Assembly: GCA_024401535.1 (NCBI GenBank)
Contig: JAKSKX010000002.1
Coordinates: forward strand, 1-64,000
Direction of reading: 5' to 3'
Origin: Paludibacteraceae bacterium
Lineage (GTDB): Bacteria > Bacteroidota > Bacteroidia > Bacteroidales > Paludibacteraceae
DNA: 64,000 nt
Of this stretch, positions 1-64,000 are shown piece by piece. Positions within the stretch are counted from its first letter, which is position 1; every line of letters begins with the position of its first letter. A program made the position numbers and the translations under genes. The notes below the pieces were generated by a model that saw only the letters and a list, made by a program, of their open reading frames with translations, searched no databases and was not told where the DNA came from.

Positions 1-40
1 ACTAATCCAACCTCCCTTATCACTATCTGAACAATGTTGA

Positions 41-2605
41 TTAGAACCAACGAGTGTAGCAGAAGTCCATCTTGTGAGCAAGCAAGCTGCTCTTTGGATA
101 CATACGGAATGCGTACTTGAATGAAGTAGCCTCCTCGATAGTTACGTCAGCCTTGAAGAATAGCTTAGAGCCCTCCTGCTTGAACTGATCCATATCAACT
201 ACCTTATAGATCTTGTCGTGACCCTTCTCGTTCTTGTCAGAGATTACGATGTCAACGCCAATACCGTTATCGTTTAGACCCTTAACGTCAAGTACTACAT
301 TGAATGTGTTCTTGTCGCCAACCTCTGGGTTAGAAAGAAGCTTCTCAGGAATCTCAACTGACTCGATAGCGATGTTATCCCAACCAGCAGCGATCTTCTC
401 CTTCCATGCTGCAACTTCCTTAGCCTTAGCGTAGTTGTTAGCAGAAACCATGTCGAAGCGAGCCTGTAGCTTGTTGTAGAATCTCTCTACATAGTCATCC
501 AACTGACGCTTCATTGTGTAGTTAGGAGTAATCTGCATGAACGAGTTCTTGATTGTCTGAACCCACTCAGGAGAGTAACCCTTAGAGTTAGTTGCGTAGT
601 ATAGAGGAATGATCTTCTCCTCAAGTAGGCTGTAGATAGTAGCAGCATCAAGCTGATCCTGGTGTGGCTGATACTCGTAAGTTCTGTGCTCAGTCAATGC
701 CCAACCAGCACCCTCGCGGTATCCCTCGTACCACCAACCATCCTTAACAGAGAAATTAAGTGTACCGTTCATTAGAGCCTTCTCACCTGATGTACCAGAT
801 GCCTCTAGTGGACGAGTTGGAGTGTTCAACCAGATATCAACACCAGAGATAAGCTTCTTAGCAAGAGCCATATCATAGTTCTCAAGGAAGATAACCTTGC
901 CCTGGAACTCTGGCATACGAGAAATCTCGATGATTCTCTTGATCAAGCCCTGACCACCACCATCAGCTGGGTGAGCCTTACCAGTGAAGAAGAACTGAAC
1001 TGGAGCCTTCTCGTTGTTAACGATCTTAGAAAGTCTGTTAAGGTCAGTGAACAATAGGTGCGCACGCTTGTAAGTAGCGAAACGACGACCGAAACCGATT
1101 GTCAAAGCGTTAGGGTTGATCTTCTCCATGATAGAAAGGATCTGAGCAGGATCGCCCTGATTCTTCAACCATGTAGCCTTGTACTGCTCCTTGATGAAGT
1201 TGATAAGTCTAGTCTTAAGAGCTGACTTAGTCTTCCAGATCTCCTCGTCAGAAACCTTGTTGATTGGAGCCCAAGTAGCCTCCTTAGACTGCTTAGAGAT
1301 ATAGTCAGCACCGAATGTTGACTCGAACAACTTCTTCCATGAACGATCAGCCCAAGTTGGCATGTGAACACCATTAGTTACATAACCAACGTGTAGCTCC
1401 TCTGGGAAGTAGCCCTTCCAGATTGGTGCAAACATCTTCTTTGAAACCTCTCCGTGCAACCAAGACACACCGTTTGACTCCTGGCATAGGTTGCAAGCGA
1501 ATACTGACATAGAGAACTTCTCTCCCTTGTCACCTGGATTCTCGCGACCAAGATCCATTAGGTCATCCCAAGAAATACCAAGGCGCTCAGCGTACTTGTA
1601 CATGTACTTACCGAACAATCCCTCGTCGAACTTATCGTGACCAGCAGGAACTGGAGTGTGAACTGTGTAAAGAGCTGAAGAGTGAACTACCTCGCGAGCC
1701 TGCTCGAATGTCAAGCCTTCCTTCTCGATGTAGTCGCATAGACGCTGGATGTTAAGAAGTGCAGCGTGACCCTCGTTACAGTGGTAGATGTCCTTCTTGA
1801 TACCCAACTTGTTAAGCATCAACACACCACCGATACCAAGTAGGATCTCCTGCTTCAATCTGTTCTCCCAGTCACCACCGTAAAGCTGGTGAGTAATAGA
1901 ACGGTCATAGTCAGAGTTCTTCTCGATATCTGTATCAAGCAAGTAAAGGTCAACACGACCAACTGCTACCTTCCAGATGTTAGAGTAGATAACACGGTCG
2001 AAGTAAGGGACCTCAAGGATTAGAGCGTTACCGTCCTTGTCCTTCATCTGCTCGATTGGAAGAGTACCGAAGTTCTGTGGCTCATATACAGCAATCTGAT
2101 CTCCGTTCATAGAGATAGACTGAGTGAAGTAACCGTATCTGTAAAGGAATCCAACAGCAACCATGTTGATGTTAGAGTCAGAAGCCTCCTTCAAGTAGTC
2201 ACCGGCAAGTACACCAAGACCACCAGAATAGATCTTCAAGATGTCAGTTAGACCATACTCCATAGAGAAGTATGCTACAGATGGCTTAGAAGAATCCTTC
2301 TTAGCGCTCATGTAAGCCTCGAAGTTCTTGTAAACTGCATCGATCTTCTTCAAGAATGCAGCGTCCTTAGCCTTCTCGTCAAGAGTCTTGATATTAACCT
2401 TAGATAGGAACAAAACTGGGTTCTTGCCTACCTGCTCCCATACCTTAGAGTCGATCTCCTCGAATAGGTCAGTAGCCTCCTCGTTCCAAACCCACCATAG
2501 GTTCTTAGCCAATGTCTGAAGCTTCTCAAGCTTTGCAGGCACCTTTGCCTTTGCACTAAGCTCGCGCCAAGCAGACTGGTTTGTGTTGCTTGTTCTAACT
2601 TTCAT
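41..2605 (-). CDS. glgP: alpha-glucan (glycogen) phosphorylase, GT35
   Basis: Cytosolic phosphorylase that releases glucose-1-phosphate from alpha-1,4-glucans. The 854-residue protein begins with a DUF3417-like segment (NLWWVW at residues 35-40), as in the alpha-glucan phosphorylase branch common in Bacteroidetes and thermophiles. The pyridoxal-phosphate signature ASGTSGEKALMNG puts the cofactor lysine at about K609 and is followed by NFSVKDGWW. The start is an ATG and the reading frame is intact to the stop. It lies 65 bp downstream of the glycogen synthase gene on the same strand, so the two probably form a storage-glycogen operon driven by the promoter at 4447-4477. Family assignment is firm; whether glycogen or maltodextrin is preferred cannot be told from sequence. 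Only 40 bp of downstream sequence are visible, with no clear terminator. Confidence 0.95.
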   Translation of the reverse strand: MKVRTSNTNQSAWRELSAKAKVPAKLEKLQTLAKNLWWVWNEEATDLFEEIDSKVWEQVGKNPVLFLSKVNIKTLDEKAKDAAFLKKIDAVYKNFEAYMSAKKDSSKPSVAYFSMEYGLTDILKIYSGGLGVLAGDYLKEASDSNINMVAVGFLYRYGYFTQSISMNGDQIAVYEPQNFGTLPIEQMKDKDGNALILEVPYFDRVIYSNIWKVAVGRVDLYLLDTDIEKNSDYDRSITHQLYGGDWENRLKQEILLGIGGVLMLNKLGIKKDIYHCNEGHAALLNIQRLCDYIEKEGLTFEQAREVVHSSALYTVHTPVPAGHDKFDEGLFGKYMYKYAERLGISWDDLMDLGRENPGDKGEKFSMSVFACNLCQESNGVSWLHGEVSKKMFAPIWKGYFPEELHVGYVTNGVHMPTWADRSWKKLFESTFGADYISKQSKEATWAPINKVSDEEIWKTKSALKTRLINFIKEQYKATWLKNQGDPAQILSIMEKINPNALTIGFGRRFATYKRAHLLFTDLNRLSKIVNNEKAPVQFFFTGKAHPADGGGQGLIKRIIEISRMPEFQGKVIFLENYDMALAKKLISGVDIWLNTPTRPLEASGTSGEKALMNGTLNFSVKDGWWYEGYREGAGWALTEHRTYEYQPHQDQLDAATIYSLLEEKIIPLYYATNSKGYSPEWVQTIKNSFMQITPNYTMKRQLDDYVERFYNKLQARFDMVSANNYAKAKEVAAWKEKIAAGWDNIAIESVEIPEKLLSNPEVGDKNTFNVVLDVKGLNDNGIGVDIVISDKNEKGHDKIYKVVDMDQFKQEGSKLFFKADVTIEEATSFKYAFRMYPKSSLLAHKMDFCYTRWF

Positions 2606-2670
2606 AAAACTTTTATTTTTTTAATTTTATTGTCTATAATTATTGTGGGTTAGCACCCATGAAAGATTCA

Positions 2671-4389
2671 TTATTTTTTAGCGGCAGGCTTCTTTGCTGC
2701 AGGCTTCTTCTCTGCCTTTGGCTTTGCTTCCGCCTTCTTAGGCTCTGCCTTTTTTGTCTCAGCCTTAGCCGGCTTTACCTTCAACACCTTGTCGTAAGCC
2801 TTCTCGTAGTACTTGACGAACTTGTCCCACGAAGCCTTCTTTGCGAAGTCCAGAGCGTTCTTCTGCGCTGACTTGACCTCAGCGTCGCTCATCTTGGAAA
2901 GTCGGATGATTGAAGCCACAATAGAGTCAGCCACCTCGTCAAAGTTACCGTCATTTCTTCTGATTACAGCCACACCGTTGTCAATTCCCGCATCGCCCTT
3001 TGTGTTGTCCAAAACCCAAAGGCCGAAACCTGCAAGGTCAGTAGTTACCGAAGGGACACTGAAAGCAGCACTCTCTAGCGGAGTGTAGCCCCAAGGCTCG
3101 TAGTACGAGGCAAAGACTGTCATATCAAGTCCGGCAAGCAAGTCGTAGTAAGTCATGTTAAAGATTCCGTCCTTGCCGTCTAGCAGACATGGAACGTAAA
3201 TGACCTTGACCTTGCTCTGCTGGTCGTTGTTCATATTGTAGTAGCCTAGAGCCTGGCAAATCTCGTTGTTCTCTGGTGCGTTCACCCAATGAGTTATATT
3301 GCGGTTCTCTAGCTCGCACTTGCACTTCTTGTTCAACTTCTTCTGCAAATCCTCGCGAGGGCCTGCAACCCAAGAAGGAACCATGATGAAAGCAACAACT
3401 TCCCTATCAAGTCCTTCATTGTAGGCAAGTCGGTTCAACGAGTTCATGAACACGTCAATACCCTTGTTTCTCCACTCGAAGCGGCCGCTTGTGGCAACCA
3501 TAAGAGCATTGTCGCTCAACGAATATCCTAGCAAAGCCTCAGCAACCTTCTTCAAGTTGTCCTCGGCTGTCTTCTTTGCCTTAGTGTATGCGGCTCCGTT
3601 TGGAACGAAGCTAGCATCGAAGCCGTTAGGGGTAACGAAAGCCTCAACATCAAGCAACTGCTTGCACTCCTTTGCTGTAAGGTCGGAAACCGTAGTGAAC
3701 AAATCAGCGTTCTTGGCTGCAGCCTTCTCGATTGAGTGCTTGCTCAACACACTAAGCTCGCGTGCCATCTGGTCTCCGTTGTAGCCCTCGAAATACTGAT
3801 ATAGGTTCTTGCCGTTGAAACAGATGCTGCGACCTGTTGTAGTGGCATGAGTTGTAAATACTGTCTTGATTTCAGGCTGGCGAGACTTCAAGTAAAGCAA
3901 TCCGCCCGCAGTCTGCCACTCGTGGAAATGGGCAACAATCGAAGACTTATCGACCTTGTTCACCTCTGCGAAATTCTCGATAACCTTTCCGGCCACCATT
4001 GCAAAGATTGTGTCGTCGATATAGTCGCCAACGCCCTCAAGCGAGTCAACGCCGAACTTCTCCCACATCTCGCCGAAGAACGAATCCTTCTCGCCAAGGA
4101 ATGGGCGGAAATCAACAAGAACAGCGACAGGGGAATCAGGAAGCAGCCAGCGGCCCACCTTGATGTTCAAGCCGGACTTCTTTGCAGCATCCTTCCAAGA
4201 CTTCATCAAAGCCTTGTCCTCCTTGAAATATATGTTGTCCGAGTTACCGAAGTCAGGACCAATGAAAATAAGATTGTCCCCTAACTTAGCCTTGAGAGCA
4301 CCGGCATGAGTACTTAGAACAGTGTAAATTCCACCATTCTTGTTACACACTTCCCAACTTGTCTCAAATATATAATTGTTCTTGTCCAT
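2671..4389 (-). CDS. glycogen synthase, GT3 family (eukaryote-like)
   Basis: Transfers glucosyl units to growing alpha-1,4-glucan. The N-terminus (ETSWEVCNKNGGIYTVLSTHA) and the motif EPWGYTPLESAAFS at about residues 430-443 are typical of GT3, the family of animal and fungal glycogen synthases also used by Bacteroidetes, and unlike bacterial GT5 GlgA. At 572 residues it covers the catalytic domain. The last about 33 residues are an unusual Lys/Ala/Pro/Glu-rich tail (repeated AEKKPAAKK-like units) resembling a histone-H1 tail; it may be an interaction or anchoring tail, but no function is shown. First gene of a two-gene operon with the phosphorylase. It starts at an ATG about 50 nt downstream of a well-formed promoter. 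Sugar-nucleotide donor (UDP- or ADP-glucose) is not evident. Confidence 0.93.
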   Translation of the reverse strand: MDKNNYIFETSWEVCNKNGGIYTVLSTHAGALKAKLGDNLIFIGPDFGNSDNIYFKEDKALMKSWKDAAKKSGLNIKVGRWLLPDSPVAVLVDFRPFLGEKDSFFGEMWEKFGVDSLEGVGDYIDDTIFAMVAGKVIENFAEVNKVDKSSIVAHFHEWQTAGGLLYLKSRQPEIKTVFTTHATTTGRSICFNGKNLYQYFEGYNGDQMARELSVLSKHSIEKAAAKNADLFTTVSDLTAKECKQLLDVEAFVTPNGFDASFVPNGAAYTKAKKTAEDNLKKVAEALLGYSLSDNALMVATSGRFEWRNKGIDVFMNSLNRLAYNEGLDREVVAFIMVPSWVAGPREDLQKKLNKKCKCELENRNITHWVNAPENNEICQALGYYNMNNDQQSKVKVIYVPCLLDGKDGIFNMTYYDLLAGLDMTVFASYYEPWGYTPLESAAFSVPSVTTDLAGFGLWVLDNTKGDAGIDNGVAVIRRNDGNFDEVADSIVASIIRLSKMSDAEVKSAQKNALDFAKKASWDKFVKYYEKAYDKVLKVKPAKAETKKAEPKKAEAKPKAEKKPAAKKPAAKK

Positions 4390-4446
4390 AATCCTTAATT
4401 ATCGTATTCGTATCACCACTCAACTACATTCCCATAGTATATGCTG

Positions 4447-4477
4447 CAAAAGTAATACTTTTTTGCAAAATGGCAAA
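4447..4477 (-). promoter_or_regulatory. Bacteroidetes-type promoter of the glycogen operon
   Basis: Read on the minus strand: TTTG (4477-4474), 19 bp spacer, TACTTTTG (4454-4447), matching the -33/-7 consensus. The expected transcript start near 4440 gives a leader of about 50 nt before the glycogen synthase ATG at 4389. Confidence 0.75.
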
Positions 4478-4697
4478 ACATTTATCACAATTTTTGTCCA
4501 TTTTTAACTAAAACGTAACAATTTCAGCCATAGCAAAGACAAACCACTCAGTACAGGGCGAAAACAACGAATCAATGCAAAAGCAAACTGGACAGCAAAA
4601 ACGCGCGGACATTCCCCATCACAGAGCCTTTGCAAAACCATGCACTTGACAGTACAGAATTTCGTGTCCTTCCCCTCCTTCCACACTAATTTTTGTT

Positions 4698-4777
4698 GTG
4701 TGTAAGTTGCGGAAGGAAGCATCTTCCACACTCAAACTTAGGTATATATTTATATATACCTAAAAGTGCGGAAGCTA
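4698..4777 (+). repeat. 80-bp palindromic dispersed repeat, copy A
   Basis: Eighty bases that recur as the reverse complement at 46075-46154 with three mismatches and no length change. The core (4739-4762) is a perfect inverted repeat with 11-bp arms and a TT spacer. Flanking arms contain smaller palindromes (GGAAGCATCTTCC; GGAAGC-TAGC-GCTTCC). It resembles a REP/MITE-type noncoding element; no transposase is nearby. Confidence 0.8.
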
Positions 4778-4915
4778 GCGCTTCCACTGACTTTATATTT
4801 TACTCCGGAAGGAAGCCTTTCCGACCCGCTTCCTCCTCCTATTATTTTCACCATAAAACACACCTGCAAACACCAAAAAAGAGATGTAAAGTTAGGAATT
4901 GTCACCAAAGTTCAT

Positions 4916-4923
4916 TAACTTTG
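4916..4923 (+). promoter_or_regulatory. -7 promoter element of the AGCS symporter gene
   Basis: TAACTTTG followed by CAG, 26 nt upstream of the ATG at 4949. The -33 element is poor: the nearest TTG is only about 14 bp upstream. Confidence 0.55.
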
Positions 4924-4948
4924 CAGTTAAGTTAATCAAAACATATAA

Positions 4949-6301
4949 ATGGACCAATTTTCTGAAATAATTTCAAACATAAGCGGCTTTCTTTGGAACT
5001 GGCCGATGATAGTGATTCTGCTGACTACTCACATCTACCTGACAATACGATTGAACTTTCCACAAAGGAAAATATTCTCAGCAATAAAGATGAGCTTCGA
5101 GAAGGAGAAGGACGGGAAGGGAGACGTTTCCGCATTCGGAGCCTTGTCAACGAGCCTTGCAGCGACCATCGGAACGGGAAACATCGTGGGTGTCGGTGTT
5201 GCCATTGCCTTCGGAGGTCCGGGTGCAGTGTTCTGGTGCTGGATTACCGGAGTGCTTGGTATCGCCACCAAGTATGCCGAGGGTTTCCTTGCGGTAAAAT
5301 ACAGAGTCAAGACTTCTAGCGGAAAGATGATAGGAGGACCAATGTACGCACTTAGCAGAGGTCTTGGACTAAAGTGGCTGGCAGTTCTGTTCTGCATATT
5401 CACAGCGCTAGCTTCGTTCGGGATAGGCAACACGGTTCAGGCAAACGCTGTCAGCACACTGCTCTTCGAGAACTACAACGTCAGCCCTCACATAAGCGGA
5501 CTTGTCATGGCTTCGCTTGTCGCCGCAGTCCTCATATTCGGAGTCAAGGGAATATCGAAAGTGTGTTCACTGCTTGTCCCAATAATGGCCGTTCTGTATG
5601 TCATGGGCTGCATTTACATTCTTGCGTGCAACAGCGCATTCCTAGGCGAGACAATCAAGGTAATCATGAAAAGCGCGTTCAACTTCGACAGTATGACAGG
5701 CGGATTCATGGGTTCTGCCGTCATGATGGCGGCAAGATACGGAATAGCCAGAGGACTATTCAGCAACGAGAGCGGAATGGGTTCAGCACCGATAGTGGCA
5801 GCTGCCGCAAAGACCGGTTCACCGGTTCGCCAGGGACTGATTTCTTCTTCAGGAACTTTTTGGGACACTGTTGTTATTTGTGCGCTGACAGGACTTGTTT
5901 TGGTCAGCACACAGCTGGCCTACCCCGAAATAGCGGCCAACGAGGGTGATATACTTACCAAACACGCTTTTGACAAGATTCCGGTCATAGGCCCTATTAT
6001 TCTAAGCTTTGGACTTACGACTTTCACATTCTCTACAATTCTTGGCTGGAGCTATTACGGAGAGAAAGCAATCGAGTACCTTGCAGCAGGAGGCAAGGCT
6101 GATGCAAAAACTAAGGCAAAGCGCAGAAACATAGCTATATGGAACTACCGAATAGTTTGGGTATTGCTGATTTACATAGGAAGCATTGTGAGCATCAAGC
6201 TTGTATTTGACTTCGCGGACTGCATGAACGCACTTATGGCTCTGCCTAACATCGTGGCTCTGATAGGGCTTAGCGGAGTTATAGCAAAGGAGAAACTATA
6301 G
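4949..6301 (+). CDS. AGCS-family amino acid:sodium symporter
   Basis: Inner-membrane alanine/glycine:cation symporter. The 450-residue hydrophobic protein carries the family signature GTGNIVGVGVAIAFGGPGAVFW around residues 75-98 and the conserved NESGMGSAP segment near residue 275. Length and helix-rich composition are those of full-length family members. It is a single gene on the plus strand, between the divergent glycogen operon and a convergent minus-strand operon. Alanine or glycine is the usual substrate in the family; the actual substrate is inferred. A 9-bp hairpin with one mismatch (6310-6332) follows the stop. Confidence 0.92.
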   Translation: MDQFSEIISNISGFLWNWPMIVILLTTHIYLTIRLNFPQRKIFSAIKMSFEKEKDGKGDVSAFGALSTSLAATIGTGNIVGVGVAIAFGGPGAVFWCWITGVLGIATKYAEGFLAVKYRVKTSSGKMIGGPMYALSRGLGLKWLAVLFCIFTALASFGIGNTVQANAVSTLLFENYNVSPHISGLVMASLVAAVLIFGVKGISKVCSLLVPIMAVLYVMGCIYILACNSAFLGETIKVIMKSAFNFDSMTGGFMGSAVMMAARYGIARGLFSNESGMGSAPIVAAAAKTGSPVRQGLISSSGTFWDTVVICALTGLVLVSTQLAYPEIAANEGDILTKHAFDKIPVIGPIILSFGLTTFTFSTILGWSYYGEKAIEYLAAGGKADAKTKAKRRNIAIWNYRIVWVLLIYIGSIVSIKLVFDFADCMNALMALPNIVALIGLSGVIAKEKL

Positions 6302-6309
6302 ACAAGAAA

Positions 6310-6332
6310 GGGATGAGTATCAAACCCATCCC
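6310..6332 (+). terminator. weak hairpin after the AGCS gene
   Basis: GGGATGAGT, 5-nt loop, ACCCATCCC: a 9-bp stem with one A-C mismatch just after the stop codon. No T-tract follows. A second hairpin (6347-6363, CTAAACC-ACC-GGTTTAG) overlaps the stop codon of the convergent gene. Confidence 0.4.
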
Positions 6333-6359
6333 CTTACAAAAGTCCCCTAAACCACCGGT

Positions 6360-7370
6360 TTAGTAGCATTGCTCAATACACCAGCACTTACTGAAATCTC
6401 TATTTGCCAAGTCCTGCCTCTTAATCCAAAAATAAAGGTTACCTGTATCTCCCCACATCATATTTGCAACATCTGAAGGAACTTGGAACAGTAAAATCCA
6501 ATCGAACTGTCTGCTCATCACATCATGAATATGAGGCTCTTTATAATCTATTCCAGGTCCATAAGTAATACCTATTTCAGAAAGAGCACACTCAGACTCC
6601 ATATAGTTCTGAATCTCGTCAGCATAGCCAAGCATCTTGCCACGACTAAGATCACCATGAATCTCAGTTAAAATATCCTCTTCATTGTCTTTCAAATTCA
6701 AGCTATCAATAAAGGGATGAACATAGGTTGGCAAAGACAAATTACTTGAAAACTCCATCTTGGTAGGTACAAACGTTAATTGTTCGGTTGTACCTTCGGG
6801 AGATTCTCTTTGCTCAATATTATCAATATTTTCTTGATAAATGACACGGAACTGAAGTCGGTCCTTCTCAACATCACCAAAATAATCTTGATCTTGACAA
6901 AAGAAGAAAGACAATAAACCTTTAGTCGGTAGCAAGCCATCAACATCAAACTCTGACACATCAGCCAGATTTATTTGACCAACGAATGACTGAGGTATGT
7001 TCTTGGCATCTACAGGCCATTCAATATTTTTAGATAAGTCTGGGCATCCTCCTAACTTCGACATACCAAGAGTTTCCTCTACATCTTCAGTAAAAGAAAT
7101 GTCTATAGCATTGCGGAATATAGGCTTGACCTTATCAAACAAAGACTCATAACCTATATGCTTGAACATAGCATTGTAATCGTCTAATGTTTTGAGGGCG
7201 TTGTCAGAGATATAGTTTGAGGCAGACAATTCTTCCTTGTTATGATTAGGCTTGAACCAATTAAATAAATCACTAAACATTCCCATTCTATTACTTTTAT
7301 AACAGTATGCATAGATAAAGCCACAAGCAACTATAACAATATATATAATATCGCGATATTCCTTTCTCAT
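6360..7370 (-). CDS. DUF1963 (YwqG-like) protein with N-terminal membrane segment
   Basis: The 336-residue protein has a short hydrophobic N-terminal helix (about residues 8-22), then a DUF1963/YwqG-like domain recognisable from GGCPDLSKNIEWP followed by FVGQINLADV and later by PFIDSL and YFWIKRQDL segments. Molecular function of the family is not known. It could also initiate at an internal ATG (residue 29, MGMFSDLF), which would remove the membrane segment. It is the last gene of a five-gene minus-strand run and begins 4 bp after the DUF4403 gene ends, so translational coupling is likely. Confidence 0.75.
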   Translation of the reverse strand: MRKEYRDIIYIVIVACGFIYAYCYKSNRMGMFSDLFNWFKPNHNKEELSASNYISDNALKTLDDYNAMFKHIGYESLFDKVKPIFRNAIDISFTEDVEETLGMSKLGGCPDLSKNIEWPVDAKNIPQSFVGQINLADVSEFDVDGLLPTKGLLSFFFCQDQDYFGDVEKDRLQFRVIYQENIDNIEQRESPEGTTEQLTFVPTKMEFSSNLSLPTYVHPFIDSLNLKDNEEDILTEIHGDLSRGKMLGYADEIQNYMESECALSEIGITYGPGIDYKEPHIHDVMSRQFDWILLFQVPSDVANMMWGDTGNLYFWIKRQDLANRDFSKCWCIEQCY

Positions 7371-7374
7371 GACT

Positions 7375-8814
7375 CTATTCCATGTTTACATGCAAAGCAC
7401 CGACAACCTCCAAGTCAACATTCAGACTGTGTTTTCCGGTAAATATGCCGTGGACATCAATTCTGTCTATACGTCCGTTCATCTTAACTCCTGGAATCAT
7501 CTCTGAGTCAAACAAAGCGGAATTTCCGATATCCTTCAACAAGAAGAACTCGTCTTTCAGACTTATAACCATTTTCTCCTCGATCATTCGCTTCATACCC
7601 TTCTTATAGAACAGGTTGACAATCTTTACGAGTACGTTCTTGGACTTGACAGTATAGTCAACGTCACGAATTCTGATCTCGACCTTCTCACTATCAAAGT
7701 AAGGCACACCCTCAAGGTACAGCTTTCCGTTGATAAATCCAGATACCTGCAAAGCGATAACCAGCTTGTCTCCTCCGGGATAGAATGCTATTGAGTCAAC
7801 CTTGATTTGTTTCCTACCCTCTCCGAATGTCTCACCAACAAGGAAGGAGGAAGCAATCGAATCCATCATTGTGTATGGCAAATCAGCAAGGAATCTCAAG
7901 TCAAGGCTATCGCCTAACTCCTCCTGTATGTTAAGTTTAGGAAGGAACTTCTGGAACGATTTTCTAGGCTCCTTGCCCACAAATACTTTAACCTTAGTAT
8001 CTATCTGTACTGTGGTATTTATTTTATTGTTTAGGCCACGAATAGGAGTACAGGAAATCTTATCAGGCTGAGTAGAAATCCACGCATTATAGCCATAAGT
8101 TGAAACAGGAATGGGATTGTGCAGATCGTTCCACAACTCCTCGACATACTTAGGCAACTGCAGATTCTCGCTTATGGCGTTATCCAACTGGGAAGTAATC
8201 AATGCCTTGTTTCGCTTGATCAGGATGTCAGTAATGAAACCTACAGACACATCTTGTCCAAGGACCTTGATAGTAGGTCTGCGCGTCCATTTATAGTTAA
8301 CGAGTTGAGTGGATGACTTAATCTTCCAATCCGGAGTCAGCTGCATAGATGTGGCAAATTCAGCCTCTATCTCTGCATTTATTTCACGCACTGTGGTTGT
8401 AATTCCTAGGTCAAACTCTTTATTTGCCCATATCTTGATTGGAACAGTATAGATCAAAGTATCATCAACCATACGGAACTTGAAGTCCTTTGCTTTCCAA
8501 GCTTTAAGCTCCAATCCATCATCTTTCAAATCATTATCCTCGTACAGCAACCCAGTAAAAGCCTCGTTCACACGCTTTTCAAGTGTAGGGACATTTATGG
8601 AAATAGGAACAATGATATGGGAAGTAGGATGCACGTAAATCAAATCATCATCATACTCCTCCTTCGGTACATACACATCCATAGTGTCAGTCGAGATTGA
8701 ATCATTGTCAAGAATCAAATTCAAGCTGTCAAGACTAATCTCATCCTCCTGTGCGAACAAAGTTGATGGAAGGAATAATAAAGCAAGAAAACATATCAAT
8801 CTAACCGCCTTCAT
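7375..8814 (-). CDS. DUF4403 family secreted protein
   Basis: 479 residues with a signal peptide ending STLFAQ (about residue 22), followed by an acidic Asp/Ser-rich stretch and a long beta-rich region beginning at HIIVPISINVPTLEKRVNEAF. This opening, and WKAKDFKFR later, are characteristic of DUF4403, a Bacteroidetes family of unknown function that resembles tubular lipid-binding folds. Probably periplasmic. It sits between the WG-repeat gene (25 bp upstream) and the DUF1963 gene (4 bp downstream) in the serB-apbE operon. No lipobox is seen. Confidence 0.8.
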   Translation of the reverse strand: MKAVRLICFLALLFLPSTLFAQEDEISLDSLNLILDNDSISTDTMDVYVPKEEYDDDLIYVHPTSHIIVPISINVPTLEKRVNEAFTGLLYEDNDLKDDGLELKAWKAKDFKFRMVDDTLIYTVPIKIWANKEFDLGITTTVREINAEIEAEFATSMQLTPDWKIKSSTQLVNYKWTRRPTIKVLGQDVSVGFITDILIKRNKALITSQLDNAISENLQLPKYVEELWNDLHNPIPVSTYGYNAWISTQPDKISCTPIRGLNNKINTTVQIDTKVKVFVGKEPRKSFQKFLPKLNIQEELGDSLDLRFLADLPYTMMDSIASSFLVGETFGEGRKQIKVDSIAFYPGGDKLVIALQVSGFINGKLYLEGVPYFDSEKVEIRIRDVDYTVKSKNVLVKIVNLFYKKGMKRMIEEKMVISLKDEFFLLKDIGNSALFDSEMIPGVKMNGRIDRIDVHGIFTGKHSLNVDLEVVGALHVNME

Positions 8815-8839
8815 TCTAGTATATGGTTATGGAATTAAT

Positions 8840-10645
8840 CTATTTGTCATACTCACAGACATCTCCAGGGAAAAGGAACGGAGGCTGATAATTAGGGAAT
8901 GCCTTGCGCACCTGATCTGGAATGAAAGAACAAGGAGAACCTTCTGAACGAACCAAGCCCTCAATCTGAGTTGGAACAAACTTGCCCTCAACATCAATAT
9001 AATCCTTTTTGTTAACTACAGACAACCCGTTGACAAAAGGATATACGTGAACATATACAGCAGGAATAACCTCCTTGCCATTTTCATCCACAAATCCCAT
9101 CTTGCCATCCTTAGAGAAACGAGCCAAGCCATAGCTGAAAGGATTTATGTAATCGTACTTTACTGGAACTACTTCGCGACCATAAGGGTTGATAATGCCC
9201 CACTTGTCATCAATATTTACAACAGCATAGCCATTATAGAACTCGTCTGCATAGTCAAAGATAGCTGGAATGCACATAGAGTTGTCACTCTTCAAAGCAA
9301 AACCCCACTTGCCTTTTCTTTCCACACGGACGATATCATCAACTACCACGTTACGGCTTTTCAATACGGTCTCGAAAATAAATGGCTGAACCTCCTTGAT
9401 ACTACCCTTTGTTAGCACTATCGAGTTGCGAACATCCCTGCTCGGGCATATTGTATCATACTCGCATTCAAACAAAGGCAAACTTGACAAATCATAAAGA
9501 CCATACTTGCCCTTCTTCTTAGCCATCACCACATCCAAGGAAGTAGAGAAAGGCATGATAGTGTCGAACAAACAAGGGAATACAGCCTGACCTAGCTCAT
9601 CTGCAATACCATAAAAGTTTCCGTTTCTGACAAGAGCAAGGTTTGAATGGAAATACTTCATGTCATCATAACGTGCAGACACAACAATCTTTCCAAGGTC
9701 GTTATATAGGCCCATCTTACCGTTCAACTTGAATACGGAATAACCAGTAGAGAACGGGTACATCTCGTCATAGGAAACAGGAATCTCCTCTCTTCCGTTT
9801 CTGCTTATGAAACCGCTCTTGCTGCCAAGCTTCACATAGGCGATGTCCCTCATGACAATCTTTCCGGGAAGGAAATCCTCGTCAAAAACATCACCGAAGG
9901 AATTGTCAAGTCCGAACAGTCCGATAGTGTCGTAACGACAGGGAACTATAGTCTTTCCCGTAGATGAATACAATCCCCATTTGCCGTCTTTCTTGACTCT
10001 GCAATAGCCATCCTCATAGTAGTACAACTCGTCGAACTCATAAGGAAGAATCTCCTCGTTGTTGCAGTTCAACAGACCATACTTGTTATTGTGGCTTGCC
10101 CTGACTGTTCCGTCGGGATAGTGATACAAATGCTCGTAGTTGTACGGAAGTATATCGTTTCCATTCTTATAAAGGAAATTCCACATTCCGTTCCTATTCA
10201 GCACACGCTGATAGTCATCCACAAGAGAATCTCTGAAAATATAGTCTTGAGGTCTAGCAGACTGGCGCTGCTTTTCATTAAGCTTGTAGTTATAGACTAC
10301 CGTGAAACTTGCGCGTGATCTTTTCACTACGCCTCCAACATCAGCAGGTTTCCAGGTAGGCATATTCTCTGCCAAACGCTTCACTTCTCTTGCAACTGAG
10401 GGGATCTTGGTTCCTGAAACCGAAATATTGGTAATGTGTCCAGTCTTCTCAACCATAAAAGAAGCCACAACGGAATCTACGCCAGATTTTGGCAACGAAT
10501 CCGGATATTGTTTAGCTGCTTCGACGTATCTCTTTAGCTCCGCACCCCCTCCTGGAAACTCAGGACGAAGGTCAGCATACATTGAAGCAGCAGATGTTAG
10601 CAAATATATAGAAAGTATGCCACGAAAAAAAGTCTTTCCCATCAT
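8840..10645 (-). CDS. WG-repeat protein with N-terminal TonB-C-like domain
   Basis: 601 residues. A signal peptide ends near residue 23 (SAASMYAD). Residues about 25-125 match a TonB C-terminal-like fold: RPEFPGGGAELKRYV, then VVASFMVEKTGHITNISV and MPTWKPADVGG. The rest is a run of WG/KWG repeats (units containing NNKYGLLN, DGKWGLYS, NGKMGLYND, DDKWGIINPYG, DGKMGFVDENG), each about 40-50 residues. It lacks a membrane helix for energy transduction, so a binding or scaffold role in the periplasm or outer membrane is more likely than TonB activity. It begins 2 bp after apbE ends. Confidence 0.8.
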   Translation of the reverse strand: MMGKTFFRGILSIYLLTSAASMYADLRPEFPGGGAELKRYVEAAKQYPDSLPKSGVDSVVASFMVEKTGHITNISVSGTKIPSVAREVKRLAENMPTWKPADVGGVVKRSRASFTVVYNYKLNEKQRQSARPQDYIFRDSLVDDYQRVLNRNGMWNFLYKNGNDILPYNYEHLYHYPDGTVRASHNNKYGLLNCNNEEILPYEFDELYYYEDGYCRVKKDGKWGLYSSTGKTIVPCRYDTIGLFGLDNSFGDVFDEDFLPGKIVMRDIAYVKLGSKSGFISRNGREEIPVSYDEMYPFSTGYSVFKLNGKMGLYNDLGKIVVSARYDDMKYFHSNLALVRNGNFYGIADELGQAVFPCLFDTIMPFSTSLDVVMAKKKGKYGLYDLSSLPLFECEYDTICPSRDVRNSIVLTKGSIKEVQPFIFETVLKSRNVVVDDIVRVERKGKWGFALKSDNSMCIPAIFDYADEFYNGYAVVNIDDKWGIINPYGREVVPVKYDYINPFSYGLARFSKDGKMGFVDENGKEVIPAVYVHVYPFVNGLSVVNKKDYIDVEGKFVPTQIEGLVRSEGSPCSFIPDQVRKAFPNYQPPFLFPGDVCEYDK

Positions 10646-10647
10646 AG

Positions 10648-11706
10648 TTAATTTTCAATATTAAGTTCTATAAATCCTTCAGTATGTGATGTATTATATT
10701 TTCCGTTCTCGTCAGCCCAAATGAAGTAGCCTTCAACTTCCGACAAGGAACTAATCATAGTCATAGCAGAATCCAATCCAACAACCATACACGCAGTTGC
10801 AAGCGCATCGGCTGTCATACAGTCCTTAGCTATTATGGAAGCGCTCAACAACGAATGTTCAACAGGTGCTGCGGTTCTTGGATCAACAGTATGAGAAAAC
10901 CTCTTTCCATCCTTATAGTAGAACTGAAGGTAATTTCCACTTGTTGCCATAGACTGGTTATGCAATTCTGTAGCACACTGCAGAGCAGTATAACAAGCTC
11001 CCAAAGTGTCGTCAATAGGTTTGCTTATGCCGATAAGCCAGTCCTTGCCCTTATCATTAACGCCTTTAACCCTTACCTCGCCACCTATTTCAACCATATA
11101 GTCGGCATTACCCAAAGAGTCCAAGAGTGCTGCTACTACGTCAACACCCTGTCCTTTTGCAATAGCACTTGCGTCAAGCCTCACATTGGCATTGTCTTTG
11201 GTTATCCAGCACTTGCCTGACGGTTTCCCGCAGAAATGAACCTTTTGGAAACCTACATAGTTGTTTTTTATGCTGTCTCTTTCAGCTTGAGTTACATTTC
11301 TGTCAGGCTTGTATCCAAATCCGCAAGCATTAACTAGCGGAGCGCAGGTTATGTCGAATGCCCCGTTTGACACTTGCCAAACATAGTTGGCAGCAGCGTA
11401 CATTGTTGCAAAGTCATCATCCACCCATAATGTATCTCCCTCATTTTTGTTTATACGGGAAATAACAGAGTTAGGGTTGAACGTAGATAGTGAATTGTCA
11501 AACCTTTGAAGCCTTGACTCTATCATTTGCTTCAAATAGGAAGCGTCACCAGAGCAAGTAGTGATATGGTAATAAGTACCGAACACTTGACCTTCTACAC
11601 GCACATAGCCAGGCTTGTTTTGCTTTGGATCTTCACCATGATTAACAAGGTATAAGACACCAAACAAAACTATCATTAAAATGAAAAAAAACAGTTTCCT
11701 TTTCAT
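10648..11706 (-). CDS. apbE: FAD:protein FMN transferase (ApbE)
   Basis: Covalently attaches FMN to threonine residues of target flavoproteins such as RnfG/NqrC subunits, on the outer face of the inner membrane. The 352-residue protein has an N-terminal hydrophobic anchor (residues 4-22), then the family pattern: FDNSLSTFNPNSVISRIN, SNGAFDITCAPLV, ASAIAKGQGVDVV (flavin binding) and TADALATACMVVG (metal site). Length is normal. It lies between serB (12 bp) and the WG-repeat gene (2 bp), so it is co-transcribed. The target flavoprotein is not in the window. Confidence 0.93.
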   Translation of the reverse strand: MKRKLFFFILMIVLFGVLYLVNHGEDPKQNKPGYVRVEGQVFGTYYHITTCSGDASYLKQMIESRLQRFDNSLSTFNPNSVISRINKNEGDTLWVDDDFATMYAAANYVWQVSNGAFDITCAPLVNACGFGYKPDRNVTQAERDSIKNNYVGFQKVHFCGKPSGKCWITKDNANVRLDASAIAKGQGVDVVAALLDSLGNADYMVEIGGEVRVKGVNDKGKDWLIGISKPIDDTLGACYTALQCATELHNQSMATSGNYLQFYYKDGKRFSHTVDPRTAAPVEHSLLSASIIAKDCMTADALATACMVVGLDSAMTMISSLSEVEGYFIWADENGKYNTSHTEGFIELNIEN

Positions 11707-11718
11707 AGCCTATACTAC

Positions 11719-12963
11719 TCAATCCATATATGAATCCTTGAATCCCAACAAATACAACAAACCGTCAAGTCCGAAATTTGAAAGCGACTGCTTTGCATTC
11801 TCTTTAACCTTAGGCTTTGCATGGAAGGCAACTCCCAATCCGGCCAAAGAAAGCATTGGAAGGTCGTTTGCGCCGTCACCGACAGCGATTACCTGCTGCA
11901 GGTCCAAACCTTCGACCTGAGCTATCAGACGAAGCAAATCAGCCTTACGCTTGCCATCGACTATATCACCCTGGTGCTTGCCTGTCAGCTTGCCGTTCTT
12001 AATCTCCAACTCGTTGGCATATACATAGTCAATGTCATACATCTTCTTCAGATAGTTTCCAAAGTAAGTGAAACCTCCGGACAGTATGGCAATTTTGAAA
12101 CCGAATTTCTTTAACATCTTCAAAGCTCGCTCGGCACCGTCCATGATAGGAAGGTTGACAGCGATATCCTTCATCACACTCTCGTCAAGGCCTTCAAGCA
12201 ATGCGACTCTACGCTTGAAGCTCTCACAGAAATCAATCTCACCGCGCATAGCACTTTCAGTGATAGCCTTAACCTGGTCACCGACACCGGCACGCATTGC
12301 AAGTTCGTCAATAACCTCTGTCTTGATAAGTGTGGAATCCATATCGAAACATACAAGTCGTCTGTTTCTACGGAACACGTTGTCTTCCTGGAACGAGATG
12401 TCATAGCCAAGTTCGCTCGAAATCCTGAGGAACAATGACTGAAGTGACTGTTTGTCCTTTGGCGTACCTCTGACAGACATCTCTACGGAAGCCTTAGCCT
12501 CTGAGTTCCCCTGAAGAGGAATACGACCTGAAAGACGTGTAATAGCATCTATGTTAAGTCCCTGCTCGCTCAATGCACCCGAGACAGAGGCTATCAGTTC
12601 AGCGGATATGTTTCTTCCCAATATGGTAATGATATATCTGTTCTTACCCTGAAGTCCAACCCACTCAGTATATTTGTCTTCGCTGATAGTGTCGAAACGC
12701 ACATTGATACCAAGCGAGGAAGCAGAGAACAGCATCTCCTTCAATATGAAACCGGACACCTGCTGGTCACTCGAGAAAAGAATTCCAAGCGACAGGTTGT
12801 TATGTATGTCGGCCTGACCAATATCGAGTATCGTAGCATTGTACTTGGCTAGGATTCGCGTCATAGTTGAAGTCAAACCTGGACGGTCCTCTCCCGAAAT
12901 CGAAACCAATATTATCTCCTTTTGATTCATATTTTCTGCAGTCATTTCATCGATGTTGCTCAT
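11719..12963 (-). CDS. serB: phosphoserine phosphatase with ACT domains
   Basis: Last step of serine biosynthesis. Residues about 10-180 contain two ACT-like regulatory domains (VSISGEDRPGLTSTMTRIL; YIITILGRNISAELIASV). The HAD phosphatase follows: nucleophile motif CFDMDSTLIKTEVIDELA (about residues 203-220), SGGFTYFG (motif II) and VGDGANDLPMLSLAG (motif IV). The ATG at 12963 (MSNIDEM) is chosen over a TTG four codons earlier; later ATGs are also possible. Promoter -7 element at 13022-13015. First gene of the serB-apbE-WG-DUF4403-DUF1963 run, whose gaps are 12, 2, 25 and 4 bp. Confidence 0.94.
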   Translation of the reverse strand: MSNIDEMTAENMNQKEIILVSISGEDRPGLTSTMTRILAKYNATILDIGQADIHNNLSLGILFSSDQQVSGFILKEMLFSASSLGINVRFDTISEDKYTEWVGLQGKNRYIITILGRNISAELIASVSGALSEQGLNIDAITRLSGRIPLQGNSEAKASVEMSVRGTPKDKQSLQSLFLRISSELGYDISFQEDNVFRRNRRLVCFDMDSTLIKTEVIDELAMRAGVGDQVKAITESAMRGEIDFCESFKRRVALLEGLDESVMKDIAVNLPIMDGAERALKMLKKFGFKIAILSGGFTYFGNYLKKMYDIDYVYANELEIKNGKLTGKHQGDIVDGKRKADLLRLIAQVEGLDLQQVIAVGDGANDLPMLSLAGLGVAFHAKPKVKENAKQSLSNFGLDGLLYLLGFKDSYMD

Positions 12964-13014
12964 TTTTGGGAACAATGATTATGGTTTATATCGCTGAAAA
13001 TTTAATATTCGACG

Positions 13015-13022
13015 CAAAGGTA
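13015..13022 (-). promoter_or_regulatory. -7 promoter element of the serB operon
   Basis: TACCTTTG on the minus strand followed by CGTC, about 52 nt upstream of the serB ATG. No convincing -33 TTTG at 19-21 bp spacing. Confidence 0.5.
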
Positions 13023-13038
13023 GTAATTTTTTATATAA

Positions 13039-14310
13039 TTATCTCATTTTTCGCAACAGAGTCTGAATAATAGAACGTGAAGCAAGGTATAAAAGGAACG
13101 AAAACCACAAAGCATCGTTGCCATATTGTGTCTTTAGGATGTAATAGGACACAAAAAATATCGCCGATGAGATTGCCAGAGTCAATACCATTGCCTTGGT
13201 CTGGGTTCTCCCCACCATTACACCATCCCATAGGAAGGCGGCAAAGCTGACATATGGAACGAAAGCCGCATAGTGGAGGGAAGGGATTGACATCTCCAAA
13301 ACCTTTTCGTTATCAGTCAACAACCTTACAATGTCATAGGCAAAGAATATATATGCAACGGTAAAAATGGAAGCCATTACAGCTCCGATTGTGAAAAGTT
13401 TCTTGATTGTTGTTCGCAAAGCCTCCTCGTTATTAGCTCCGGTAAACTTGCCCGTCAAAGCCTCTCCTGCGTAAGCAAACCCATCCATGAAATAGGAGAA
13501 GAACGAAAACAACTGCATCAGCATGGTATTTACCGAAAGCTGTATCTCACCATACCTGCTTCCAAGGAATGTAAATCCGTTGGTGACAGCTATTATGCAC
13601 AGGTTGCGAAGCATAATCAAAGCATTCACCCTGAAGAAAATACCAAGGTCCTTGAACACCTCGCTTCGTCTGACTTCTGCCATAACGTCATGATATCTGC
13701 TTCTGAGGATAATAACGCATATACCTAGTCCTATGTACTGGCTGATAAGCGTTCCCATTGCCACACCACTCACCTTCATCTTTAGAACGAAAACAAAAAT
13801 GCAACTCAGAATAATGTTGGCTATGTTCACGCCAAGTGCGATAACCATAGTGGCACGGGTGTTCTGCATACCGACAAGCCAACCCTTCATTGCATAGATC
13901 ATCAGAGCGGCAGGGGCTCCAAGAATACAGACAGAGAAGTACATCTTTACAAATTCCTTGACTTCATTCGTGGCATCGACATAACCAAGTATCAGGTTAA
14001 TCAAAGGATTACGGAACATTGCCAGCAAAATGCCTCCGACAATGGCAATGGTCAAAGCTCTCAAAAGCACCCCTCCACATCTGCACATCTCTTTTGCACC
14101 ATAGGCTTGCGCAGTTAGTCCTGTTGTGGACATACGAAGGAAACCAAAATTCCAATAAAGAATGCTAATAGTTGCTCCTCCAAGGCTGATTGCTGCAATA
14201 TACTCTGCACTACCTAACCTTCCTACTATGGCTAGGTCAACCAGAGCAAGCAATGGGATTGTGATATTGGTGATAATGCTTGGGATTGCAAGCTTAACTA
14301 TTGATTTCAT
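13039..14310 (-). CDS. MATE family efflux transporter (DinF-like)
   Basis: Inner-membrane multidrug/toxin exporter driven by Na+ or H+. The 423-residue, roughly 12-helix protein carries the MATE signatures near its start (LALVDLAIVGRLGSAEYIAAISLGG; TTGLTAQAYGAKE) and the second-half equivalent (DGFAYAGEALTGKFTGA). Length is slightly short of the usual 440-460. It starts 17 bp after the sodium:solute symporter gene and is probably co-transcribed with it. Substrate unknown. Confidence 0.9.
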   Translation of the reverse strand: MKSIVKLAIPSIITNITIPLLALVDLAIVGRLGSAEYIAAISLGGATISILYWNFGFLRMSTTGLTAQAYGAKEMCRCGGVLLRALTIAIVGGILLAMFRNPLINLILGYVDATNEVKEFVKMYFSVCILGAPAALMIYAMKGWLVGMQNTRATMVIALGVNIANIILSCIFVFVLKMKVSGVAMGTLISQYIGLGICVIILRSRYHDVMAEVRRSEVFKDLGIFFRVNALIMLRNLCIIAVTNGFTFLGSRYGEIQLSVNTMLMQLFSFFSYFMDGFAYAGEALTGKFTGANNEEALRTTIKKLFTIGAVMASIFTVAYIFFAYDIVRLLTDNEKVLEMSIPSLHYAAFVPYVSFAAFLWDGVMVGRTQTKAMVLTLAISSAIFFVSYYILKTQYGNDALWFSFLLYLASRSIIQTLLRKMR

Positions 14311-14327
14311 TTATATTGATAAATCAT

Positions 14328-15764
14328 TTAGTCTTCAGTCTTCTTATAGCCTTTAGGATTATTTAGTAAGAACAAGACAAATAAAGACACTACTATGAGT
14401 AAAATCGAATAGCTATATGGTATTCCAGTAAAAGCCAAAAATTTATTAAAGTATATAGCAAGGAGAAATGATAGAATAATAATCAGTACTGCCATACCAT
14501 CCCTAACCTGCTTCTTGCTATATATTGCAAACAGAAACAAACCAAGTAGCGGAGCAAACATATACGAAGCAAGCGTATATATCATATCCAAAGCAGACAT
14601 TCCACTAAACATGTGATAAAGGCAGATGATTAGGTATAACAGCACAGCAAAAATGGCATGGACAAGATACCTCTGCTTTTTCTCTATATCATCTATCTTA
14701 ATTCCCCTTAAATCAAAAAAATACGATGTTGTAAGTCCTACAAGAGCAGAATCTGCAGAGGATAACGAAGCAGACAGCAATCCTATTTCAAGGCACAATA
14801 CAGAAACCACACCAAACTTTTGAGCGTACTCTATCACCATACTATCTGATGTATTTGACAATGCCGCTACATCCGTATTTGAACCAATAATCAGCAATGC
14901 GCCAATAACAAGCAGAATCAAGTTTATAGGCACAAACATATAACCACTAAGGACCATATTCTTCTGTGCTGACCTAAGATCCCTGCAAGTCAAATTCTTC
15001 TGCATAACATCTTGATCCAATCCTGTCATAACAACAACCAGGAACATACCCGAGAGAATCTGACAAACTGTGGAGACAATATCGAATGTGGATGTCATAC
15101 ACAATATCTTCCCAAAATGCTCATTATAGACATCGGCTAACGGAGAATCAGAAACAGCTCCTGCATAATTATATGCCTGACACAGCAATACTATAGAGCA
15201 AACGAACAAACAAAAAGTCTGAATACAATCAGTAATAACCACTGTACTTACACCAGAACGAAAAGTGTAAAGATAGATCATCAATATTATAAAAGCTGTA
15301 CCTACATAGAAGTTAATGTCAAGTATAGGGAATAGCAACTTGTCCAAGACCTTGACCACAACAAAAAGTTTTATTGCACTTCCCAAGAGCTTGTATATCA
15401 AGAATAATGCTGAGGTTGTCCTGTGAGTGTATTTGCCGAACCTCTCGCCTATAAGCTGATAGATTGAAGTGTACCCGTTCCTGTAATAGACCGGCAATAA
15501 GACATACGCTACAACATAGTAGCCCAGTATAAAACCTAATACTGTATTCATGTACGAAAAGGACGAGCTAATCACTTGTCCGGGAACAGAAACAACAGAA
15601 ATACCCGAAATAGTAGCTCCCACCATTCCAAAAGAGACAGCCAGCCAGTTTGACTTTCTTTGAGCTGTAAAAAACTCTTTGTTATTTTCATTTCTACTGC
15701 GTCTGCCTACGAAGAATGATATACAGAAAATTGTAGCCAGATACAAAAACAATACTACCAACAT
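14328..15764 (-). CDS. sodium:solute symporter (SSS family)
   Basis: 478-residue polytopic inner-membrane protein. The N-terminal half has the SSS pattern: GRRSRNENNKEFFTAQRKSNWLAVSFGMVGATISG (helix 1 region) and, later, LLSASLSSADSALVGLTTSY, corresponding to the Na2-site helix. Substrate cannot be assigned. It follows the GH9 gene, with a strong hairpin (15798-15830) between them, and precedes the MATE gene by 17 bp. The AraC-GH9-symporter order suggests uptake of a breakdown product, but that is inference. No separate promoter was found in the 96-bp gap. Confidence 0.88.
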   Translation of the reverse strand: MLVVLFLYLATIFCISFFVGRRSRNENNKEFFTAQRKSNWLAVSFGMVGATISGISVVSVPGQVISSSFSYMNTVLGFILGYYVVAYVLLPVYYRNGYTSIYQLIGERFGKYTHRTTSALFLIYKLLGSAIKLFVVVKVLDKLLFPILDINFYVGTAFIILMIYLYTFRSGVSTVVITDCIQTFCLFVCSIVLLCQAYNYAGAVSDSPLADVYNEHFGKILCMTSTFDIVSTVCQILSGMFLVVVMTGLDQDVMQKNLTCRDLRSAQKNMVLSGYMFVPINLILLVIGALLIIGSNTDVAALSNTSDSMVIEYAQKFGVVSVLCLEIGLLSASLSSADSALVGLTTSYFFDLRGIKIDDIEKKQRYLVHAIFAVLLYLIICLYHMFSGMSALDMIYTLASYMFAPLLGLFLFAIYSKKQVRDGMAVLIIILSFLLAIYFNKFLAFTGIPYSYSILLIVVSLFVLFLLNNPKGYKKTED

Positions 15765-15797
15765 ATTATACTAACCTCAACAACTCTTAATACTAAT

Positions 15798-15830
15798 GAA
15801 AAGACGAGATTTGAGGCATCTCGTCTTTTC
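15798..15830 (-). terminator. hairpin terminator/attenuator after GH9
   Basis: GAAAAGACGAGAT, 7-nt loop, ATCTCGTCTTTTC: a perfect 13-bp stem whose 3' arm ends in a T-run. It lies between the GH9 stop and the symporter start, so it either ends the AraC-GH9 transcript or attenuates read-through to the symporter. Confidence 0.75.
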
Positions 15831-15860
15831 TTGTCTTTGTCTTTTGAAACAAATCAGCAC

Positions 15861-17738
15861 TTATTTTTTGTCAACACTCGATATCTTAGTATCGGTATCA
15901 TCTGTAACTACTGGTCTGGACACAGCATCTATTCCCGACAATAGCACTGCAAATGGAGCGTTCCAGTTAATAGCAATTTCGTTTGTCGAGAAACTATAGA
16001 CCTCATCAACATAAGTTCTTGCAGGATACTTTGTTGTTGGATACTGCTTCAACTCTTTTGTCGGTTTATGAGTCTTAGTGAACGCCTCGAAGTCATGAGT
16101 GGCCTCGTTATTAGGTCCTCCTACCAGATAACCTGGGATAGGCTCGTCTATGCCATCCGACTGAGTTCTACGATCATGAGGACTAACTGGGTGTTTAGAG
16201 CCAAAGCCAGTAATGAAGCAGTAGTCTGTAACATTACATCCTGTCAAATAGTTGACATACTGCTTAGCCAAATCCAAGTACTTCTCATCTCCGAAATGCT
16301 TGTAAGCCATTAGCAACACCAAACCATAGTCAGAAGCTATACCGTTGCTTCCCCATCTGAACTTATCGAATCCTAGCATACCTGGGCAAGAAAGAGTCGA
16401 ATCGGCAATCTCCTCTGCACGCTTCTTGTAGCTCTTTACTGTAGCATCAAGAACACTTGACAACTTCTCTGACATAGACTCTCTCTTACAAGTCATTGCG
16501 TCATGCAGAAGCGTCATCATTGCATAGCCTGTAGCATCCTGCCATGTAGAGACTTTCCAGTTATCTATAACCTTTATATGGTCAAGGTAAGACTCATCGT
16601 GTGTAGTTGCGAATAACTCGGCAGCTGCCCACACCCAACGGTTGTCAATATTGTGTATCTCGTATGAGCCTGTATGAACATCACTCGGCTGGTGATATAT
16701 AACATCAGGATTCTTCATAGCCCAGTTCCATGCCTTTTTAGCAGCATTTAAGGCCTTGTCAGACATCTCTGGATAAATCTCATCCCCCTTGTACACGCGG
16801 GCTGCCTGAGCCATTACTGCAGCGAATGAAAGTGCGTCGTCTGTACATCTTCCGATCATATAGCGCTGGGCTTTAGCACCTTCGCTGTCCGGCATCACCA
16901 TACCTGCGAATGTTAGCGTAGTAACCTTGTGCGCCACAGAGCCGTCTGTAGTGTCCTGCATAGTGAACAACCAGTCTAGCTCGTACTTACACTCACCCAA
17001 CACATCGGCTGATTTATTTCCACTCTCTGGAATGTCAAGATTTAGGCTGTTGTAGTAGTCAGGGAATGACTCATAACCCTTGAGCATAACTGTCAGTGCT
17101 ATAGCTCCGTTTGTTGTATATTTGCCATAATCACCGGCATCATACCATCCTCCAGGAGATGACACAAAATCCCCTTCCTTTAGGTTACCATTTGCAGCAG
17201 ACTCGTGAACAGCAACATGAGTATCCGGATGACCTGCCTTGTGCGAGAAATCTATACCTTCAAATTTAGCATACTGACTCTCGATGTCCATACCACAACG
17301 CCACATATAGAATGCTTTGTAGGAACTCTGGATAAGCTGATCATAGACACCACTGCTAACTATAGAGAACGTGTGAGAGCCAACACCTTGTACACGCACA
17401 GAATATTTACCTTCTGCCTTGAAGTCAGAGAAATCAGCCCAAGCGATAGTGTCTCCACTTGCATCCCAGTACTTAGGTTCGCTCAACTTTCCTTCATATA
17501 CAACCTTACCGTTTTCGTTGTACACTTCGAACAAGCTGTCACCGGCAGCTGGATTTCTTACGATAGCGAGTTTCTTATCTGCAGGATAGAATCCTATCTG
17601 TGAAGTGGCAACACTCTTCTCCTTCACCTCTTCTTTAGCTGAACATGAGTTCCCCATAAATAAAGCACCTCCTAAAAATGCCAGAGCGGAGCCACGATAA
17701 ACAGCACCTCTCAAATTCATACATCTTGTTAATTTCAT
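15861..17738 (-). CDS. GH9 endoglucanase-type lipoprotein with N-terminal Ig-like domain
   Basis: Cellulase/beta-1,4-glucanase of family GH9. The 625-residue protein has an N-terminal hydrophobic segment ending in GNSC (about C32), a probable lipoprotein site. An Ig-like CelD_N domain follows (about 45-130), then the (alpha/alpha)6 catalytic domain. Visible catalytic elements are GGWYDAGDYGKY (aspartates near residue 200), SKHPVSPHDRR (substrate-binding His/Arg) and the general acid in STNEIAINWNAP (about E588). It has no T9SS C-terminal domain, unlike the xylanases of this window. That suggests a cell-anchored, possibly oligosaccharide-acting enzyme. It begins 26 bp after the AraC gene. Confidence 0.94.
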   Translation of the reverse strand: MKLTRCMNLRGAVYRGSALAFLGGALFMGNSCSAKEEVKEKSVATSQIGFYPADKKLAIVRNPAAGDSLFEVYNENGKVVYEGKLSEPKYWDASGDTIAWADFSDFKAEGKYSVRVQGVGSHTFSIVSSGVYDQLIQSSYKAFYMWRCGMDIESQYAKFEGIDFSHKAGHPDTHVAVHESAANGNLKEGDFVSSPGGWYDAGDYGKYTTNGAIALTVMLKGYESFPDYYNSLNLDIPESGNKSADVLGECKYELDWLFTMQDTTDGSVAHKVTTLTFAGMVMPDSEGAKAQRYMIGRCTDDALSFAAVMAQAARVYKGDEIYPEMSDKALNAAKKAWNWAMKNPDVIYHQPSDVHTGSYEIHNIDNRWVWAAAELFATTHDESYLDHIKVIDNWKVSTWQDATGYAMMTLLHDAMTCKRESMSEKLSSVLDATVKSYKKRAEEIADSTLSCPGMLGFDKFRWGSNGIASDYGLVLLMAYKHFGDEKYLDLAKQYVNYLTGCNVTDYCFITGFGSKHPVSPHDRRTQSDGIDEPIPGYLVGGPNNEATHDFEAFTKTHKPTKELKQYPTTKYPARTYVDEVYSFSTNEIAINWNAPFAVLLSGIDAVSRPVVTDDTDTKISSVDKK

Positions 17739-17764
17739 AAAAATATAGCTAAGTTTGTTTGTAA

Positions 17765-18667
17765 TTATAGTTCTGTCTGAGAAGCCTCCACCCTCATATT
17801 TCTGAATTCCATAGGGGAAAGAGACGTGTTCCTTTTGAAATATCTTGCGAAAAGACTTTGGTTCGGGAAAGAAAGTTCCTGAGCTATCTGCTGCACAGTC
17901 ATCGACGTATTGGCGAGCATGTGCTTTGCTTCTGCAGACACCTTCTGGTCAATGAACTGACCCGGAGACGTTCCTATACTTTCGCTCATAACCTTGCAAA
18001 GGTACTTGTGTGACAGATTCAACCTGTCGGCATACCACGCCACATCTCTATGCTGGGCATAGTTCTCGTCAACCAAGCTCGAAAACTTGACAAAGATGTC
18101 CTGCGCACGATTGGTCTGTATGGGTTTGTCTTGCCTTCCCTTGGAAATCTCGTGAAAAATTTCACAAAGCATAGCCTTTACAACTTGTTCGACAATTTTG
18201 CCCAAGTACGGGCTGTTGTCATTTTTCATCAGTTCCAACTTCTCGAACATGATGGAAAGATACACCGACAAGCTTTTGCGCAGAGCCTCGCTCGTAGTCA
18301 GCAATGGACTTGTACTGACCAGAGGCACCTGAATACCGGCAATTATCTCGCCCACAACACGCTTGTCAAAGAAGAACAGCGAGCAACAAAAATCATCACT
18401 CACGTTTCGCACCTGCATCACCTGTCCCGGCCTTAGCCTCAATATGTTCCCGGAACAGAATGTATAAGGCTTCAAATCAACCTCTATTTCAATCTCGCCG
18501 GATATAATAAAGCCATAAAAGAAGATGGGAAGTCTCTCTGCCCTGGACATAACACTGAGATGCCTCACCCTCCAAAGACCATAGAAATGGTTAGTGCTGT
18601 CACTCACCATACAATCCTTGTCACATCCTTTCAGTATTTCCTTTATTATACCAAGTTCCACTTTCAT
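17765..18667 (-). CDS. AraC-family transcriptional regulator
   Basis: 300 residues: an N-terminal cupin-like sensing region (about 30-150; GNILRLRPGQVMQVRNV) and a C-terminal AraC double helix-turn-helix (about 200-295; VAWYADRLNLSHKYLCKVM, then VQQIAQELSFPNQSLFARYFKR). It lies 26 bp upstream of the GH9 gene on the same strand, so it is a candidate activator of the GH9/symporter genes; the inducer is unknown. Its promoter (18672-18701) leaves almost no leader before the ATG. Initiation at M20 is an alternative, but the first 19 residues do not look spurious. Confidence 0.9.
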   Translation of the reverse strand: MKVELGIIKEILKGCDKDCMVSDSTNHFYGLWRVRHLSVMSRAERLPIFFYGFIISGEIEIEVDLKPYTFCSGNILRLRPGQVMQVRNVSDDFCCSLFFFDKRVVGEIIAGIQVPLVSTSPLLTTSEALRKSLSVYLSIMFEKLELMKNDNSPYLGKIVEQVVKAMLCEIFHEISKGRQDKPIQTNRAQDIFVKFSSLVDENYAQHRDVAWYADRLNLSHKYLCKVMSESIGTSPGQFIDQKVSAEAKHMLANTSMTVQQIAQELSFPNQSLFARYFKRNTSLSPMEFRNMRVEASQTEL

Positions 18668-18671
18668 GTGG

Positions 18672-18701
18672 CAAAGATAAAAATTATTTTTCTAATTCAA
18701 A
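18672..18701 (-). promoter_or_regulatory. promoter of the AraC gene, nearly leaderless
   Basis: Minus strand: TTTG (18701-18698), 18-bp spacer, TATCTTTG (18679-18672). The ATG begins at 18667, only 4 nt past the -7 element, so the transcript would start at or beside the initiation codon. Confidence 0.6.
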
Positions 18702-18805
18702 GTTTAGACAGAATTTTATGCTATTCCAAATTCAATGCATTTGATACAAGACTCATTTCATGCCGTTAAAATAATTCGGCAAAGACTTTTCTTGCATTTC
18801 AAATG

Positions 18806-19066
18806 CTACTTTTTTGCGCTTTCTTGTTCAAGCTTGCTTTTGAAATATTCCAAAGCCTCGCTTAACTCCAGATTGACAATATTCAACGAGTCAATTGTAT
18901 TATGTAAAGACAAGTTCTCCTTTTTTAGCTTCATATTGGCAACCATTGTAGAATCACGCTCAAAGGCAACCTTCATATAGTCTCTTTCACTATATATTTT
19001 TGCACTAACGATAACTGGCAAAGATATTGCAGCCAAGCCTATAAGTAAATACTTTAATTTATTCAT
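18806..19066 (-). CDS. small exported coiled-coil protein, unknown
   Basis: 86 residues: an N-terminal hydrophobic helix or signal sequence (residues 4-21, LKYLLIGLAAISLPVIVSA), then a charged, leucine-patterned alpha-helical region (KLKKENLSLHNTIDSLNIVNLELSEALEYF) predicted to form a coiled coil, and a Lys-rich end. Not recognised as a known family. It stands alone between the AraC gene and the 1128-residue T9SS protein gene, and has a -7 element TAACTTTG at 19093-19086, 19 bp upstream. Probably a real small membrane-anchored protein; function unknown. Confidence 0.6.
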   Translation of the reverse strand: MNKLKYLLIGLAAISLPVIVSAKIYSERDYMKVAFERDSTMVANMKLKKENLSLHNTIDSLNIVNLELSEALEYFKSKLEQESAKK

Positions 19067-19085
19067 ACATTTTGATTTATAGACG

Positions 19086-19093
19086 CAAAGTTA
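19086..19093 (-). promoter_or_regulatory. -7 element upstream of the small coiled-coil gene
   Basis: TAACTTTG followed by CGTC on the minus strand, 19 nt before the ATG. No TTTG at standard spacing. Confidence 0.45.
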
Positions 19094-19131
19094 AGAATAA
19101 TTATAGAATAATCACGGCAAAATAAAAAAAA

Positions 19132-19155
19132 TGCACAGCACTAAAGCACTGCGCA
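19132..19155 (-). terminator. rho-independent terminator of the 1128-aa T9SS gene
   Basis: Ten-base arms TGCGCAGTGC / GCACAGCA-type with wobble pairs around a 4-nt loop, followed on the minus strand by a run of eight Ts (19131-19124). Located 9 bp after the stop codon. Confidence 0.75.
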
Positions 19156-19163
19156 CTATTTCG

Positions 19164-22100
19164 TTATTTTCTTATTAGCGTGAAATGTCCGGTATAAGTC
19201 TTGTCGATTTCATCAATGTCTATCTCGTACCAGTAGTCGTCAGAAATCATCGGATTTCCATTGTAGGTGCCGTCCCAAGACTCGAAATCGCCAGCCTTTG
19301 ACTTCATTATAACCTTGCCGAAACGGTCATAGATAACAATGCTTGCAGACGGATACTTGTCAAGATGTTTGACCTCGAACACGTCATTTTCCCCGTCCCC
19401 ATTAGGAGTGAACACCGGCTTCACCTCTATATCATATAGGTTTGACCTGAATATGGTGTCAGCCTTGCATCCTGCATCGTCCTGAACCTTGATGTTGTAG
19501 CTGCGTCCATAGACAATGTCCTTCATGACGTTGCTTGGCTGAAGTCCCTCGCCAAAGTCATACATATAGCTTCCCGTTCCGCCCTTTGCATCAACAACTA
19601 TTTCGCACTTGCCGCTGTCGTCAATCTTCTCGAACTCAGGGTTAGGCAGAACCTCCACCACAACCTGCTGGCTTGCTGGAGGGCAAACCTCGAACATCTG
19701 AGTCATTTCATATACGGTCATCTCTTGAGGACTGTCAACGCCTACAAAATCACCTTCGATTCCGTTGATTGTAAATACACTTTCCTGAGACACTCCTTCC
19801 TGAACATCAAAGAACAACGACACAGAATCTCCCAAACATATAGACTCCTTGTCAGCTCTTAGCGAGAACACAGATATTGACTCGTAGCTTACTCCAAATC
19901 GAATCTCATTACTCTTACATTCGCCATATGTTGCATAAGCAGAAGCATTTACAGGAGCAAACTTAGAGGACTCTATCGAAGAATAAACTACAGCCTTGTT
20001 GTCTGAGCCGAACTCACCGTCACCTTTGTACGAGCCATAGCTTACATGCACCTTGTCAGCCTTTCCAGAAGTAAGCATGAACTCCATCTGCGCAAGTGAA
20101 TCGCCGCACGCAAGGACATCATCCATCTGTGCGAGAACTATCTCGGATTGCTTCTTTATCGTCACGTAGAAACTGTCAGTGCGACAAGTGTCAATCAAGG
20201 CATAGATTCTGTACTTGCCTTCGTTTGGTTCTACAGCGACTGTGAACTCACCTTCCTTACCTTCCTCGTAACCGATTCTGGTAAGTTCTCCCCACTTGTT
20301 TGACTTTTCGTCCAAAGCCCTCATCAGGAAGCCGTCAATCTGCTCGCCATTGTTCTGATAGACCTTGAGTTTGACTGCATCTTTGGCATCGAAGCACACT
20401 GCAGTGTCCATTTCAGTCACACCGCCGTTTTTGCTTCCATAGCTGAACTTTGTCTTTGGACATTTGAACTTGTCGCAGAAGAAACCGACATCGTAAGGGT
20501 TTGTTCTTATGACGCATGGGTCTCTCGGTCCGCCATAGGTAAGCTTGTCCTCTATAGCCTTTCTATTTTCAGCAACAAGAACTCTGTACAAAGGCTTGTA
20601 CTCCTCCTCGTCATAGTAGTAGGTTACAACGGTATCTCTCTCTTCGTACAGTGTTTCCCAAGGAGAACTTGCATTGTTGCGTCTCTGCCATACGAAATAG
20701 GCTTCAGGGTACTTGTCTTTCCACTCCGTATAGCCTCTCCATGTTACAGTACGCCTTCCTTCGTCGTTTCCGCAGAAGAACCCTGTGGATAGGATTCGGT
20801 TCCTCTTGTTGTCAACATAAATGTCTGTTGTTGGCACCTTCATGCCACATGTAGCCATAGAGAACTCGTCAAGAGAGAAAGTTATGTAGTCGCTCATTCG
20901 CTCGCCTCTCTCGTTCTTAGACTTGTAGTCAAGCTCAACTATACATGTAAAGCCTTCCCTTCCATAGCCTTCAGGTGGCAAGAAATCCACAGCAGCAGTC
21001 TTTCTGTCAAATCCCTTGAACTCATAGAAGAATGTTCTTTGGCCTAGAGTGTCGCCGGTTACGTTGTTTAATATTGTAACCTTGGGATAGATTCTTGTTC
21101 CCTTGGTCTCGTCACCCACACAGGCAAAATTCATGTGAATTAGGTATGACTTGCAGGGGCAAAGTTCCTTAGCTCCGCATTCAGCCTTGTATAGGATAGG
21201 ATTCTTCATATACTCCTCCTTGCTCATCATAATCAGAGCAAAGGCATCACCCTTGAACGTAGGTCTCAGTCTTGATGTGAAAGATGAGTCGATGATTGTT
21301 CCGCTAGCATCCCTTTTGGAAGCGAACTGATAGCTCTTTACCGTATTTCCGTTTGCATCCTTCTTGGTTGTATATACCGCAGAGTCAGGATCTGAACACA
21401 ACAGATATTGTCCCCAAGTCATCTTCTCAGTACCTCCCGGCTCGTATTTGTTTACGAGTATGTGGTCGGAATATTTGTGGCTATGGTTTCCGCACAAGCC
21501 GAAACGGTCGTCCCAAATAGCCATGTACTGAGGGTTAAAGTCACAGGTTGCCTCTGGCTTCATGCTTGAAAGAATGTTTGATATTCCGTATATCGCACAG
21601 CCGTTCTGCGGAGCTCCGTACTCACCTATGTACTCTGCAATGTCCTTAGCCTCGGGAGTTGAAGAAGCAGCCACCATTACAGCACGGAAAGTCTTGTTCT
21701 CCGTACCTTCCACCATAACTCTGAGTTCGTCAACATTCAGACCGCTCTTGTCCTGCAGTGAAGTCCAGGACACACCTCCGTCCTCACTCATCTGCCAAAG
21801 TATATAGACTGAAGTGTCAAGCTTCTTCCATGACTTCATGACACGATACTTGACTGTAAAAACAGCCTCGTACTCGCAACCGTTTCCGAAGTCCGAAGCG
21901 ATGGAGACCTCCTCAATCTCAACCTTCGGCACAGACACCTCACTGTCTCTTAACAAAGTCACGTCATCAACGACAAACACATCGGTCGAAGAGCTCGAAC
22001 CTGTACCTAGAATCTTCAGTTGATACTCGTTTCCGTCCTCGACACTGAAGTCAACCGAATAGAATGACCAAGCCTGCACCTCCTTGGCTTCCTGAGTATA

Positions 22101-22550
22101 TTTCCAGATGGGAAGCTTCTGGGTGCTGCCCTCCTTAACCATCTTTCCGGTTGTCATGTTCCATACCTGCATAACCAAGGTCGATGTATTGTCGCTGACA
22201 TTTGCCGCATAGAAGCCGAAACGATAGCGCTTGCCGGAGCATAGGTTGGATGTGATGTCATGGGTATATATGGCTTTATCCTTGCTCGCAGAACTGACAA
22301 CGAGCATGGCTCCGTTTCTGTTTCCAGAATGGTCTCTGCCGGCGTAAAGTGTTGGGAATCCTGACACCTTGTCGTGCATCCATTTTGTGCTGTTCGTAAT
22401 ATAGGACTTGCTACCATGCTTTTTGACCACAAAGTCCTCGGCAACTCCAAAATCCTCCTTCCAGACAGTATTCCATGTCTGGGCGCTTATGTTCAAAGCT
22501 ATACATGTTAGGAATAGAAGGACTTTTAGCGTTCTACAAAAAAAAGACAT
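19164..22550 (-). CDS. large secreted protein with T9SS type B (gliding-motility) C-terminal domain
   Basis: 1128 residues with a signal peptide (1-23, ending NISAQ). The N-terminal region (WKEDFGVAED..., GRDHSGNRNGAMLVV, then VFVVDDVTLLRD) forms a beta-sandwich-like module shared with the 2046-residue protein at 33140-39280. Middle segments also match that protein (QNGCAIYGISNILSS; a second CSYKE-like DDRFGLCG block; KCEIVVDAKGG Ig-like repeats). The C-terminus has FTPNGDGENDVFEV, IVIYDRFGKVI, SWDGTYNG and TYTGHFTLIRK: the CHU_C / gliding-motility-associated domain that directs type IX secretion. Probably a surface protein or adhesin; its ligand is unknown. Own promoter (22630-22660) and terminator (19132-19155). 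Confidence 0.85.
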   Translation of the reverse strand: MSFFCRTLKVLLFLTCIALNISAQTWNTVWKEDFGVAEDFVVKKHGSKSYITNSTKWMHDKVSGFPTLYAGRDHSGNRNGAMLVVSSASKDKAIYTHDITSNLCSGKRYRFGFYAANVSDNTSTLVMQVWNMTTGKMVKEGSTQKLPIWKYTQEAKEVQAWSFYSVDFSVEDGNEYQLKILGTGSSSSTDVFVVDDVTLLRDSEVSVPKVEIEEVSIASDFGNGCEYEAVFTVKYRVMKSWKKLDTSVYILWQMSEDGGVSWTSLQDKSGLNVDELRVMVEGTENKTFRAVMVAASSTPEAKDIAEYIGEYGAPQNGCAIYGISNILSSMKPEATCDFNPQYMAIWDDRFGLCGNHSHKYSDHILVNKYEPGGTEKMTWGQYLLCSDPDSAVYTTKKDANGNTVKSYQFASKRDASGTIIDSSFTSRLRPTFKGDAFALIMMSKEEYMKNPILYKAECGAKELCPCKSYLIHMNFACVGDETKGTRIYPKVTILNNVTGDTLGQRTFFYEFKGFDRKTAAVDFLPPEGYGREGFTCIVELDYKSKNERGERMSDYITFSLDEFSMATCGMKVPTTDIYVDNKRNRILSTGFFCGNDEGRRTVTWRGYTEWKDKYPEAYFVWQRRNNASSPWETLYEERDTVVTYYYDEEEYKPLYRVLVAENRKAIEDKLTYGGPRDPCVIRTNPYDVGFFCDKFKCPKTKFSYGSKNGGVTEMDTAVCFDAKDAVKLKVYQNNGEQIDGFLMRALDEKSNKWGELTRIGYEEGKEGEFTVAVEPNEGKYRIYALIDTCRTDSFYVTIKKQSEIVLAQMDDVLACGDSLAQMEFMLTSGKADKVHVSYGSYKGDGEFGSDNKAVVYSSIESSKFAPVNASAYATYGECKSNEIRFGVSYESISVFSLRADKESICLGDSVSLFFDVQEGVSQESVFTINGIEGDFVGVDSPQEMTVYEMTQMFEVCPPASQQVVVEVLPNPEFEKIDDSGKCEIVVDAKGGTGSYMYDFGEGLQPSNVMKDIVYGRSYNIKVQDDAGCKADTIFRSNLYDIEVKPVFTPNGDGENDVFEVKHLDKYPSASIVIYDRFGKVIMKSKAGDFESWDGTYNGNPMISDDYWYEIDIDEIDKTYTGHFTLIRK

Positions 22551-22629
22551 AATGCTATATGTTTGTTTTTACCCTACTATAATACAAAAAATGATCATAG
22601 AAACCCGAAAAGACTCTACGAAAACGTCG

Positions 22630-22660
22630 CAAAATTAGGAATAAGAATAAAAAAATCAAA
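22630..22660 (-). promoter_or_regulatory. promoter of the 1128-aa T9SS protein gene
   Basis: Minus strand: TTTG (22660-22657), 19-bp spacer, TAATTTTG (22637-22630), a full match to the Bacteroidetes -33/-7 pattern. The predicted leader is about 70 nt. Confidence 0.7.
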
Positions 22661-22711
22661 ACAAAAAACAAATTATTTTCATTAAAAGAGAAAACACAGG
22701 AATACAAAAAA

Positions 22712-22736
22712 GCAGGGACAAATTGCTTGCCCCTGC
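22712..22736 (-). terminator. rho-independent terminator of the 3278-aa gene
   Basis: Arms GCAGGGGCAA / TTGTCCCTGC (one mismatch) around a 5-nt loop, followed on the minus strand by TTTTTTG. A second hairpin lies just upstream of it (22753-22770, ACCGACT-GCAG-AGTCGGT). Both follow the stop codon of the giant gene. Confidence 0.75.
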
Positions 22737-22779
22737 CTTGGTCTATGAATTGACCGACTCTGCAGTCGGTATGTCCTGA

Positions 22780-25700
22780 CTAGTCTCTCAACAAAGTGAA
22801 GTGACCTGTGTAGGACTTGTCTATAATTGCAATGTCAATAACATACCAGTAGTCGTCCGTAATCATCGGATGTCCGTTGTACGTACCGTCCCAAGGCTTG
22901 TAGCTGCCTCCTGTTGTCTTTGCTATAACCTTTCCGAAGCGGTTGTAGATAGTTACTATCGCAGACGGGTACTTCTCTATGTTCTCCAACTTCCATACGT
23001 CATTGTCTCCGTCCCCGTTAGGTGTGAAGAACGGAGGTATCACAATGTCAAAGATACCTGTATAGAATATCGAATCTGCCTGGCATCCAGACTCGTCGGT
23101 AACAACAATCTTGTACTTGCGGCCGAACGAGATGTCTGTCAATACGTTCTCAACCTGATCGCCGTATCCGAAGTCATAGACGTATTCACCGCTTCCTCCC
23201 TTGGCAAAGACAGCAATCTCGTTGGTCTCGCCGTCCAGCTGGATTTCGTCTATGAACGGATTAGGCACAACTTTAAGGTCCGCCTCCAAAGTCTTGTCAC
23301 AGCTGCCGTTAGTAACCGTCACGTTCAAGCGCCTGCTCTCTGATGCTATTGTTGAATAGATCTGAGACCTGCCAAGTATGTTGTCCCCCTCATCTGGGCT
23401 TGTCCACACATACTGGTACTTTGCCGCTGATGAGACCTTCATTCTTGCCACATTGCCCTCGCACGCAACTGCGTCTGCAAGGCTGACGGAAGGCTCGGCG
23501 TCATGCCTTATCCTGAATTTCACAGGAGCAGAGACACACGCACCATTTACCGCCACAACCTTTATTTCCGAACCTGCAAACTCCCTGGCTGTCTTATCCA
23601 AGACTTCGACAGCGAACCTGTCTGTAGGCTCTGCGTTCTCCACCACAATCTTGTCTGCAAGGGCCGGAGATGTAATCTCTATCTTGTCCGCCTTCTCTCT
23701 CTTCAGCTCTACGCTGAACTTAGGGTTTGCCGCATCACAGAACGACATGTCTGCAATAGGCTTCAGAACTGGCGGCATTGGACAGTTCTCAGGGTCGCAG
23801 TTCTCCAATGACACGAAGGCTGTTGATGTGGATGCAGGACAATTGTTTCCCTCCACTGTTACCTCGAACTTGGTCTCTCCTAAAATTGCTGACTTGTACC
23901 TGCCGCCAACCATTGCAATGCGCTGGCCGTTGGCTGTTGCCGAGATCTGTGACGGAGCGTATGTCTGCTGCGAAACGATAGACAGCTCCACTGACTTTGT
24001 GTCGCAGTCTGTGTCATAGTCCAGAGTGAACTCAGGCTTCTGCTCGACCTCTACAGTCTTGTCAAGCTTTGTCACATTTCCGCTCGGTCTGTTTATCACC
24101 ACCTCGAACTTCGTTGTCTCGGTAAGTGTGGCTGAATACTTTCCGTCAGTGAATGTGATCGGCCTGCCGTTGGCTGTTGCCGTAATCCATGACTCTCCGT
24201 ATGGTCCTGTAGCCTCTAGGGACAGTTCTGCCTCGTCGGTAACACAGATATGTGTTTTGTTGGCCTTTAGTGTGAACACCGGATCCTCGCAGTATGGGTC
24301 TATGTCGATGGCTATACTTTTCGACACAGGCTCCTTACAGTACTCGCCCACTGCAGTCACAGTATAGACTGTCATCCTTGTCGGAGCAATCTTTATTGGA
24401 GCCCTGTCCTCGTAGGTGCTGCCGTCATCACCCTTGATTGTATAAGTGTGTTTGCTGACCGCATTGTAAGTCTTCTTCTTTTCAATTTCGAGGATAGTCG
24501 GCTCACCTTCGCAGACTATATCCTTTTCTACCGACAGGCTGAAGCTTGGAGAAACCTCGTAGTTGAGATTTATCTGGACAGGCTCGGACTTGCACTTGCC
24601 GCTGACTGCGACGACGCTTATCTCGTATGCCTTATCCACAATCTCCATAGTCTGCATGTTGTTCAGGCTGCTGACTGTGAACTCGCCTACAGGCTCCGCA
24701 CTTTCGATTTCATCTATCAGAGTTCCGCCCAAAGATGGAAGATGGTCGTAAATCTCAAGCTTGTCAGCCTTGACTTCGCCGGCAAGCTCGACCATGAATT
24801 CAGGATTCTCGTTATAGCAGAACACCAAGTCCTCTATCGGCTTGATTACAGGTGCCTCGCAGTCGTTCTCCTCGCAGTCGTATTCTGCTGTAGCTGTCTT
24901 TGTAACCGCTGCACAGACCTCGCCTGCGACAGTGACCTCGAACTCTGTGTCCTCGGTAAACTCTGCTGTAGCCTTGTTGTCGGCAAAGCTGATTGGCTTG
25001 CCGTTGGCTGTCGCTGTAATCTTTGACGGGGCGTATGTTGCATCAGAGACTAGGGAAAGTTCAACCTCCTTTGCTTCGCAGTCAGGTGTTGCCTCAAGCG
25101 AGAAGTCTGGTTTCTTCTCGTAATTTAAATGAAATGGGAAAGGATTAGCATGACAATATTCATAAGAATCACTATGTTCTGCCGCAATATAATATTCCTT
25201 ATCAAGAGGATATGTCGATGCTTTATCAAGCATGTGTTCTGTAATTGAAGTCATATCATAATATTTAGTATTTCCTCCTATATTTTCGTCAATAAATATC
25301 ATTTCTCCATCCTCATTATAATAATACACAAAGGCCCATTGTGCAGGAGCATCATCTTCTGTAGTAATTACAACATAAGGAATCTCATCCTCACAGACTG
25401 GTTTACATTCTACAGATTTTACTACTGGTACCTTTTTGACTTCAATGTGTTTTGATATAGTTGTTTCAACTCCATTTTCACCATAGACTATAACATAAAG
25501 ATCAGTGTCTTCAGTGAAAACTTTTTTATACTTTCCATCAGTCAAAGTTATAGGTTTACCATTAGCTGTTGCTGAAACCTTAGATGGATCGTACGATTCA
25601 GATGGGACAAGCTGCAGTTCAACCTCTTCATTATCACAGACTTTTTTCTGTGAATCGGCATAATCATTATTACATTCAGACAAACTAACAAAGTGATTTT

Positions 25701-28700
25701 TTGTCACCGCAGGACAAGTGTTTCCACTAATTGTCACCTCGACATTTAAGTCTTTTGTAAAATCATAAACTGTAGCTTGATAATATTTGTTAAAACTAAA
25801 AACGTTTCCATTAGCTGATGCATAAATCTGAGACAAGTCATATTTTTTATCAGATTTAATTTCTAAATATACATAATTCTTGTTGCAATTAGTTGATGTA
25901 GTTACTATGTAAAAGTCTGGCTTAGATTCCACCTCGACTGTCTTGTCAAGTGTTGTCTTTGTGCCGTCAGCATTGGCAATCACAACCTCGAACTTCGTTG
26001 TCTCGGTAAGTGATGCGGAGTATTTGCCGTCAGTCAATGTTATAGGCTTGCCATTGGCTGTAGCTGTAACCTTTGTTGCGTCGTATTCACCGCTTGCAAC
26101 AAGGGTCAACTCCACGTCACCACCCTCGCATATTGCTTCCTTGTCCAATTCAAGTGAGAATTCACTTTCTGTGCAGTCGTATTCTGCTGTGGCTGTCTTT
26201 GTAACCGCTGCACAGACCTCACCTGCGACAGTAACCTCGAACTCTGTGTCCTCGGTAAACTCGGCTGTAGCCTTGTTGTCGGCAAAGCTGATTGGCTTGC
26301 CGTTGGCAGTTGCTGTAATCTGAGAAGGCTCGTATGCTGCATCAGAGACTAGGGAAAGCTCTACCTCCTTTGCCTCGCAATCAGGTGTTGCCTCAAGCGA
26401 GAAGTCTGGCTTCTTCTCAACCTTGACTGTCTTGTCAAGTGTTGTCTCTGTTCCGTCCTCGTTGGCAATCACAACCTCGAACTTCGTTGTCTCTGAAAGT
26501 GCAGAAGTATATTTGCCGTCAGTCAATGCTATAGGTTTGCCATTGGCTGTAGCTGTAACCTTTGTTGCGTCGTATTCACCGTTTGCAACAAGAGTCAACT
26601 CCACGTCACCACCCTCGCATATTGCTTCCTTGTCCAATTCAAGTGAGAATTCAGGCTTCGCACAGGCTGGATCTATATCTACAGTAACCTCTTTTGTTAC
26701 CGGTTCTTTACAATACTCTCCTGTTGCTGTCACTGTATAGACAGTCTTTTCAGTTGGAGAAACCTCTATAGATGGAGCGTCTTCGTACTCATTACCCTTG
26801 TCGTCTGTAATTGTGTATGTCTGTTTGTTAATGATTACATTGGATACTCCATACTTCTTTAGTTTTAAAGATGTCGATTCCCCAGAGCATATAGCTTCAT
26901 CATCTGCTGAGACAGAGAATGAAGGTTTACCCTCAAGAAGATATTTAAAAGATATTGGGTCGGATTTACAACCATTAGAATCAAAAGTTGACACTTTAAT
27001 ACGTAATGGAAAATCTTCATAATCCAAATGTAGATCTTCATCCAAATGTTCTTTCAAATTAAATGCAAGTTTTGTGATTGGCTCTCCAGTCGGACTGCTA
27101 ACAACCGCCCCGACCCATTGACTTTGAGGAACCTCATATACAGGTTCTGGAGAGTAAAATAGTGATTTGAATGGGATACTTCCGCTTTCCACCTCTATCT
27201 CTACAATTCCTTTATCCTCACTTTTATCATTCCAGCACAATATAACATCATCATGTGGCTTCAATACAGGTCTTTTGCCTAATGTTATTATATATTCTTT
27301 ACTTTTACACTCGCCACTCATAGCATACCAACGATAGTGACCTTCCTTTGACAGAGTTCCTGTAAAATCTACAATCCAATATTTAAATTCATCCAAAAAA
27401 TTAGCATGCGGCACACGTTTCGGTTCAGACCAATTCGGAGTAGATGAGCCGTCAATATTATCCTCAGTGAACTGGTAATAAAAATTATCTACCTTTACAT
27501 CGTTTCCCAGACTTACAGCAATAATTGATGATATATGATCCTGATGGTCTGCACAAATATAAATTTCATTTCCAACCTCCGGAACTCCCTGGACATGAGT
27601 AGAAAAATGAGAAGGCAAAAATATAGGTGCCTCACAGTCTTTCTTCTCGCAATCGTATTCAGCAGTTGCTGTCTTTGTCACAGCAACAGTTGGGCATGCC
27701 TCACCTGCGACAGTAACCTCGAACTCTGTGTCCTCGGTAAACTCGGCTGTAGCCTTGTTGTCGGCAAAGCTGATTGGCTTGCCGTTGGCAGTTGCTGTAA
27801 TCTGAGAAGGCTCGTATGCTGCATCAGAGACTAGGGAAAGCTCTACCTCCTTTGCCTCGCAATCAGGTGTTGCCTCAAGCGAGAAGTCTGGCTTCTTCTC
27901 AACCTTGACTGTCTTGTCAAGTGTTGTCTCTGTTCCGTCCTCGTTGGCAATCACAACCTCGAACTTCGTTGTCTCTGAAAGTGCAGAAGTATATTTGCCG
28001 TCAGTCAATGCTATAGGTTTGCCATTGGCTGTAGCTGTAACCTTTGTTGCGTCGTATTCACCGTTTGCAACAAGAGTCAACTCCACGTCACCACCCTCGC
28101 ATATTGCTTCCTTGTCCAATTCAAGTGAGAATTCAGGCTTCGCACAGGCTGGATCTATATCTACAGTAACCTCTTTTGTTACCGGTTCTTTACAATACTC
28201 TCCTGTTGCTGTCACTGTATAGACAGTCTTTTCAGTTGGAGAAACCTCTATAGATGGAGCGTCTTCGTACTCATTACCCTTGTCGTCTGTAATTGTGTAT
28301 GTCTGTTTGTTAATGATTACATTGGATACTCCATACTTCTTTAGTTTTAAAGATGTCGATTCCCCAGAGCATATAGCTTCATCATCTGCTGAGACAGAGA
28401 ATGAAGGTTTACCCTCAAGAAGAAATTTAAATTCAATATTTTCAGTAGCACAATGATAACCCGTATTAGCCATCAGTTTAATAGTATATGGAGAATCTTC
28501 ATATAAAGGTAAATTCTCACGAAGTCCTTCTTCTATATTAAAAGCAAATTTTGTAACTGATTCTCCCGTCGGGTTATTTATACTGAAAGTTATTCCAGGA
28601 TTGCAAACTATACTTTTGAATGGCATACTTCCGCTTTCCAACTCTACCTCAATAATTCCTCTATCAGCACTTTTATCATTCCAGCACAATACAACATCAT

Positions 28701-31700
28701 CATGTGGCTTCAATACAGGTCTTTTGCCTAGTGTAATTATATATTCATTACTTTTACACTCGCCACTCATAGCATACCAACGATAGTGACCTTCCTTTGA
28801 CAGAGTTCCTGTAAAATCTACAATCCAATATTTAAATTCATCCAAAAAATTAGCATGCGGCACACGTTTCGGTTCAGACCAATTCGGAGTAGATGAGCCG
28901 TCAATATTATCCTCAGTAAACTGGTAATAAAAATTATCGACATTTACATCGTTTCCCTGATTTACAGCAAACATTGATGGTATATGATCCTGATGGTCTG
29001 CACAAATATAAATTTCATTCCCAACCTCCGGAACTCCCTGGACAAGACCAGAAACTTGAGCAGGCAAAAATATAGGTGCCTCACAGTCTTTCTCCTCGCA
29101 GTCGTATTCAGCAGTAGCTGTCTTTGTCACAGCAGGACAGAGCTCTCCTGCGACAGTAACCTCGAACTCCGTGTCCTCGGTAAACTCGACTGTAGCCTTT
29201 TTGCCGGCAAAGCTGATAGCCTTGCCGTTTGCTGTGGCTGAAATCTGAGACGGATCGTATGTCTGCGATGAAACAAGAGAAAGTTCAACCTGCTTGTTGT
29301 CACAGTCAGGGATTGCTTCAAGCGAGAACTCTGGTTTCTTCTCAACCTCGACAGTCTTGTCAAGTGTAGTCTTCGTTCCGTCAGCATTGGCAATCACCAC
29401 CTCGAACTTAGTTGTCTCTGTAAGAGCAGAAGTATATTTTCCTCCTGCCAAAGCTATAGGCTTGCCGTTGGCTGTGGCTGAAACCTTTGTCGCGTCGTAT
29501 GGACCGGTTGCTATTAAATACAATATAACTTCACCTTCCTCACAGACACGCTCATAGCTTGTTTCAAGTGAGAATTCAGTCTCCACGCAGTCGTATTCAG
29601 CTGTTGCTGTCTTTGTCACTGCAGGGCATGCCTTGCCTGAGACAGTAACCTCGAACTCTGTGTCCTCGGTAAACTCTGCTGTAGCCTTGTTGTCGGCAAA
29701 GCTGATAGCCTTGCCGTTTGCTGTGGCTGAAATCTGAGACGGCTCGTATGTCTGCGACGAGACAAGAGAAAGTTCAACCTGCTTGTTGTCACAGTCAGGG
29801 GTTGCTTCCAATGTAAACTTGGGTGCTTTTTCCCTATCAATGGAAATGACATTAGACACAACTTGTGGACACACATCATAAGTTGATCCTACATTAGATC
29901 TAACTCTAAATTCATAAGAATCATCAATAGTACGATCAATAGTTAGAACCTTATCTCTTGAATAAGTACTCCATGAACTGGAACCCTTCCTATATTCCCA
30001 TACCCAACCACAAACAGTACAAGGCTTTTCTTCTTTAGTGGTTATTTCTGTACTGACAGAATTAGATATATTCTCCTCATTTATGGATAATTTTACTGTT
30101 TCTCCTTCACAAGTAACATATCCGTTTGAAGTTTTTTGAACATTAGGCAAAGCCTCAATGTCCAAACTTAATTTATGAGGAGATGTCATAAACCTTTTAA
30201 TTTCGGTTTTACCTCCCCCCGCATTAGAAGCACATCTGTTTTTACTAAGGTCTAAATCCCAATAATATCTTTCATCAGGATTGTTTGTAATCAAATAGGT
30301 GTATTCATAACAACCTCCTTGCCAACCGCAGTTATTATCAGAATGTACTACTTCTTTAGGTTCTAGAATATTACCAGCTTTATCATATACGTTAAGCGTA
30401 ATGTCACTATCAATCTCAACATCTCCGACACTTATTTGAAATTCACCTATATCATCACCACCCTCACAAAATAATACAGGAGCCCAACCTATATTAAAAT
30501 TTATGTTATTATATGGAACTTGAATCTTTATTGGTTCTGACTTACACCCTTTATCATTCCAAGCAAAAACATAAATGTCTTTAAATACTCTTTTTTGGGA
30601 GTCAAAGTAATCTCCTGCCACTCCCTTAAACGGTAATAATATATTGGATGAACGCGGAAATGAAAATTCAAAAAGAGAATTCTCCATATCGTCTGCCTCA
30701 AATACAGCAATGGAAGAGGCTTTAGTACTTCCAAAATCGAGTGTCATTTCAGGTGTCTCATTGTAACAATAATATCTTTCCGGGAAAGTTATCGATTCAA
30801 TAACCGGACACGGCTCCACGCAGTCATATTCAGCAGTTGCAGTCTTTGTTACAGCAGGACAGAGCTCGCCTGAGACAGACACCTCAAAATTAACATCCTC
30901 AGTAAACTCGACCGTAGCCTTTTTGCCGGCAAAGCTGATTGGCTTGCCGTTGGCAGTTGCTGTAATATGAGACTGCTCGTATGTCTGCGACGAGACAAGA
31001 GAAAGTTCAACCTGCTTGTTGTCACAGTCAGGGGTTGCTTCTAACGAGAACTCTGGTTTCTTCTCAACCTCGACAGTCTTGTCAAGTGTAGTCTTCGTTC
31101 CGTCAGCATTGGCAATCACCACCTCGAACTTAGTTGTCTCTGTAAGAGCAGAAGTATATTTTCCTCCTGCCAAAGCTATAGGCTTGCCGTTGGCTGTGGC
31201 TGAAACCTTTGTCGCGTCGTATGGACCGGTTGCGATTAGATACAATATAACTTCACTTTTCTCACAGACACGCTCATAACTTGTTTCAAGTGAGAATTCA
31301 GTCTCCACGCAGTCATATTCAGCAGTTGCTGTCTTTGTTACAGCAGGGCAGACCTCGCCTGCTACAGAGACCTCGAACTCCGTGTCCTCGGTAAACTCGA
31401 CCGTAGCCTTTTTGCCAGTAAAGCTGATTGGCTTGCCGTTGGCTGTCGCTGTAATCTGAGACGGCTCGTATGTCCGCGACGAGACAAGAGAAAGTTCAAC
31501 CTGCTTGTTGTCACAGTCAGGGGTTGGCTTTAAAGAGAAGTCAGGCTTATCCTCAGGCTCTATTGTAATAATATTTGAAGTAACCATAGGACAACCATTT
31601 ATTGCGTTAACAATACGAGTAGTGGATTTTACCTTGAACTCATAAGCTTTGTCTATAACGCAACTAACGGTTTGATCATTATTCTCACCCAAAAAAGTGG

Positions 31701-32616
31701 GAAAGTCAATGCCTACATAATCTCTTCGCCAATAGAAATAACCTTCCACAACTGCAGGATTTCCTGCATTTGACGGTATTCTAGGAGATGAAAATTTTTT
31801 TATATTTTCCTCTTCAGTTACTTTTAATGTCACCGTCTCACCTTTACATACAACATATTTGTCTTCTGCAACTTTTTTTAGACTTTGAGAAGGAACAACA
31901 TCAATAGCTAACTTGTGTGGAGGTGTCATATACCTTTTTATTTCTTCATCGTAAACAAACCCTTTTACACATCTGTTTTTACTAACATCTATTTTCCAAT
32001 AATATCGAATATCAGGGTCATTTGTCACAACATAAGAGTAAACATCACCTCCACCACGAGGCTGCCATTTGTCCATATGACTCATAGTCGGTTCAAGAAT
32101 ATTACCTTTATTGTCATAAACTGAAACAGAAATGTCCTGCTGCCAATCTCCGACACAAAGTTTGAATGTCTTTTCATTTTCTCCACCTTCCTCACAAAAG
32201 GCAACAGGATCATAAGCTACAGTCAAACCACCTGTATTTTGATTATTCACGCTAAACTTTAGAGGTTCAGATTCGCACGCACCATCCGCAGCTACGACAT
32301 ACATGACTGGCATAACACCAGCACTGTTTTCATAATAATCACATATTTCATCAAACAGCACAGTATAGCTAGATGTTGCAGCAGTAGTACCTTCAAAAAT
32401 ATGAGTGTCGGGATCACCTTCCTTATAAACATAAAATGAAGTTGCCTTAGTAGTTCCCAAATCGACAGTAAACTCAGGCTTCTCACTCGAACAAAAATAT
32501 TTTTCCGAGAAAGTTATCGACTTGATTACCGGAGTTGTACACTGTGCAGACAAAGACACGTGCGAGCACAAGAATAATGCTACTAAAACAATGAAGCGTC
32601 TAAATAAATAACCCAT
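22780..32616 (-). CDS. giant secreted Ig-like repeat protein, T9SS type B sorted
   Basis: 3278 residues with a signal peptide (MGYLFRRFIVLV...SLSAQ). The body is a chain of beta-rich modules of about 80-100 residues. The commonest carries the core ATANGKPI (about 16 copies including variants such as ASANGN and TANGQR). It alternates between a form beginning EAICEGGDVELTLVA and one beginning EATPDCEAKEVELSLVS. A second module type opens with CEAPxxLP or CPVIxSI and contains FCxxxxPxFxVxL (about six copies). Cysteine pairs recur once per module. The C-terminus has FTPNGDGDNDVWKL, YNRFGKVIAKT and YTGHFTLLRD (CHU_C, T9SS type B signal). Likely a cell-surface adhesin or fibre-binding filament; function not shown. 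It contains 725-bp identical internal repeats. No clear promoter was found in the gap upstream. Confidence 0.88.
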   Translation of the reverse strand: MGYLFRRFIVLVALFLCSHVSLSAQCTTPVIKSITFSEKYFCSSEKPEFTVDLGTTKATSFYVYKEGDPDTHIFEGTTAATSSYTVLFDEICDYYENSAGVMPVMYVVAADGACESEPLKFSVNNQNTGGLTVAYDPVAFCEEGGENEKTFKLCVGDWQQDISVSVYDNKGNILEPTMSHMDKWQPRGGGDVYSYVVTNDPDIRYYWKIDVSKNRCVKGFVYDEEIKRYMTPPHKLAIDVVPSQSLKKVAEDKYVVCKGETVTLKVTEEENIKKFSSPRIPSNAGNPAVVEGYFYWRRDYVGIDFPTFLGENNDQTVSCVIDKAYEFKVKSTTRIVNAINGCPMVTSNIITIEPEDKPDFSLKPTPDCDNKQVELSLVSSRTYEPSQITATANGKPISFTGKKATVEFTEDTEFEVSVAGEVCPAVTKTATAEYDCVETEFSLETSYERVCEKSEVILYLIATGPYDATKVSATANGKPIALAGGKYTSALTETTKFEVVIANADGTKTTLDKTVEVEKKPEFSLEATPDCDNKQVELSLVSSQTYEQSHITATANGKPISFAGKKATVEFTEDVNFEVSVSGELCPAVTKTATAEYDCVEPCPVIESITFPERYYCYNETPEMTLDFGSTKASSIAVFEADDMENSLFEFSFPRSSNILLPFKGVAGDYFDSQKRVFKDIYVFAWNDKGCKSEPIKIQVPYNNINFNIGWAPVLFCEGGDDIGEFQISVGDVEIDSDITLNVYDKAGNILEPKEVVHSDNNCGWQGGCYEYTYLITNNPDERYYWDLDLSKNRCASNAGGGKTEIKRFMTSPHKLSLDIEALPNVQKTSNGYVTCEGETVKLSINEENISNSVSTEITTKEEKPCTVCGWVWEYRKGSSSWSTYSRDKVLTIDRTIDDSYEFRVRSNVGSTYDVCPQVVSNVISIDREKAPKFTLEATPDCDNKQVELSLVSSQTYEPSQISATANGKAISFADNKATAEFTEDTEFEVTVSGKACPAVTKTATAEYDCVETEFSLETSYERVCEEGEVILYLIATGPYDATKVSATANGKPIALAGGKYTSALTETTKFEVVIANADGTKTTLDKTVEVEKKPEFSLEAIPDCDNKQVELSLVSSQTYDPSQISATANGKAISFAGKKATVEFTEDTEFEVTVAGELCPAVTKTATAEYDCEEKDCEAPIFLPAQVSGLVQGVPEVGNEIYICADHQDHIPSMFAVNQGNDVNVDNFYYQFTEDNIDGSSTPNWSEPKRVPHANFLDEFKYWIVDFTGTLSKEGHYRWYAMSGECKSNEYIITLGKRPVLKPHDDVVLCWNDKSADRGIIEVELESGSMPFKSIVCNPGITFSINNPTGESVTKFAFNIEEGLRENLPLYEDSPYTIKLMANTGYHCATENIEFKFLLEGKPSFSVSADDEAICSGESTSLKLKKYGVSNVIINKQTYTITDDKGNEYEDAPSIEVSPTEKTVYTVTATGEYCKEPVTKEVTVDIDPACAKPEFSLELDKEAICEGGDVELTLVANGEYDATKVTATANGKPIALTDGKYTSALSETTKFEVVIANEDGTETTLDKTVKVEKKPDFSLEATPDCEAKEVELSLVSDAAYEPSQITATANGKPISFADNKATAEFTEDTEFEVTVAGEACPTVAVTKTATAEYDCEKKDCEAPIFLPSHFSTHVQGVPEVGNEIYICADHQDHISSIIAVSLGNDVKVDNFYYQFTEDNIDGSSTPNWSEPKRVPHANFLDEFKYWIVDFTGTLSKEGHYRWYAMSGECKSKEYIITLGKRPVLKPHDDVILCWNDKSEDKGIVEIEVESGSIPFKSLFYSPEPVYEVPQSQWVGAVVSSPTGEPITKLAFNLKEHLDEDLHLDYEDFPLRIKVSTFDSNGCKSDPISFKYLLEGKPSFSVSADDEAICSGESTSLKLKKYGVSNVIINKQTYTITDDKGNEYEDAPSIEVSPTEKTVYTVTATGEYCKEPVTKEVTVDIDPACAKPEFSLELDKEAICEGGDVELTLVANGEYDATKVTATANGKPIALTDGKYTSALSETTKFEVVIANEDGTETTLDKTVKVEKKPDFSLEATPDCEAKEVELSLVSDAAYEPSQITATANGKPISFADNKATAEFTEDTEFEVTVAGEVCAAVTKTATAEYDCTESEFSLELDKEAICEGGDVELTLVASGEYDATKVTATANGKPITLTDGKYSASLTETTKFEVVIANADGTKTTLDKTVEVESKPDFYIVTTSTNCNKNYVYLEIKSDKKYDLSQIYASANGNVFSFNKYYQATVYDFTKDLNVEVTISGNTCPAVTKNHFVSLSECNNDYADSQKKVCDNEEVELQLVPSESYDPSKVSATANGKPITLTDGKYKKVFTEDTDLYVIVYGENGVETTISKHIEVKKVPVVKSVECKPVCEDEIPYVVITTEDDAPAQWAFVYYYNEDGEMIFIDENIGGNTKYYDMTSITEHMLDKASTYPLDKEYYIAAEHSDSYEYCHANPFPFHLNYEKKPDFSLEATPDCEAKEVELSLVSDATYAPSKITATANGKPISFADNKATAEFTEDTEFEVTVAGEVCAAVTKTATAEYDCEENDCEAPVIKPIEDLVFCYNENPEFMVELAGEVKADKLEIYDHLPSLGGTLIDEIESAEPVGEFTVSSLNNMQTMEIVDKAYEISVVAVSGKCKSEPVQINLNYEVSPSFSLSVEKDIVCEGEPTILEIEKKKTYNAVSKHTYTIKGDDGSTYEDRAPIKIAPTRMTVYTVTAVGEYCKEPVSKSIAIDIDPYCEDPVFTLKANKTHICVTDEAELSLEATGPYGESWITATANGRPITFTDGKYSATLTETTKFEVVINRPSGNVTKLDKTVEVEQKPEFTLDYDTDCDTKSVELSIVSQQTYAPSQISATANGQRIAMVGGRYKSAILGETKFEVTVEGNNCPASTSTAFVSLENCDPENCPMPPVLKPIADMSFCDAANPKFSVELKREKADKIEITSPALADKIVVENAEPTDRFAVEVLDKTAREFAGSEIKVVAVNGACVSAPVKFRIRHDAEPSVSLADAVACEGNVARMKVSSAAKYQYVWTSPDEGDNILGRSQIYSTIASESRRLNVTVTNGSCDKTLEADLKVVPNPFIDEIQLDGETNEIAVFAKGGSGEYVYDFGYGDQVENVLTDISFGRKYKIVVTDESGCQADSIFYTGIFDIVIPPFFTPNGDGDNDVWKLENIEKYPSAIVTIYNRFGKVIAKTTGGSYKPWDGTYNGHPMITDDYWYVIDIAIIDKSYTGHFTLLRD
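26217..26941 (-). repeat. 725-bp intragenic direct repeat, copy 1
   Basis: As read, identical to 27699-28423 (offset 1482 bp, in frame) within the 3278-residue gene. It encodes two ATANGKPI modules plus most of the SADDEAICSGES module. Confidence 0.8.
27699..28423 (-). repeat. 725-bp intragenic direct repeat, copy 2
   Basis: Second copy of the block at 26217-26941. Sequence diverges abruptly on both sides, although the intervening CEAPIFLP modules (near 27200-27640 and 28650-29090) are also close copies. Confidence 0.8.
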
Positions 32617-33139
32617 GTTATTGTTTGAAGTTTGTTATTATTATAAAATTAACAGCAACCAAAGCCAGAACAGCCATAAAATTGCCTTTATTTAACTTTC
32701 TAATTTAAAATTGTTCGATTATGATACCATTTCATTGAATGAGAAAACATCACATTTCAATTCGTTTCCCTAGCCTGTCTCAAGCGCAAAATGATACTTC
32801 CAAATGCCACTCAACCTATTAGGAAATAAACCGTATCTTAAAATTTGGCGCGGAATTAGTATTTTTTCCAAAAAGAAAAAAATAATTCATGAATAATTTG
32901 CTCTTGAAATCAAATTTTAGGATTTCATGAGACTTTTCAGGGGAAACGGAGGCAAAAAAACAATTTGTACACGCCATAAAACCATTATAGGTTCAAAAAT
33001 GCACAACCTGTCGGCTATTTGAGGTATAGGTTTCTTTGCATGAAGAATTGTGCCTATGTTGTAGGGGGAAAATTGGTCGGGTTCTTTCCCCGACCAATTA
33101 TGAAACGAAGCTCGACGATGTAAGCAGATTAACTATCGG
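32617..33139. other. intergenic region upstream of the 3278-aa gene
   Basis: 523 bp, AT-rich, no protein-like reading frame. It carries the 11-bp-stem hairpin after the 2046-aa gene (33071-33099). I could not find a good -33/-7 pair for the giant gene; the nearest candidate is TGGCTTTG near 32657, with G in place of A. Confidence 0.5.
33071..33099 (-). terminator. hairpin downstream of the 2046-aa T9SS gene
   Basis: AATTGGTCGGG, 7-nt loop, CCCGACCAATT: a perfect 11-bp stem 41 bp after the stop codon. No T-tract follows on the minus strand. Confidence 0.6.
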
Positions 33140-36100
33140 CTATTTTCTCAACAGAGTGAAATGGCCTGTGTAAGTCTTGCCTACCTCAAAGATGTGAATC
33201 TCGTACCAGTAGTCGTCAGAAGGCAGAAGATTACCGTTATATGAGCCATCCCAAGAGGTGAAGTCCGCACCCGTAGTCTTCAAGACAACCTTGCCAAACC
33301 TGTTATAGATAGTAATCTTGGCAGACGGGTATTTCTCTATGTGTTTGATTTCCCACTCGTCATTCTCGCCGTCACCGTTAGGCGTGAATACAGGGTTAAT
33401 CTCTATGTCGTACAACTCAGTATAGAACAGAGTGTCAGTCTTGCATCCAGCCTCGTCAATGACAGAGATTCTGTACTTTCGTCCGTAGGTAATGTCGGAA
33501 AGAGTGTTGTCGTCCTGCTCGCCGTAACCGAAGTCATACTTGAAGCTTCCGCTTCCACCGGTAGCCAAGACAGACAGCTCACGGTTCCCGTTATCTACAA
33601 CTTCCTCAATAACCGGCTTGGAAACCACATCAAGCAGAGCCTCGAGATTCTTCTCGCAGTTTCCGTTAATCACCTTGACATTCAAATGCTTCGAACTTGA
33701 AGCCACAGCAGAATAGTTTGAAGATGTAGCCAACACCTCAGCCCCGTCCTCGGTGCTAGTCCACGCGTATTTGTATCGCTTAGCGGCATCTACGGACATC
33801 TTTACACGATTGCCCTCGCAGACAACAGTATCGCGAAGTTCAGCGACAATCTGCTCGTCAACAGTAACAATCTTGTGAGCGGCGGCGATGTCGCATCCGT
33901 TAGGAGTCTTGGCAGTTACCGAATAGTCGGTTGTCGATGCAGGGTTAGGAGTAATCACCTGGATACCTGTCTCCTCCTCCGATTCAGCCGACTTAACCTC
34001 CTTTATAGTCCATACTATAGAGCTCTCGTCAAAGTTATCTGTAGTGAACTTAGTCTGCAATGTCAAAGGATCACCCTCGCAGATGTGACTGCTTGAAGCG
34101 TCCAAAGTCAAGGAAGGAACCTTGGTAACATCGACAGTAATCTCTTTGTCCTTAGGCTCACAATACTTACCGCTAAGTGTAACCTTGTATGTAGTTGTTG
34201 CGGCTGGAGAGACAGAAATCTTGTCGGAAGTACCGGCCTTTACAAAAGCGCCTCCGCTAGTGCTTGACTCCCACAAGATGCTGCTAGGAGTTCCGGTAAT
34301 GTTTGCCTGAATAACGCTGGCAACACCAGGACAAACCTCAGAAACTGGGTCGATAGTCACGTCAAAGGCTTTCTCTACAACCACACGCTGTGTCAAGACC
34401 TTCTCCTCGCAAACCTGCTTGCCTGAAGTTGAAACACGATATACAGTGGTCTCGCTCGGCTCACGAGTCTGCTCTGTTGTATAGTTTCCGTCAGCCACGA
34501 AAGGCTTTCCATCAACACTCGACTCCCACAACAAGTCGTCGGCATTGCTAAACTCTACGCTTAGCACCACCTGGTCACCCTCGCAAATACCGCTCTCGGA
34601 AGCAGTGAAGTCAAGCTGAGGCTTCTTCTCGACATTGATGCTGACAACCTTGTTTACAGGCTCGCAAGCGTCACCCGAAAGAACAAGTTCGTAATCGACA
34701 GTCTCGGTTGGCTTTGAAATATAGTTCTTGGTTGTAAGGAATGTGTTGTCGGTCTTTGTTCCGTTTACTGTGAAGAGAACATTCTTGACGTCTCCCTTCT
34801 TCAAGTTCATGTCAAGCTTTACCTCTGTACCCTCGCAGATAACGTCAGGTGTGTTCTTAGACAACTCGAAGTCAATCTTCTGCTCAACATCAAGAGTAAC
34901 ACCCTCAGACATTACCGACTTACAGTGCTTACCTCCACCACTGACGTAGTAAGTCGTTTTCTTGGTAGGAGTCAGGTTGTCAAAAGAAGGAATCTCGGTA
35001 CGAACACCGTCAACCTCCTGATAGTATCTCTTTGCAGTATCCTGCACATTAGTGAACGAAGGAGTCAAAGTGAAAGCCCCGCCCTCGCAGATAGTGGTGT
35101 TGTCAATGGCAAGCGAAACCACAGGTCTATCCTCTGCAGGAATGTTCCATGTACTTGTCTTTGGCTTACCCACATGACAGACCTTACCGGTAAGCTCTAC
35201 TGTATATTTTGTGTCTTTTACGTGAGGGTAATAGAAATGCGAAGGTGTTCCGTCTGTAGGCGTATATAAAGCATCATCTACGTACCACTTCACATCGACA
35301 AAGGAAGGAGCTCCGTTGTCGAATCTGTAACCGAAAGGAGCTCCGGTACTCTTACATAACAAATCTTTATGCAAAGGGAAGATATAGACAAGTTTGAAGT
35401 CGTCAAGAGGTCTCTCAACCTCAACCTTCATCTTTTCAGACTCAAAGTTTCCGCAAGCGCCGTTGGCAGGTGCCGCAGCATAGAAAACTCTTGTTGTATC
35501 TGCCTTCCACTTCAAATTTGCAGGCATAGAAAACTCTTCGAAAGTATTACCGTCAACACTCGAATACCAGACAAGACCTGTAGTAGTTCCTGTCAAGCTG
35601 AAAGTCACATCTGTTCCCCTACATACTAATTCATCGGAAACAGAAGCCGTAAAGTCCAAAGGATGGTCAACGTAAGCTGTCTTGTCCTGGTCTGTAGCCA
35701 CACAAGACTCTCCCTCGATTCTTACCAAGAACTCTGTGTCGTCGGTAATGGAAGCCTTATACTTTCCGTTTGTAATTGCTATAGGTGTACCGTTTGCAGA
35801 GGCTACGACCTTGGATGCATCGTATGTTTCGTCAGTAACAATGGAAAGCTCCACATCACCGTTCTCGCAGACTCTCTCCTTGTCAAGAGCAAGAGTGAAG
35901 TTCACCAAGTACTCTGCCTTGATAGTAATGACATCGGAAGTAGCCCTGTCACACGCATTTGAACTAGCCACCGGAGTAGAAACACGGAAAGAAGTGTTCT
36001 TTGTGATTGACTTTGATTTAGTGAGGTCTGTACTTCCCTGCTCCCACATCGTCCAAGAGTCATCACCATCCTCCTTGAACTCCCAGTCCCAAGTAGTAAG

Positions 36101-39100
36101 ACCTGTTCCTGTAGTCTCGAAGTCAACTGTTGCAGGTGCGCAGACAATTCCACTAACTGCAGAAGTTGGTGTCAAGTCCGGTGTAGGGACAGGTGTCAAA
36201 TCTATAGCCTGAGGAAGATCCACATCAACCGTAACATCCTTAGTCACAGGTGTAGTACAGTACTTGCCGACAGCAGAGACCGTATATTTGGTCAATGCGT
36301 TAGGGAACACCTCAACCTTAGCCTTGTCTGCGTAAGTTGTTGCATCATCACCTGTAATTGTGTATGTGTGTTCGTTTACAGCTCCATTTGAAGCCGCATC
36401 CTTAGTGATATTCAAGTTAGTAGAATTACCCTTACATACTTTATCCTCGTCTGCAGTCAAAGAGAATGAAGGTATATCCTCGTAGTCAATCTTGAAACTA
36501 ATTGGCTCGGACTTGCATTCCCCGTCAGTTGCAACGACCGAGATGTTTGGAGACTTCAACTCCTTAGCCTTGAATTTGATTCCATCTACGTTGAATGTGT
36601 TGGTTAGAATAGAGCCGCCGAAATTTATCTCGTTAGGGTCTTTCTCTATAGATATAACCAACTGCTTAGCCTTACCGCTTGAAAGGTTTACAACGAACTC
36701 CGGAACAGCGTCCTCACACAATATCATGTCCTCTAACGGCTCAAGTTCAAGCTTCTCCCTGACATCAAGGTTGATATAGAAGCTGTCACTCTTGCAAGTG
36801 TCGTTCATGGCATAGATCTTGTACTCTCCGCTCACAGGTGCAAAGTTCAAAGTCCATGCTCCGTCAGACACAATCGGCTTAGGCGAGAGCAGAGACGCGT
36901 CCGCCCACTTGTTCGGAGCTATCTTCTTCTCGATATAGAACTCATCTACGTTAGCCTTGTTTGTCTGGTAAACCTTGACTTTTATGTCACCGGCAGGCTT
37001 CTCGCATAGCAACGAGTCAAGAGTCAACACCTCGTCACCCTTCACTAAAGTGAAGATTGCATCTTTGCAACCTGCTTCTTTGCACTTGAACCCAGCCTCG
37101 TTAGTGATATAGAACACAGAACAAGCATCAGCAGGAGTGCCGCTTGTAGCTACCTCCTTGGCCACTGTAATAGTCTCACCGACAATCACTCTATAAAGTA
37201 TGTCAGGCTCTCCCTCATAGTTTACTGATGAAGTTGTAGCAGTCATGCTTGTCCAAGTCATACCTCCGTCCTCAGAATACTGCCATACAAAGCCTGCGCT
37301 TGGGTACTCCTTCAAGACATCGTTCATACCCAACATCTTTACTGAGTGAGGAGTCTCGTCATTGCACTCGAATCCGGACAGCATCTGCAGGCTTGCGTCA
37401 CCGTCTATGCACAACTTTGGTTTAGGCATAGTCTCGCCGCAGATAGTAATCGAAAGGTCGTCAATGGCAAAGTCCAGCCAGTCAGATGTAGTATAATTAT
37501 TTCCGCCAACTTGTACTCCGTCATAGTCAAGAGCCATCTCGACAGTTATATTACCTGTATAGCCAAGAGGCACTGAGAATGGCACTGAAGCTACGTGTCT
37601 GCCAAAGCCCTTCTCGTATTTCAACACTACTGACTCAGAGCCAAGGGCCTCCCCGTCCTTGTCATAGACTGTCATTTTAGGCACTATATAAGTACCCCAG
37701 TCACTACCCTTGCACATCACTGCCGCATTGAACATGAAAGTCTTGCATGGGCATAGAGGCAAGGTTATAGTATTCTTATAGAACACCTGATTAGCCTTGT
37801 TGTCATTCTTGTTCATACGCATGAATGCGAAGGCATTGCCCACCTCTGGTAGTCTGAAGAAAGAAACATCGCTAGGACCATATTCATTAGGTCTGAACTG
37901 TTTCTTTGGCACACAGTTGTTGCCACTCCAGTCGCATGACATGTGGTAGATTGCAGAGTCAGGCACAGAGCATATAACATACTCTCCGTTCTGCTTCATT
38001 TCCACTTTTACACCAGGCACATAAGGAGTCAACACCACACCGGCATTAGTACCGGCATACATTGTGTCGCATACTCCGAAGTCTTCCTTCCACAACTCTC
38101 TAAGTGTTTCCTTATAAGAGCAGTTAGGTTCAGGCTTGATACTTGAAATCGTGTTAGAGATTGAGTAGTATGCACAACCGTTCTGAGGTGCATCATGTAG
38201 GGCAATATACTCAGCCTGGGACTTAGCCTCGGCATCAGTAGGGCTTGCTGTAACAATAACACGAAAGACCTCAGTCTCTGTACCGTCAACAGTCATCTTC
38301 AGCTTAGTCTTACCCACGCCGCTCTGGTCGGAGATGTTTGTCCAAGTTAGTCCATCGTCAGTTGACTTCTGCCATAGGATATATACAGACTTGTCAATCT
38401 TCTGCCAAGCCTCGTAAACAGAATTAACAACCGTGAACTGAGCCTCGTAGGAGCATGAGTTACCGCCATCAGCAGAAGCAATGGCACTCTCCTCTATCTT
38501 CATCTCTGGAACTTCCACATCCTCGTCATAGCGGAATAGAGAGATATCATCAAGCACAAAGTCATTACCACCGCCGGAAGGCTTGTGATTGATAACTTTA
38601 AGCTCCAACTCATCACCACTATTAGCCACAAAATCTATATAGTAGTAAGACCAGTCTTGCACAGCATGAGGGTCAGATGTACCTTTCCAAAGAGGAATAT
38701 CACCAGTAAATTTTTCATCAATCAATCTACCTGTCTTCTTGTTATATATCTGCAGAGTAAGGGCAGCTGCCACCTCATCGATAGAACCATAGTGGCACAC
38801 ACTTGCAGTATAAATACCAAAGCGATACTTCTTAGCATCACAAAGGTCAAAGACAATATCCTGAGAGTAGATTTCACGGTCAATACCAGCACCAGAGTTC
38901 ACGATAAGCATAGCTCCGTTTTGGTTTCCGGTATGGTCACGACCTGGAGTCAAGTAACCAGGTCCACCATTATAACGAATAAACGACCATCTTACGCTAT
39001 TAGCAATGGCATATGTTCCATCAACAATACATCTGTTCTTGTCAGGTACTGGATCATATTCCAAATGAGACTTACCGTCCGAACCAAAAACCTCCTTAGC

Positions 39101-39280
39101 ATTGTAAGCAAAGTAATGACCATCAACCTTCTTGTCCGGATCAGCAAAGTCTTTCAAAACCGTATCCTCTGCCACACCGAAGTCCTCTCTCCAAACAAGC
39201 GACCACGACTGTGCCTCAAGACTCATGACACTGCATATTGTCATGAATACAAGTATTAACGCCCTAATTATATTTCTCAT
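33140..39280 (-). CDS. very large secreted Ig-like protein, T9SS type B sorted
   Basis: About 2046 residues from the ATG at 39280 (MRNIIRALILVFM...LEAQS, a good signal peptide). The open frame extends 38 codons further upstream, but the promoter at 39326-39357 lies inside that extension, so the later start is preferred. The N-terminal module (WREDFGVAED..., GRDHTGNQNGAMLIV, FVLDDISLFR) is paralogous to that of the 1128-residue protein. The middle and C-terminal part consists of Ig-like modules with VCEGxxVxL openings, one ASANGTPI module matching the repeat of the 3278-residue protein, and an LEPLEDMILCEDAVPEFVV module. The end is FTPNGDGENDEWEI, YNRFGKVVLKT, YTGHFTLLRK (CHU_C). Probably surface-exposed; ligand unknown. 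Confidence 0.87.
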   Translation of the reverse strand: MRNIIRALILVFMTICSVMSLEAQSWSLVWREDFGVAEDTVLKDFADPDKKVDGHYFAYNAKEVFGSDGKSHLEYDPVPDKNRCIVDGTYAIANSVRWSFIRYNGGPGYLTPGRDHTGNQNGAMLIVNSGAGIDREIYSQDIVFDLCDAKKYRFGIYTASVCHYGSIDEVAAALTLQIYNKKTGRLIDEKFTGDIPLWKGTSDPHAVQDWSYYYIDFVANSGDELELKVINHKPSGGGNDFVLDDISLFRYDEDVEVPEMKIEESAIASADGGNSCSYEAQFTVVNSVYEAWQKIDKSVYILWQKSTDDGLTWTNISDQSGVGKTKLKMTVDGTETEVFRVIVTASPTDAEAKSQAEYIALHDAPQNGCAYYSISNTISSIKPEPNCSYKETLRELWKEDFGVCDTMYAGTNAGVVLTPYVPGVKVEMKQNGEYVICSVPDSAIYHMSCDWSGNNCVPKKQFRPNEYGPSDVSFFRLPEVGNAFAFMRMNKNDNKANQVFYKNTITLPLCPCKTFMFNAAVMCKGSDWGTYIVPKMTVYDKDGEALGSESVVLKYEKGFGRHVASVPFSVPLGYTGNITVEMALDYDGVQVGGNNYTTSDWLDFAIDDLSITICGETMPKPKLCIDGDASLQMLSGFECNDETPHSVKMLGMNDVLKEYPSAGFVWQYSEDGGMTWTSMTATTSSVNYEGEPDILYRVIVGETITVAKEVATSGTPADACSVFYITNEAGFKCKEAGCKDAIFTLVKGDEVLTLDSLLCEKPAGDIKVKVYQTNKANVDEFYIEKKIAPNKWADASLLSPKPIVSDGAWTLNFAPVSGEYKIYAMNDTCKSDSFYINLDVREKLELEPLEDMILCEDAVPEFVVNLSSGKAKQLVISIEKDPNEINFGGSILTNTFNVDGIKFKAKELKSPNISVVATDGECKSEPISFKIDYEDIPSFSLTADEDKVCKGNSTNLNITKDAASNGAVNEHTYTITGDDATTYADKAKVEVFPNALTKYTVSAVGKYCTTPVTKDVTVDVDLPQAIDLTPVPTPDLTPTSAVSGIVCAPATVDFETTGTGLTTWDWEFKEDGDDSWTMWEQGSTDLTKSKSITKNTSFRVSTPVASSNACDRATSDVITIKAEYLVNFTLALDKERVCENGDVELSIVTDETYDASKVVASANGTPIAITNGKYKASITDDTEFLVRIEGESCVATDQDKTAYVDHPLDFTASVSDELVCRGTDVTFSLTGTTTGLVWYSSVDGNTFEEFSMPANLKWKADTTRVFYAAAPANGACGNFESEKMKVEVERPLDDFKLVYIFPLHKDLLCKSTGAPFGYRFDNGAPSFVDVKWYVDDALYTPTDGTPSHFYYPHVKDTKYTVELTGKVCHVGKPKTSTWNIPAEDRPVVSLAIDNTTICEGGAFTLTPSFTNVQDTAKRYYQEVDGVRTEIPSFDNLTPTKKTTYYVSGGGKHCKSVMSEGVTLDVEQKIDFELSKNTPDVICEGTEVKLDMNLKKGDVKNVLFTVNGTKTDNTFLTTKNYISKPTETVDYELVLSGDACEPVNKVVSINVEKKPQLDFTASESGICEGDQVVLSVEFSNADDLLWESSVDGKPFVADGNYTTEQTREPSETTVYRVSTSGKQVCEEKVLTQRVVVEKAFDVTIDPVSEVCPGVASVIQANITGTPSSILWESSTSGGAFVKAGTSDKISVSPAATTTYKVTLSGKYCEPKDKEITVDVTKVPSLTLDASSSHICEGDPLTLQTKFTTDNFDESSIVWTIKEVKSAESEEETGIQVITPNPASTTDYSVTAKTPNGCDIAAAHKIVTVDEQIVAELRDTVVCEGNRVKMSVDAAKRYKYAWTSTEDGAEVLATSSNYSAVASSSKHLNVKVINGNCEKNLEALLDVVSKPVIEEVVDNGNRELSVLATGGSGSFKYDFGYGEQDDNTLSDITYGRKYRISVIDEAGCKTDTLFYTELYDIEINPVFTPNGDGENDEWEIKHIEKYPSAKITIYNRFGKVVLKTTGADFTSWDGSYNGNLLPSDDYWYEIHIFEVGKTYTGHFTLLRK

Positions 39281-39325
39281 ATCATAAACCTTTTTAACAC
39301 ACTTGACCTCTTTTGAAAACAATAG

Positions 39326-39357
39326 CAAAGTTACGAAAACTCTCGCTATTTTCCAAA
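39326..39357 (-). promoter_or_regulatory. promoter of the 2046-aa T9SS gene
   Basis: Minus strand: TTTG (39357-39354), 20-bp spacer, TAACTTTG (39333-39326), a full consensus match. The transcript start near 39320 gives a leader of about 40 nt and fixes the ATG at 39280 as the likely start. Confidence 0.8.
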
Positions 39358-39653
39358 TTTTAAGACGTGATATATGTACCAAAATTGAGCACAAATCGTC
39401 TTTTTTTCGAAAAAGATTAGGATACGCCCAAGCGCACCCTAACCCGCATTAACCTAACTACAAAAACTATGTATAAACAAAATTTTCATTGTTTAGAAGA
39501 TTTTGAACAGAGCCTCCGCAGAGGAAACCCCATTCGCCGTTACTCTCGTCTGCCCGGCACACTGAAGCTCTGCACAGAGGTCCAAGCAGCACATTCCGAA
39601 CACGACTGACTCAGCCTGGACAAAAGCCGTGCCTGTCCGGTTACTTCCTTATT

Positions 39654-39812
39654 ATGGATTTGTATTATAAGAGGGATTTTTCCGATGCGTTCCAGTCACA
39701 TACACGTACGCAACAGACAGTATTAAAACAAGTTCACAACTGCGAACCTCTTCCTCAAGAATTATACGAATCTAACAAGTATAGTATTAAGTGCTGCAAA
39801 ATTACTGAATAA
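39654..39812 (+). CDS. possible 52-residue protein (doubtful)
   Basis: ATG-to-TAA frame of 52 codons (starting MDLYYKRDFSDAF, ending KCCKITE) on the plus strand in an otherwise empty gap. Composition is hydrophilic with three cysteines and no membrane helix. No Bacteroidetes promoter or similarity was recognised, and a frame of this length can occur by chance. Listed because it is the only plausible coding stretch in this gap. Confidence 0.2.
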   Translation: MDLYYKRDFSDAFQSHTRTQQTVLKQVHNCEPLPQELYESNKYSIKCCKITE

Positions 39813-39886
39813 AACGGATTTTCAAAGCATAACTGTCAAGAAAATGACAGCAAGGCGCAAAAAAAGTACAAAATGTGTACCCGACT

Positions 39887-41614
39887 CTATTCAGCCGATG
39901 GATTTTTCCCTATTTTGTTGTCCGCTCCCCAAAACACCTGGTCTGAAGGGGCGTCAGCCTTGTGAAACAGAGGTTCTGCTGTCTTTGCAGAGATCCTGAA
40001 GTCATTGCCGGATATTTCCAGGCGTGTGGTTCGGTTGCGAGGTACGAAATAAAAGAATGGATAGCCTGACGAAGTGTCCTCGAAACTATCATGAAAGACG
40101 TTTCCACGTACAACGATGCTGCTTTTGGCATACTCAGTCATGCCTGACTTTGCCTGGAACTCGAAGAATGGCGTAGGGTTAGCGTTCCAGAACGAGTTTC
40201 CAACGAAAGAAATGTCAAGTCCGTTCTCTATCCTGCTGAAAGAGACTGCCCCACCCCTCACTGTCTCGCAGTGGAACTCGTTGTCATAGACCTTGATACC
40301 GTTCATGCTCTGGTCCGTAGAATTGGACCTGACCGGCTGTCTGCACTGGGTACAGACGTTGTTGTGAAACGAGACATCGGTCAGAGCAGAGAACAGCTTA
40401 GGCGAGCCGTAGCTCCACAAAGCCAGCGGAGCGTAGCAGTCCTCGAATTTGTTGCCGTAGATGTCGTGGATGCCGCGCGTAGGACCGACATAGTTGCAGT
40501 CGTTGATGCCGTTGTTGAAGCCTATTATACGGTTATTGTAAACCTTGAACCTGCCTGCATGAATCTCTATACCGGCACATCCCCAGCGGTCACTGGCCTC
40601 GGCGCGGTAGTTGTGCTCTATCACGTTGTCATAGATTTCGGTGTTCTCTATGGCTACGAACAGAGCAGAGAGGTCGTACGGGAATTCCTTCTCCTTGATG
40701 CGGAAATAGTTGTTCCTTATGACGCAGTTCTGCGCTATGCCCTCATAGGACCTCACTCCGCCCCTCTTGTAGGCTACGTCCATGAACAGACAGTTTGAGC
40801 CGCTGCAGTAAAGCTCGCAGTTCTGCACAGTCAGATTGCTGACATTGTAGCCATAGATGCAGTATTTGTTGATTATAGAAGACTTGGGAGCTTCGGCAAG
40901 GCTGTCGTCATAGTTGTCTATGACAATTCCGTCAAAGGTTATGTTTTTTATTGTCTTTGTCGATGGATAGTCGCCGCAACCCTCGTACCTGTGTCCGAAA
41001 ACAGCCGTGTAGTACCTGCCGGAGTGCATGGCTATCGGCTTGACCTTTACCCTTGACTTGTTCTTTGAAACGATTGTCATGCCGCTGCAGATGTTAAGCA
41101 GTGAGTTGTAGCAGTCCGGTTCTGGATTGGCCTTGGTCGGAGCTGTTCGCTCGTAGTTGTCAAGCAAATACTCGCTTCCCGTAAGCAGTACTGGTATTCC
41201 CGTAGAGCCTGAGAGGTCAATGCACTTCTGCAGAGCCTCGTTCCAGTATTCCGTTCCGCTATTCCTGAACCATTCCGGCTTCCATCCCGAAACACCCCAG
41301 GAGCCTTTGACAACGCTTCCAATGGCAAAGGTATCCTTCGCAGATACGATGTCCGTACCGCTTCCGTATATAAGTCCTCCGGTTATTGTACCACCACGAA
41401 AGTCAAGTGTGCAGTTGTCCGGAACCACCCAGTTGTTGTCAATGTGATGGTCGAATTCAAAAACGTAGATTCTGTCAGGTTTGTTGAGCAGGGACACATC
41501 AGTGCCTCTCTTGACATTGACTGTGCGTTTTGCACCGCTGTCTCTTGAAAAGCCAATGGCACAGTTAAGAAACAACACGCACAGAACAAGTATGTATCTG
41601 ACCAACCCTGTCAA
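39887..41614 (-). CDS. secreted right-handed beta-helix protein
   Basis: 575 residues with an N-terminal signal sequence (YILVLCVLFLNCAIGFS). It then resembles the pectate-lyase-like beta-helix fold: short repeats rich in Asn, Gly, Val and Ile (ITGGLIYGSG; IKNITFDGIVIDNYD; VSNLTVQNCELYCSGSN; IAQNCVIRNNYF; IYDNVIEHNY; FKVYNNRIIGFNNGI; VSFHNNVCTQC). No catalytic residues were recognised, so lyase activity is not claimed; it may bind or cleave a polysaccharide. There is no ATG at the N-terminus: the first usable codon is TTG at 41614, a few codons after an in-frame TAA. It lies 44 bp downstream of the 74-residue membrane protein gene and is probably co-transcribed. Confidence 0.75.
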   Translation of the reverse strand: MTGLVRYILVLCVLFLNCAIGFSRDSGAKRTVNVKRGTDVSLLNKPDRIYVFEFDHHIDNNWVVPDNCTLDFRGGTITGGLIYGSGTDIVSAKDTFAIGSVVKGSWGVSGWKPEWFRNSGTEYWNEALQKCIDLSGSTGIPVLLTGSEYLLDNYERTAPTKANPEPDCYNSLLNICSGMTIVSKNKSRVKVKPIAMHSGRYYTAVFGHRYEGCGDYPSTKTIKNITFDGIVIDNYDDSLAEAPKSSIINKYCIYGYNVSNLTVQNCELYCSGSNCLFMDVAYKRGGVRSYEGIAQNCVIRNNYFRIKEKEFPYDLSALFVAIENTEIYDNVIEHNYRAEASDRWGCAGIEIHAGRFKVYNNRIIGFNNGINDCNYVGPTRGIHDIYGNKFEDCYAPLALWSYGSPKLFSALTDVSFHNNVCTQCRQPVRSNSTDQSMNGIKVYDNEFHCETVRGGAVSFSRIENGLDISFVGNSFWNANPTPFFEFQAKSGMTEYAKSSIVVRGNVFHDSFEDTSSGYPFFYFVPRNRTTRLEISGNDFRISAKTAEPLFHKADAPSDQVFWGADNKIGKNPSAE

Positions 41615-41658
41615 GCCTGAAAAACTATGAAATTAGTTGCAAGTCCCTAATGTAGAGG

Positions 41659-41883
41659 CTACTCAGCCAAGAACACTGTCAACAGGCATCCGCAAGCCAA
41701 CAGGGTAAGAAGCGTACCAAGAACGATGACAAGCCTTCTCGACTTTTCAATTCTTTCGACCATAACCTCGTTTCCACGAATAACCTCGTCGGCTCTTCTC
41801 TTGTTCAATACTCCCACAATGATAAAAAGGAACACGAACGAAACAGCTACCAAGATGCCTGCGCCTACAAAAAACTCATTCAT
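41659..41883 (-). CDS. small two-helix membrane protein, unknown
   Basis: 74 residues: a helix at about 5-26 (GILVAVSFVFLFIIVGVL), a charged loop (NKRRADEVIRGNEVMVERIEKSRR), and a second helix at about 51-70. Not recognised as a named family. It begins with ATG and is followed after 44 bp by the beta-helix gene. A TATCTTTG element lies about 85 nt upstream (41976-41969). A small accessory or anchoring membrane protein is plausible; no function is assigned. Confidence 0.6.
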   Translation of the reverse strand: MNEFFVGAGILVAVSFVFLFIIVGVLNKRRADEVIRGNEVMVERIEKSRRLVIVLGTLLTLLACGCLLTVFLAE

Positions 41884-41968
41884 ACAACGTAAATAAATTC
41901 CTTAAAAATACATAAACCTCTTCTACTATACTACCGGAGCAACATGAAGCGAAAACCCAATAGCACTG

Positions 41969-41976
41969 CAAAGATA
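41969..41976 (-). promoter_or_regulatory. -7 element upstream of the 74-aa gene
   Basis: TATCTTTG on the minus strand followed by CAGTG. The -33 position shows only a partial match. It separates this pair of genes from the paralogous membrane-protein operon upstream. Confidence 0.45.
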
Positions 41977-42095
41977 GTAAATATCTGGAAAACTACACAT
42001 TTTTCAAGGAATAAACATCCATAACTGCTGAAAGTTGTTTGTCACAAGACAAAATTTTACGTTTTTTCTCACTTTCCGCTATAAAAACAGCGCAT

Positions 42096-42566
42096 CTAAA
42101 CCGTAGGAATCGAGAACAGACGGTAATAGGCGGCTATACAAGTGCCGACAACTGAAGCGGCAAACAGAATCCAGAACACAACAAGTCTGAAACCAGGGTT
42201 GAAGCCGACAACAGCATCCTTGTTCTCCTCCGTAATCACACCGAGCTTCCTTTCCTCCTCCAGCTTCATAGAGTTTTTTGCCCTGCGCACACCCCAAAGA
42301 CTCAACAGTGCTGTTAACGGCAGTATATACACGAAATCCCTTGCACCTGCCAAAAGATGACGTTCTATATTGTTATAAGCATAGGCGACAATTCCAATAA
42401 TCATGAAGGCAACCCAAAGAAACAAACCGGAGACAGCTCTAGCTTGAAATCGAAAACTCATTTTTGATATGTTCGACATCTCCCTTACGCCAAAGAAAAG
42501 CAGGAATATGATAGCATATACAACCAGACTGAACGTAGAAAAAAATATGTTTACATATATTTCCAT
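42096..42566 (-). CDS. four-helix membrane protein, short paralogue of the 307-322-aa family
   Basis: 156 residues with four predicted membrane helices (about 5-26, 47-65, 75-93, 127-147). The order of motifs parallels the three larger proteins upstream: N-terminal FFSTFSLVVYAI (compare FFMSPLALSLYGV), LLSLWGVRRAKNS after helix 3 (compare LLCLWGYKRAGK), then GFRLVVFWILFAASVVG (compare KFAFLALWVVSMVG). It stops after the fourth helix and so lacks their long C-terminal alpha-helical domain. It is the last gene of the minus-strand membrane-protein operon, 23 bp after the 318-residue gene. Family and function are unknown. Confidence 0.65.
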   Translation of the reverse strand: MEIYVNIFFSTFSLVVYAIIFLLFFGVREMSNISKMSFRFQARAVSGLFLWVAFMIIGIVAYAYNNIERHLLAGARDFVYILPLTALLSLWGVRRAKNSMKLEEERKLGVITEENKDAVVGFNPGFRLVVFWILFAASVVGTCIAAYYRLFSIPTV

Positions 42567-42589
42567 AACTATAATATAATAGGTATATG

Positions 42590-43546
42590 CTATTTATTGA
42601 GTTGTCCTCTGCTTTCAAGCTCTTGCTGGCATTGTACAAAGAGCGTTTCTGCCGATGCAGAAAATTCACTGTTATTCGTATTGTTGGACAAAGTCGTCCG
42701 ATACGTTTCACGAATATTCAACAGAATAGCACTATACTCATCCCACTGCTCTTCGTTCAGTGTGTCAGGCAGAACAGAAAGGAATCGTTGAAGCTCTGAC
42801 TGTAATTCTTCGTTGATTTCATTGTACATTCTGATTCTCTCCTCATTTTGCTCTGCCTTCTTCTCTATGTCAGCAAGCATATTTTCACACTTTTTTCGCA
42901 ATTTAATCTCGTCCCAAAGAGGTATTTTGATAGCTTTCTCGTACTTCTCATTGTAGGCAGAGAGCAAGTCAGAGAATTCCTTATGCTTCTCTCTTGTCAA
43001 CCTATCCGAGTAATATAATTCTTCCTTCATTCTATTCTCAGCAACACTCAGTTTGCTGTTATATTCCTTGCGCATGGCCTTCTGTTGCTCATACCATTGC
43101 TCATAAGTTACAGAAACCACAAATCCAACCAAAGACACCGCAAAAAGGACAGAGAAAGCAAACTTCTTGAACTTAGGGCTTAGTCCTTTTTTGAGTTCAC
43201 CACCATCCGTGTAATTTTCAAACAAGTCATCTTTAACCTTGTCAGCTCGCTTGAATCCCCACAGGCACAACAGCAGGAACAAACCAAAGATATACATTCC
43301 GAAATGGTTCAAAATATGTGTGTTTATATCTTGATAACCAGAAGGGTCATGCACCTGGCACGTAATCAAAGCAATAACAGAACCTACTATGGCAATTTGA
43401 AGCAATTCTAACAATTCATCCTTTAAAGACTTGCATCTACCAAATACTGAATCTTTTTCAATCAAAGGATTAATAAGCACTACCCCTAGAACACCATACA
43501 GCACCAAAGCCACTGGCGACATAAAAAACGAAATAAAGAAATCCAT
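42590..43546 (-). CDS. four-helix membrane protein with long helical C-terminal domain (paralogue 3)
   Basis: 318 residues from the ATG at 43546 (MDFFISFFMSPVALVLYGV), which matches the start of its two paralogues; a TTG six codons earlier is rejected. Four membrane helices lie in the first about 150 residues, with LLCLWGFKRADK after the third. From about residue 155 on, the protein is charged and alpha-helical (YEQQKAMRKEYNSKL; ENMLADIEKKAEQNEERI), ending in SAETLFVQCQQELESRGQ. It belongs to a set with the 307- and 322-residue proteins. Predicted inner-membrane protein with a coiled soluble domain; no known family was recognised. The head-to-tail arrangement with 32-bp gaps indicates one operon. 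Confidence 0.7.
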   Translation of the reverse strand: MDFFISFFMSPVALVLYGVLGVVLINPLIEKDSVFGRCKSLKDELLELLQIAIVGSVIALITCQVHDPSGYQDINTHILNHFGMYIFGLFLLLCLWGFKRADKVKDDLFENYTDGGELKKGLSPKFKKFAFSVLFAVSLVGFVVSVTYEQWYEQQKAMRKEYNSKLSVAENRMKEELYYSDRLTREKHKEFSDLLSAYNEKYEKAIKIPLWDEIKLRKKCENMLADIEKKAEQNEERIRMYNEINEELQSELQRFLSVLPDTLNEEQWDEYSAILLNIRETYRTTLSNNTNNSEFSASAETLFVQCQQELESRGQLNK

Positions 43547-43578
43547 AGTAATTCTAACAATCAATCAAATGAAACATA

Positions 43579-44502
43579 TTACCTTTTGACTTGCCTTCTT
43601 CTGTCAAGCTCATGCTCACAATGCTCAAACAGAAGAATGGCTGCGGGAGTAAAGTAGTCGGCAGCTTCAGTGCGGTCATAGCTGCCCGAACGAGTAACAT
43701 AGAGGTTGTTCAGCACTGAATAATTATATGCGTACTGGTCTTCGTCCAACCTGTCAGGCAGTTCTGAAAGGAATGTTTCAAGCTGAGAAATCAACTTTTG
43801 GCTTTTTTCTATGCGCCATCTGTCAAACGCTTCTTTGCGTTCAACACTCTTCTGAATCTCTTCAAGCAGTTTCTGACAATCTCTAATATCAATTGACAAA
43901 CCAAACAAGAAATACTCGGAAACTTTCTTGTACCTGTCGCTCCATGCGGACAGCGAGTCATTATAAGCCTTGACATCCTGGCTTGTCAGACTGTCGTTAT
44001 AACGATTTTTGGTTAGTTCTTCCTTCATTTCTTGCAGTTTTGTGCTATACTCACTGCGCATTTCAAACATTTCACTTCTGTATTCCCTCTGCTTTTCCGA
44101 AGACACAAAACCAACCATAGACACCACCCAAAGGGCCAAGAAAGCAAACTTTCTGAACTTAGGGCTACGCCAACCACCAGTACCATACAGGTTGACATTG
44201 TACGTCTTGCCTGCCCGTTTGTATCCCCACAGGCACAACAACACAAGCAAACCAAAGATATACACTCCTATGGTTGCCATAATACTTTCTAAATTTTCAC
44301 GGAAATATATAGGTTCTTTCGCTGTACACACAAACAGCGCAAAGTCAGAAACTATTAACACTAACAACAAGAATGCCAGTGCAATTCTTTTGAACGAGTC
44401 TTGTGGAGTAATTTCCAAACGATAGATAACAAGCAATCCCCCCAAAACACCATATAGCGACAAGGCCAGGGGCGACATAAAAAACGGAATAAAAAAATCC
44501 AT
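43579..44502 (-). CDS. four-helix membrane protein with long helical C-terminal domain (paralogue 2)
   Basis: 307 residues. The N-terminus MDFFIPFFMSPLALSLYGV and the motif GVYIFGLLVLLCLWGYKRAGK are nearly shared with the neighbouring paralogues, as are KFRKFAFLALWVVSMVGFVSSE at the fourth helix and the C-terminal AAILLFEHCEHELDRRRQ. The C-terminal about 170 residues are predicted to be alpha-helical and carry conserved spaced tyrosines (RYNDSLTSQDVKAYNDSL). The loops and coiled domain differ much more than the membrane part, suggesting diversification of the soluble domain. Middle gene of the operon; function unknown. Confidence 0.7.
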   Translation of the reverse strand: MDFFIPFFMSPLALSLYGVLGGLLVIYRLEITPQDSFKRIALAFLLLVLIVSDFALFVCTAKEPIYFRENLESIMATIGVYIFGLLVLLCLWGYKRAGKTYNVNLYGTGGWRSPKFRKFAFLALWVVSMVGFVSSEKQREYRSEMFEMRSEYSTKLQEMKEELTKNRYNDSLTSQDVKAYNDSLSAWSDRYKKVSEYFLFGLSIDIRDCQKLLEEIQKSVERKEAFDRWRIEKSQKLISQLETFLSELPDRLDEDQYAYNYSVLNNLYVTRSGSYDRTEAADYFTPAAILLFEHCEHELDRRRQVKR

Positions 44503-44529
44503 AGACTAAAATTTCTAACAATAAACACA

Positions 44530-45498
44530 CTATTCTTTGACTTGTCTTCTGTTTTCAAGTTCTTGAACACATTCCTGATACAACTGAGCGGCTGCAGGAG
44601 AGAATTCTTCCGCTTCTGCATACGAATACAAAATTTGCGAATAGCTGTCATGGATGAACAACAGAGTCTCTACATTGTACTTGTACTGTACTTCGTCCAG
44701 TTTGTTAGGCACTTGGGAAATAAACAGTTGAAGCTCTGACATGAATTCTGCATTCTTTTCGTCGTACCTTTTGGCAAGTTCCTCCTTCCTAATCAGCTGA
44801 TACTCCATTTTTTTAAGATATGACTCACAAGACTCTCGTATCATTTCATTTTCACTTCTTTGGGGTACAACCATAGGAACAACTTTGTTGTAATACCTCT
44901 CCATTTCCCTCCAATGAGAGAGAGAATCATAGAAATTGTTGTACAGCTCTCTTGTCACGCGGTCATATTCGTATGTTTCACGCATTACATCCCTCATTTC
45001 CTTCACTTTGGAATTGTACTCAATGCACCATTCCCTCATTTCCTGAACTATTTTCCTTTGATTCTCTGAAACCACAAAGCCAAACAAGGACACAACTAAA
45101 AAAAACAGGAATATAAACTTGCTGAACTTGACGGCACCTTTTTCGTGTAGTTGCTGAAGAACCCGTTTGTCCGTAAAATTATCGAACAAGTCGTCACTGG
45201 CACTGACATCTCGCTTGACCCCCCACAGGCACAACAGCGAAAGCACTGCAAAGATGTAAACGCCATAGGCACCCAAAACAGAAACCATATTGGAACGGAA
45301 ACTGACAGGGGAAACAACTTTATTAAAAATCAGCATAAGCGTGAACGAGAACACGCCAAGCATCAGGAATCCCAAACCGAACTGCCTTGGCGAACCTTCT
45401 CGAGCATTTGACATACGAGGCAGAATGAGAACACCTGCCATAATGCAATACAGCGACAAGGCCAGAGGCGACAAGAAAAACGAAATAAAGAAATTCAT
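44530..45498 (-). CDS. four-helix membrane protein with long helical C-terminal domain (paralogue 1)
   Basis: 322 residues starting MNFFISFFLSPLALSLYCI. Shared blocks are YGVYIFAVLSLLCLWGVKRD, KFIFLFFLVVSLFGFVVSENQRK and the C-terminal AAAQLYQECVQELENRRQ. The coiled region (about 165-300) contains EYNSKVKEMRDVM, ELYNNFYDSLSHWREM and EELAKRYDEKNAEFMSEL. Gaps to its neighbours are 15 bp upstream and 27 bp downstream, consistent with one transcript from the promoter at 45871-45901. Possibly a membrane sensor or scaffold, but there is no signalling domain to support that. Confidence 0.7.
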   Translation of the reverse strand: MNFFISFFLSPLALSLYCIMAGVLILPRMSNAREGSPRQFGLGFLMLGVFSFTLMLIFNKVVSPVSFRSNMVSVLGAYGVYIFAVLSLLCLWGVKRDVSASDDLFDNFTDKRVLQQLHEKGAVKFSKFIFLFFLVVSLFGFVVSENQRKIVQEMREWCIEYNSKVKEMRDVMRETYEYDRVTRELYNNFYDSLSHWREMERYYNKVVPMVVPQRSENEMIRESCESYLKKMEYQLIRKEELAKRYDEKNAEFMSELQLFISQVPNKLDEVQYKYNVETLLFIHDSYSQILYSYAEAEEFSPAAAQLYQECVQELENRRQVKE

Positions 45499-45513
45499 GA
45501 ACTCACAAAGGAA

Positions 45514-45834
45514 CTACTTGAAAAACATGTATATGCTCCAGGCAACATCGACAAGAAGAAGGATCGTAGCCCAAGTCCTTATCATGCGAAAGAACCTCAA
45601 GTTCTCAGCCTCGCCGTTATAGAGCAGCTTGCCCTTGCTCTTTCTCTTGACAATCTTGTGAATCTGCACCGAAGACACAGTGAACACGAACAGCCACACG
45701 CAGAGCAAAGTCACATTGACCGGTTCCTGCAGCCAAAACGTGCCGAACAAAACCCTGAGACGCTCAAGGACATCTCCGCACCACTCACCATCAAAAAATG
45801 CGTCCAACATTGCAAAACCAATAATCTTGTTCAT
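45514..45834 (-). CDS. small membrane protein, first gene of the paralogue operon
   Basis: 106 residues from the ATG at 45834 (MNKIIGFAMLDAFF); a GTG five codons earlier is possible. Two membrane helices (about 39-57 and 86-104) are separated by a basic loop (HKIVKRKSKGKLLYNGEAENLRFF). The second-helix region (RTWATILLLVDVAWSIYMFF) loosely resembles the fourth helix of the larger paralogues, but homology is uncertain. It is the promoter-proximal gene of the minus-strand operon, with a leader of about 30 nt. Unknown function. Confidence 0.6.
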   Translation of the reverse strand: MNKIIGFAMLDAFFDGEWCGDVLERLRVLFGTFWLQEPVNVTLLCVWLFVFTVSSVQIHKIVKRKSKGKLLYNGEAENLRFFRMIRTWATILLLVDVAWSIYMFFK

Positions 45835-45870
45835 AAAAACTGAAAACACAAAGTTTCACCTACAACCATA

Positions 45871-45901
45871 CAAAATTACAAAAAATCTTCCTTTCCACAA
45901 A
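45871..45901 (-). promoter_or_regulatory. promoter of the paralogous membrane-protein operon
   Basis: Minus strand: TTTG (45901-45898), 19-bp spacer, TAATTTTG (45878-45871). A full consensus match 37 nt upstream of the ATG at 45834. Confidence 0.75.
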
Positions 45902-46074
45902 ATTTTAGAGGGAAAATAATCTGAAAATTTTCACTTTTCATGTGGAACGGAAGCAGTCACGGAGGGAAGGAATCCGAACAGCAGACATCACCGAAAACAC
46001 GACAGAAAAACTGCATGCTTCCGCACCTTCTTCCACCAAAAAAAATTTTGCTTCCACGATTTATGAATTTCTAT

Positions 46075-46154
46075 TAGCTTCCGCAATTTTAGGTATATAT
46101 AAATATATACCTAAGTTGAAGTGTGGAAGATGCTTCCTTCCGCAACTTACACAC
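46075..46154 (-). repeat. 80-bp palindromic dispersed repeat, copy B
   Basis: Reverse-complement copy of 4698-4777 with three mismatches over 80 bases. The core inverted repeat is at 46090-46113. Sequence similarity stops abruptly at both ends. Confidence 0.8.
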
Positions 46155-46387
46155 ACTTTTTTGACATGATTTTCAAGTGGAATTTCAGGTCGAAAAAACT
46201 AGCCTCAACTACACCTCCTGACAGTCCAGATTTCCATGACTTCCAAGGACTGAAAAACACCCTTCCGCAAATCATGTTCCTTCCGCGGAAAATGTGGAGG
46301 GGAAGGAAGGAGGGAGGGAGGGTGACGGGGATGATGGGTTAATCATGGGTGTTTGATAGACGGGATAATAATTCAATCATAGATAGC

Positions 46388-46405
46388 CGGGGATTGAAAT
46401 CCCCG
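46388..46405. repeat. REP-like perfect hairpin
   Basis: CGGGGATT-GA-AATCCCCG, perfect 8-bp arms. It is followed by a second small palindrome GTCGC-TAC-GCGAC at 46421-46433. Confidence 0.6.
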
Positions 46406-46533
46406 TCTGGACAGAGATATGTCGCTACGCGACAACGTGACTCATACGTGAAGAAACATATACCAAAACACATTAACACACAACCAACGCACGCCACCAT
46501 GCGCATAGCCACGTAGTGGCTTTTCTCGGTCCA

Positions 46534-46555
46534 GCCGTGGGTTTCAACCCACGGC
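46534..46555. repeat. REP-like perfect hairpin
   Basis: GCCGTGGGTT-TC-AACCCACGGC, perfect 10-bp arms with a 2-base loop. It is preceded by GCCAC-GTA-GTGGC at 46508-46520. Confidence 0.65.
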
Positions 46556-46590
46556 TATATAACCCACGAATATATAACCCACGAATATAT
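46546..46590. repeat. 15-bp tandem triplicate
   Basis: Three consecutive 15-base units: AACCCACGGCTATAT once and AACCCACGAATATAT twice. The first unit overlaps the right arm of the adjacent hairpin, which suggests the array grew from the hairpin arm. Confidence 0.7.
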
Positions 46591-46652
46591 ACACATACAA
46601 CACCCTCCCCCCAAAAAAACACTCTCCCAACGAAAAAATATTTCCGTTTTCG

Positions 46653-46684
46653 CTTGCATATCTCAAACAAACTTGCTAACTTTG
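46653..46684 (+). promoter_or_regulatory. distal promoter of the J-domain array
   Basis: CTTG (46653-46656), 20-bp spacer, TAACTTTG (46677-46684) followed by CAG. It would give a leader of about 130 nt to J1. Confidence 0.6.
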
Positions 46685-46784
46685 CAGTCAATAAAGATAT
46701 AATAAAGATATAGTTCTCGATTCAAACCGTTTACGTTAACCTCAAAAATATCAGCCTATGATATAGAAATCTCAATTTTTGCAC

Positions 46785-46792
46785 TACCTTTG
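46785..46792 (+). promoter_or_regulatory. proximal -7 element of the J-domain array
   Basis: TACCTTTG followed by CAT, 28 nt before the J1 ATG at 46820. No -33 TTG at standard spacing. Confidence 0.5.
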
Positions 46793-46819
46793 CATATATT
46801 TACGCAAATATGGAGCAAC

Positions 46820-47902
46820 ATGGCAAATGAAAGTGTCAGGAAAGCATACAAAATAGAAAGCTGGTGCATACCTATCATAATATCCTCGTTTTTGGCGTCA
46901 GTCAGGTGCATGGGCGACAGCGACAGGGCATTTGTAGAATTCGGCAAGATTCTGTTCGTAGCCACGTTCATCTTCACATTGATATTCATTTTCCTCATAA
47001 AGCCATATCTGAACGCCTTAAAGGACGATTCAAAGAAGTACAACGACCTAATACTGAAGCTTCTGGCACTGGTTATGAATGCCAACGGGGAAAACCTGGT
47101 ATGCGAACTCGACCAAGTCAAGGACACCATACGAAGGTACTATGACAATGAACGGGAGCAGAAGAAGGCCCTGGCACAATTCAAGGTGTACCTCGAGCAG
47201 TTCGACAACATGGACATCAACGTCATTGCCAACATCCTCAAGCGCAGCTCTAACTTCGACGTCCAGAGCATAATTATGGAGGCTATGGCTGTGGCTTTTG
47301 CAGACGGGGAGTACAGCGAGCCTGAAGTGGCACTGTTGCAGAGGCTTTCAAGCAAGCTAGGGATGACCTACGACCAATACATCTCAACCCTTCACATATT
47401 CAAGGCGAGGAAAAGGGCCGGACACTATGGCAACCCCCGTGTCAGCAACGACGACAACGTTTTCCAGACCGAGGCCAAGTTCAACGAATACGCCACTCAC
47501 GACTTCAACCAGTACGGCTTGGGATACTGGCAGCGTGACAAATACGGTAAGAAGACCTGGGTGCAGTCCGACTACAGATTCGCCAAGAACTCCAACAAGA
47601 GGAAGGAAAACAAACAAAGCGACGAGCAACGCCAGAGCAACAGCAACAGCCAGAGCCAAAGCAACAGCTACAACACAAGAAGCTACACACATTCGGCACT
47701 CGAGAGCGAATACATGACTCTCGGCATAACTTCCTCCGCAACAGACGACCAGGTTCGCACCGCATGGAAAAAGCTGATAAGCAAGTGGCATCCGGACAGA
47801 TACGAGTCCATGGGCGCAGAGGCTGTAAGGAACGCAACGGAAAACTCTAAGATTATTAACGAGGCATACAACAACATCTGCAAGGCAAGGGGTATGAGCT
47901 AA
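46820..47902 (+). CDS. J1: membrane-anchored TerB-like / J-domain protein (DjlA-like)
   Basis: 360 residues from the ATG at 46820; an in-frame TTG ten codons earlier overlaps the -7 promoter element and is rejected. Two membrane helices (about 15-29 and 42-62) are followed by a helical TerB/DjlA-like domain (about 70-190). This has paired motifs VMNANGENLVCELDQVK and MAVAFADGEYSEPE. Next come a GYWQRDKYGKKTW motif and a Ser/Asn/Gln-rich linker (about 262-288). The C-terminal J-domain (about 290-358) has intact HPD at 324-326 (KWHPDRYESMG). J-domains stimulate the Hsp70 DnaK; the architecture is that of DjlA. Client or pathway unknown. J2 follows after 12 bp. Confidence 0.85.
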   Translation: MANESVRKAYKIESWCIPIIISSFLASVRCMGDSDRAFVEFGKILFVATFIFTLIFIFLIKPYLNALKDDSKKYNDLILKLLALVMNANGENLVCELDQVKDTIRRYYDNEREQKKALAQFKVYLEQFDNMDINVIANILKRSSNFDVQSIIMEAMAVAFADGEYSEPEVALLQRLSSKLGMTYDQYISTLHIFKARKRAGHYGNPRVSNDDNVFQTEAKFNEYATHDFNQYGLGYWQRDKYGKKTWVQSDYRFAKNSNKRKENKQSDEQRQSNSNSQSQSNSYNTRSYTHSALESEYMTLGITSSATDDQVRTAWKKLISKWHPDRYESMGAEAVRNATENSKIINEAYNNICKARGMS

Positions 47903-47914
47903 AGACAGCAGAAG

Positions 47915-48961
47915 ATGGATAACAAAAATAACAACGCAGGCTGTAATATTCTATTCATTTGGGCAACAATTTTTATAGGAATATTAACCTATGCAGGATC
48001 TACGGGCGACTTGAAAACCAGCAATGTTGTCGGAGGAATTGCATTGTTTCTAATGCTCTGTTTTTTCCGCTGGGGCTACAGTACAATGACCGATGACGAC
48101 TCGGAGCAGAAATACGCAGAGACTGTACTTATGCTGCTTTCAGTCGTAATGAACGCCAACAGAGAGAACAAGGTATGCGAACTTGACCAGGTCAAGAGAA
48201 CAATCAGAAGGTACTACAAGACAGAAGCCGAGCAGAAAAAGGCTCTGAAACTTTTTCAGCAGTACCTCAAGAAAAACTACAGCATCACCTTCCTGATAGA
48301 GAGAATCAAGGAGAACCCCGTGTTTATCGGAGATGAACTGACCGCGCCTAACGACCTACTGATGGAGGCTATGGCTGTGGCCTATGCCGACGGAGAGTTC
48401 AGCGAGTCAGAGGTTGCTGTGGTCATGAAAATAGCATACAGACTGGGAATGAGCTATTACAAATACATGCATACTCTGCACCTGTTCCAGATAAAGAAGA
48501 AGGACGGATACTACGGTGACTCAACCATCACCTCTGACGACGAAGACCTACATACCTTGCAAAAATACAATGAGTACGGAACACACGACTTTAACCAGTA
48601 CGGTATGGGCCACTGGAAGACCGGAGCGGACAAGAAGAAGAAGTGGGAGCAGACCGACTACAGATTCATGGATGAGGGTTACCAGAGCAATACTAACCAG
48701 AACACCGGCTCTAACTATAGCGGAAGCTCAAGACAGAGCAGCTCATACACTTCGGTACTGGAAAGCGAGTACAAGACTTTGGGCATAACATCATCTGCCA
48801 CAGACGACCAGGTTAGCACCGCATGGAAAAAGCTGATAAGCAAGTGGCATCCGGACAGATACGAGTCCATGGGCGCAGAGGCTGTAAGGAACGCAACGGA
48901 AAACTCTAAGATTATAAACGAGGCATACAACAACATCTGCAAGGCAAGGGGTATGAGCTGA
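47915..48961 (+). CDS. J2: membrane-anchored TerB-like / J-domain protein
   Basis: 348 residues with two membrane helices (about 8-25 and 34-50). The TerB-like domain (about 65-190) has VMNANRENKVCELDQVK and MAVAYADGEFSESE. A GHWKTGADKKKKWEQTDYRF block parallels J1, followed by an Asn/Ser linker and a J-domain with HPD at 312-314. The last about 160 bp are almost identical to the end of J1 (offset 1059 bp), whereas the membrane and TerB parts are clearly divergent; this indicates recent gene conversion or a shared template. Co-transcribed with J1 (12-bp gap). Probable DnaK co-chaperone at the inner membrane. Confidence 0.85.
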   Translation: MDNKNNNAGCNILFIWATIFIGILTYAGSTGDLKTSNVVGGIALFLMLCFFRWGYSTMTDDDSEQKYAETVLMLLSVVMNANRENKVCELDQVKRTIRRYYKTEAEQKKALKLFQQYLKKNYSITFLIERIKENPVFIGDELTAPNDLLMEAMAVAYADGEFSESEVAVVMKIAYRLGMSYYKYMHTLHLFQIKKKDGYYGDSTITSDDEDLHTLQKYNEYGTHDFNQYGMGHWKTGADKKKKWEQTDYRFMDEGYQSNTNQNTGSNYSGSSRQSSSYTSVLESEYKTLGITSSATDDQVSTAWKKLISKWHPDRYESMGAEAVRNATENSKIINEAYNNICKARGMS

Positions 48962-49004
48962 TTCCTAAAAATTGTTAAATCTCCCGCAAAAGTCTCCGTT
49001 TCGT

Positions 49005-49036
49005 ATTGCAGACTAGCAGGGGAATCAGTATCTTTG
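49005..49036 (+). promoter_or_regulatory. internal promoter before J3
   Basis: ATTG (49005-49008), 20-bp spacer, TATCTTTG (49029-49036) followed by CAT. The J3 ATG is at 49115, so the leader is about 70 nt. J3-J6 can therefore be expressed apart from J1-J2. Confidence 0.7.
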
Positions 49037-49114
49037 CATTGAAATTACCGCATCCTATAGCTTAGGACTTGCAGTAAACAACTATTTTTGCGTAAACTTC
49101 TATTAGAAAACATA

Positions 49115-50218
49115 ATGGAACAGATAAAGAAAATATCGAAAGTCATAACAATCCTGTCGGCAATACTTGTAACATTCCTTGCCGTAACAAACGAAAACTT
49201 AACAAAAATCATTGGCGGTGCAACCTCTGCATTGCTCCTACTGACAATGCTTCCCCTATACTGGTGCTTGTCAAAGTACTTGAGGACAGTCAATGAAAAG
49301 GAGAAGAAAACGGAAGGGTTCACAGGCAACGGCTTCATGGGAGGCATGAGCATGGACGAAGAGCCTTCGACCGAGGAAAAGTACAAGGACTACATCCTTC
49401 AGCTTATTTCAGTCGTGATGAACGCCAACGGAAGGCAGATGGTGTGCGAGCTTGACCGTGTGAAAAGTACAATCAGCCGATACTACAAGAGCACATCAGA
49501 GCAGAACGAGGCTCTGCAGCGCTTCAAAACATACCTTGACTCAACCATTGACATCGACAAGGTCTGCGACGAAATCAACAGAATACTTACAGATTCAAGC
49601 CGTGAAGCAATCATCATGGAGCTTCTTTCGGTTGCCTATGCAGACGGAGACTTTGAAAAGTCCGAGGAGGACGTAATCCATAAAATCTGCCAAAGGATGG
49701 ACATAATGGAGCAATACATATCCATCGTTACCATATTCCGCAGAAAGAAGAAGGAGGGATTCTATGGCGACTCAACCATCAACAGTGACCGATGGAAGAA
49801 CGAAGAGGACCGTACCTACGAGGAAAAGAAAGAGGAGGAAAGGAAGAAAAAGGCAGAGGAAGAAGGCAGAGGCTACTGGTACCGCGACCATTACGGCAGA
49901 AAACGCTGGCATGAAAACAAGACCAACGACAGCTACAGCAACAGCAATAGCTACAGCAACAGCAACAGTGGAAGCGGAAGCAACAGCTACAGCTCTTCGG
50001 CTTCTAGCTTTGCACTCAACGAGGCATACAGCACTTTGGGAATCACTTCCTCGGCTACAGACGACGAGGTACGCTCGGCAAAGAAGAAGATGCTAAGGAA
50101 GTGGCATCCGGACCTATTCATGTCCCAGGGAGACGAAGCTGTGCGCAACGCTACAGAGAACTCTAAGATTATCAACCAGGCATACGACATCATCGCACGC
50201 TCGCGCGGTATGAACTAA
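49115..50218 (+). CDS. J3: membrane-anchored TerB-like / J-domain protein
   Basis: 367 residues from the ATG at 49115 (MEQIKKISKV); a TTG nine codons upstream is rejected. Two short membrane helices lie within residues about 8-52. The TerB-like domain (about 85-210) has VMNANGRQMVCELDRVK and LLSVAYADGDFEKSE. A Lys/Glu-rich coil (EEKKEEERKKKAEEE) precedes GYWYRDHYGRKRWHEN, a motif also present in J6. The linker is a Ser/Asn/Tyr/Gly run (about 275-298). The J-domain carries HPD at 331-333 (KWHPDLFMSQG). J4 follows after 12 bp. Likely inner-membrane DnaK co-chaperone. Confidence 0.85.
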   Translation: MEQIKKISKVITILSAILVTFLAVTNENLTKIIGGATSALLLLTMLPLYWCLSKYLRTVNEKEKKTEGFTGNGFMGGMSMDEEPSTEEKYKDYILQLISVVMNANGRQMVCELDRVKSTISRYYKSTSEQNEALQRFKTYLDSTIDIDKVCDEINRILTDSSREAIIMELLSVAYADGDFEKSEEDVIHKICQRMDIMEQYISIVTIFRRKKKEGFYGDSTINSDRWKNEEDRTYEEKKEEERKKKAEEEGRGYWYRDHYGRKRWHENKTNDSYSNSNSYSNSNSGSGSNSYSSSASSFALNEAYSTLGITSSATDDEVRSAKKKMLRKWHPDLFMSQGDEAVRNATENSKIINQAYDIIARSRGMN

Positions 50219-50230
50219 CATCACAGGAAA

Positions 50231-51307
50231 ATGAAAACCACCTATACAACAGTATTTTTCTTAGCTGTACTATTCTTTCGTGGACTTTGTGGAATCAACT
50301 TCTTAGCGGCATTGTTCCTGTCTGCAATAGTGTCATATACCTTCAAGCTTTTCATGGACAACCCGGACTCGTTCAAGGGCGACCCAAACGACTTTGGTGA
50401 CAATCAGGGCAGGTACAACCCTTTCTCTACGAGCCACATGAACAAAACCAGCTACACCAAGACAAAGTCTGACACATACAGGGAGAATGTACTCAGACTC
50501 TTGGCTGCTACGATGAACGCAAACGGCAAGCAGATGGTGTGCGAACTTGACCAAGTTAAGGAAAGCATCAAAAAGATGTATAAGTCAGAGAGTCAGCAGA
50601 AGATAGCCCTAAACAAGTTCAAGGGGTACTTGAAAGACTACAGGGTGAACATTCCCCGACTATGCCAGGAAATCAGAAGTTCGTACAACAAGTCAACCTG
50701 CGAGCTTCTAATCTTGGAACTTCTATCGGTAGCTTTTGCAGACGGAGTCTATCAAGCAGCCGAGAAAGAGGTAATCAAACAGATATATCGCAGTCTTGGA
50801 ATCACTGATGTGGAATACGACACCTTGGAAAGTATGTTCAGAGTGCAGAAAAAAGCTGGACTACACGGTGACACATACATGGAGGACGAGAAAGAATACG
50901 AACGCAAATATAGTCGAAGGGAGGGCTATTCTGACTCCAGCTATGGTAACAGCTCTAGCTACAGCAACAGGGGCAGCTCCAGCTATGGTAACAGCTCTAG
51001 CTATGGTAATGGTTCCAGATACAGCAACAGAGGTTCTGGGTACAGCAACAACTCCGGCTATAACAACTCCGGCTACAGCAACACCCAAAACAGCGACAAG
51101 GAGCTGGAGCACGCATACAAGACTCTGGGCATTGACATGAGCGCAACTAATGACGAGGTCAAGAACGCAAGAAAGAAGCTACTACGCAAGTGGCATCCGG
51201 ACTTGTACGAGGCTCAGGGCGAGGCAGCTGTACGCAGGGCAACTGAAAACTGCAAGATCATCAACAAGGCATACGACATCATCAGCAGTCGAAGGGGTAT
51301 AAACTAG
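50231..51307 (+). CDS. J4: TerB-like / J-domain protein with prion-like linker
   Basis: 358 residues. N-terminal hydrophobic segment (about 5-38), TerB-like domain (about 75-200; ATMNANGKQMVCELDQVK and LLSVAFADGVYQAAE), then a repetitive linker (about 233-285) built of Ser, Tyr, Gly and Asn in units such as SYGNSSSYSNRG and GYNNSGYSNT, encoded by near-tandem DNA. The J-domain has HPD at 322-324 (KWHPDLYEAQG). Such a Tyr/Gly/Ser/Asn linker is compositionally like prion-like domains and is not found in ordinary DjlA. J5 starts 12 bp downstream. Confidence 0.85.
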   Translation: MKTTYTTVFFLAVLFFRGLCGINFLAALFLSAIVSYTFKLFMDNPDSFKGDPNDFGDNQGRYNPFSTSHMNKTSYTKTKSDTYRENVLRLLAATMNANGKQMVCELDQVKESIKKMYKSESQQKIALNKFKGYLKDYRVNIPRLCQEIRSSYNKSTCELLILELLSVAFADGVYQAAEKEVIKQIYRSLGITDVEYDTLESMFRVQKKAGLHGDTYMEDEKEYERKYSRREGYSDSSYGNSSSYSNRGSSSYGNSSSYGNGSRYSNRGSGYSNNSGYNNSGYSNTQNSDKELEHAYKTLGIDMSATNDEVKNARKKLLRKWHPDLYEAQGEAAVRRATENCKIINKAYDIISSRRGIN

Positions 51308-51319
51308 CACAGGCACATC

Positions 51320-52114
51320 ATGAACCAGCTTTTTGAGATAATTACCATTATATTCGGATCGCTCATACTGATACTCTTAGTCATCAGCATGATAGGGGAA
51401 AGGTGGAACGACTTGAAAAGCCTGGATGCCAGGAAACAGCTCATTATCAGGATGTGCCAGCTTTCCAGCTCGTGGAACGACACGACTTCCAGAAAATACC
51501 TTGTCAAGATAGCATACAGCGCCATAAAAAGCGAAACTGATCAATCCTACTACAACAGCTTCTCTACAGGCGCAAACATGGAAAGACTGTTCAAAAGGGA
51601 GGTGGATGACTCGTTCATGGACAAGCCTATATTCGACGACTTCAAGTCAAACAGGAACCTATACCTGGTACTGAGAGCAATAGTCGAATATGACGGAGGC
51701 AACAGCGAGCAGAGAGCTCTGTATGAGGCTGTAATGGGCAGAATGAAGCTGTCAGACAGCACCCTTGAGAAGTTCGACAAAATATACAAGAACAGAGTCA
51801 GGGCAAGAATATACATCTTCAAAAACCAGAGCTATCAGTCAAGTCAGAGCTATCAGTCGGGCAGGAACAGCAACCAGTCGAGGACATTCAGTTCCGCACC
51901 GTCCGAGCTCAGCCGGGCATATTCAGTTCTTGGGCTTTCTCCAGACTGCTCCATAAAAATGCTGGAGAGCCAGAAACGCACACTACTTAAAAAATTCCAT
52001 CCAGACCTATACGCGGTACAGGGAGAGAACGCCGTGCGCATGGCTACGGAGAAGTGCAAGGAAATCAACCAAGCTTACGAGACAATCGCCTTGCACAAGA
52101 GAAAAATGAATTAA
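51320..52114 (+). CDS. J5: shorter J-domain protein with degenerate TerB-like region
   Basis: 264 residues. One membrane helix (about 5-25), then a helical region (about 33-165) that aligns in place with TerB of its neighbours but lacks the ADG motif (it reads VEYDGGNSEQRALYE). The linker is Ser/Gln-rich (YQSSQSYQSGRNSNQS, about 173-190). The J-domain is at about 198-262, with HPD at 227-229 in the variant context KKFHPDLYAVQG. The Trp before HPD seen in the other copies is Phe here. J6 begins 19 bp downstream. Diverged member of the array; a co-chaperone role is likely. Confidence 0.8.
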   Translation: MNQLFEIITIIFGSLILILLVISMIGERWNDLKSLDARKQLIIRMCQLSSSWNDTTSRKYLVKIAYSAIKSETDQSYYNSFSTGANMERLFKREVDDSFMDKPIFDDFKSNRNLYLVLRAIVEYDGGNSEQRALYEAVMGRMKLSDSTLEKFDKIYKNRVRARIYIFKNQSYQSSQSYQSGRNSNQSRTFSSAPSELSRAYSVLGLSPDCSIKMLESQKRTLLKKFHPDLYAVQGENAVRMATEKCKEINQAYETIALHKRKMN

Positions 52115-52133
52115 CCCGCAAACTGCAACAAAT

Positions 52134-52667
52134 ATGGATAAAACAACTGCATACATAATTGTATATATTTTTACTGCTGTTCATGCATCAATAATGTTAA
52201 GTGCTGCAGATGGTGATATTAGGATATTTATAATAATATTCTACATACTGTTTTGCATTGGTATGAAATTCAGTATTGCTGAATACTTCAAGAAGAAAGA
52301 GGAATTTGAGGCTAAGCAACAAGAGGCTAAACAAGAAAAGAAAGAGCAAAAACAACAAAACCAACAGCAGAACGGTTACTGGTATCGTGACCATTATGGA
52401 AGGAAGAGATGGCATTCTACTGAACAGCAACAGCAAACTCAAACCAGAACAACTAACTATGCACTCTTGGACGCATACATGACTCTGGGTGTAGTGGAAG
52501 GTGAATCTGATGAAGAGATAAAGGAAGCATACAAGAGACTAATCAAGAAGTGGCATCCAGACAGATTCGTTCAGGAGGGTGAAGCATCCATACATAGAGC
52601 TGAGGAGAAAACTAAGGAGATAAACAAGGCATACGACTTGATCTGCCAACACAGAGGCATGAAGTAA
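52134..52667 (+). CDS. J6: minimal membrane J-domain protein without TerB
   Basis: 177 residues. Two hydrophobic helices (about 6-23 and 29-45), a charged coil (KKKEEFEAKQQEAKQEKKEQKQQ), a Gln-rich linker, the block GYWYRDHYGRKRWH (almost identical to J3), and a J-domain with HPD at 141-143 (KWHPDRFVQEG). The TerB domain is absent. Probably a deletion derivative of a J3-like gene, still able to tether DnaK to the membrane. Downstream, a purine-rich Shine-Dalgarno-like stretch overlaps its stop region and precedes the next gene by 5 bp. Confidence 0.82.
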   Translation: MDKTTAYIIVYIFTAVHASIMLSAADGDIRIFIIIFYILFCIGMKFSIAEYFKKKEEFEAKQQEAKQEKKEQKQQNQQQNGYWYRDHYGRKRWHSTEQQQQTQTRTTNYALLDAYMTLGVVEGESDEEIKEAYKRLIKKWHPDRFVQEGEASIHRAEEKTKEINKAYDLICQHRGMK

Positions 52668-52676
52668 GGAGGAGGG
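52666..52676 (+). promoter_or_regulatory. strong Shine-Dalgarno-like ribosome binding site
   Basis: AAGGAGGAGGG, 5 bp before the ATG at 52682 and overlapping the J6 stop codon. Bacteroidetes genes, including most others here, rarely have such a sequence, so it stands out as a device for efficient initiation or coupling. Confidence 0.6.
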
Positions 52677-52681
52677 AAAAA

Positions 52682-53188
52682 ATGTCTAAAAGAATTGACA
52701 AAGACATCAAAGATCTAAATTATCTCTATATTCTTGCCATTATTATAGGAATATCAGTAGTATCGAGAGGTAACAAACCGATTTGGGAATGGGAAAATGA
52801 ATGGTTCTTAGTACTATGTGGAAACTCTATGATATTTCTAACAATATTTGCTTCATCACTTTTTTCTAAAAGATATTATAGAAATTCCAAGAAGTTCGTC
52901 ACAGTATTTAAGATACACCTTTACCTCTTTCTCTTTTCTATGTTCTACATCTGTAAACTATGGATATTACTTGGGTTGGCTTCAGTCAGACTGCTATTAC
53001 TTGCACGCACACTAATAAAGCTGTACCAACCACAGAAGAAATATGGCAACGGCGATGACCTGTTCGTGGAGCCAGACGGGAATGAAACCACGAGCATGAC
53101 AAAGAGCGAGAGAGAAGATAGTAGTGACGAAAATCTTCCGATATTAAAGACGCGAAAAACTATGGTTAAAAAGCATAAAAATGGATAA
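52682..53188 (+). CDS. M1: small four-helix membrane protein with acidic/basic tail
   Basis: 168 residues. Hydrophobic helices at about 13-28, 37-57, 78-92 and 95-109, then a soluble tail: YQPQKKYGNGDDLF, an acidic Ser/Glu section (SEREDSSDENLP) and a basic end (KTRKTMVKKHKNG). Not a recognised family. Its last 180 bp are identical to the end of M2 (offset 514 bp), whereas the first two-thirds are only distantly similar. It ends in ATGGATAA, where the stop TAA overlaps the M2 start ATG, implying translational coupling. It follows J6 by 14 bp in the same transcript. Confidence 0.7.
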   Translation: MSKRIDKDIKDLNYLYILAIIIGISVVSRGNKPIWEWENEWFLVLCGNSMIFLTIFASSLFSKRYYRNSKKFVTVFKIHLYLFLFSMFYICKLWILLGLASVRLLLLARTLIKLYQPQKKYGNGDDLFVEPDGNETTSMTKSEREDSSDENLPILKTRKTMVKKHKNG

Positions 53189-54093
53189 TAGATTTGGCAA
53201 AGAGATTGACCAAGAGATAAAAGATATACACAAAATCTATATTATAGGAGTTTTGGTATGCACAATATACCTTTCAATACGATTATTAGAGCCATTTTGG
53301 AAATGGGAAAAACAATGGTTTGTTTTTCTATTTGTAGGTTCGGGGTGTGCTGCGATATACACCGGCCTTAAAATGCTTTTAAACGAATATTACAGACAGT
53401 CCAAAAAATACACTACCGTATTTAAAATACACCTTTACCTCTGCCCTATGCTTTTTTTAGTTATTTTCCAACTATGGATACCATTGGGTTTAGTTGCAGT
53501 CAGGCTGCTATTCCTAGCACACACACTAATAAAGCTGTACCAACCACAGAAGAAATATGGCAACGGCGATGACCTGTTCGTGGAGCCAGACGGGAATGAA
53601 ACCACGAGCATGACAAAGAGCGAGAGAGAAGATAGTAGTGACGAAAATCTTCCGATATTAAAGACGCGAAAAACTATGGTTAAAAAGCATAAAAATGGAT
53701 AATAGATTTGGCAAAGAGATTGACCAAGAGATAAAAGATATACACAAAATCTATATTATAGGAGTTTTGGTATGCACAATATACCTTTCAATACGATTAT
53801 TAGAGCCATTTTGGAAATGGGAAAAACAATGGTTTGTTTTTCTATTTGTAGGTTCGGGGTGTGCTGCGATATACACCGGCCTTAAAATGCTTTTAAACGA
53901 ATATTACAGACAGTCCAAAAAATACACTACCGTATTTAAAATACACCTTTACCTCTGCCCTATGCTTTTTTTAGTTATTTTCCAACTATGGATACCATTG
54001 GGTTTAGTTGCAGTCAGGCTGCTATTCCTAGCACACACACTAATAAAGCTGTACCAACCACAGAAGAAATATGGCAACGGCGATGACCTGTTC
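53008..54093 (+). repeat. 514-bp tandem duplication (unequal crossover product)
   Basis: 53008-53579 appears identical to 53522-54093 (period 514 bp, 572 bp of match). The extra 58 bp equals the homologous segment shared by M1 and M3 (53008-53065 and 54036-54093), encoding TLIKLYQPQKKYGNGDDLF. That is the signature of one crossover within 58 bp of homology. Confidence 0.85.
53181..53702 (+). CDS. M2: chimeric paralogue of M1 and M3
   Basis: 173 residues. Residues 1-133 match M3 exactly and the tail (VEPDGNETTSMTKSEREDSS...) matches M1 exactly, so it is a hybrid of its two neighbours. Four membrane helices as in M1 (ILGVLVCTIYLSI-type helix, VFLFVGSGCAAIYTGL, LFLVIFQLWI, GLVAVRLLFLAHTL). The start overlaps the M1 stop and the stop overlaps the M3 start, both by the 8-base ATGGATAA. 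Function unknown; it belongs to the J-array operon. Confidence 0.75.
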   Translation: MDNRFGKEIDQEIKDIHKIYIIGVLVCTIYLSIRLLEPFWKWEKQWFVFLFVGSGCAAIYTGLKMLLNEYYRQSKKYTTVFKIHLYLCPMLFLVIFQLWIPLGLVAVRLLFLAHTLIKLYQPQKKYGNGDDLFVEPDGNETTSMTKSEREDSSDENLPILKTRKTMVKKHKNG

Positions 54094-54216
54094 AATGAGC
54101 CAGACGGGAATGAATCCACGAGCATGACAAAGTGCGAGAATGAAGATAGTAGTGACGAAAATCTTCCGATATTAGAAGACAAGAAGAGCCACAATAAAAG
54201 CGACAAAAAAAGGTGA
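53695..54216 (+). CDS. M3: small four-helix membrane protein, paralogue of M1
   Basis: 173 residues, N-terminal 133 residues identical to M2. The tail differs (NEPDGNESTSMTKCENEDSSDENLPILEDKKSHNKS), with an acidic stretch followed by Lys-rich residues. Last gene of the plus-strand array; the stop at 54216 is 78 bp from the convergent thioesterase stop. No clear terminator is visible in the gap, which instead holds a forward promoter (54245-54275). Confidence 0.72.
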   Translation: MDNRFGKEIDQEIKDIHKIYIIGVLVCTIYLSIRLLEPFWKWEKQWFVFLFVGSGCAAIYTGLKMLLNEYYRQSKKYTTVFKIHLYLCPMLFLVIFQLWIPLGLVAVRLLFLAHTLIKLYQPQKKYGNGDDLFNEPDGNESTSMTKCENEDSSDENLPILEDKKSHNKSDKKR

Positions 54217-54244
54217 AATTATTGATAAATTCCACCCTAAATCC

Positions 54245-54275
54245 TTGGTTATTTCAAACAAATTCACTATCTTTG
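54245..54275 (+). promoter_or_regulatory. orphan forward promoter, antisense to the thioesterase gene
   Basis: TTG (54245-54247), 20-bp spacer, TATCTTTG (54268-54275) followed by CAA. Transcription would run into the 3' end of the minus-strand thioesterase gene; the next plus-strand gene starts at 54895. Confidence 0.6.
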
Positions 54276-54294
54276 CAATACAAAAATCTATCGA

Positions 54295-54690
54295 TTACAC
54301 CAACAGTTTTTCCAACTCATCAACAGCCATGACAAGCTTACCGTTCACAGTGCATACGGTCTCGACCTTAGCCTTTGCGCATAGCACATTGTCTGGCAAA
54401 CGATAAATATCCTGATAGAAAATGTACCTCACACCCTCCTTCTCTATATTCAGACGGCACACGAACTTGTCGCCACTCTTGAGCGAGCGCTTGTAGTCTA
54501 TACTGATGCGGGCAACAACGGCGTCTATGCCACGATTGTGAAGGTCAGCAAAGTCCACACCTCTAGATAGGAGGAACTTATGGCGGGCATGCTCTGTATA
54601 ATGCTGATAGTTTGCATTGTTTACTATGCCCTGAAGGTCACATTCATAGTCACGAACATCAAATTCTTCTTCAAACTTATATTCTTTCAT
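54295..54690 (-). CDS. acyl-CoA thioesterase, 4HBT hotdog family
   Basis: 131 residues, the normal length for a YbgC/FadM-type hotdog thioesterase. The active-site segment RDYECDLQGIVNNANYQHYTEHAR (about residues 13-36) has the D-x-x-G-x-V-x-N-x-x-Y pattern. Later blocks IDYKRSLKSGDKFVC and QDIYRLPDNVLCAKAKVETVCTV complete the fold. It would hydrolyse acyl-CoA thioesters in the cytosol; the acyl chain is unknown. It is isolated on the minus strand between the J-array and the xylanase cluster. A TATATTTG element lies upstream at 54723-54716. Confidence 0.9.
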   Translation of the reverse strand: MKEYKFEEEFDVRDYECDLQGIVNNANYQHYTEHARHKFLLSRGVDFADLHNRGIDAVVARISIDYKRSLKSGDKFVCRLNIEKEGVRYIFYQDIYRLPDNVLCAKAKVETVCTVNGKLVMAVDELEKLLV

Positions 54691-54715
54691 TCCAAAAAAA
54701 CAATTAATTTTTAAG

Positions 54716-54723
54716 CAAATATA
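54716..54723 (-). promoter_or_regulatory. -7 element of the thioesterase gene
   Basis: TATATTTG on the minus strand, 26 nt before the ATG at 54690. A TTG lies about 18 bp further upstream (54744-54742). Confidence 0.5.
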
Positions 54724-54840
54724 TAGAAAATATCTGCCCTACAACATCAAAAGATTGAATTTTTATAGTAAAGATTGAATTTTACAATACAATTACAAGA
54801 AATTGACTGTATATTGCAAAATGGAAATGAGCAAAAGCAA

Positions 54841-54848
54841 TAGTTTTG
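54841..54848 (+). promoter_or_regulatory. -7 element upstream of the first xylanase gene
   Basis: TAGTTTTG followed by CAC, 46 nt before the ATG at 54895. A TTG upstream lies at 24 bp, longer than the usual spacing, so regulation by an activator is conceivable. Confidence 0.45.
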
Positions 54849-54894
54849 CACCAGACAAAAAACAAAAACGACTTAACATTAAAACTTTTAGAAT

Positions 54895-57375
54895 ATGAAA
54901 CACGGATTACTTATAGGAGCAGCTCTCTTGGCATCCACATCTGCACAGATGGTATCTGCACAAGAGATTGCTACATGGAAGGGGTTCAGAACCTCTGCTG
55001 TAAGCTTCACATTTGATGACAACTTACAGAACCAGATAACATACGCAGTACCTTTGTTCGACCAATACGGTTACAAGGCTACATTTAATGTTGTAACTAA
55101 CTGGGTAGGAAACAGCTGGGGACAGTGGAAGACACTTGTCAACAACGGTCACGAGGTAACTTCGCACACAGTGTCCCACACAGTTAACGGAGACAACGAG
55201 CTAACAGCATCCAAGACTACAATCAAGAACAATACAGGAAGCGAGTGTGTAACTATCGCATACCCTAACTGTAACGTACCTTCGAACAGAAACCTGCTAC
55301 AGCAGACCTACATCGGTGGTCGTATCTGTAACGGACAGGTCGAGGGCAAGACTCCAAGCAACTTCTACGAGATTGGTTCTATTATTTGTGGTAACACAAT
55401 GGCTTCGAACAATAGTACTCAGGGACTTATCAACCACCTTAACACAGCAAAGAGCAAGGGCGGATGGTGCGTTTACCTAATTCACGAGGTAAACAACGGT
55501 TCCGGATACTCGCCATTGAGCGCTGACTGCATAGCAGGTACATTGAAGCACATCAACCAGAACGACCAGGATTTCTGGTGCTGTACATTCGCCCAGGCTA
55601 TCAAGTACATCAAGGAGAGAGACGCAGCAAAGGCTACACTAAAGTCTAACGGTGGAAGCACATTGACATTCAGCTTGTCAGACAACCTTGACGATAACAT
55701 TTACAACTACCCTCTTTCTTTGAGATACAAGAATCCAGGTTGGTCTAAGGTTAGCGGAAAGCAGGGCTCAAAGACTATCGAGGCCTACATCCTTAACGGA
55801 TACATCTATTTCGACGCAACACCAGATGCAGGCGACATCGTACTTAGCGGTGACGGAGCTTCTACACCAGAGGATAATCCTGGAGAGCAACAGGGCGGTC
55901 AGCAGCAAGGTACCCAACAGCAGCAGGGCGGCCAGTCAAGCGACGTACTTAACCCATGCGACTACAAGACAAAGCTAAGCGGCGGTACTACACTATACAA
56001 CCAGAACAAGACTGGTACAACTTCTACTGGTTACAGTTATGAGATTTGGAGAGACGGAACTGGTGGAGAGCTTACACTTTACCCTAAGGACGCTTGCTTC
56101 AAGGCATCTTGGGACAATGCAGGAGACTTCCTTGGCCGTGTAGGAAAGACATTCAACAAGCCAGCTTGGAACAACCTTGGCGGTGAGCTTGTAGCAAGCT
56201 ATGCATACGACAAGGGAGATGCTTACGATGGCAATACATACTCTTACATCGGCGTATATGGTTGGATGGACAACCCACAGATTGAGTATTATGTTGTTGA
56301 CGACTGGATGCACTCTCGTGGTGTTCCCGGCGGTTCATACATCGGAAAGAGCTACGGAAAGATCACAGTTGACGGTGCCGTATATGAGGTTTGGTCAGGT
56401 AGCCGTACAGGAGATTCAAAGTGGGGAACATCAACATTTACACAGATCTTCTCTATTCGTCAAACTCCTCGCCAGTGTGGTGTGATCAATGTATCTGAGC
56501 ACTTCCGTCAGTGGAACAAACTTGGTTTAAAGCTTGGACAGATTATGGAGGCACAGATTCTTGTAGAAGCAGGTGGAGGAAAGGGAACAGTTGACTTCAC
56601 ATACGCAACTGTAACTATCGGCGACTACACTCCATTACCAGTTGAGCCAATCAAGCCATCAGAGAAAGAGGAGCCTTACGACGGCGCTATCGCAATCCCT
56701 GGAACTCTTGAGTGCGAGAACTATGACAAGGGCGGCAACGGATTCGGATACTATGACTCTGACAACGTGAACGAGGGCAAGGCTTATCGTGAGGACGGTG
56801 TGGATATTGTAACAACTACAGACGGATATGCTATCGGCTACACAACTGACTCAGAGTGGCTAAAGTACACAGTTAATGTTGAAAAAGACGACAAATACAC
56901 AGTCGAGGCCTACATGGCAAACGGAAACACTAAGACTCCGAAGATCACACTAACTGTTGACGGAAAGAGCGAATACACAATCAATGGTGTTGGACAAGGC
57001 GGCGACGACTGGGACACTTACGCAATGAGCGAGAGCACTTCTATCCCGCTAACTAAGGGTGAGCATACTATCGTGCTAAACTTCAACAGCAACTACACTA
57101 ACATCGACTACGTTAAGTTCACAGGTACAATTTCTGGCATCGAGGATGTTTACGCAGATGATATCACTCTGTTGCCAAACCCTGCAAACTCATTCGTTGA
57201 AATCAGCACTAAAGACGAAATAAAGTCTGTAAAATTCTTTGACATGTTAGGAAAAGTAACTAACTTTGAAGAGTCAAAAAAGATTGATGTCAGCTCCCTA
57301 AACCCTGGTATTTATGCTGTGGAAATCGAAACAGAAAATACTAAGGTGGTGAAGAAGCTAACCATAAGAAAATAA
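54895..57375 (+). CDS. multimodular xylan esterase/xylanase: CE4-GH11-CBM6 with T9SS type A domain
   Basis: 826 residues, secreted (signal peptide ending SAQMVSAQ). CE4 polysaccharide deacetylase at about 30-255: FTFDD (motif 1), SHTVSH (metal-binding histidines), AYPNCNV. A small beta region and a Gln/Gly linker (about 328-350) follow. GH11 xylanase spans about 352-583, with nucleophile E464 (IEYYVVDDW) and acid/base E558 (ILVEAGGG). CBM6 spans about 600-745 (IPGTLECENYDKGG to YVKFTG). The T9SS type A sorting domain (about 758-826; LLPNPANSFVEI, KKLTIRK) ends the protein. The CE4 part most likely removes acetyl groups from xylan, letting the linked GH11 cut. First of three enzyme genes; a hairpin (57393-57416) follows. 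Confidence 0.93.
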   Translation: MKHGLLIGAALLASTSAQMVSAQEIATWKGFRTSAVSFTFDDNLQNQITYAVPLFDQYGYKATFNVVTNWVGNSWGQWKTLVNNGHEVTSHTVSHTVNGDNELTASKTTIKNNTGSECVTIAYPNCNVPSNRNLLQQTYIGGRICNGQVEGKTPSNFYEIGSIICGNTMASNNSTQGLINHLNTAKSKGGWCVYLIHEVNNGSGYSPLSADCIAGTLKHINQNDQDFWCCTFAQAIKYIKERDAAKATLKSNGGSTLTFSLSDNLDDNIYNYPLSLRYKNPGWSKVSGKQGSKTIEAYILNGYIYFDATPDAGDIVLSGDGASTPEDNPGEQQGGQQQGTQQQQGGQSSDVLNPCDYKTKLSGGTTLYNQNKTGTTSTGYSYEIWRDGTGGELTLYPKDACFKASWDNAGDFLGRVGKTFNKPAWNNLGGELVASYAYDKGDAYDGNTYSYIGVYGWMDNPQIEYYVVDDWMHSRGVPGGSYIGKSYGKITVDGAVYEVWSGSRTGDSKWGTSTFTQIFSIRQTPRQCGVINVSEHFRQWNKLGLKLGQIMEAQILVEAGGGKGTVDFTYATVTIGDYTPLPVEPIKPSEKEEPYDGAIAIPGTLECENYDKGGNGFGYYDSDNVNEGKAYREDGVDIVTTTDGYAIGYTTDSEWLKYTVNVEKDDKYTVEAYMANGNTKTPKITLTVDGKSEYTINGVGQGGDDWDTYAMSESTSIPLTKGEHTIVLNFNSNYTNIDYVKFTGTISGIEDVYADDITLLPNPANSFVEISTKDEIKSVKFFDMLGKVTNFEESKKIDVSSLNPGIYAVEIETENTKVVKKLTIRK

Positions 57376-57392
57376 TGAACAATGTTGCCGAA

Positions 57393-57416
57393 GCGGGTCG
57401 GAGCAATCCGACCTGC
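57393..57416 (+). terminator. hairpin after the CE4-GH11 gene, REP-like
   Basis: GCGGGTCGGA, loop GCAA, TCCGACCTGC: ten-base arms with one wobble. No T-tract. The arm shares GAAGCGGGTCGGA with the reverse complement of 4820-4832, so it may be a repeat fragment serving as an mRNA-stabilising hairpin. Confidence 0.5.
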
Positions 57417-57439
57417 ACAGGCAATAAAAACAGTTTCAA

Positions 57440-58918
57440 ATGAATTTTAACTTTTACCACACTTTAACTTCTTTAGCTTTGTTGGCTAGTACATCTGTTG
57501 CAGGCGCAATAGATCCGTGCGGCTTTGCCGGCAGCCACAGCAAGGGAACTGTCGTAAAAGAAAATTCAATCGAGAACATAGGCAACGGGTTCAACTATGA
57601 GCTTTGGCAGAACAACAACTCCAAGGGTTACATGACCGTTTTTGGAGGCGAGGAGAACTGCGCATTCAAAGCACACTGGGAGAACTCAGGCGACTTTATC
57701 GCAAGAGTAGGCTATTTCTGGGGCAAAGAGGGTACATCTCCCAAATATGCCGAACTTGACGGAGACATCCATGCAGAGTACAAGTTTACCAAGAGCGGTA
57801 CTAGCAACGACTACTCGTTCGTAGGCATCTATGGATGGACAAAGAAGCCTAACACAGTGGAGTTCTATATTGTTGACGACTCGTTCAACAGAATGACTAC
57901 TCCGTGGAACACTGAATATGTTGGCAAGGTTACTGTTGACGGTGCAACCTACAACATCTATAGCGGCAAGAGAGACTTGGCCCCTTCAATCTATGACTAC
58001 TCTGACTTCACTCAAGTCTTTTCAATAAGACAGGGAGGAACAAGGCAGTGCGGACACATCTCTATCACAGAGCATTTCAAGGCTTGGGAGAAGCTAGGCA
58101 TCAAGCTTGGCGAACTGTATGACTGCAAGTTCTTCATAGAGACTGGAGGATACCAGGGAGACATAGACTTCAAATACGCCAACATGTGGATCGGTGACGA
58201 GGACGGCCCTACTCCGGTTGAACCTAGAGAGCCATTCAAGGAGCTAACAATTCCTGGCATAGTTGAGGCTGAGGACTATGACAAGGGCGGACAGAACGTC
58301 GCATACTACGACACTGACAAGCCGAACAGAGACAGTCTGTATCGCAACGACAGAGTCGATATTGTAGAGTCCCCTACTGGCTACGCTATTGGCTACACTA
58401 TGGCTGGGGAGTGGACAGAATACACTGTAAACGTCGAGGAGACTGCGGACTACGACATAGAGGTCTATATGTCAAACGGCGGAAGCGATCCTGTATTCGA
58501 CTTGTCCATTGACGGCGACTCTGTGACTTCTTTCACTTGCAAGAGCCAGGGCGACTGGGACACATACGCAGCCGCAATGCAGACTGTAAGGCTGACAGAA
58601 GGCGAGCATGTGCTAAGGCTGACAGTAGGCAAGAGCTATAGCAACATTGACTACATGAAGTTCTCAAAGCCAACACCGGACTCACACATGACTCCTGCTG
58701 CGAACGAGGTAGTTGTAATGCCTAACCCTGCGTCTGAGTTTATCGAAGTAAAGGGCAACGACATTGTTTTAATAGAACTGTACGATATGCTTGGAAACAA
58801 AATCATAAGCACCGAGCATAGCAGACTTGACGTTACAATGCTGTCTGACAACACCTATCTGCTAAGGATAGAGACTTCGGACAGTGTCATTACAAGAAAG
58901 GTTACAATAAAGAAGTAA
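57440..58918 (+). CDS. GH11 xylanase with CBM6 and T9SS type A domain
   Basis: 492 residues with a signal peptide (ending SVAGA near residue 23). GH11 occupies about 25-255, catalytic pair E141 (VEFYIVDDS) and E234 (FFIETGGYQG). CBM6 at about 270-410 opens with IPGIVEAEDYDKGG. The C-terminal sorting domain begins VVMPNPASEFIEV and ends in ITRKVTIKK. It would be an extracellular endo-beta-1,4-xylanase directed to the xylan backbone by its CBM. It is 64 bp downstream of the CE4-GH11 gene and 90 bp upstream of the GH11-GH8 gene. The shared module order suggests all three derive from one GH11-CBM6-CTD ancestor. Confidence 0.93.
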   Translation: MNFNFYHTLTSLALLASTSVAGAIDPCGFAGSHSKGTVVKENSIENIGNGFNYELWQNNNSKGYMTVFGGEENCAFKAHWENSGDFIARVGYFWGKEGTSPKYAELDGDIHAEYKFTKSGTSNDYSFVGIYGWTKKPNTVEFYIVDDSFNRMTTPWNTEYVGKVTVDGATYNIYSGKRDLAPSIYDYSDFTQVFSIRQGGTRQCGHISITEHFKAWEKLGIKLGELYDCKFFIETGGYQGDIDFKYANMWIGDEDGPTPVEPREPFKELTIPGIVEAEDYDKGGQNVAYYDTDKPNRDSLYRNDRVDIVESPTGYAIGYTMAGEWTEYTVNVEETADYDIEVYMSNGGSDPVFDLSIDGDSVTSFTCKSQGDWDTYAAAMQTVRLTEGEHVLRLTVGKSYSNIDYMKFSKPTPDSHMTPAANEVVVMPNPASEFIEVKGNDIVLIELYDMLGNKIISTEHSRLDVTMLSDNTYLLRIETSDSVITRKVTIKK

Positions 58919-59008
58919 CTACAGAATAAACATACAAAACTGTGCGATTAACTTACAAAACATGGTCGCATAACGAAACATTAATAGTAATATCTAAATT
59001 AAACCGCA

Positions 59009-61933
59009 ATGAAACATTCTTCTATGAAGAAAGCTCTTATGGGCTTTGCTTTGGCATCGGCTGTATCTACAGCTATGGCTGTTGACCCATGCGGATCATT
59101 CAGCTCAATGAGTGGTGGAACACAGGCACAAAACGGAGGTACACACGACATCTCTGGAACACCTTTCAACTACGAGATGTGGACAGAGACTAAGAATCCT
59201 GGCAGCTCGTCTAGCATGACTTACAAAGCTGACAAGGACAAGTTCCAATTTCAGGCACGCTGGAGCAACGACCCTAATGACTTGCTTTGCCGTATCGGAC
59301 TATATTGGGGTGGAGGAAACACTCCTAGATACAGTGATTTGAACGGAGACCTACACTGTGAGTTCAACTTCGAAAAGTCTGGTTCTGGTGGCGGTTACAA
59401 CTACATCGGAGTATATGGTTGGACTAAGTCTCCTACAGAGGTTGAGTACTACATCGTAGAGAACTGTTTCTTTAATAGCAACGAAAAGCAACAAGGAAAC
59501 TACTGGAATTCGAACCCTGCAGGTTCGTACACTATGGACGGAGACACATACGAGCTAAGAACAGGTACACGTACAGGTCCTTCTATCTCGGGTAACTCAA
59601 CATTTACACAGATATATGCAATCAGAAGAACCCAGCGTAAGTGCGGTCATGTATCAATTTCAGCTCACATGAGAGAGTGGGAGAAGAAAGGACTTAAGCT
59701 TGGTCAGCTCTATGACTGCAAGTTCCTTTGCGAGGTTGGTGCAGGAACAGGTAGCTTCGACTTGAAGTATGGTAATGTATGGGTTGGAAGCGCAGAAGGT
59801 GCAGAACCAGCAAAGCCAACTGAGACAGAGGAGCCATACAATGGCAAAATCGCTATCCCTGGCAAACTTGAGTGCGAGAACTATGACAAGGGAGGTAATG
59901 GATTCGGTTACTACGATACAGACAACGAGAACGAGGGAGATGGTTATCGCAAAGATGGCGTAGATATCGTCAAAGCTAACGATAACTGGGCTATCGGTTA
60001 TACAACAGATTCTGAGTGGCTTAAGTACACTATCAATGTCGAGGAGAGCGCAACTTATAACGTTGGTGCATACATGGCTAACGGTAGCTCTGATCCAAAG
60101 ATTTCACTTAGTATAGATGGCAAGAAAGCTGCCTCACTAACAGGCGTTGGTGCTGGTGATTGGGACACTTATGCAATGGCTAAGGGAACAATCAACCTAA
60201 CTAAGGGTGAGCATACACTTGTTCTTAACTTTGACAATAGTTATACAAACATTGACTACCTAGTATTCTCTAAGGATGCTATTGAAGAAGGAAACAACCA
60301 GGGCAACCAAGGTAATGAAGAAGAAGGTAATCAGGGAAATACAACACAAACAACTGCTTCAGGAGAGTACTTCGACGAGAATGGTGCTTACTTCGGACCT
60401 AGCTGTGACGACACAAACTACACAGGTGCTTACTATACAGGAAACTACACTTCTCCTTTCAAGAGTGTTCTAGGCAAGACTGACGCAGAAATTCAAGCTA
60501 AACTTGACCAACTATGGAACCACTACTTCGTGGGTTCTAACAAAGTTTACTTCGAAAAGAATGATGGTAGCGCATACATCCTTGACACAGGTAACAATGA
60601 CGTTCGTTCAGAGGGTATGTCTTACGGTATGATGATCTGTGTACAAACTAACCATAAGGCTGAGTTTGACAAGCTTTGGGCATTTGCTAAGAAAAATATG
60701 CTTCACACTTCAGGTCAGTGGCAGGGATACTTCAAGTGGCAGTGCAATCCCGATGGTTCTGCACAGGATGCTAACTGTGCTCCTGATGGAGAGATGTACT
60801 TCACTACAGCACTTATGCTTGCAGCTAATCGTTGGGGACAGAAGTCATACATGGACGATGCTCAGTACTGCCTAAAGAATTTCTGGAAGAACGGAACTGG
60901 TTCATTGTTCAACGAGCAATACAATGTTATCACATTCCAGCCATACAACTGCTCAGACTTCTCTGACCCTTCTTACGACCTTCCTGCATTCCTCGAGTTG
61001 TTCTCTCGTTGGTCAACTAGCAACAACAACAGATGGAATCAGACAGTTTCTGCAACTCGTGACCACCTTTACAAGTCATGCAATACAAGTTCTGGACTAT
61101 TCACTGATTACAATAACTTCGACGGTACTCCTCACGCAGGATTCGACAACAACAACCCATCTAACACTTACTTGTACGATGCTATGCGTTGCGCGATGAA
61201 CTACGGTATGGACTGCTACTTGTTCGGAAAGGACGCTAAGAGACAAACTGAGATGGCTAAGAGAATCATCGACCACTTCGAGAAGGATGGTTACAAGCAC
61301 GCCCGCTTCAACTGGGACGGTTCAGTTTTGGGAATAAAGAGCTCAGATAGTTACACCCTTGGTGAGACTGGTGCTAATGCTGTTGCTTGCTACGCGTTGA
61401 TGAATGAGCCTTCTTACGCTACAAAAGTTAAAACTAACCTAAATAATGCATGGAACGCAAGCCTTGCAACAGGCACTTACCGCTACTACGACGGTCTTGT
61501 CCACTACTTGTCAATGCTTCACCTATGTGGTTCATTCAAGATCTACAAGCCAACTCCTGACATCAAGACTAAGGAGGTAAAGGGAAGCGCACCATTTGAG
61601 TTTAACGGAGTTGAGTACACTGAGAGCGCAACTACTTACTCATTCGAGGACTGCCAGCTTTACAAGGTTAACATCTCAATCATCGCTACATCTAACGAGG
61701 ATGTTGAGTCAGAGGCTGCTATCTCGATTGCTCCAAACCCTGCATCAAGCAAGTTTACAGTTAACTCTGTAGCTGAGATAGAGCTTATAAAGGTTATGGA
61801 TATGAGCGGAAGAGTGTTGCTTCAGACAAACAACGCTGACGTAAATGTTTCAAACCTATCTAACGGAACATACGTTGTAGTTGTAACTACAACTGAGGGT
61901 GACTCAGTTAACAAGCTAATGATCATTAAGTAA
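59009..61933 (+). CDS. bifunctional xylanase GH11-CBM6-GH8 with T9SS type A domain
   Basis: 974 residues, secreted (signal peptide ending VSTAMA). GH11 at about 26-260 (E146 in VEYYIVENC; E242 in FLCEVGAG). CBM6 at about 282-422, then an Asn/Gly/Glu linker (EEGNNQGNQGNEEEGNQ). GH8 at about 452-848: acid E535 in RSEGMSYGMM, then D593 in NCAPDGEMYFTTALMLAANRWG. The C-terminal domain begins SIAPNPASSKFTV (about 905) and ends VNKLMIIK. GH8 of this type acts on xylo-oligosaccharides or beta-glucans; beside GH11 a xylo-oligosaccharide-releasing role is most likely. Terminator at 61956-61987. Last enzyme of the cluster. Confidence 0.93.
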   Translation: MKHSSMKKALMGFALASAVSTAMAVDPCGSFSSMSGGTQAQNGGTHDISGTPFNYEMWTETKNPGSSSSMTYKADKDKFQFQARWSNDPNDLLCRIGLYWGGGNTPRYSDLNGDLHCEFNFEKSGSGGGYNYIGVYGWTKSPTEVEYYIVENCFFNSNEKQQGNYWNSNPAGSYTMDGDTYELRTGTRTGPSISGNSTFTQIYAIRRTQRKCGHVSISAHMREWEKKGLKLGQLYDCKFLCEVGAGTGSFDLKYGNVWVGSAEGAEPAKPTETEEPYNGKIAIPGKLECENYDKGGNGFGYYDTDNENEGDGYRKDGVDIVKANDNWAIGYTTDSEWLKYTINVEESATYNVGAYMANGSSDPKISLSIDGKKAASLTGVGAGDWDTYAMAKGTINLTKGEHTLVLNFDNSYTNIDYLVFSKDAIEEGNNQGNQGNEEEGNQGNTTQTTASGEYFDENGAYFGPSCDDTNYTGAYYTGNYTSPFKSVLGKTDAEIQAKLDQLWNHYFVGSNKVYFEKNDGSAYILDTGNNDVRSEGMSYGMMICVQTNHKAEFDKLWAFAKKNMLHTSGQWQGYFKWQCNPDGSAQDANCAPDGEMYFTTALMLAANRWGQKSYMDDAQYCLKNFWKNGTGSLFNEQYNVITFQPYNCSDFSDPSYDLPAFLELFSRWSTSNNNRWNQTVSATRDHLYKSCNTSSGLFTDYNNFDGTPHAGFDNNNPSNTYLYDAMRCAMNYGMDCYLFGKDAKRQTEMAKRIIDHFEKDGYKHARFNWDGSVLGIKSSDSYTLGETGANAVACYALMNEPSYATKVKTNLNNAWNASLATGTYRYYDGLVHYLSMLHLCGSFKIYKPTPDIKTKEVKGSAPFEFNGVEYTESATTYSFEDCQLYKVNISIIATSNEDVESEAAISIAPNPASSKFTVNSVAEIELIKVMDMSGRVLLQTNNADVNVSNLSNGTYVVVVTTTEGDSVNKLMIIK

Positions 61934-61955
61934 TCCAGTATAAATATTTATGGTC

Positions 61956-61987
61956 AAAGGGTGCGCACCGCGAGGTGTGTGCCCTTT
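61956..61987 (+). terminator. rho-independent terminator of the GH11-GH8 gene
   Basis: AAAGGGTGCGCACC, loop GCGA, GGTGTGTGCCCTTT: a 14-bp stem using three G-U pairs, followed by CTTTTT. The T-tract runs into the TTTG of the next promoter. Confidence 0.85.
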
Positions 61988-61990
61988 CTT

Positions 61991-62022
61991 TTTGCATATT
62001 AAGAACTTTATATATAATTTTG
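61991..62022 (+). promoter_or_regulatory. promoter of J7
   Basis: TTTG (61991-61994), 20-bp spacer, TAATTTTG (62015-62022) followed by CCG. A full consensus match; the leader is about 30 nt. J7 is therefore transcribed independently of the xylanase genes. Confidence 0.8.
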
Positions 62023-62056
62023 CCGGAAAAATCTGCAAGGTATAAAATCCATAATA

Positions 62057-62881
62057 ATGAGCAGCTTCTTTATAATTATCATATTTATCCTATACAAAAT
62101 ATTCAGATCGTCTTTTCTGAATGGCTCTAGTATTGGAGACGATTCGGGCAGAGGAATACCGAACATAGACCAATACTTCAACTCTATAGCAGCTCCGGTA
62201 ATAATGGTTGCCAGAATGTCGTCTAACCCGACAAGGGAGAAACAAAACGAGGTAAACTACTACATCCAGAATGTAATCATACCTACATACTTTAACGATC
62301 TGGCTACAAGGCACAAAGCTTACTCTGTATTTGCAAAGTACACGAGAATCGACAGAGAAACACTGATAAACCTAGTAAAGAACGCAGGTGACACTATAAT
62401 CAGAACAAGCCCAAGCACATACTACAAGAAGACTCTGCTAAAGCATCTGTTTGAAATTTGCAGTATATGTGACGGCATGAACACAACCCAGAGAGACTTC
62501 ATAGAGTCATTTGCAAGGAAAATTGGAGTCAGCGCCAGACAAACATACGACGAATACATGTCGGAAAACGGAGGAAGCTACGACTGGCATAACCATAGGA
62601 GCTCTTATGACCAAAACACAAACGACAATTACAGCTATGGGTACGAGAGAACTGCAAACAAAACTTCCGCAGGTGAGCTGGAGAAGGCTTACAAAACTTT
62701 GGGAGTTGATGAAAACGCAACGGACGACGAGATAAAAACAAGGAAAAACAAACTTTTAAGGAAGTGGCATCCGGACCTCTACGCACAACAAGGAGAGGAA
62801 GCAATAAAAAAGGCAACTCTCAATTCACAAAAGATAAACGAAGCCTACGACATCATAAAGGAACATCGCGGCTTTAACTAG
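62057..62881 (+). CDS. J7: solitary J-domain protein of the same family
   Basis: 274 residues. N-terminal membrane helix (about 2-15, FFIIIIFILYKIF), a helical region (about 40-175) aligning with TerB of the array, with ICSICDGMNTTQRDF where others have ADG, a short Asn/Tyr/Ser linker (SYDQNTNDNYSYGYE), and a J-domain with HPD at 238-240 (KWHPDLYAQQG). The end KEHRGFN resembles the KARGMS / SRGMN ends of J1-J4. It is separated from the array by 9.4 kb of thioesterase and xylanase genes. It has its own promoter and shares a bidirectional terminator with the DUF4197 gene. Confidence 0.83.
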   Translation: MSSFFIIIIFILYKIFRSSFLNGSSIGDDSGRGIPNIDQYFNSIAAPVIMVARMSSNPTREKQNEVNYYIQNVIIPTYFNDLATRHKAYSVFAKYTRIDRETLINLVKNAGDTIIRTSPSTYYKKTLLKHLFEICSICDGMNTTQRDFIESFARKIGVSARQTYDEYMSENGGSYDWHNHRSSYDQNTNDNYSYGYERTANKTSAGELEKAYKTLGVDENATDDEIKTRKNKLLRKWHPDLYAQQGEEAIKKATLNSQKINEAYDIIKEHRGFN

Positions 62882-62887
62882 AAAAAT

Positions 62888-62921
62888 AAGGGTGACTGTC
62901 AAATTCTAGACAGCCACCCTT
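62888..62921. terminator. bidirectional terminator between J7 and DUF4197 genes
   Basis: AAGGGTGACTGTC, 8-nt loop, GACAGCCACCCTT: a 13-bp stem with one wobble, placed between two convergent stop codons. Confidence 0.8.
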
Positions 62922-62949
62922 ATAGCTTAAAGTACTCTAAATAAGGTTT

Positions 62950-63810
62950 TTACTTATCCAACTGACCGAATACCCTTCTTAGCAAGTCGTTTGTACGCTC
63001 AGCTACATTAGTACGAATACCCAACTCCTTCTCAGCAATCTTTGTGAACAAACCGTCCAATGCACGACCGGTAACGTAGTCGGAAATATCACTATCAACT
63101 GGCTGAACTGAACTAATTTTGTTCATAGTAGAAGCAGGAATCTTACCACTTATACTTGCTAACTGCAAAGCAGTCTTTCCTGCAGTACTATTTAAAGCAT
63201 CATATAGAGCATTATTTCCCTTAGCAAACTTACTCCACAATGTAACAGCATTAACTTCACCAACACCTACATTCTGCATACTCTCTGTGATAGTAGGATG
63301 GAATGCTGCCATAAGGTCAGACCTTGTATCAGTCTCCAACTTTACTGTAGCGGCATTGTCAGCGCCAAAAAGGATATCCTTTGCATCCTGAATTGTAAGA
63401 CCAGTGACCTCGTCAGCAAGAATCTTGGCAGACTCAGGGGCAGCATCAGTAGCAGCATTGTTGAAAGCTGTTACCAAATTTTCCTGAAGATTATCACCAA
63501 GGCCAACAGCAGAAACTATAGACTTGCCAGCATCAGTACTTGCCAATGAATTATAAACTTCAAATGCAGTTACTGCTCCCTCTGGAAGTCCAATCTTTGT
63601 AGCTACCTCAGCCATATAACCGTCAGTACTCAACTTCTCTACAGCAGTAGATACACCAATCTGCAATGCCTGTTTCAAAGCGCTTGCAGTCTCTCCGTCC
63701 GACGCTCCCTGCAATGCATCGGCAACCTCCTCACAACCAGTCATCATAGGCACAGCGGCAACAAGCGACATGGAAACAAGGAACGAACTTAACACTCTTC
63801 TTATCTTCAT
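62950..63810 (-). CDS. DUF4197 family lipoprotein
   Basis: 286 residues. A signal peptide with a lipobox-like MMTGCEE (cysteine at about residue 26) suggests a lipoprotein. The DUF4197 domain (about 35-286) begins at TASALKQALQIGVSTAVEKLS, a typical opening for this family, and includes LKVE-like helical repeats, WSKFAKGNNALYDAL and VTGRALDGLFTKIAEKE near the C-terminus. The family is alpha-helical and of unknown function, with lipid-binding or periplasmic roles suspected. It is monocistronic on the minus strand, convergent with J7. Confidence 0.82.
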   Translation of the reverse strand: MKIRRVLSSFLVSMSLVAAVPMMTGCEEVADALQGASDGETASALKQALQIGVSTAVEKLSTDGYMAEVATKIGLPEGAVTAFEVYNSLASTDAGKSIVSAVGLGDNLQENLVTAFNNAATDAAPESAKILADEVTGLTIQDAKDILFGADNAATVKLETDTRSDLMAAFHPTITESMQNVGVGEVNAVTLWSKFAKGNNALYDALNSTAGKTALQLASISGKIPASTMNKISSVQPVDSDISDYVTGRALDGLFTKIAEKELGIRTNVAERTNDLLRRVFGQLDK

Positions 63811-63837
63811 ACCTTTTATAGTTTAATATTATGGATG

Positions 63838-63845
63838 CAAATATA
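63838..63845 (-). promoter_or_regulatory. -7 element upstream of the DUF4197 gene
   Basis: TATATTTG followed by CATCC, 28 nt before the ATG. No -33 at standard spacing. Further upstream (63894-63907) is a CGAAC-GATT-GTTCG inverted repeat that could be a regulator site. Confidence 0.4.
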
Positions 63846-64000
63846 AACACTTTTTACAAAAAGGCCATAAATGAACATGAAAATAGAAAAAAACGAACGA
63901 TTGTTCGAAAGAGAAAAATATTACATATTACATTATGTTTCAGATAATTAACGCAACCTATATGCACATTTTATCGATGTATGTGCAACAATAATCGACA

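Follow-up and report, generated by a model that had tools for sequence, protein, structure and literature searches.

The window, that is, the whole 64,000-nucleotide stretch of Paludibacteraceae DNA that was analysed, contains six adjacent open reading frames on the + strand at positions 46820-52667 (J1 to J6), each coding for a protein with an N-terminal membrane segment and a C-terminal J-domain. The array of six genes is real: the Pfam DnaJ profile (PF00226) exceeds its cut-off in all six proteins (E-values from 1.6e-13 to 1.3e-8), the HPD motif is intact in each, as the preliminary description had reported, and the predicted models of J4 and J5 match solved J-domains. J1 occupies positions 46820-47902; its reading frame opens at a TTG codon (46790-47902), the in-frame ATG at 46820 being the likelier start. 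J2 follows at 47915-48961 and J3 at 49115-50218, the latter in a frame that opens at a TTG (49088-50218) with an in-frame ATG at 49115. The remaining members are J4 (50231-51307), J5 (51320-52114) and J6 (52134-52667).

J1 to J4 share the same modular order: membrane segment, TerB domain, linker and J-domain. Their scores with the Pfam TerB profile (PF05099) are 38.5, 38.8, 56.7 and 44.2 bits, respectively, against a cut-off of 24.4. J3, the best scoring of the four, bears a GYWYRDHYGRKRW motif between its TerB domain and its linker. The AlphaFold2 model of J4 shows a membrane-length helix (residues 4-43), TerB (79-208), a disordered linker and the J-domain (285-355). No match was obtained in the Pfam TerB search for J5 and J6: in J5 a helical middle that looks TerB-like but eroded separates the membrane segment from the J-domain, whereas J6 has no TerB and carries the GYWYRDHYGRKRW motif in front of its J-domain. 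The gradation claimed earlier, from full TerB domains in J1-J4 to a degenerate one in J5 and none in J6, is thus upheld. The paired NANG/ADG motifs ascribed to the four full domains are confirmed in part: ADG occurs in J1-J4 and NANG in J1, J3 and J4, with NANR in its place in J2.

The seventh protein of the preliminary description is J7 (62057-62881, + strand), which is separate from the array and consists of a membrane segment, a divergent middle and a J-domain. Directly 3' of J6 lies K1 (52682-53188), a small membrane protein gene, followed on the same + strand by K2 (53181-53702) and K3 (53695-54216). K1 and K3 belong to one family and have no Pfam match over cut-off; the family was matched in none of 60 relatives. 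K2 is a mosaic, its 5' part corresponding to K3 and its 3' part to K1, which is the mark of unequal crossing-over among the tandem genes (52682-54216). Only J2 and J3 are separated by a longer gap, all other gaps in the array being short; J1-J2 would thus form one transcription unit and J3-J6 plus K1-K3 another. A match to the Bacteroidetes promoter pattern was found at 61991-62022 for J7; in its strict form the pattern has no match immediately upstream of J1 or J3.

Domain composition of the family

The family was assessed in 87 proteins with a C-terminal HPD-bearing J-domain, collected from 20 fetched stretches and the window. Pfam TerB matches (E <= 0.01) were found in 63 of them and were absent in 24; these 24, and the lack of TerB in J6, indicate that the design can do without TerB. 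A TerB profile built from the family's own sequences matches 123 of the 125 proteins recovered in both fetches by the J profile without an HPD filter, partly by construction; in the second fetch, which lay outside the training set and is partly orthologous to it, 35 of 36 proteins match. HPD is kept in 124 of the same 125 J-profile matches.

One or two membrane segments are predicted in 82 of the 87 proteins, seven to eight in three and none in one. The charge bias fits a cytoplasmic location of TerB and J-domain in 67 of 86 proteins, a count that is biased by the often short N-terminal stretch. Many of the linkers preceding the J-domain are rich in Asn, Ser, Gln, Gly and Tyr (up to 92% of 50 residues), a composition that is prion-like.

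Expansion in the lineage and the number of DnaK proteins

The window's own genome (G000, 91.5% complete) has the lowest number in its genus, with nine DnaJ-family matches: DnaJ, J1-J6, J7 and a further one on contig C34. Its congeners G001 to G008 contain 18, 22, 27, 26, 26, 31, 24 and 16, respectively, counts slightly above the gene numbers, as G003, G004, G006 and G007 include one or two weak matches that share the frame of a real one. Among 250 genomes of the family (best 23 candidates per genome scored), 24 hold at least 10 matches, and these fall into genera g1 (8 of 9 genomes), g5 (4 of 6) and g27 (12 of 16); none of the remaining 219 exceeds eight. In a class-level draw of 296 genomes that are at least 85% complete, the 295 others hold 0-9 matches (best 20 candidates per genome scored, a number reached in G563 and G574). 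The unusual copy number noted at the outset is therefore borne out, with 16-31 matches in eight congeners vs 0-9 in 295 other Bacteroidia, and the description as an array of six, while correct for the window, undersells the family.

A scan of named genomes with query A2 returned 34 loci. Of these, 26 come from records named Paludibacteraceae bacterium, Bacteroidales bacterium or Candidatus Scybalocola fimicaballi, several of them labelled horse faeces or RUG; the other eight are weak J-domain matches, in Hyphomicrobium, a Chloroflexi record and a Desulfobulbaceae record. The window's genome presumably belongs with the group of the 26 records. The J-domain family is a lineage-specific expansion in this gut bacterium and its close relatives, which is the larger finding and extends beyond the window.

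One strong DnaK per genome was found in all 13 genomes tested (in two pieces in G008), and the window's own genome has one, of full length. Candidates for a second Hsp70 were rejected, the extra HSP70-family matches being short and weak, with the exception of an 821-residue frame with two such matches in one congener (G003, contig C49, 51611-53206), possibly a divergent Hsp70-like protein.

Evolution of the J cassette

Within arrays, where J7 was counted with the window's array, the synonymous difference between paralogues is 0.49 in the J-domain vs 0.69 in the rest of the gene, the J-domain having the smaller value in 118 of 129 usable pairs. Because such a comparison may be biased by misalignment, these values were taken from locally well-aligned codons (41 of 170 pairs were too poorly aligned to be kept) and checked with orthologues; unfiltered, the J-domain is lower in 155 of the 170. 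Four of the window's 21 pairs are usable, three of which show the lower J value. Between orthologues the pattern disappears (J-domain 0.34, rest 0.32; J-domain lower in 22 of 54 pairs), such that codon constraint on the J-domain alone does not explain the likeness within arrays.

J-domain and body differ significantly in divergence in 12 of the 54 orthologue pairs (Bonferroni; the pairs share genes and are not independent), the J-domain being more divergent than a nearly identical body in five and less divergent in seven. The most striking pair combines a difference of 1.2% in the body with one of 12.9% in the J-domain. As for the window, the DNA of J1 and J2 aligns over 237 bp at the 3' end, a stretch that covers the J-domain, with 91.6% identity, a likeness not due to chance, whereas the rest is 58% alike. 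The comparison thus shows a J cassette with, to judge from these alignments, a history separate from that of the body. The likeness of J-domains within arrays at synonymous sites, together with orthologues that carry different J-domains on nearly identical bodies, indicates that recombination moves the cassette, most simply in the form of gene conversion.

The scale of this homogenisation varies. It is local in G006 and G012; in G006 the likeness of the J-domain DNA falls from 0.83 within arrays to 0.47 between them, compared to 0.60 and 0.43 for the rest. It is weak in G003 (0.76 within vs 0.72 between) and G004 (0.78 vs 0.72), and no contrast was seen between the two arrays compared in G060. 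The nearest J cassette lies in the protein's own array for 17 of 54 proteins, and the nearest body for 15. A strict flag for a swap from a sibling (sibling's J-domain closer than the orthologue's, bodies more than 80% alike) was raised for one protein of the 54. For most cassettes the donor was not found; it may belong to another strain or array.

The retention of HPD and the low non-synonymous difference in the non-J part of orthologues (pN 0.08 vs pS 0.32) suggest that both parts are under purifying selection, and the orthologue pN/pS values give no sign of an arms race. The earlier proposal, a varied input part combined with a conserved J output, is strengthened, since the J-domains are more alike even at synonymous sites; taken together, these data support the view that recombination and purifying selection keep the output uniform while the input diverges.

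Gene turnover and genomic neighbourhood

The number of J genes beside serC-serA varies from genome to genome: two in G002, G004 and G006, three in G003 (spanning a contig break and joined by matching flanks), seven in G007 and at least one in G008, at a contig end. G001 retains a truncated remnant, and G000 has no J gene within the 3.4 kb to its contig end; no serC match was found in G005. Such turnover, together with the crossing-over among K1-K3 and the range within genus g27 from three or four J matches in some genomes to more than 20 in others, would also be expected of ordinary tandem duplication, in which DjlA-like copies accumulate, recombine and decay with little functional division. 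We regard this explanation as unlikely, as the near-universal HPD and the orthologue pN/pS values argue for purifying selection.

The serC-serA array of G007 also encloses a gene for a polyvalent-protein kinase (PF18762, 115 bits; L083:12820-13554). G001 and G002 have putative counterparts at this site, in frames with the same start (L152, L153), and IS200-like transposases occur at an rfb-linked site. A D12 adenine methyltransferase, a type II restriction-enzyme match and a HEC-06-like gene follow one J array of G060 (L085:5936-10000), on a contig where dnaK lies about 7.6 kb from the array. These neighbours, which are occurrences only, and the tandem, patchy and recombining nature of the arrays would be consistent with an anti-phage repertoire, in which proteins of phages or mobile elements would be sensed at the membrane by TerB and signalled to DnaK by the J-domain that the copies share. 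Against this, a PADLOC search of the 87 proteins (E <= 0.01) gave weak, scattered matches to five families and no convincing defence model (the commonest family in six proteins, best E 5e-4; the lowest E, 7.4e-5, in one protein), and the body parts look to be under purifying selection between species; we consider this reading improbable. A phage origin of the family was rejected, as two viral-contig scans yielded no close relative: query A2 gave three matches limited to the J-domain (36-46% identity) and J3 gave none.

On the - strand at 42096-45498, a divergent operon codes for four related membrane proteins (the others 38, 37 and 26% identical to the first), which have no Pfam match over cut-off and were found in none of the 60 relatives; conserved synteny with the array, which the preliminary description had put forward as a check, is rejected on this count. 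The preliminary description had also linked the array, as an inference, to surface secretion. The window has three genes with CHU_C sorting domains, at 19-39 kb, and PorP/SprF genes occur close to J genes at three sites in congeners (L080, L161, L154). Within 10 kb of a CHU_C gene we counted 7 of 68 J clusters in six genomes (6.4 expected) and 13 of 111 in nine genomes (10.4 expected, orthologous sites being counted repeatedly), and within 5 kb 9 of 111 (5.7 expected, p ~0.12), none of them significant. The counts rest on the 150 listed of 226 CHU_C matches and on 186 of 200 J matches (the canonical DnaJ of every genome being set aside, as were five weak or partial matches), and the expectations on rounded genome sizes with contig ends ignored. 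With every proximity test non-significant and with neither the divergent operon nor the K family matched in the 60 relatives, the proposed link is not supported, and it is very improbable that the J proteins serve specifically as chaperones of type IX secretion or of giant surface adhesins, the slight excess at 5 kb and the PorP/SprF sites notwithstanding.

Several further observations concern the surroundings of J genes. A pair of J genes with an ion-channel gene between them lies at the htpG (Hsp90) locus (L161, L162, L098; domains checked in L161), a co-location of Hsp90 and Hsp70 functions that could be meaningful. Proteins of about 210 residues with similar starts (AY-VY-F--DFV, by eye) occur near J genes or at a J-free site (L151:2655-3275, L086:8678-9301, L163:3351-3998) and have no Pfam match. 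Reading frames that stay open for about 8300-9000 codons and include CHU_C domains, coding for giant surface proteins, occur in G000 (C56), G006 (C18), G034 (C40) and others.

A proposed role for the array

The reading that we favour, and consider probable, is that the array is one cluster of a lineage-expanded set of membrane-tethered J proteins of DjlA layout, which bring the single DnaK to different membrane sites or clients and whose J cassette is recopied. The N-terminal helix would anchor each protein in the inner membrane; the TerB-like domain, presumably on the cytoplasmic side, would pick a client, partner or signal and be followed by a flexible linker; and the C-terminal J-domain would trigger the cell's only DnaK at that spot. 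Such recruitment of Hsp70 to the membrane face would be expected by analogy with DjlA. Duplication would supply new members whose TerB and linker parts diverge, while recombination, most simply gene conversion and perhaps between array neighbours, would keep recopying the J cassette such that every copy stays compatible with DnaK. A more far-reaching form, which we hold tentatively and think rather doubtful, would be a variable-constant repertoire, in which dozens of membrane receptors are diversified in their TerB part by duplication and share an Hsp70-triggering cassette recopied by gene conversion, one DnaK thereby serving changing inputs.

With dozens of naturally occurring variants that all seem to feed one DnaK, the family provides ready contrasts between a constant J output and varied TerB inputs; orthologue pairs whose differences are almost confined to the J cassette would be useful for questions on DjlA and TerB. 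The family further suggests that co-chaperone networks in bacteria can grow by duplication of J proteins while Hsp70 is not expanded, and that a single domain of a bacterial protein family can be a target of recombination.

Comparison with known systems

Among the nearest known systems are the TerB / COG3793 proteins (2ou3). The TerB of ter operons is known as a separate protein, with neither a membrane segment nor a J-domain. Judged from the listings of searches in open-access PMC full texts, no description of such arrays was found, in agreement with the earlier suggestion of novelty; an analysis of prokaryotic J-protein domains, Barriot et al. 2020, as cited in PMC8215388, may cover TerB-J proteins and bears on this negative.

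The closest counterpart is DjlA, a class C J-domain protein of E. coli, for which the sections consulted of PMC11709261 describe an N-terminal membrane helix, a TerB-like middle and a cytoplasmic C-terminal J-domain, and a role as DnaK co-chaperone without a specific substrate-binding domain. According to the same sections, neither its physiological clients nor the targets recognised by DjlA-type proteins are known, and the function of TerB is likewise an open question. Like DjlA, J1-J4 show the order membrane segment, TerB-like domain and C-terminal J-domain (by Pfam and hydropathy, and in J4 also by the model), which bears out the likeness first proposed; J6 departs from this order and J5 is unsure. 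The NCBIfam DjlA model (NF006948) is the top model for all six array proteins, but their scores of 50.0-84.1 bits lie far below its cut-off of 162, and we therefore describe them, from their sequences, as DjlA-like rather than as DjlA. Unlike DjlA, the family occurs in many copies per genome and in arrays, includes a member without TerB (J6), often has Asn/Ser/Gln-rich linkers and exchanges J cassettes among its copies.

Myxococcus xanthus, like the present lineage, is rich in J-domain proteins: strain DK1622 is listed in the portion consulted of PMC11019930 with 15 of them and with at least two DnaKs. The lineage described here, in contrast, pairs a single strong DnaK with as many as 31 J matches in about 4 Mb, and repeats one layout in tandem.
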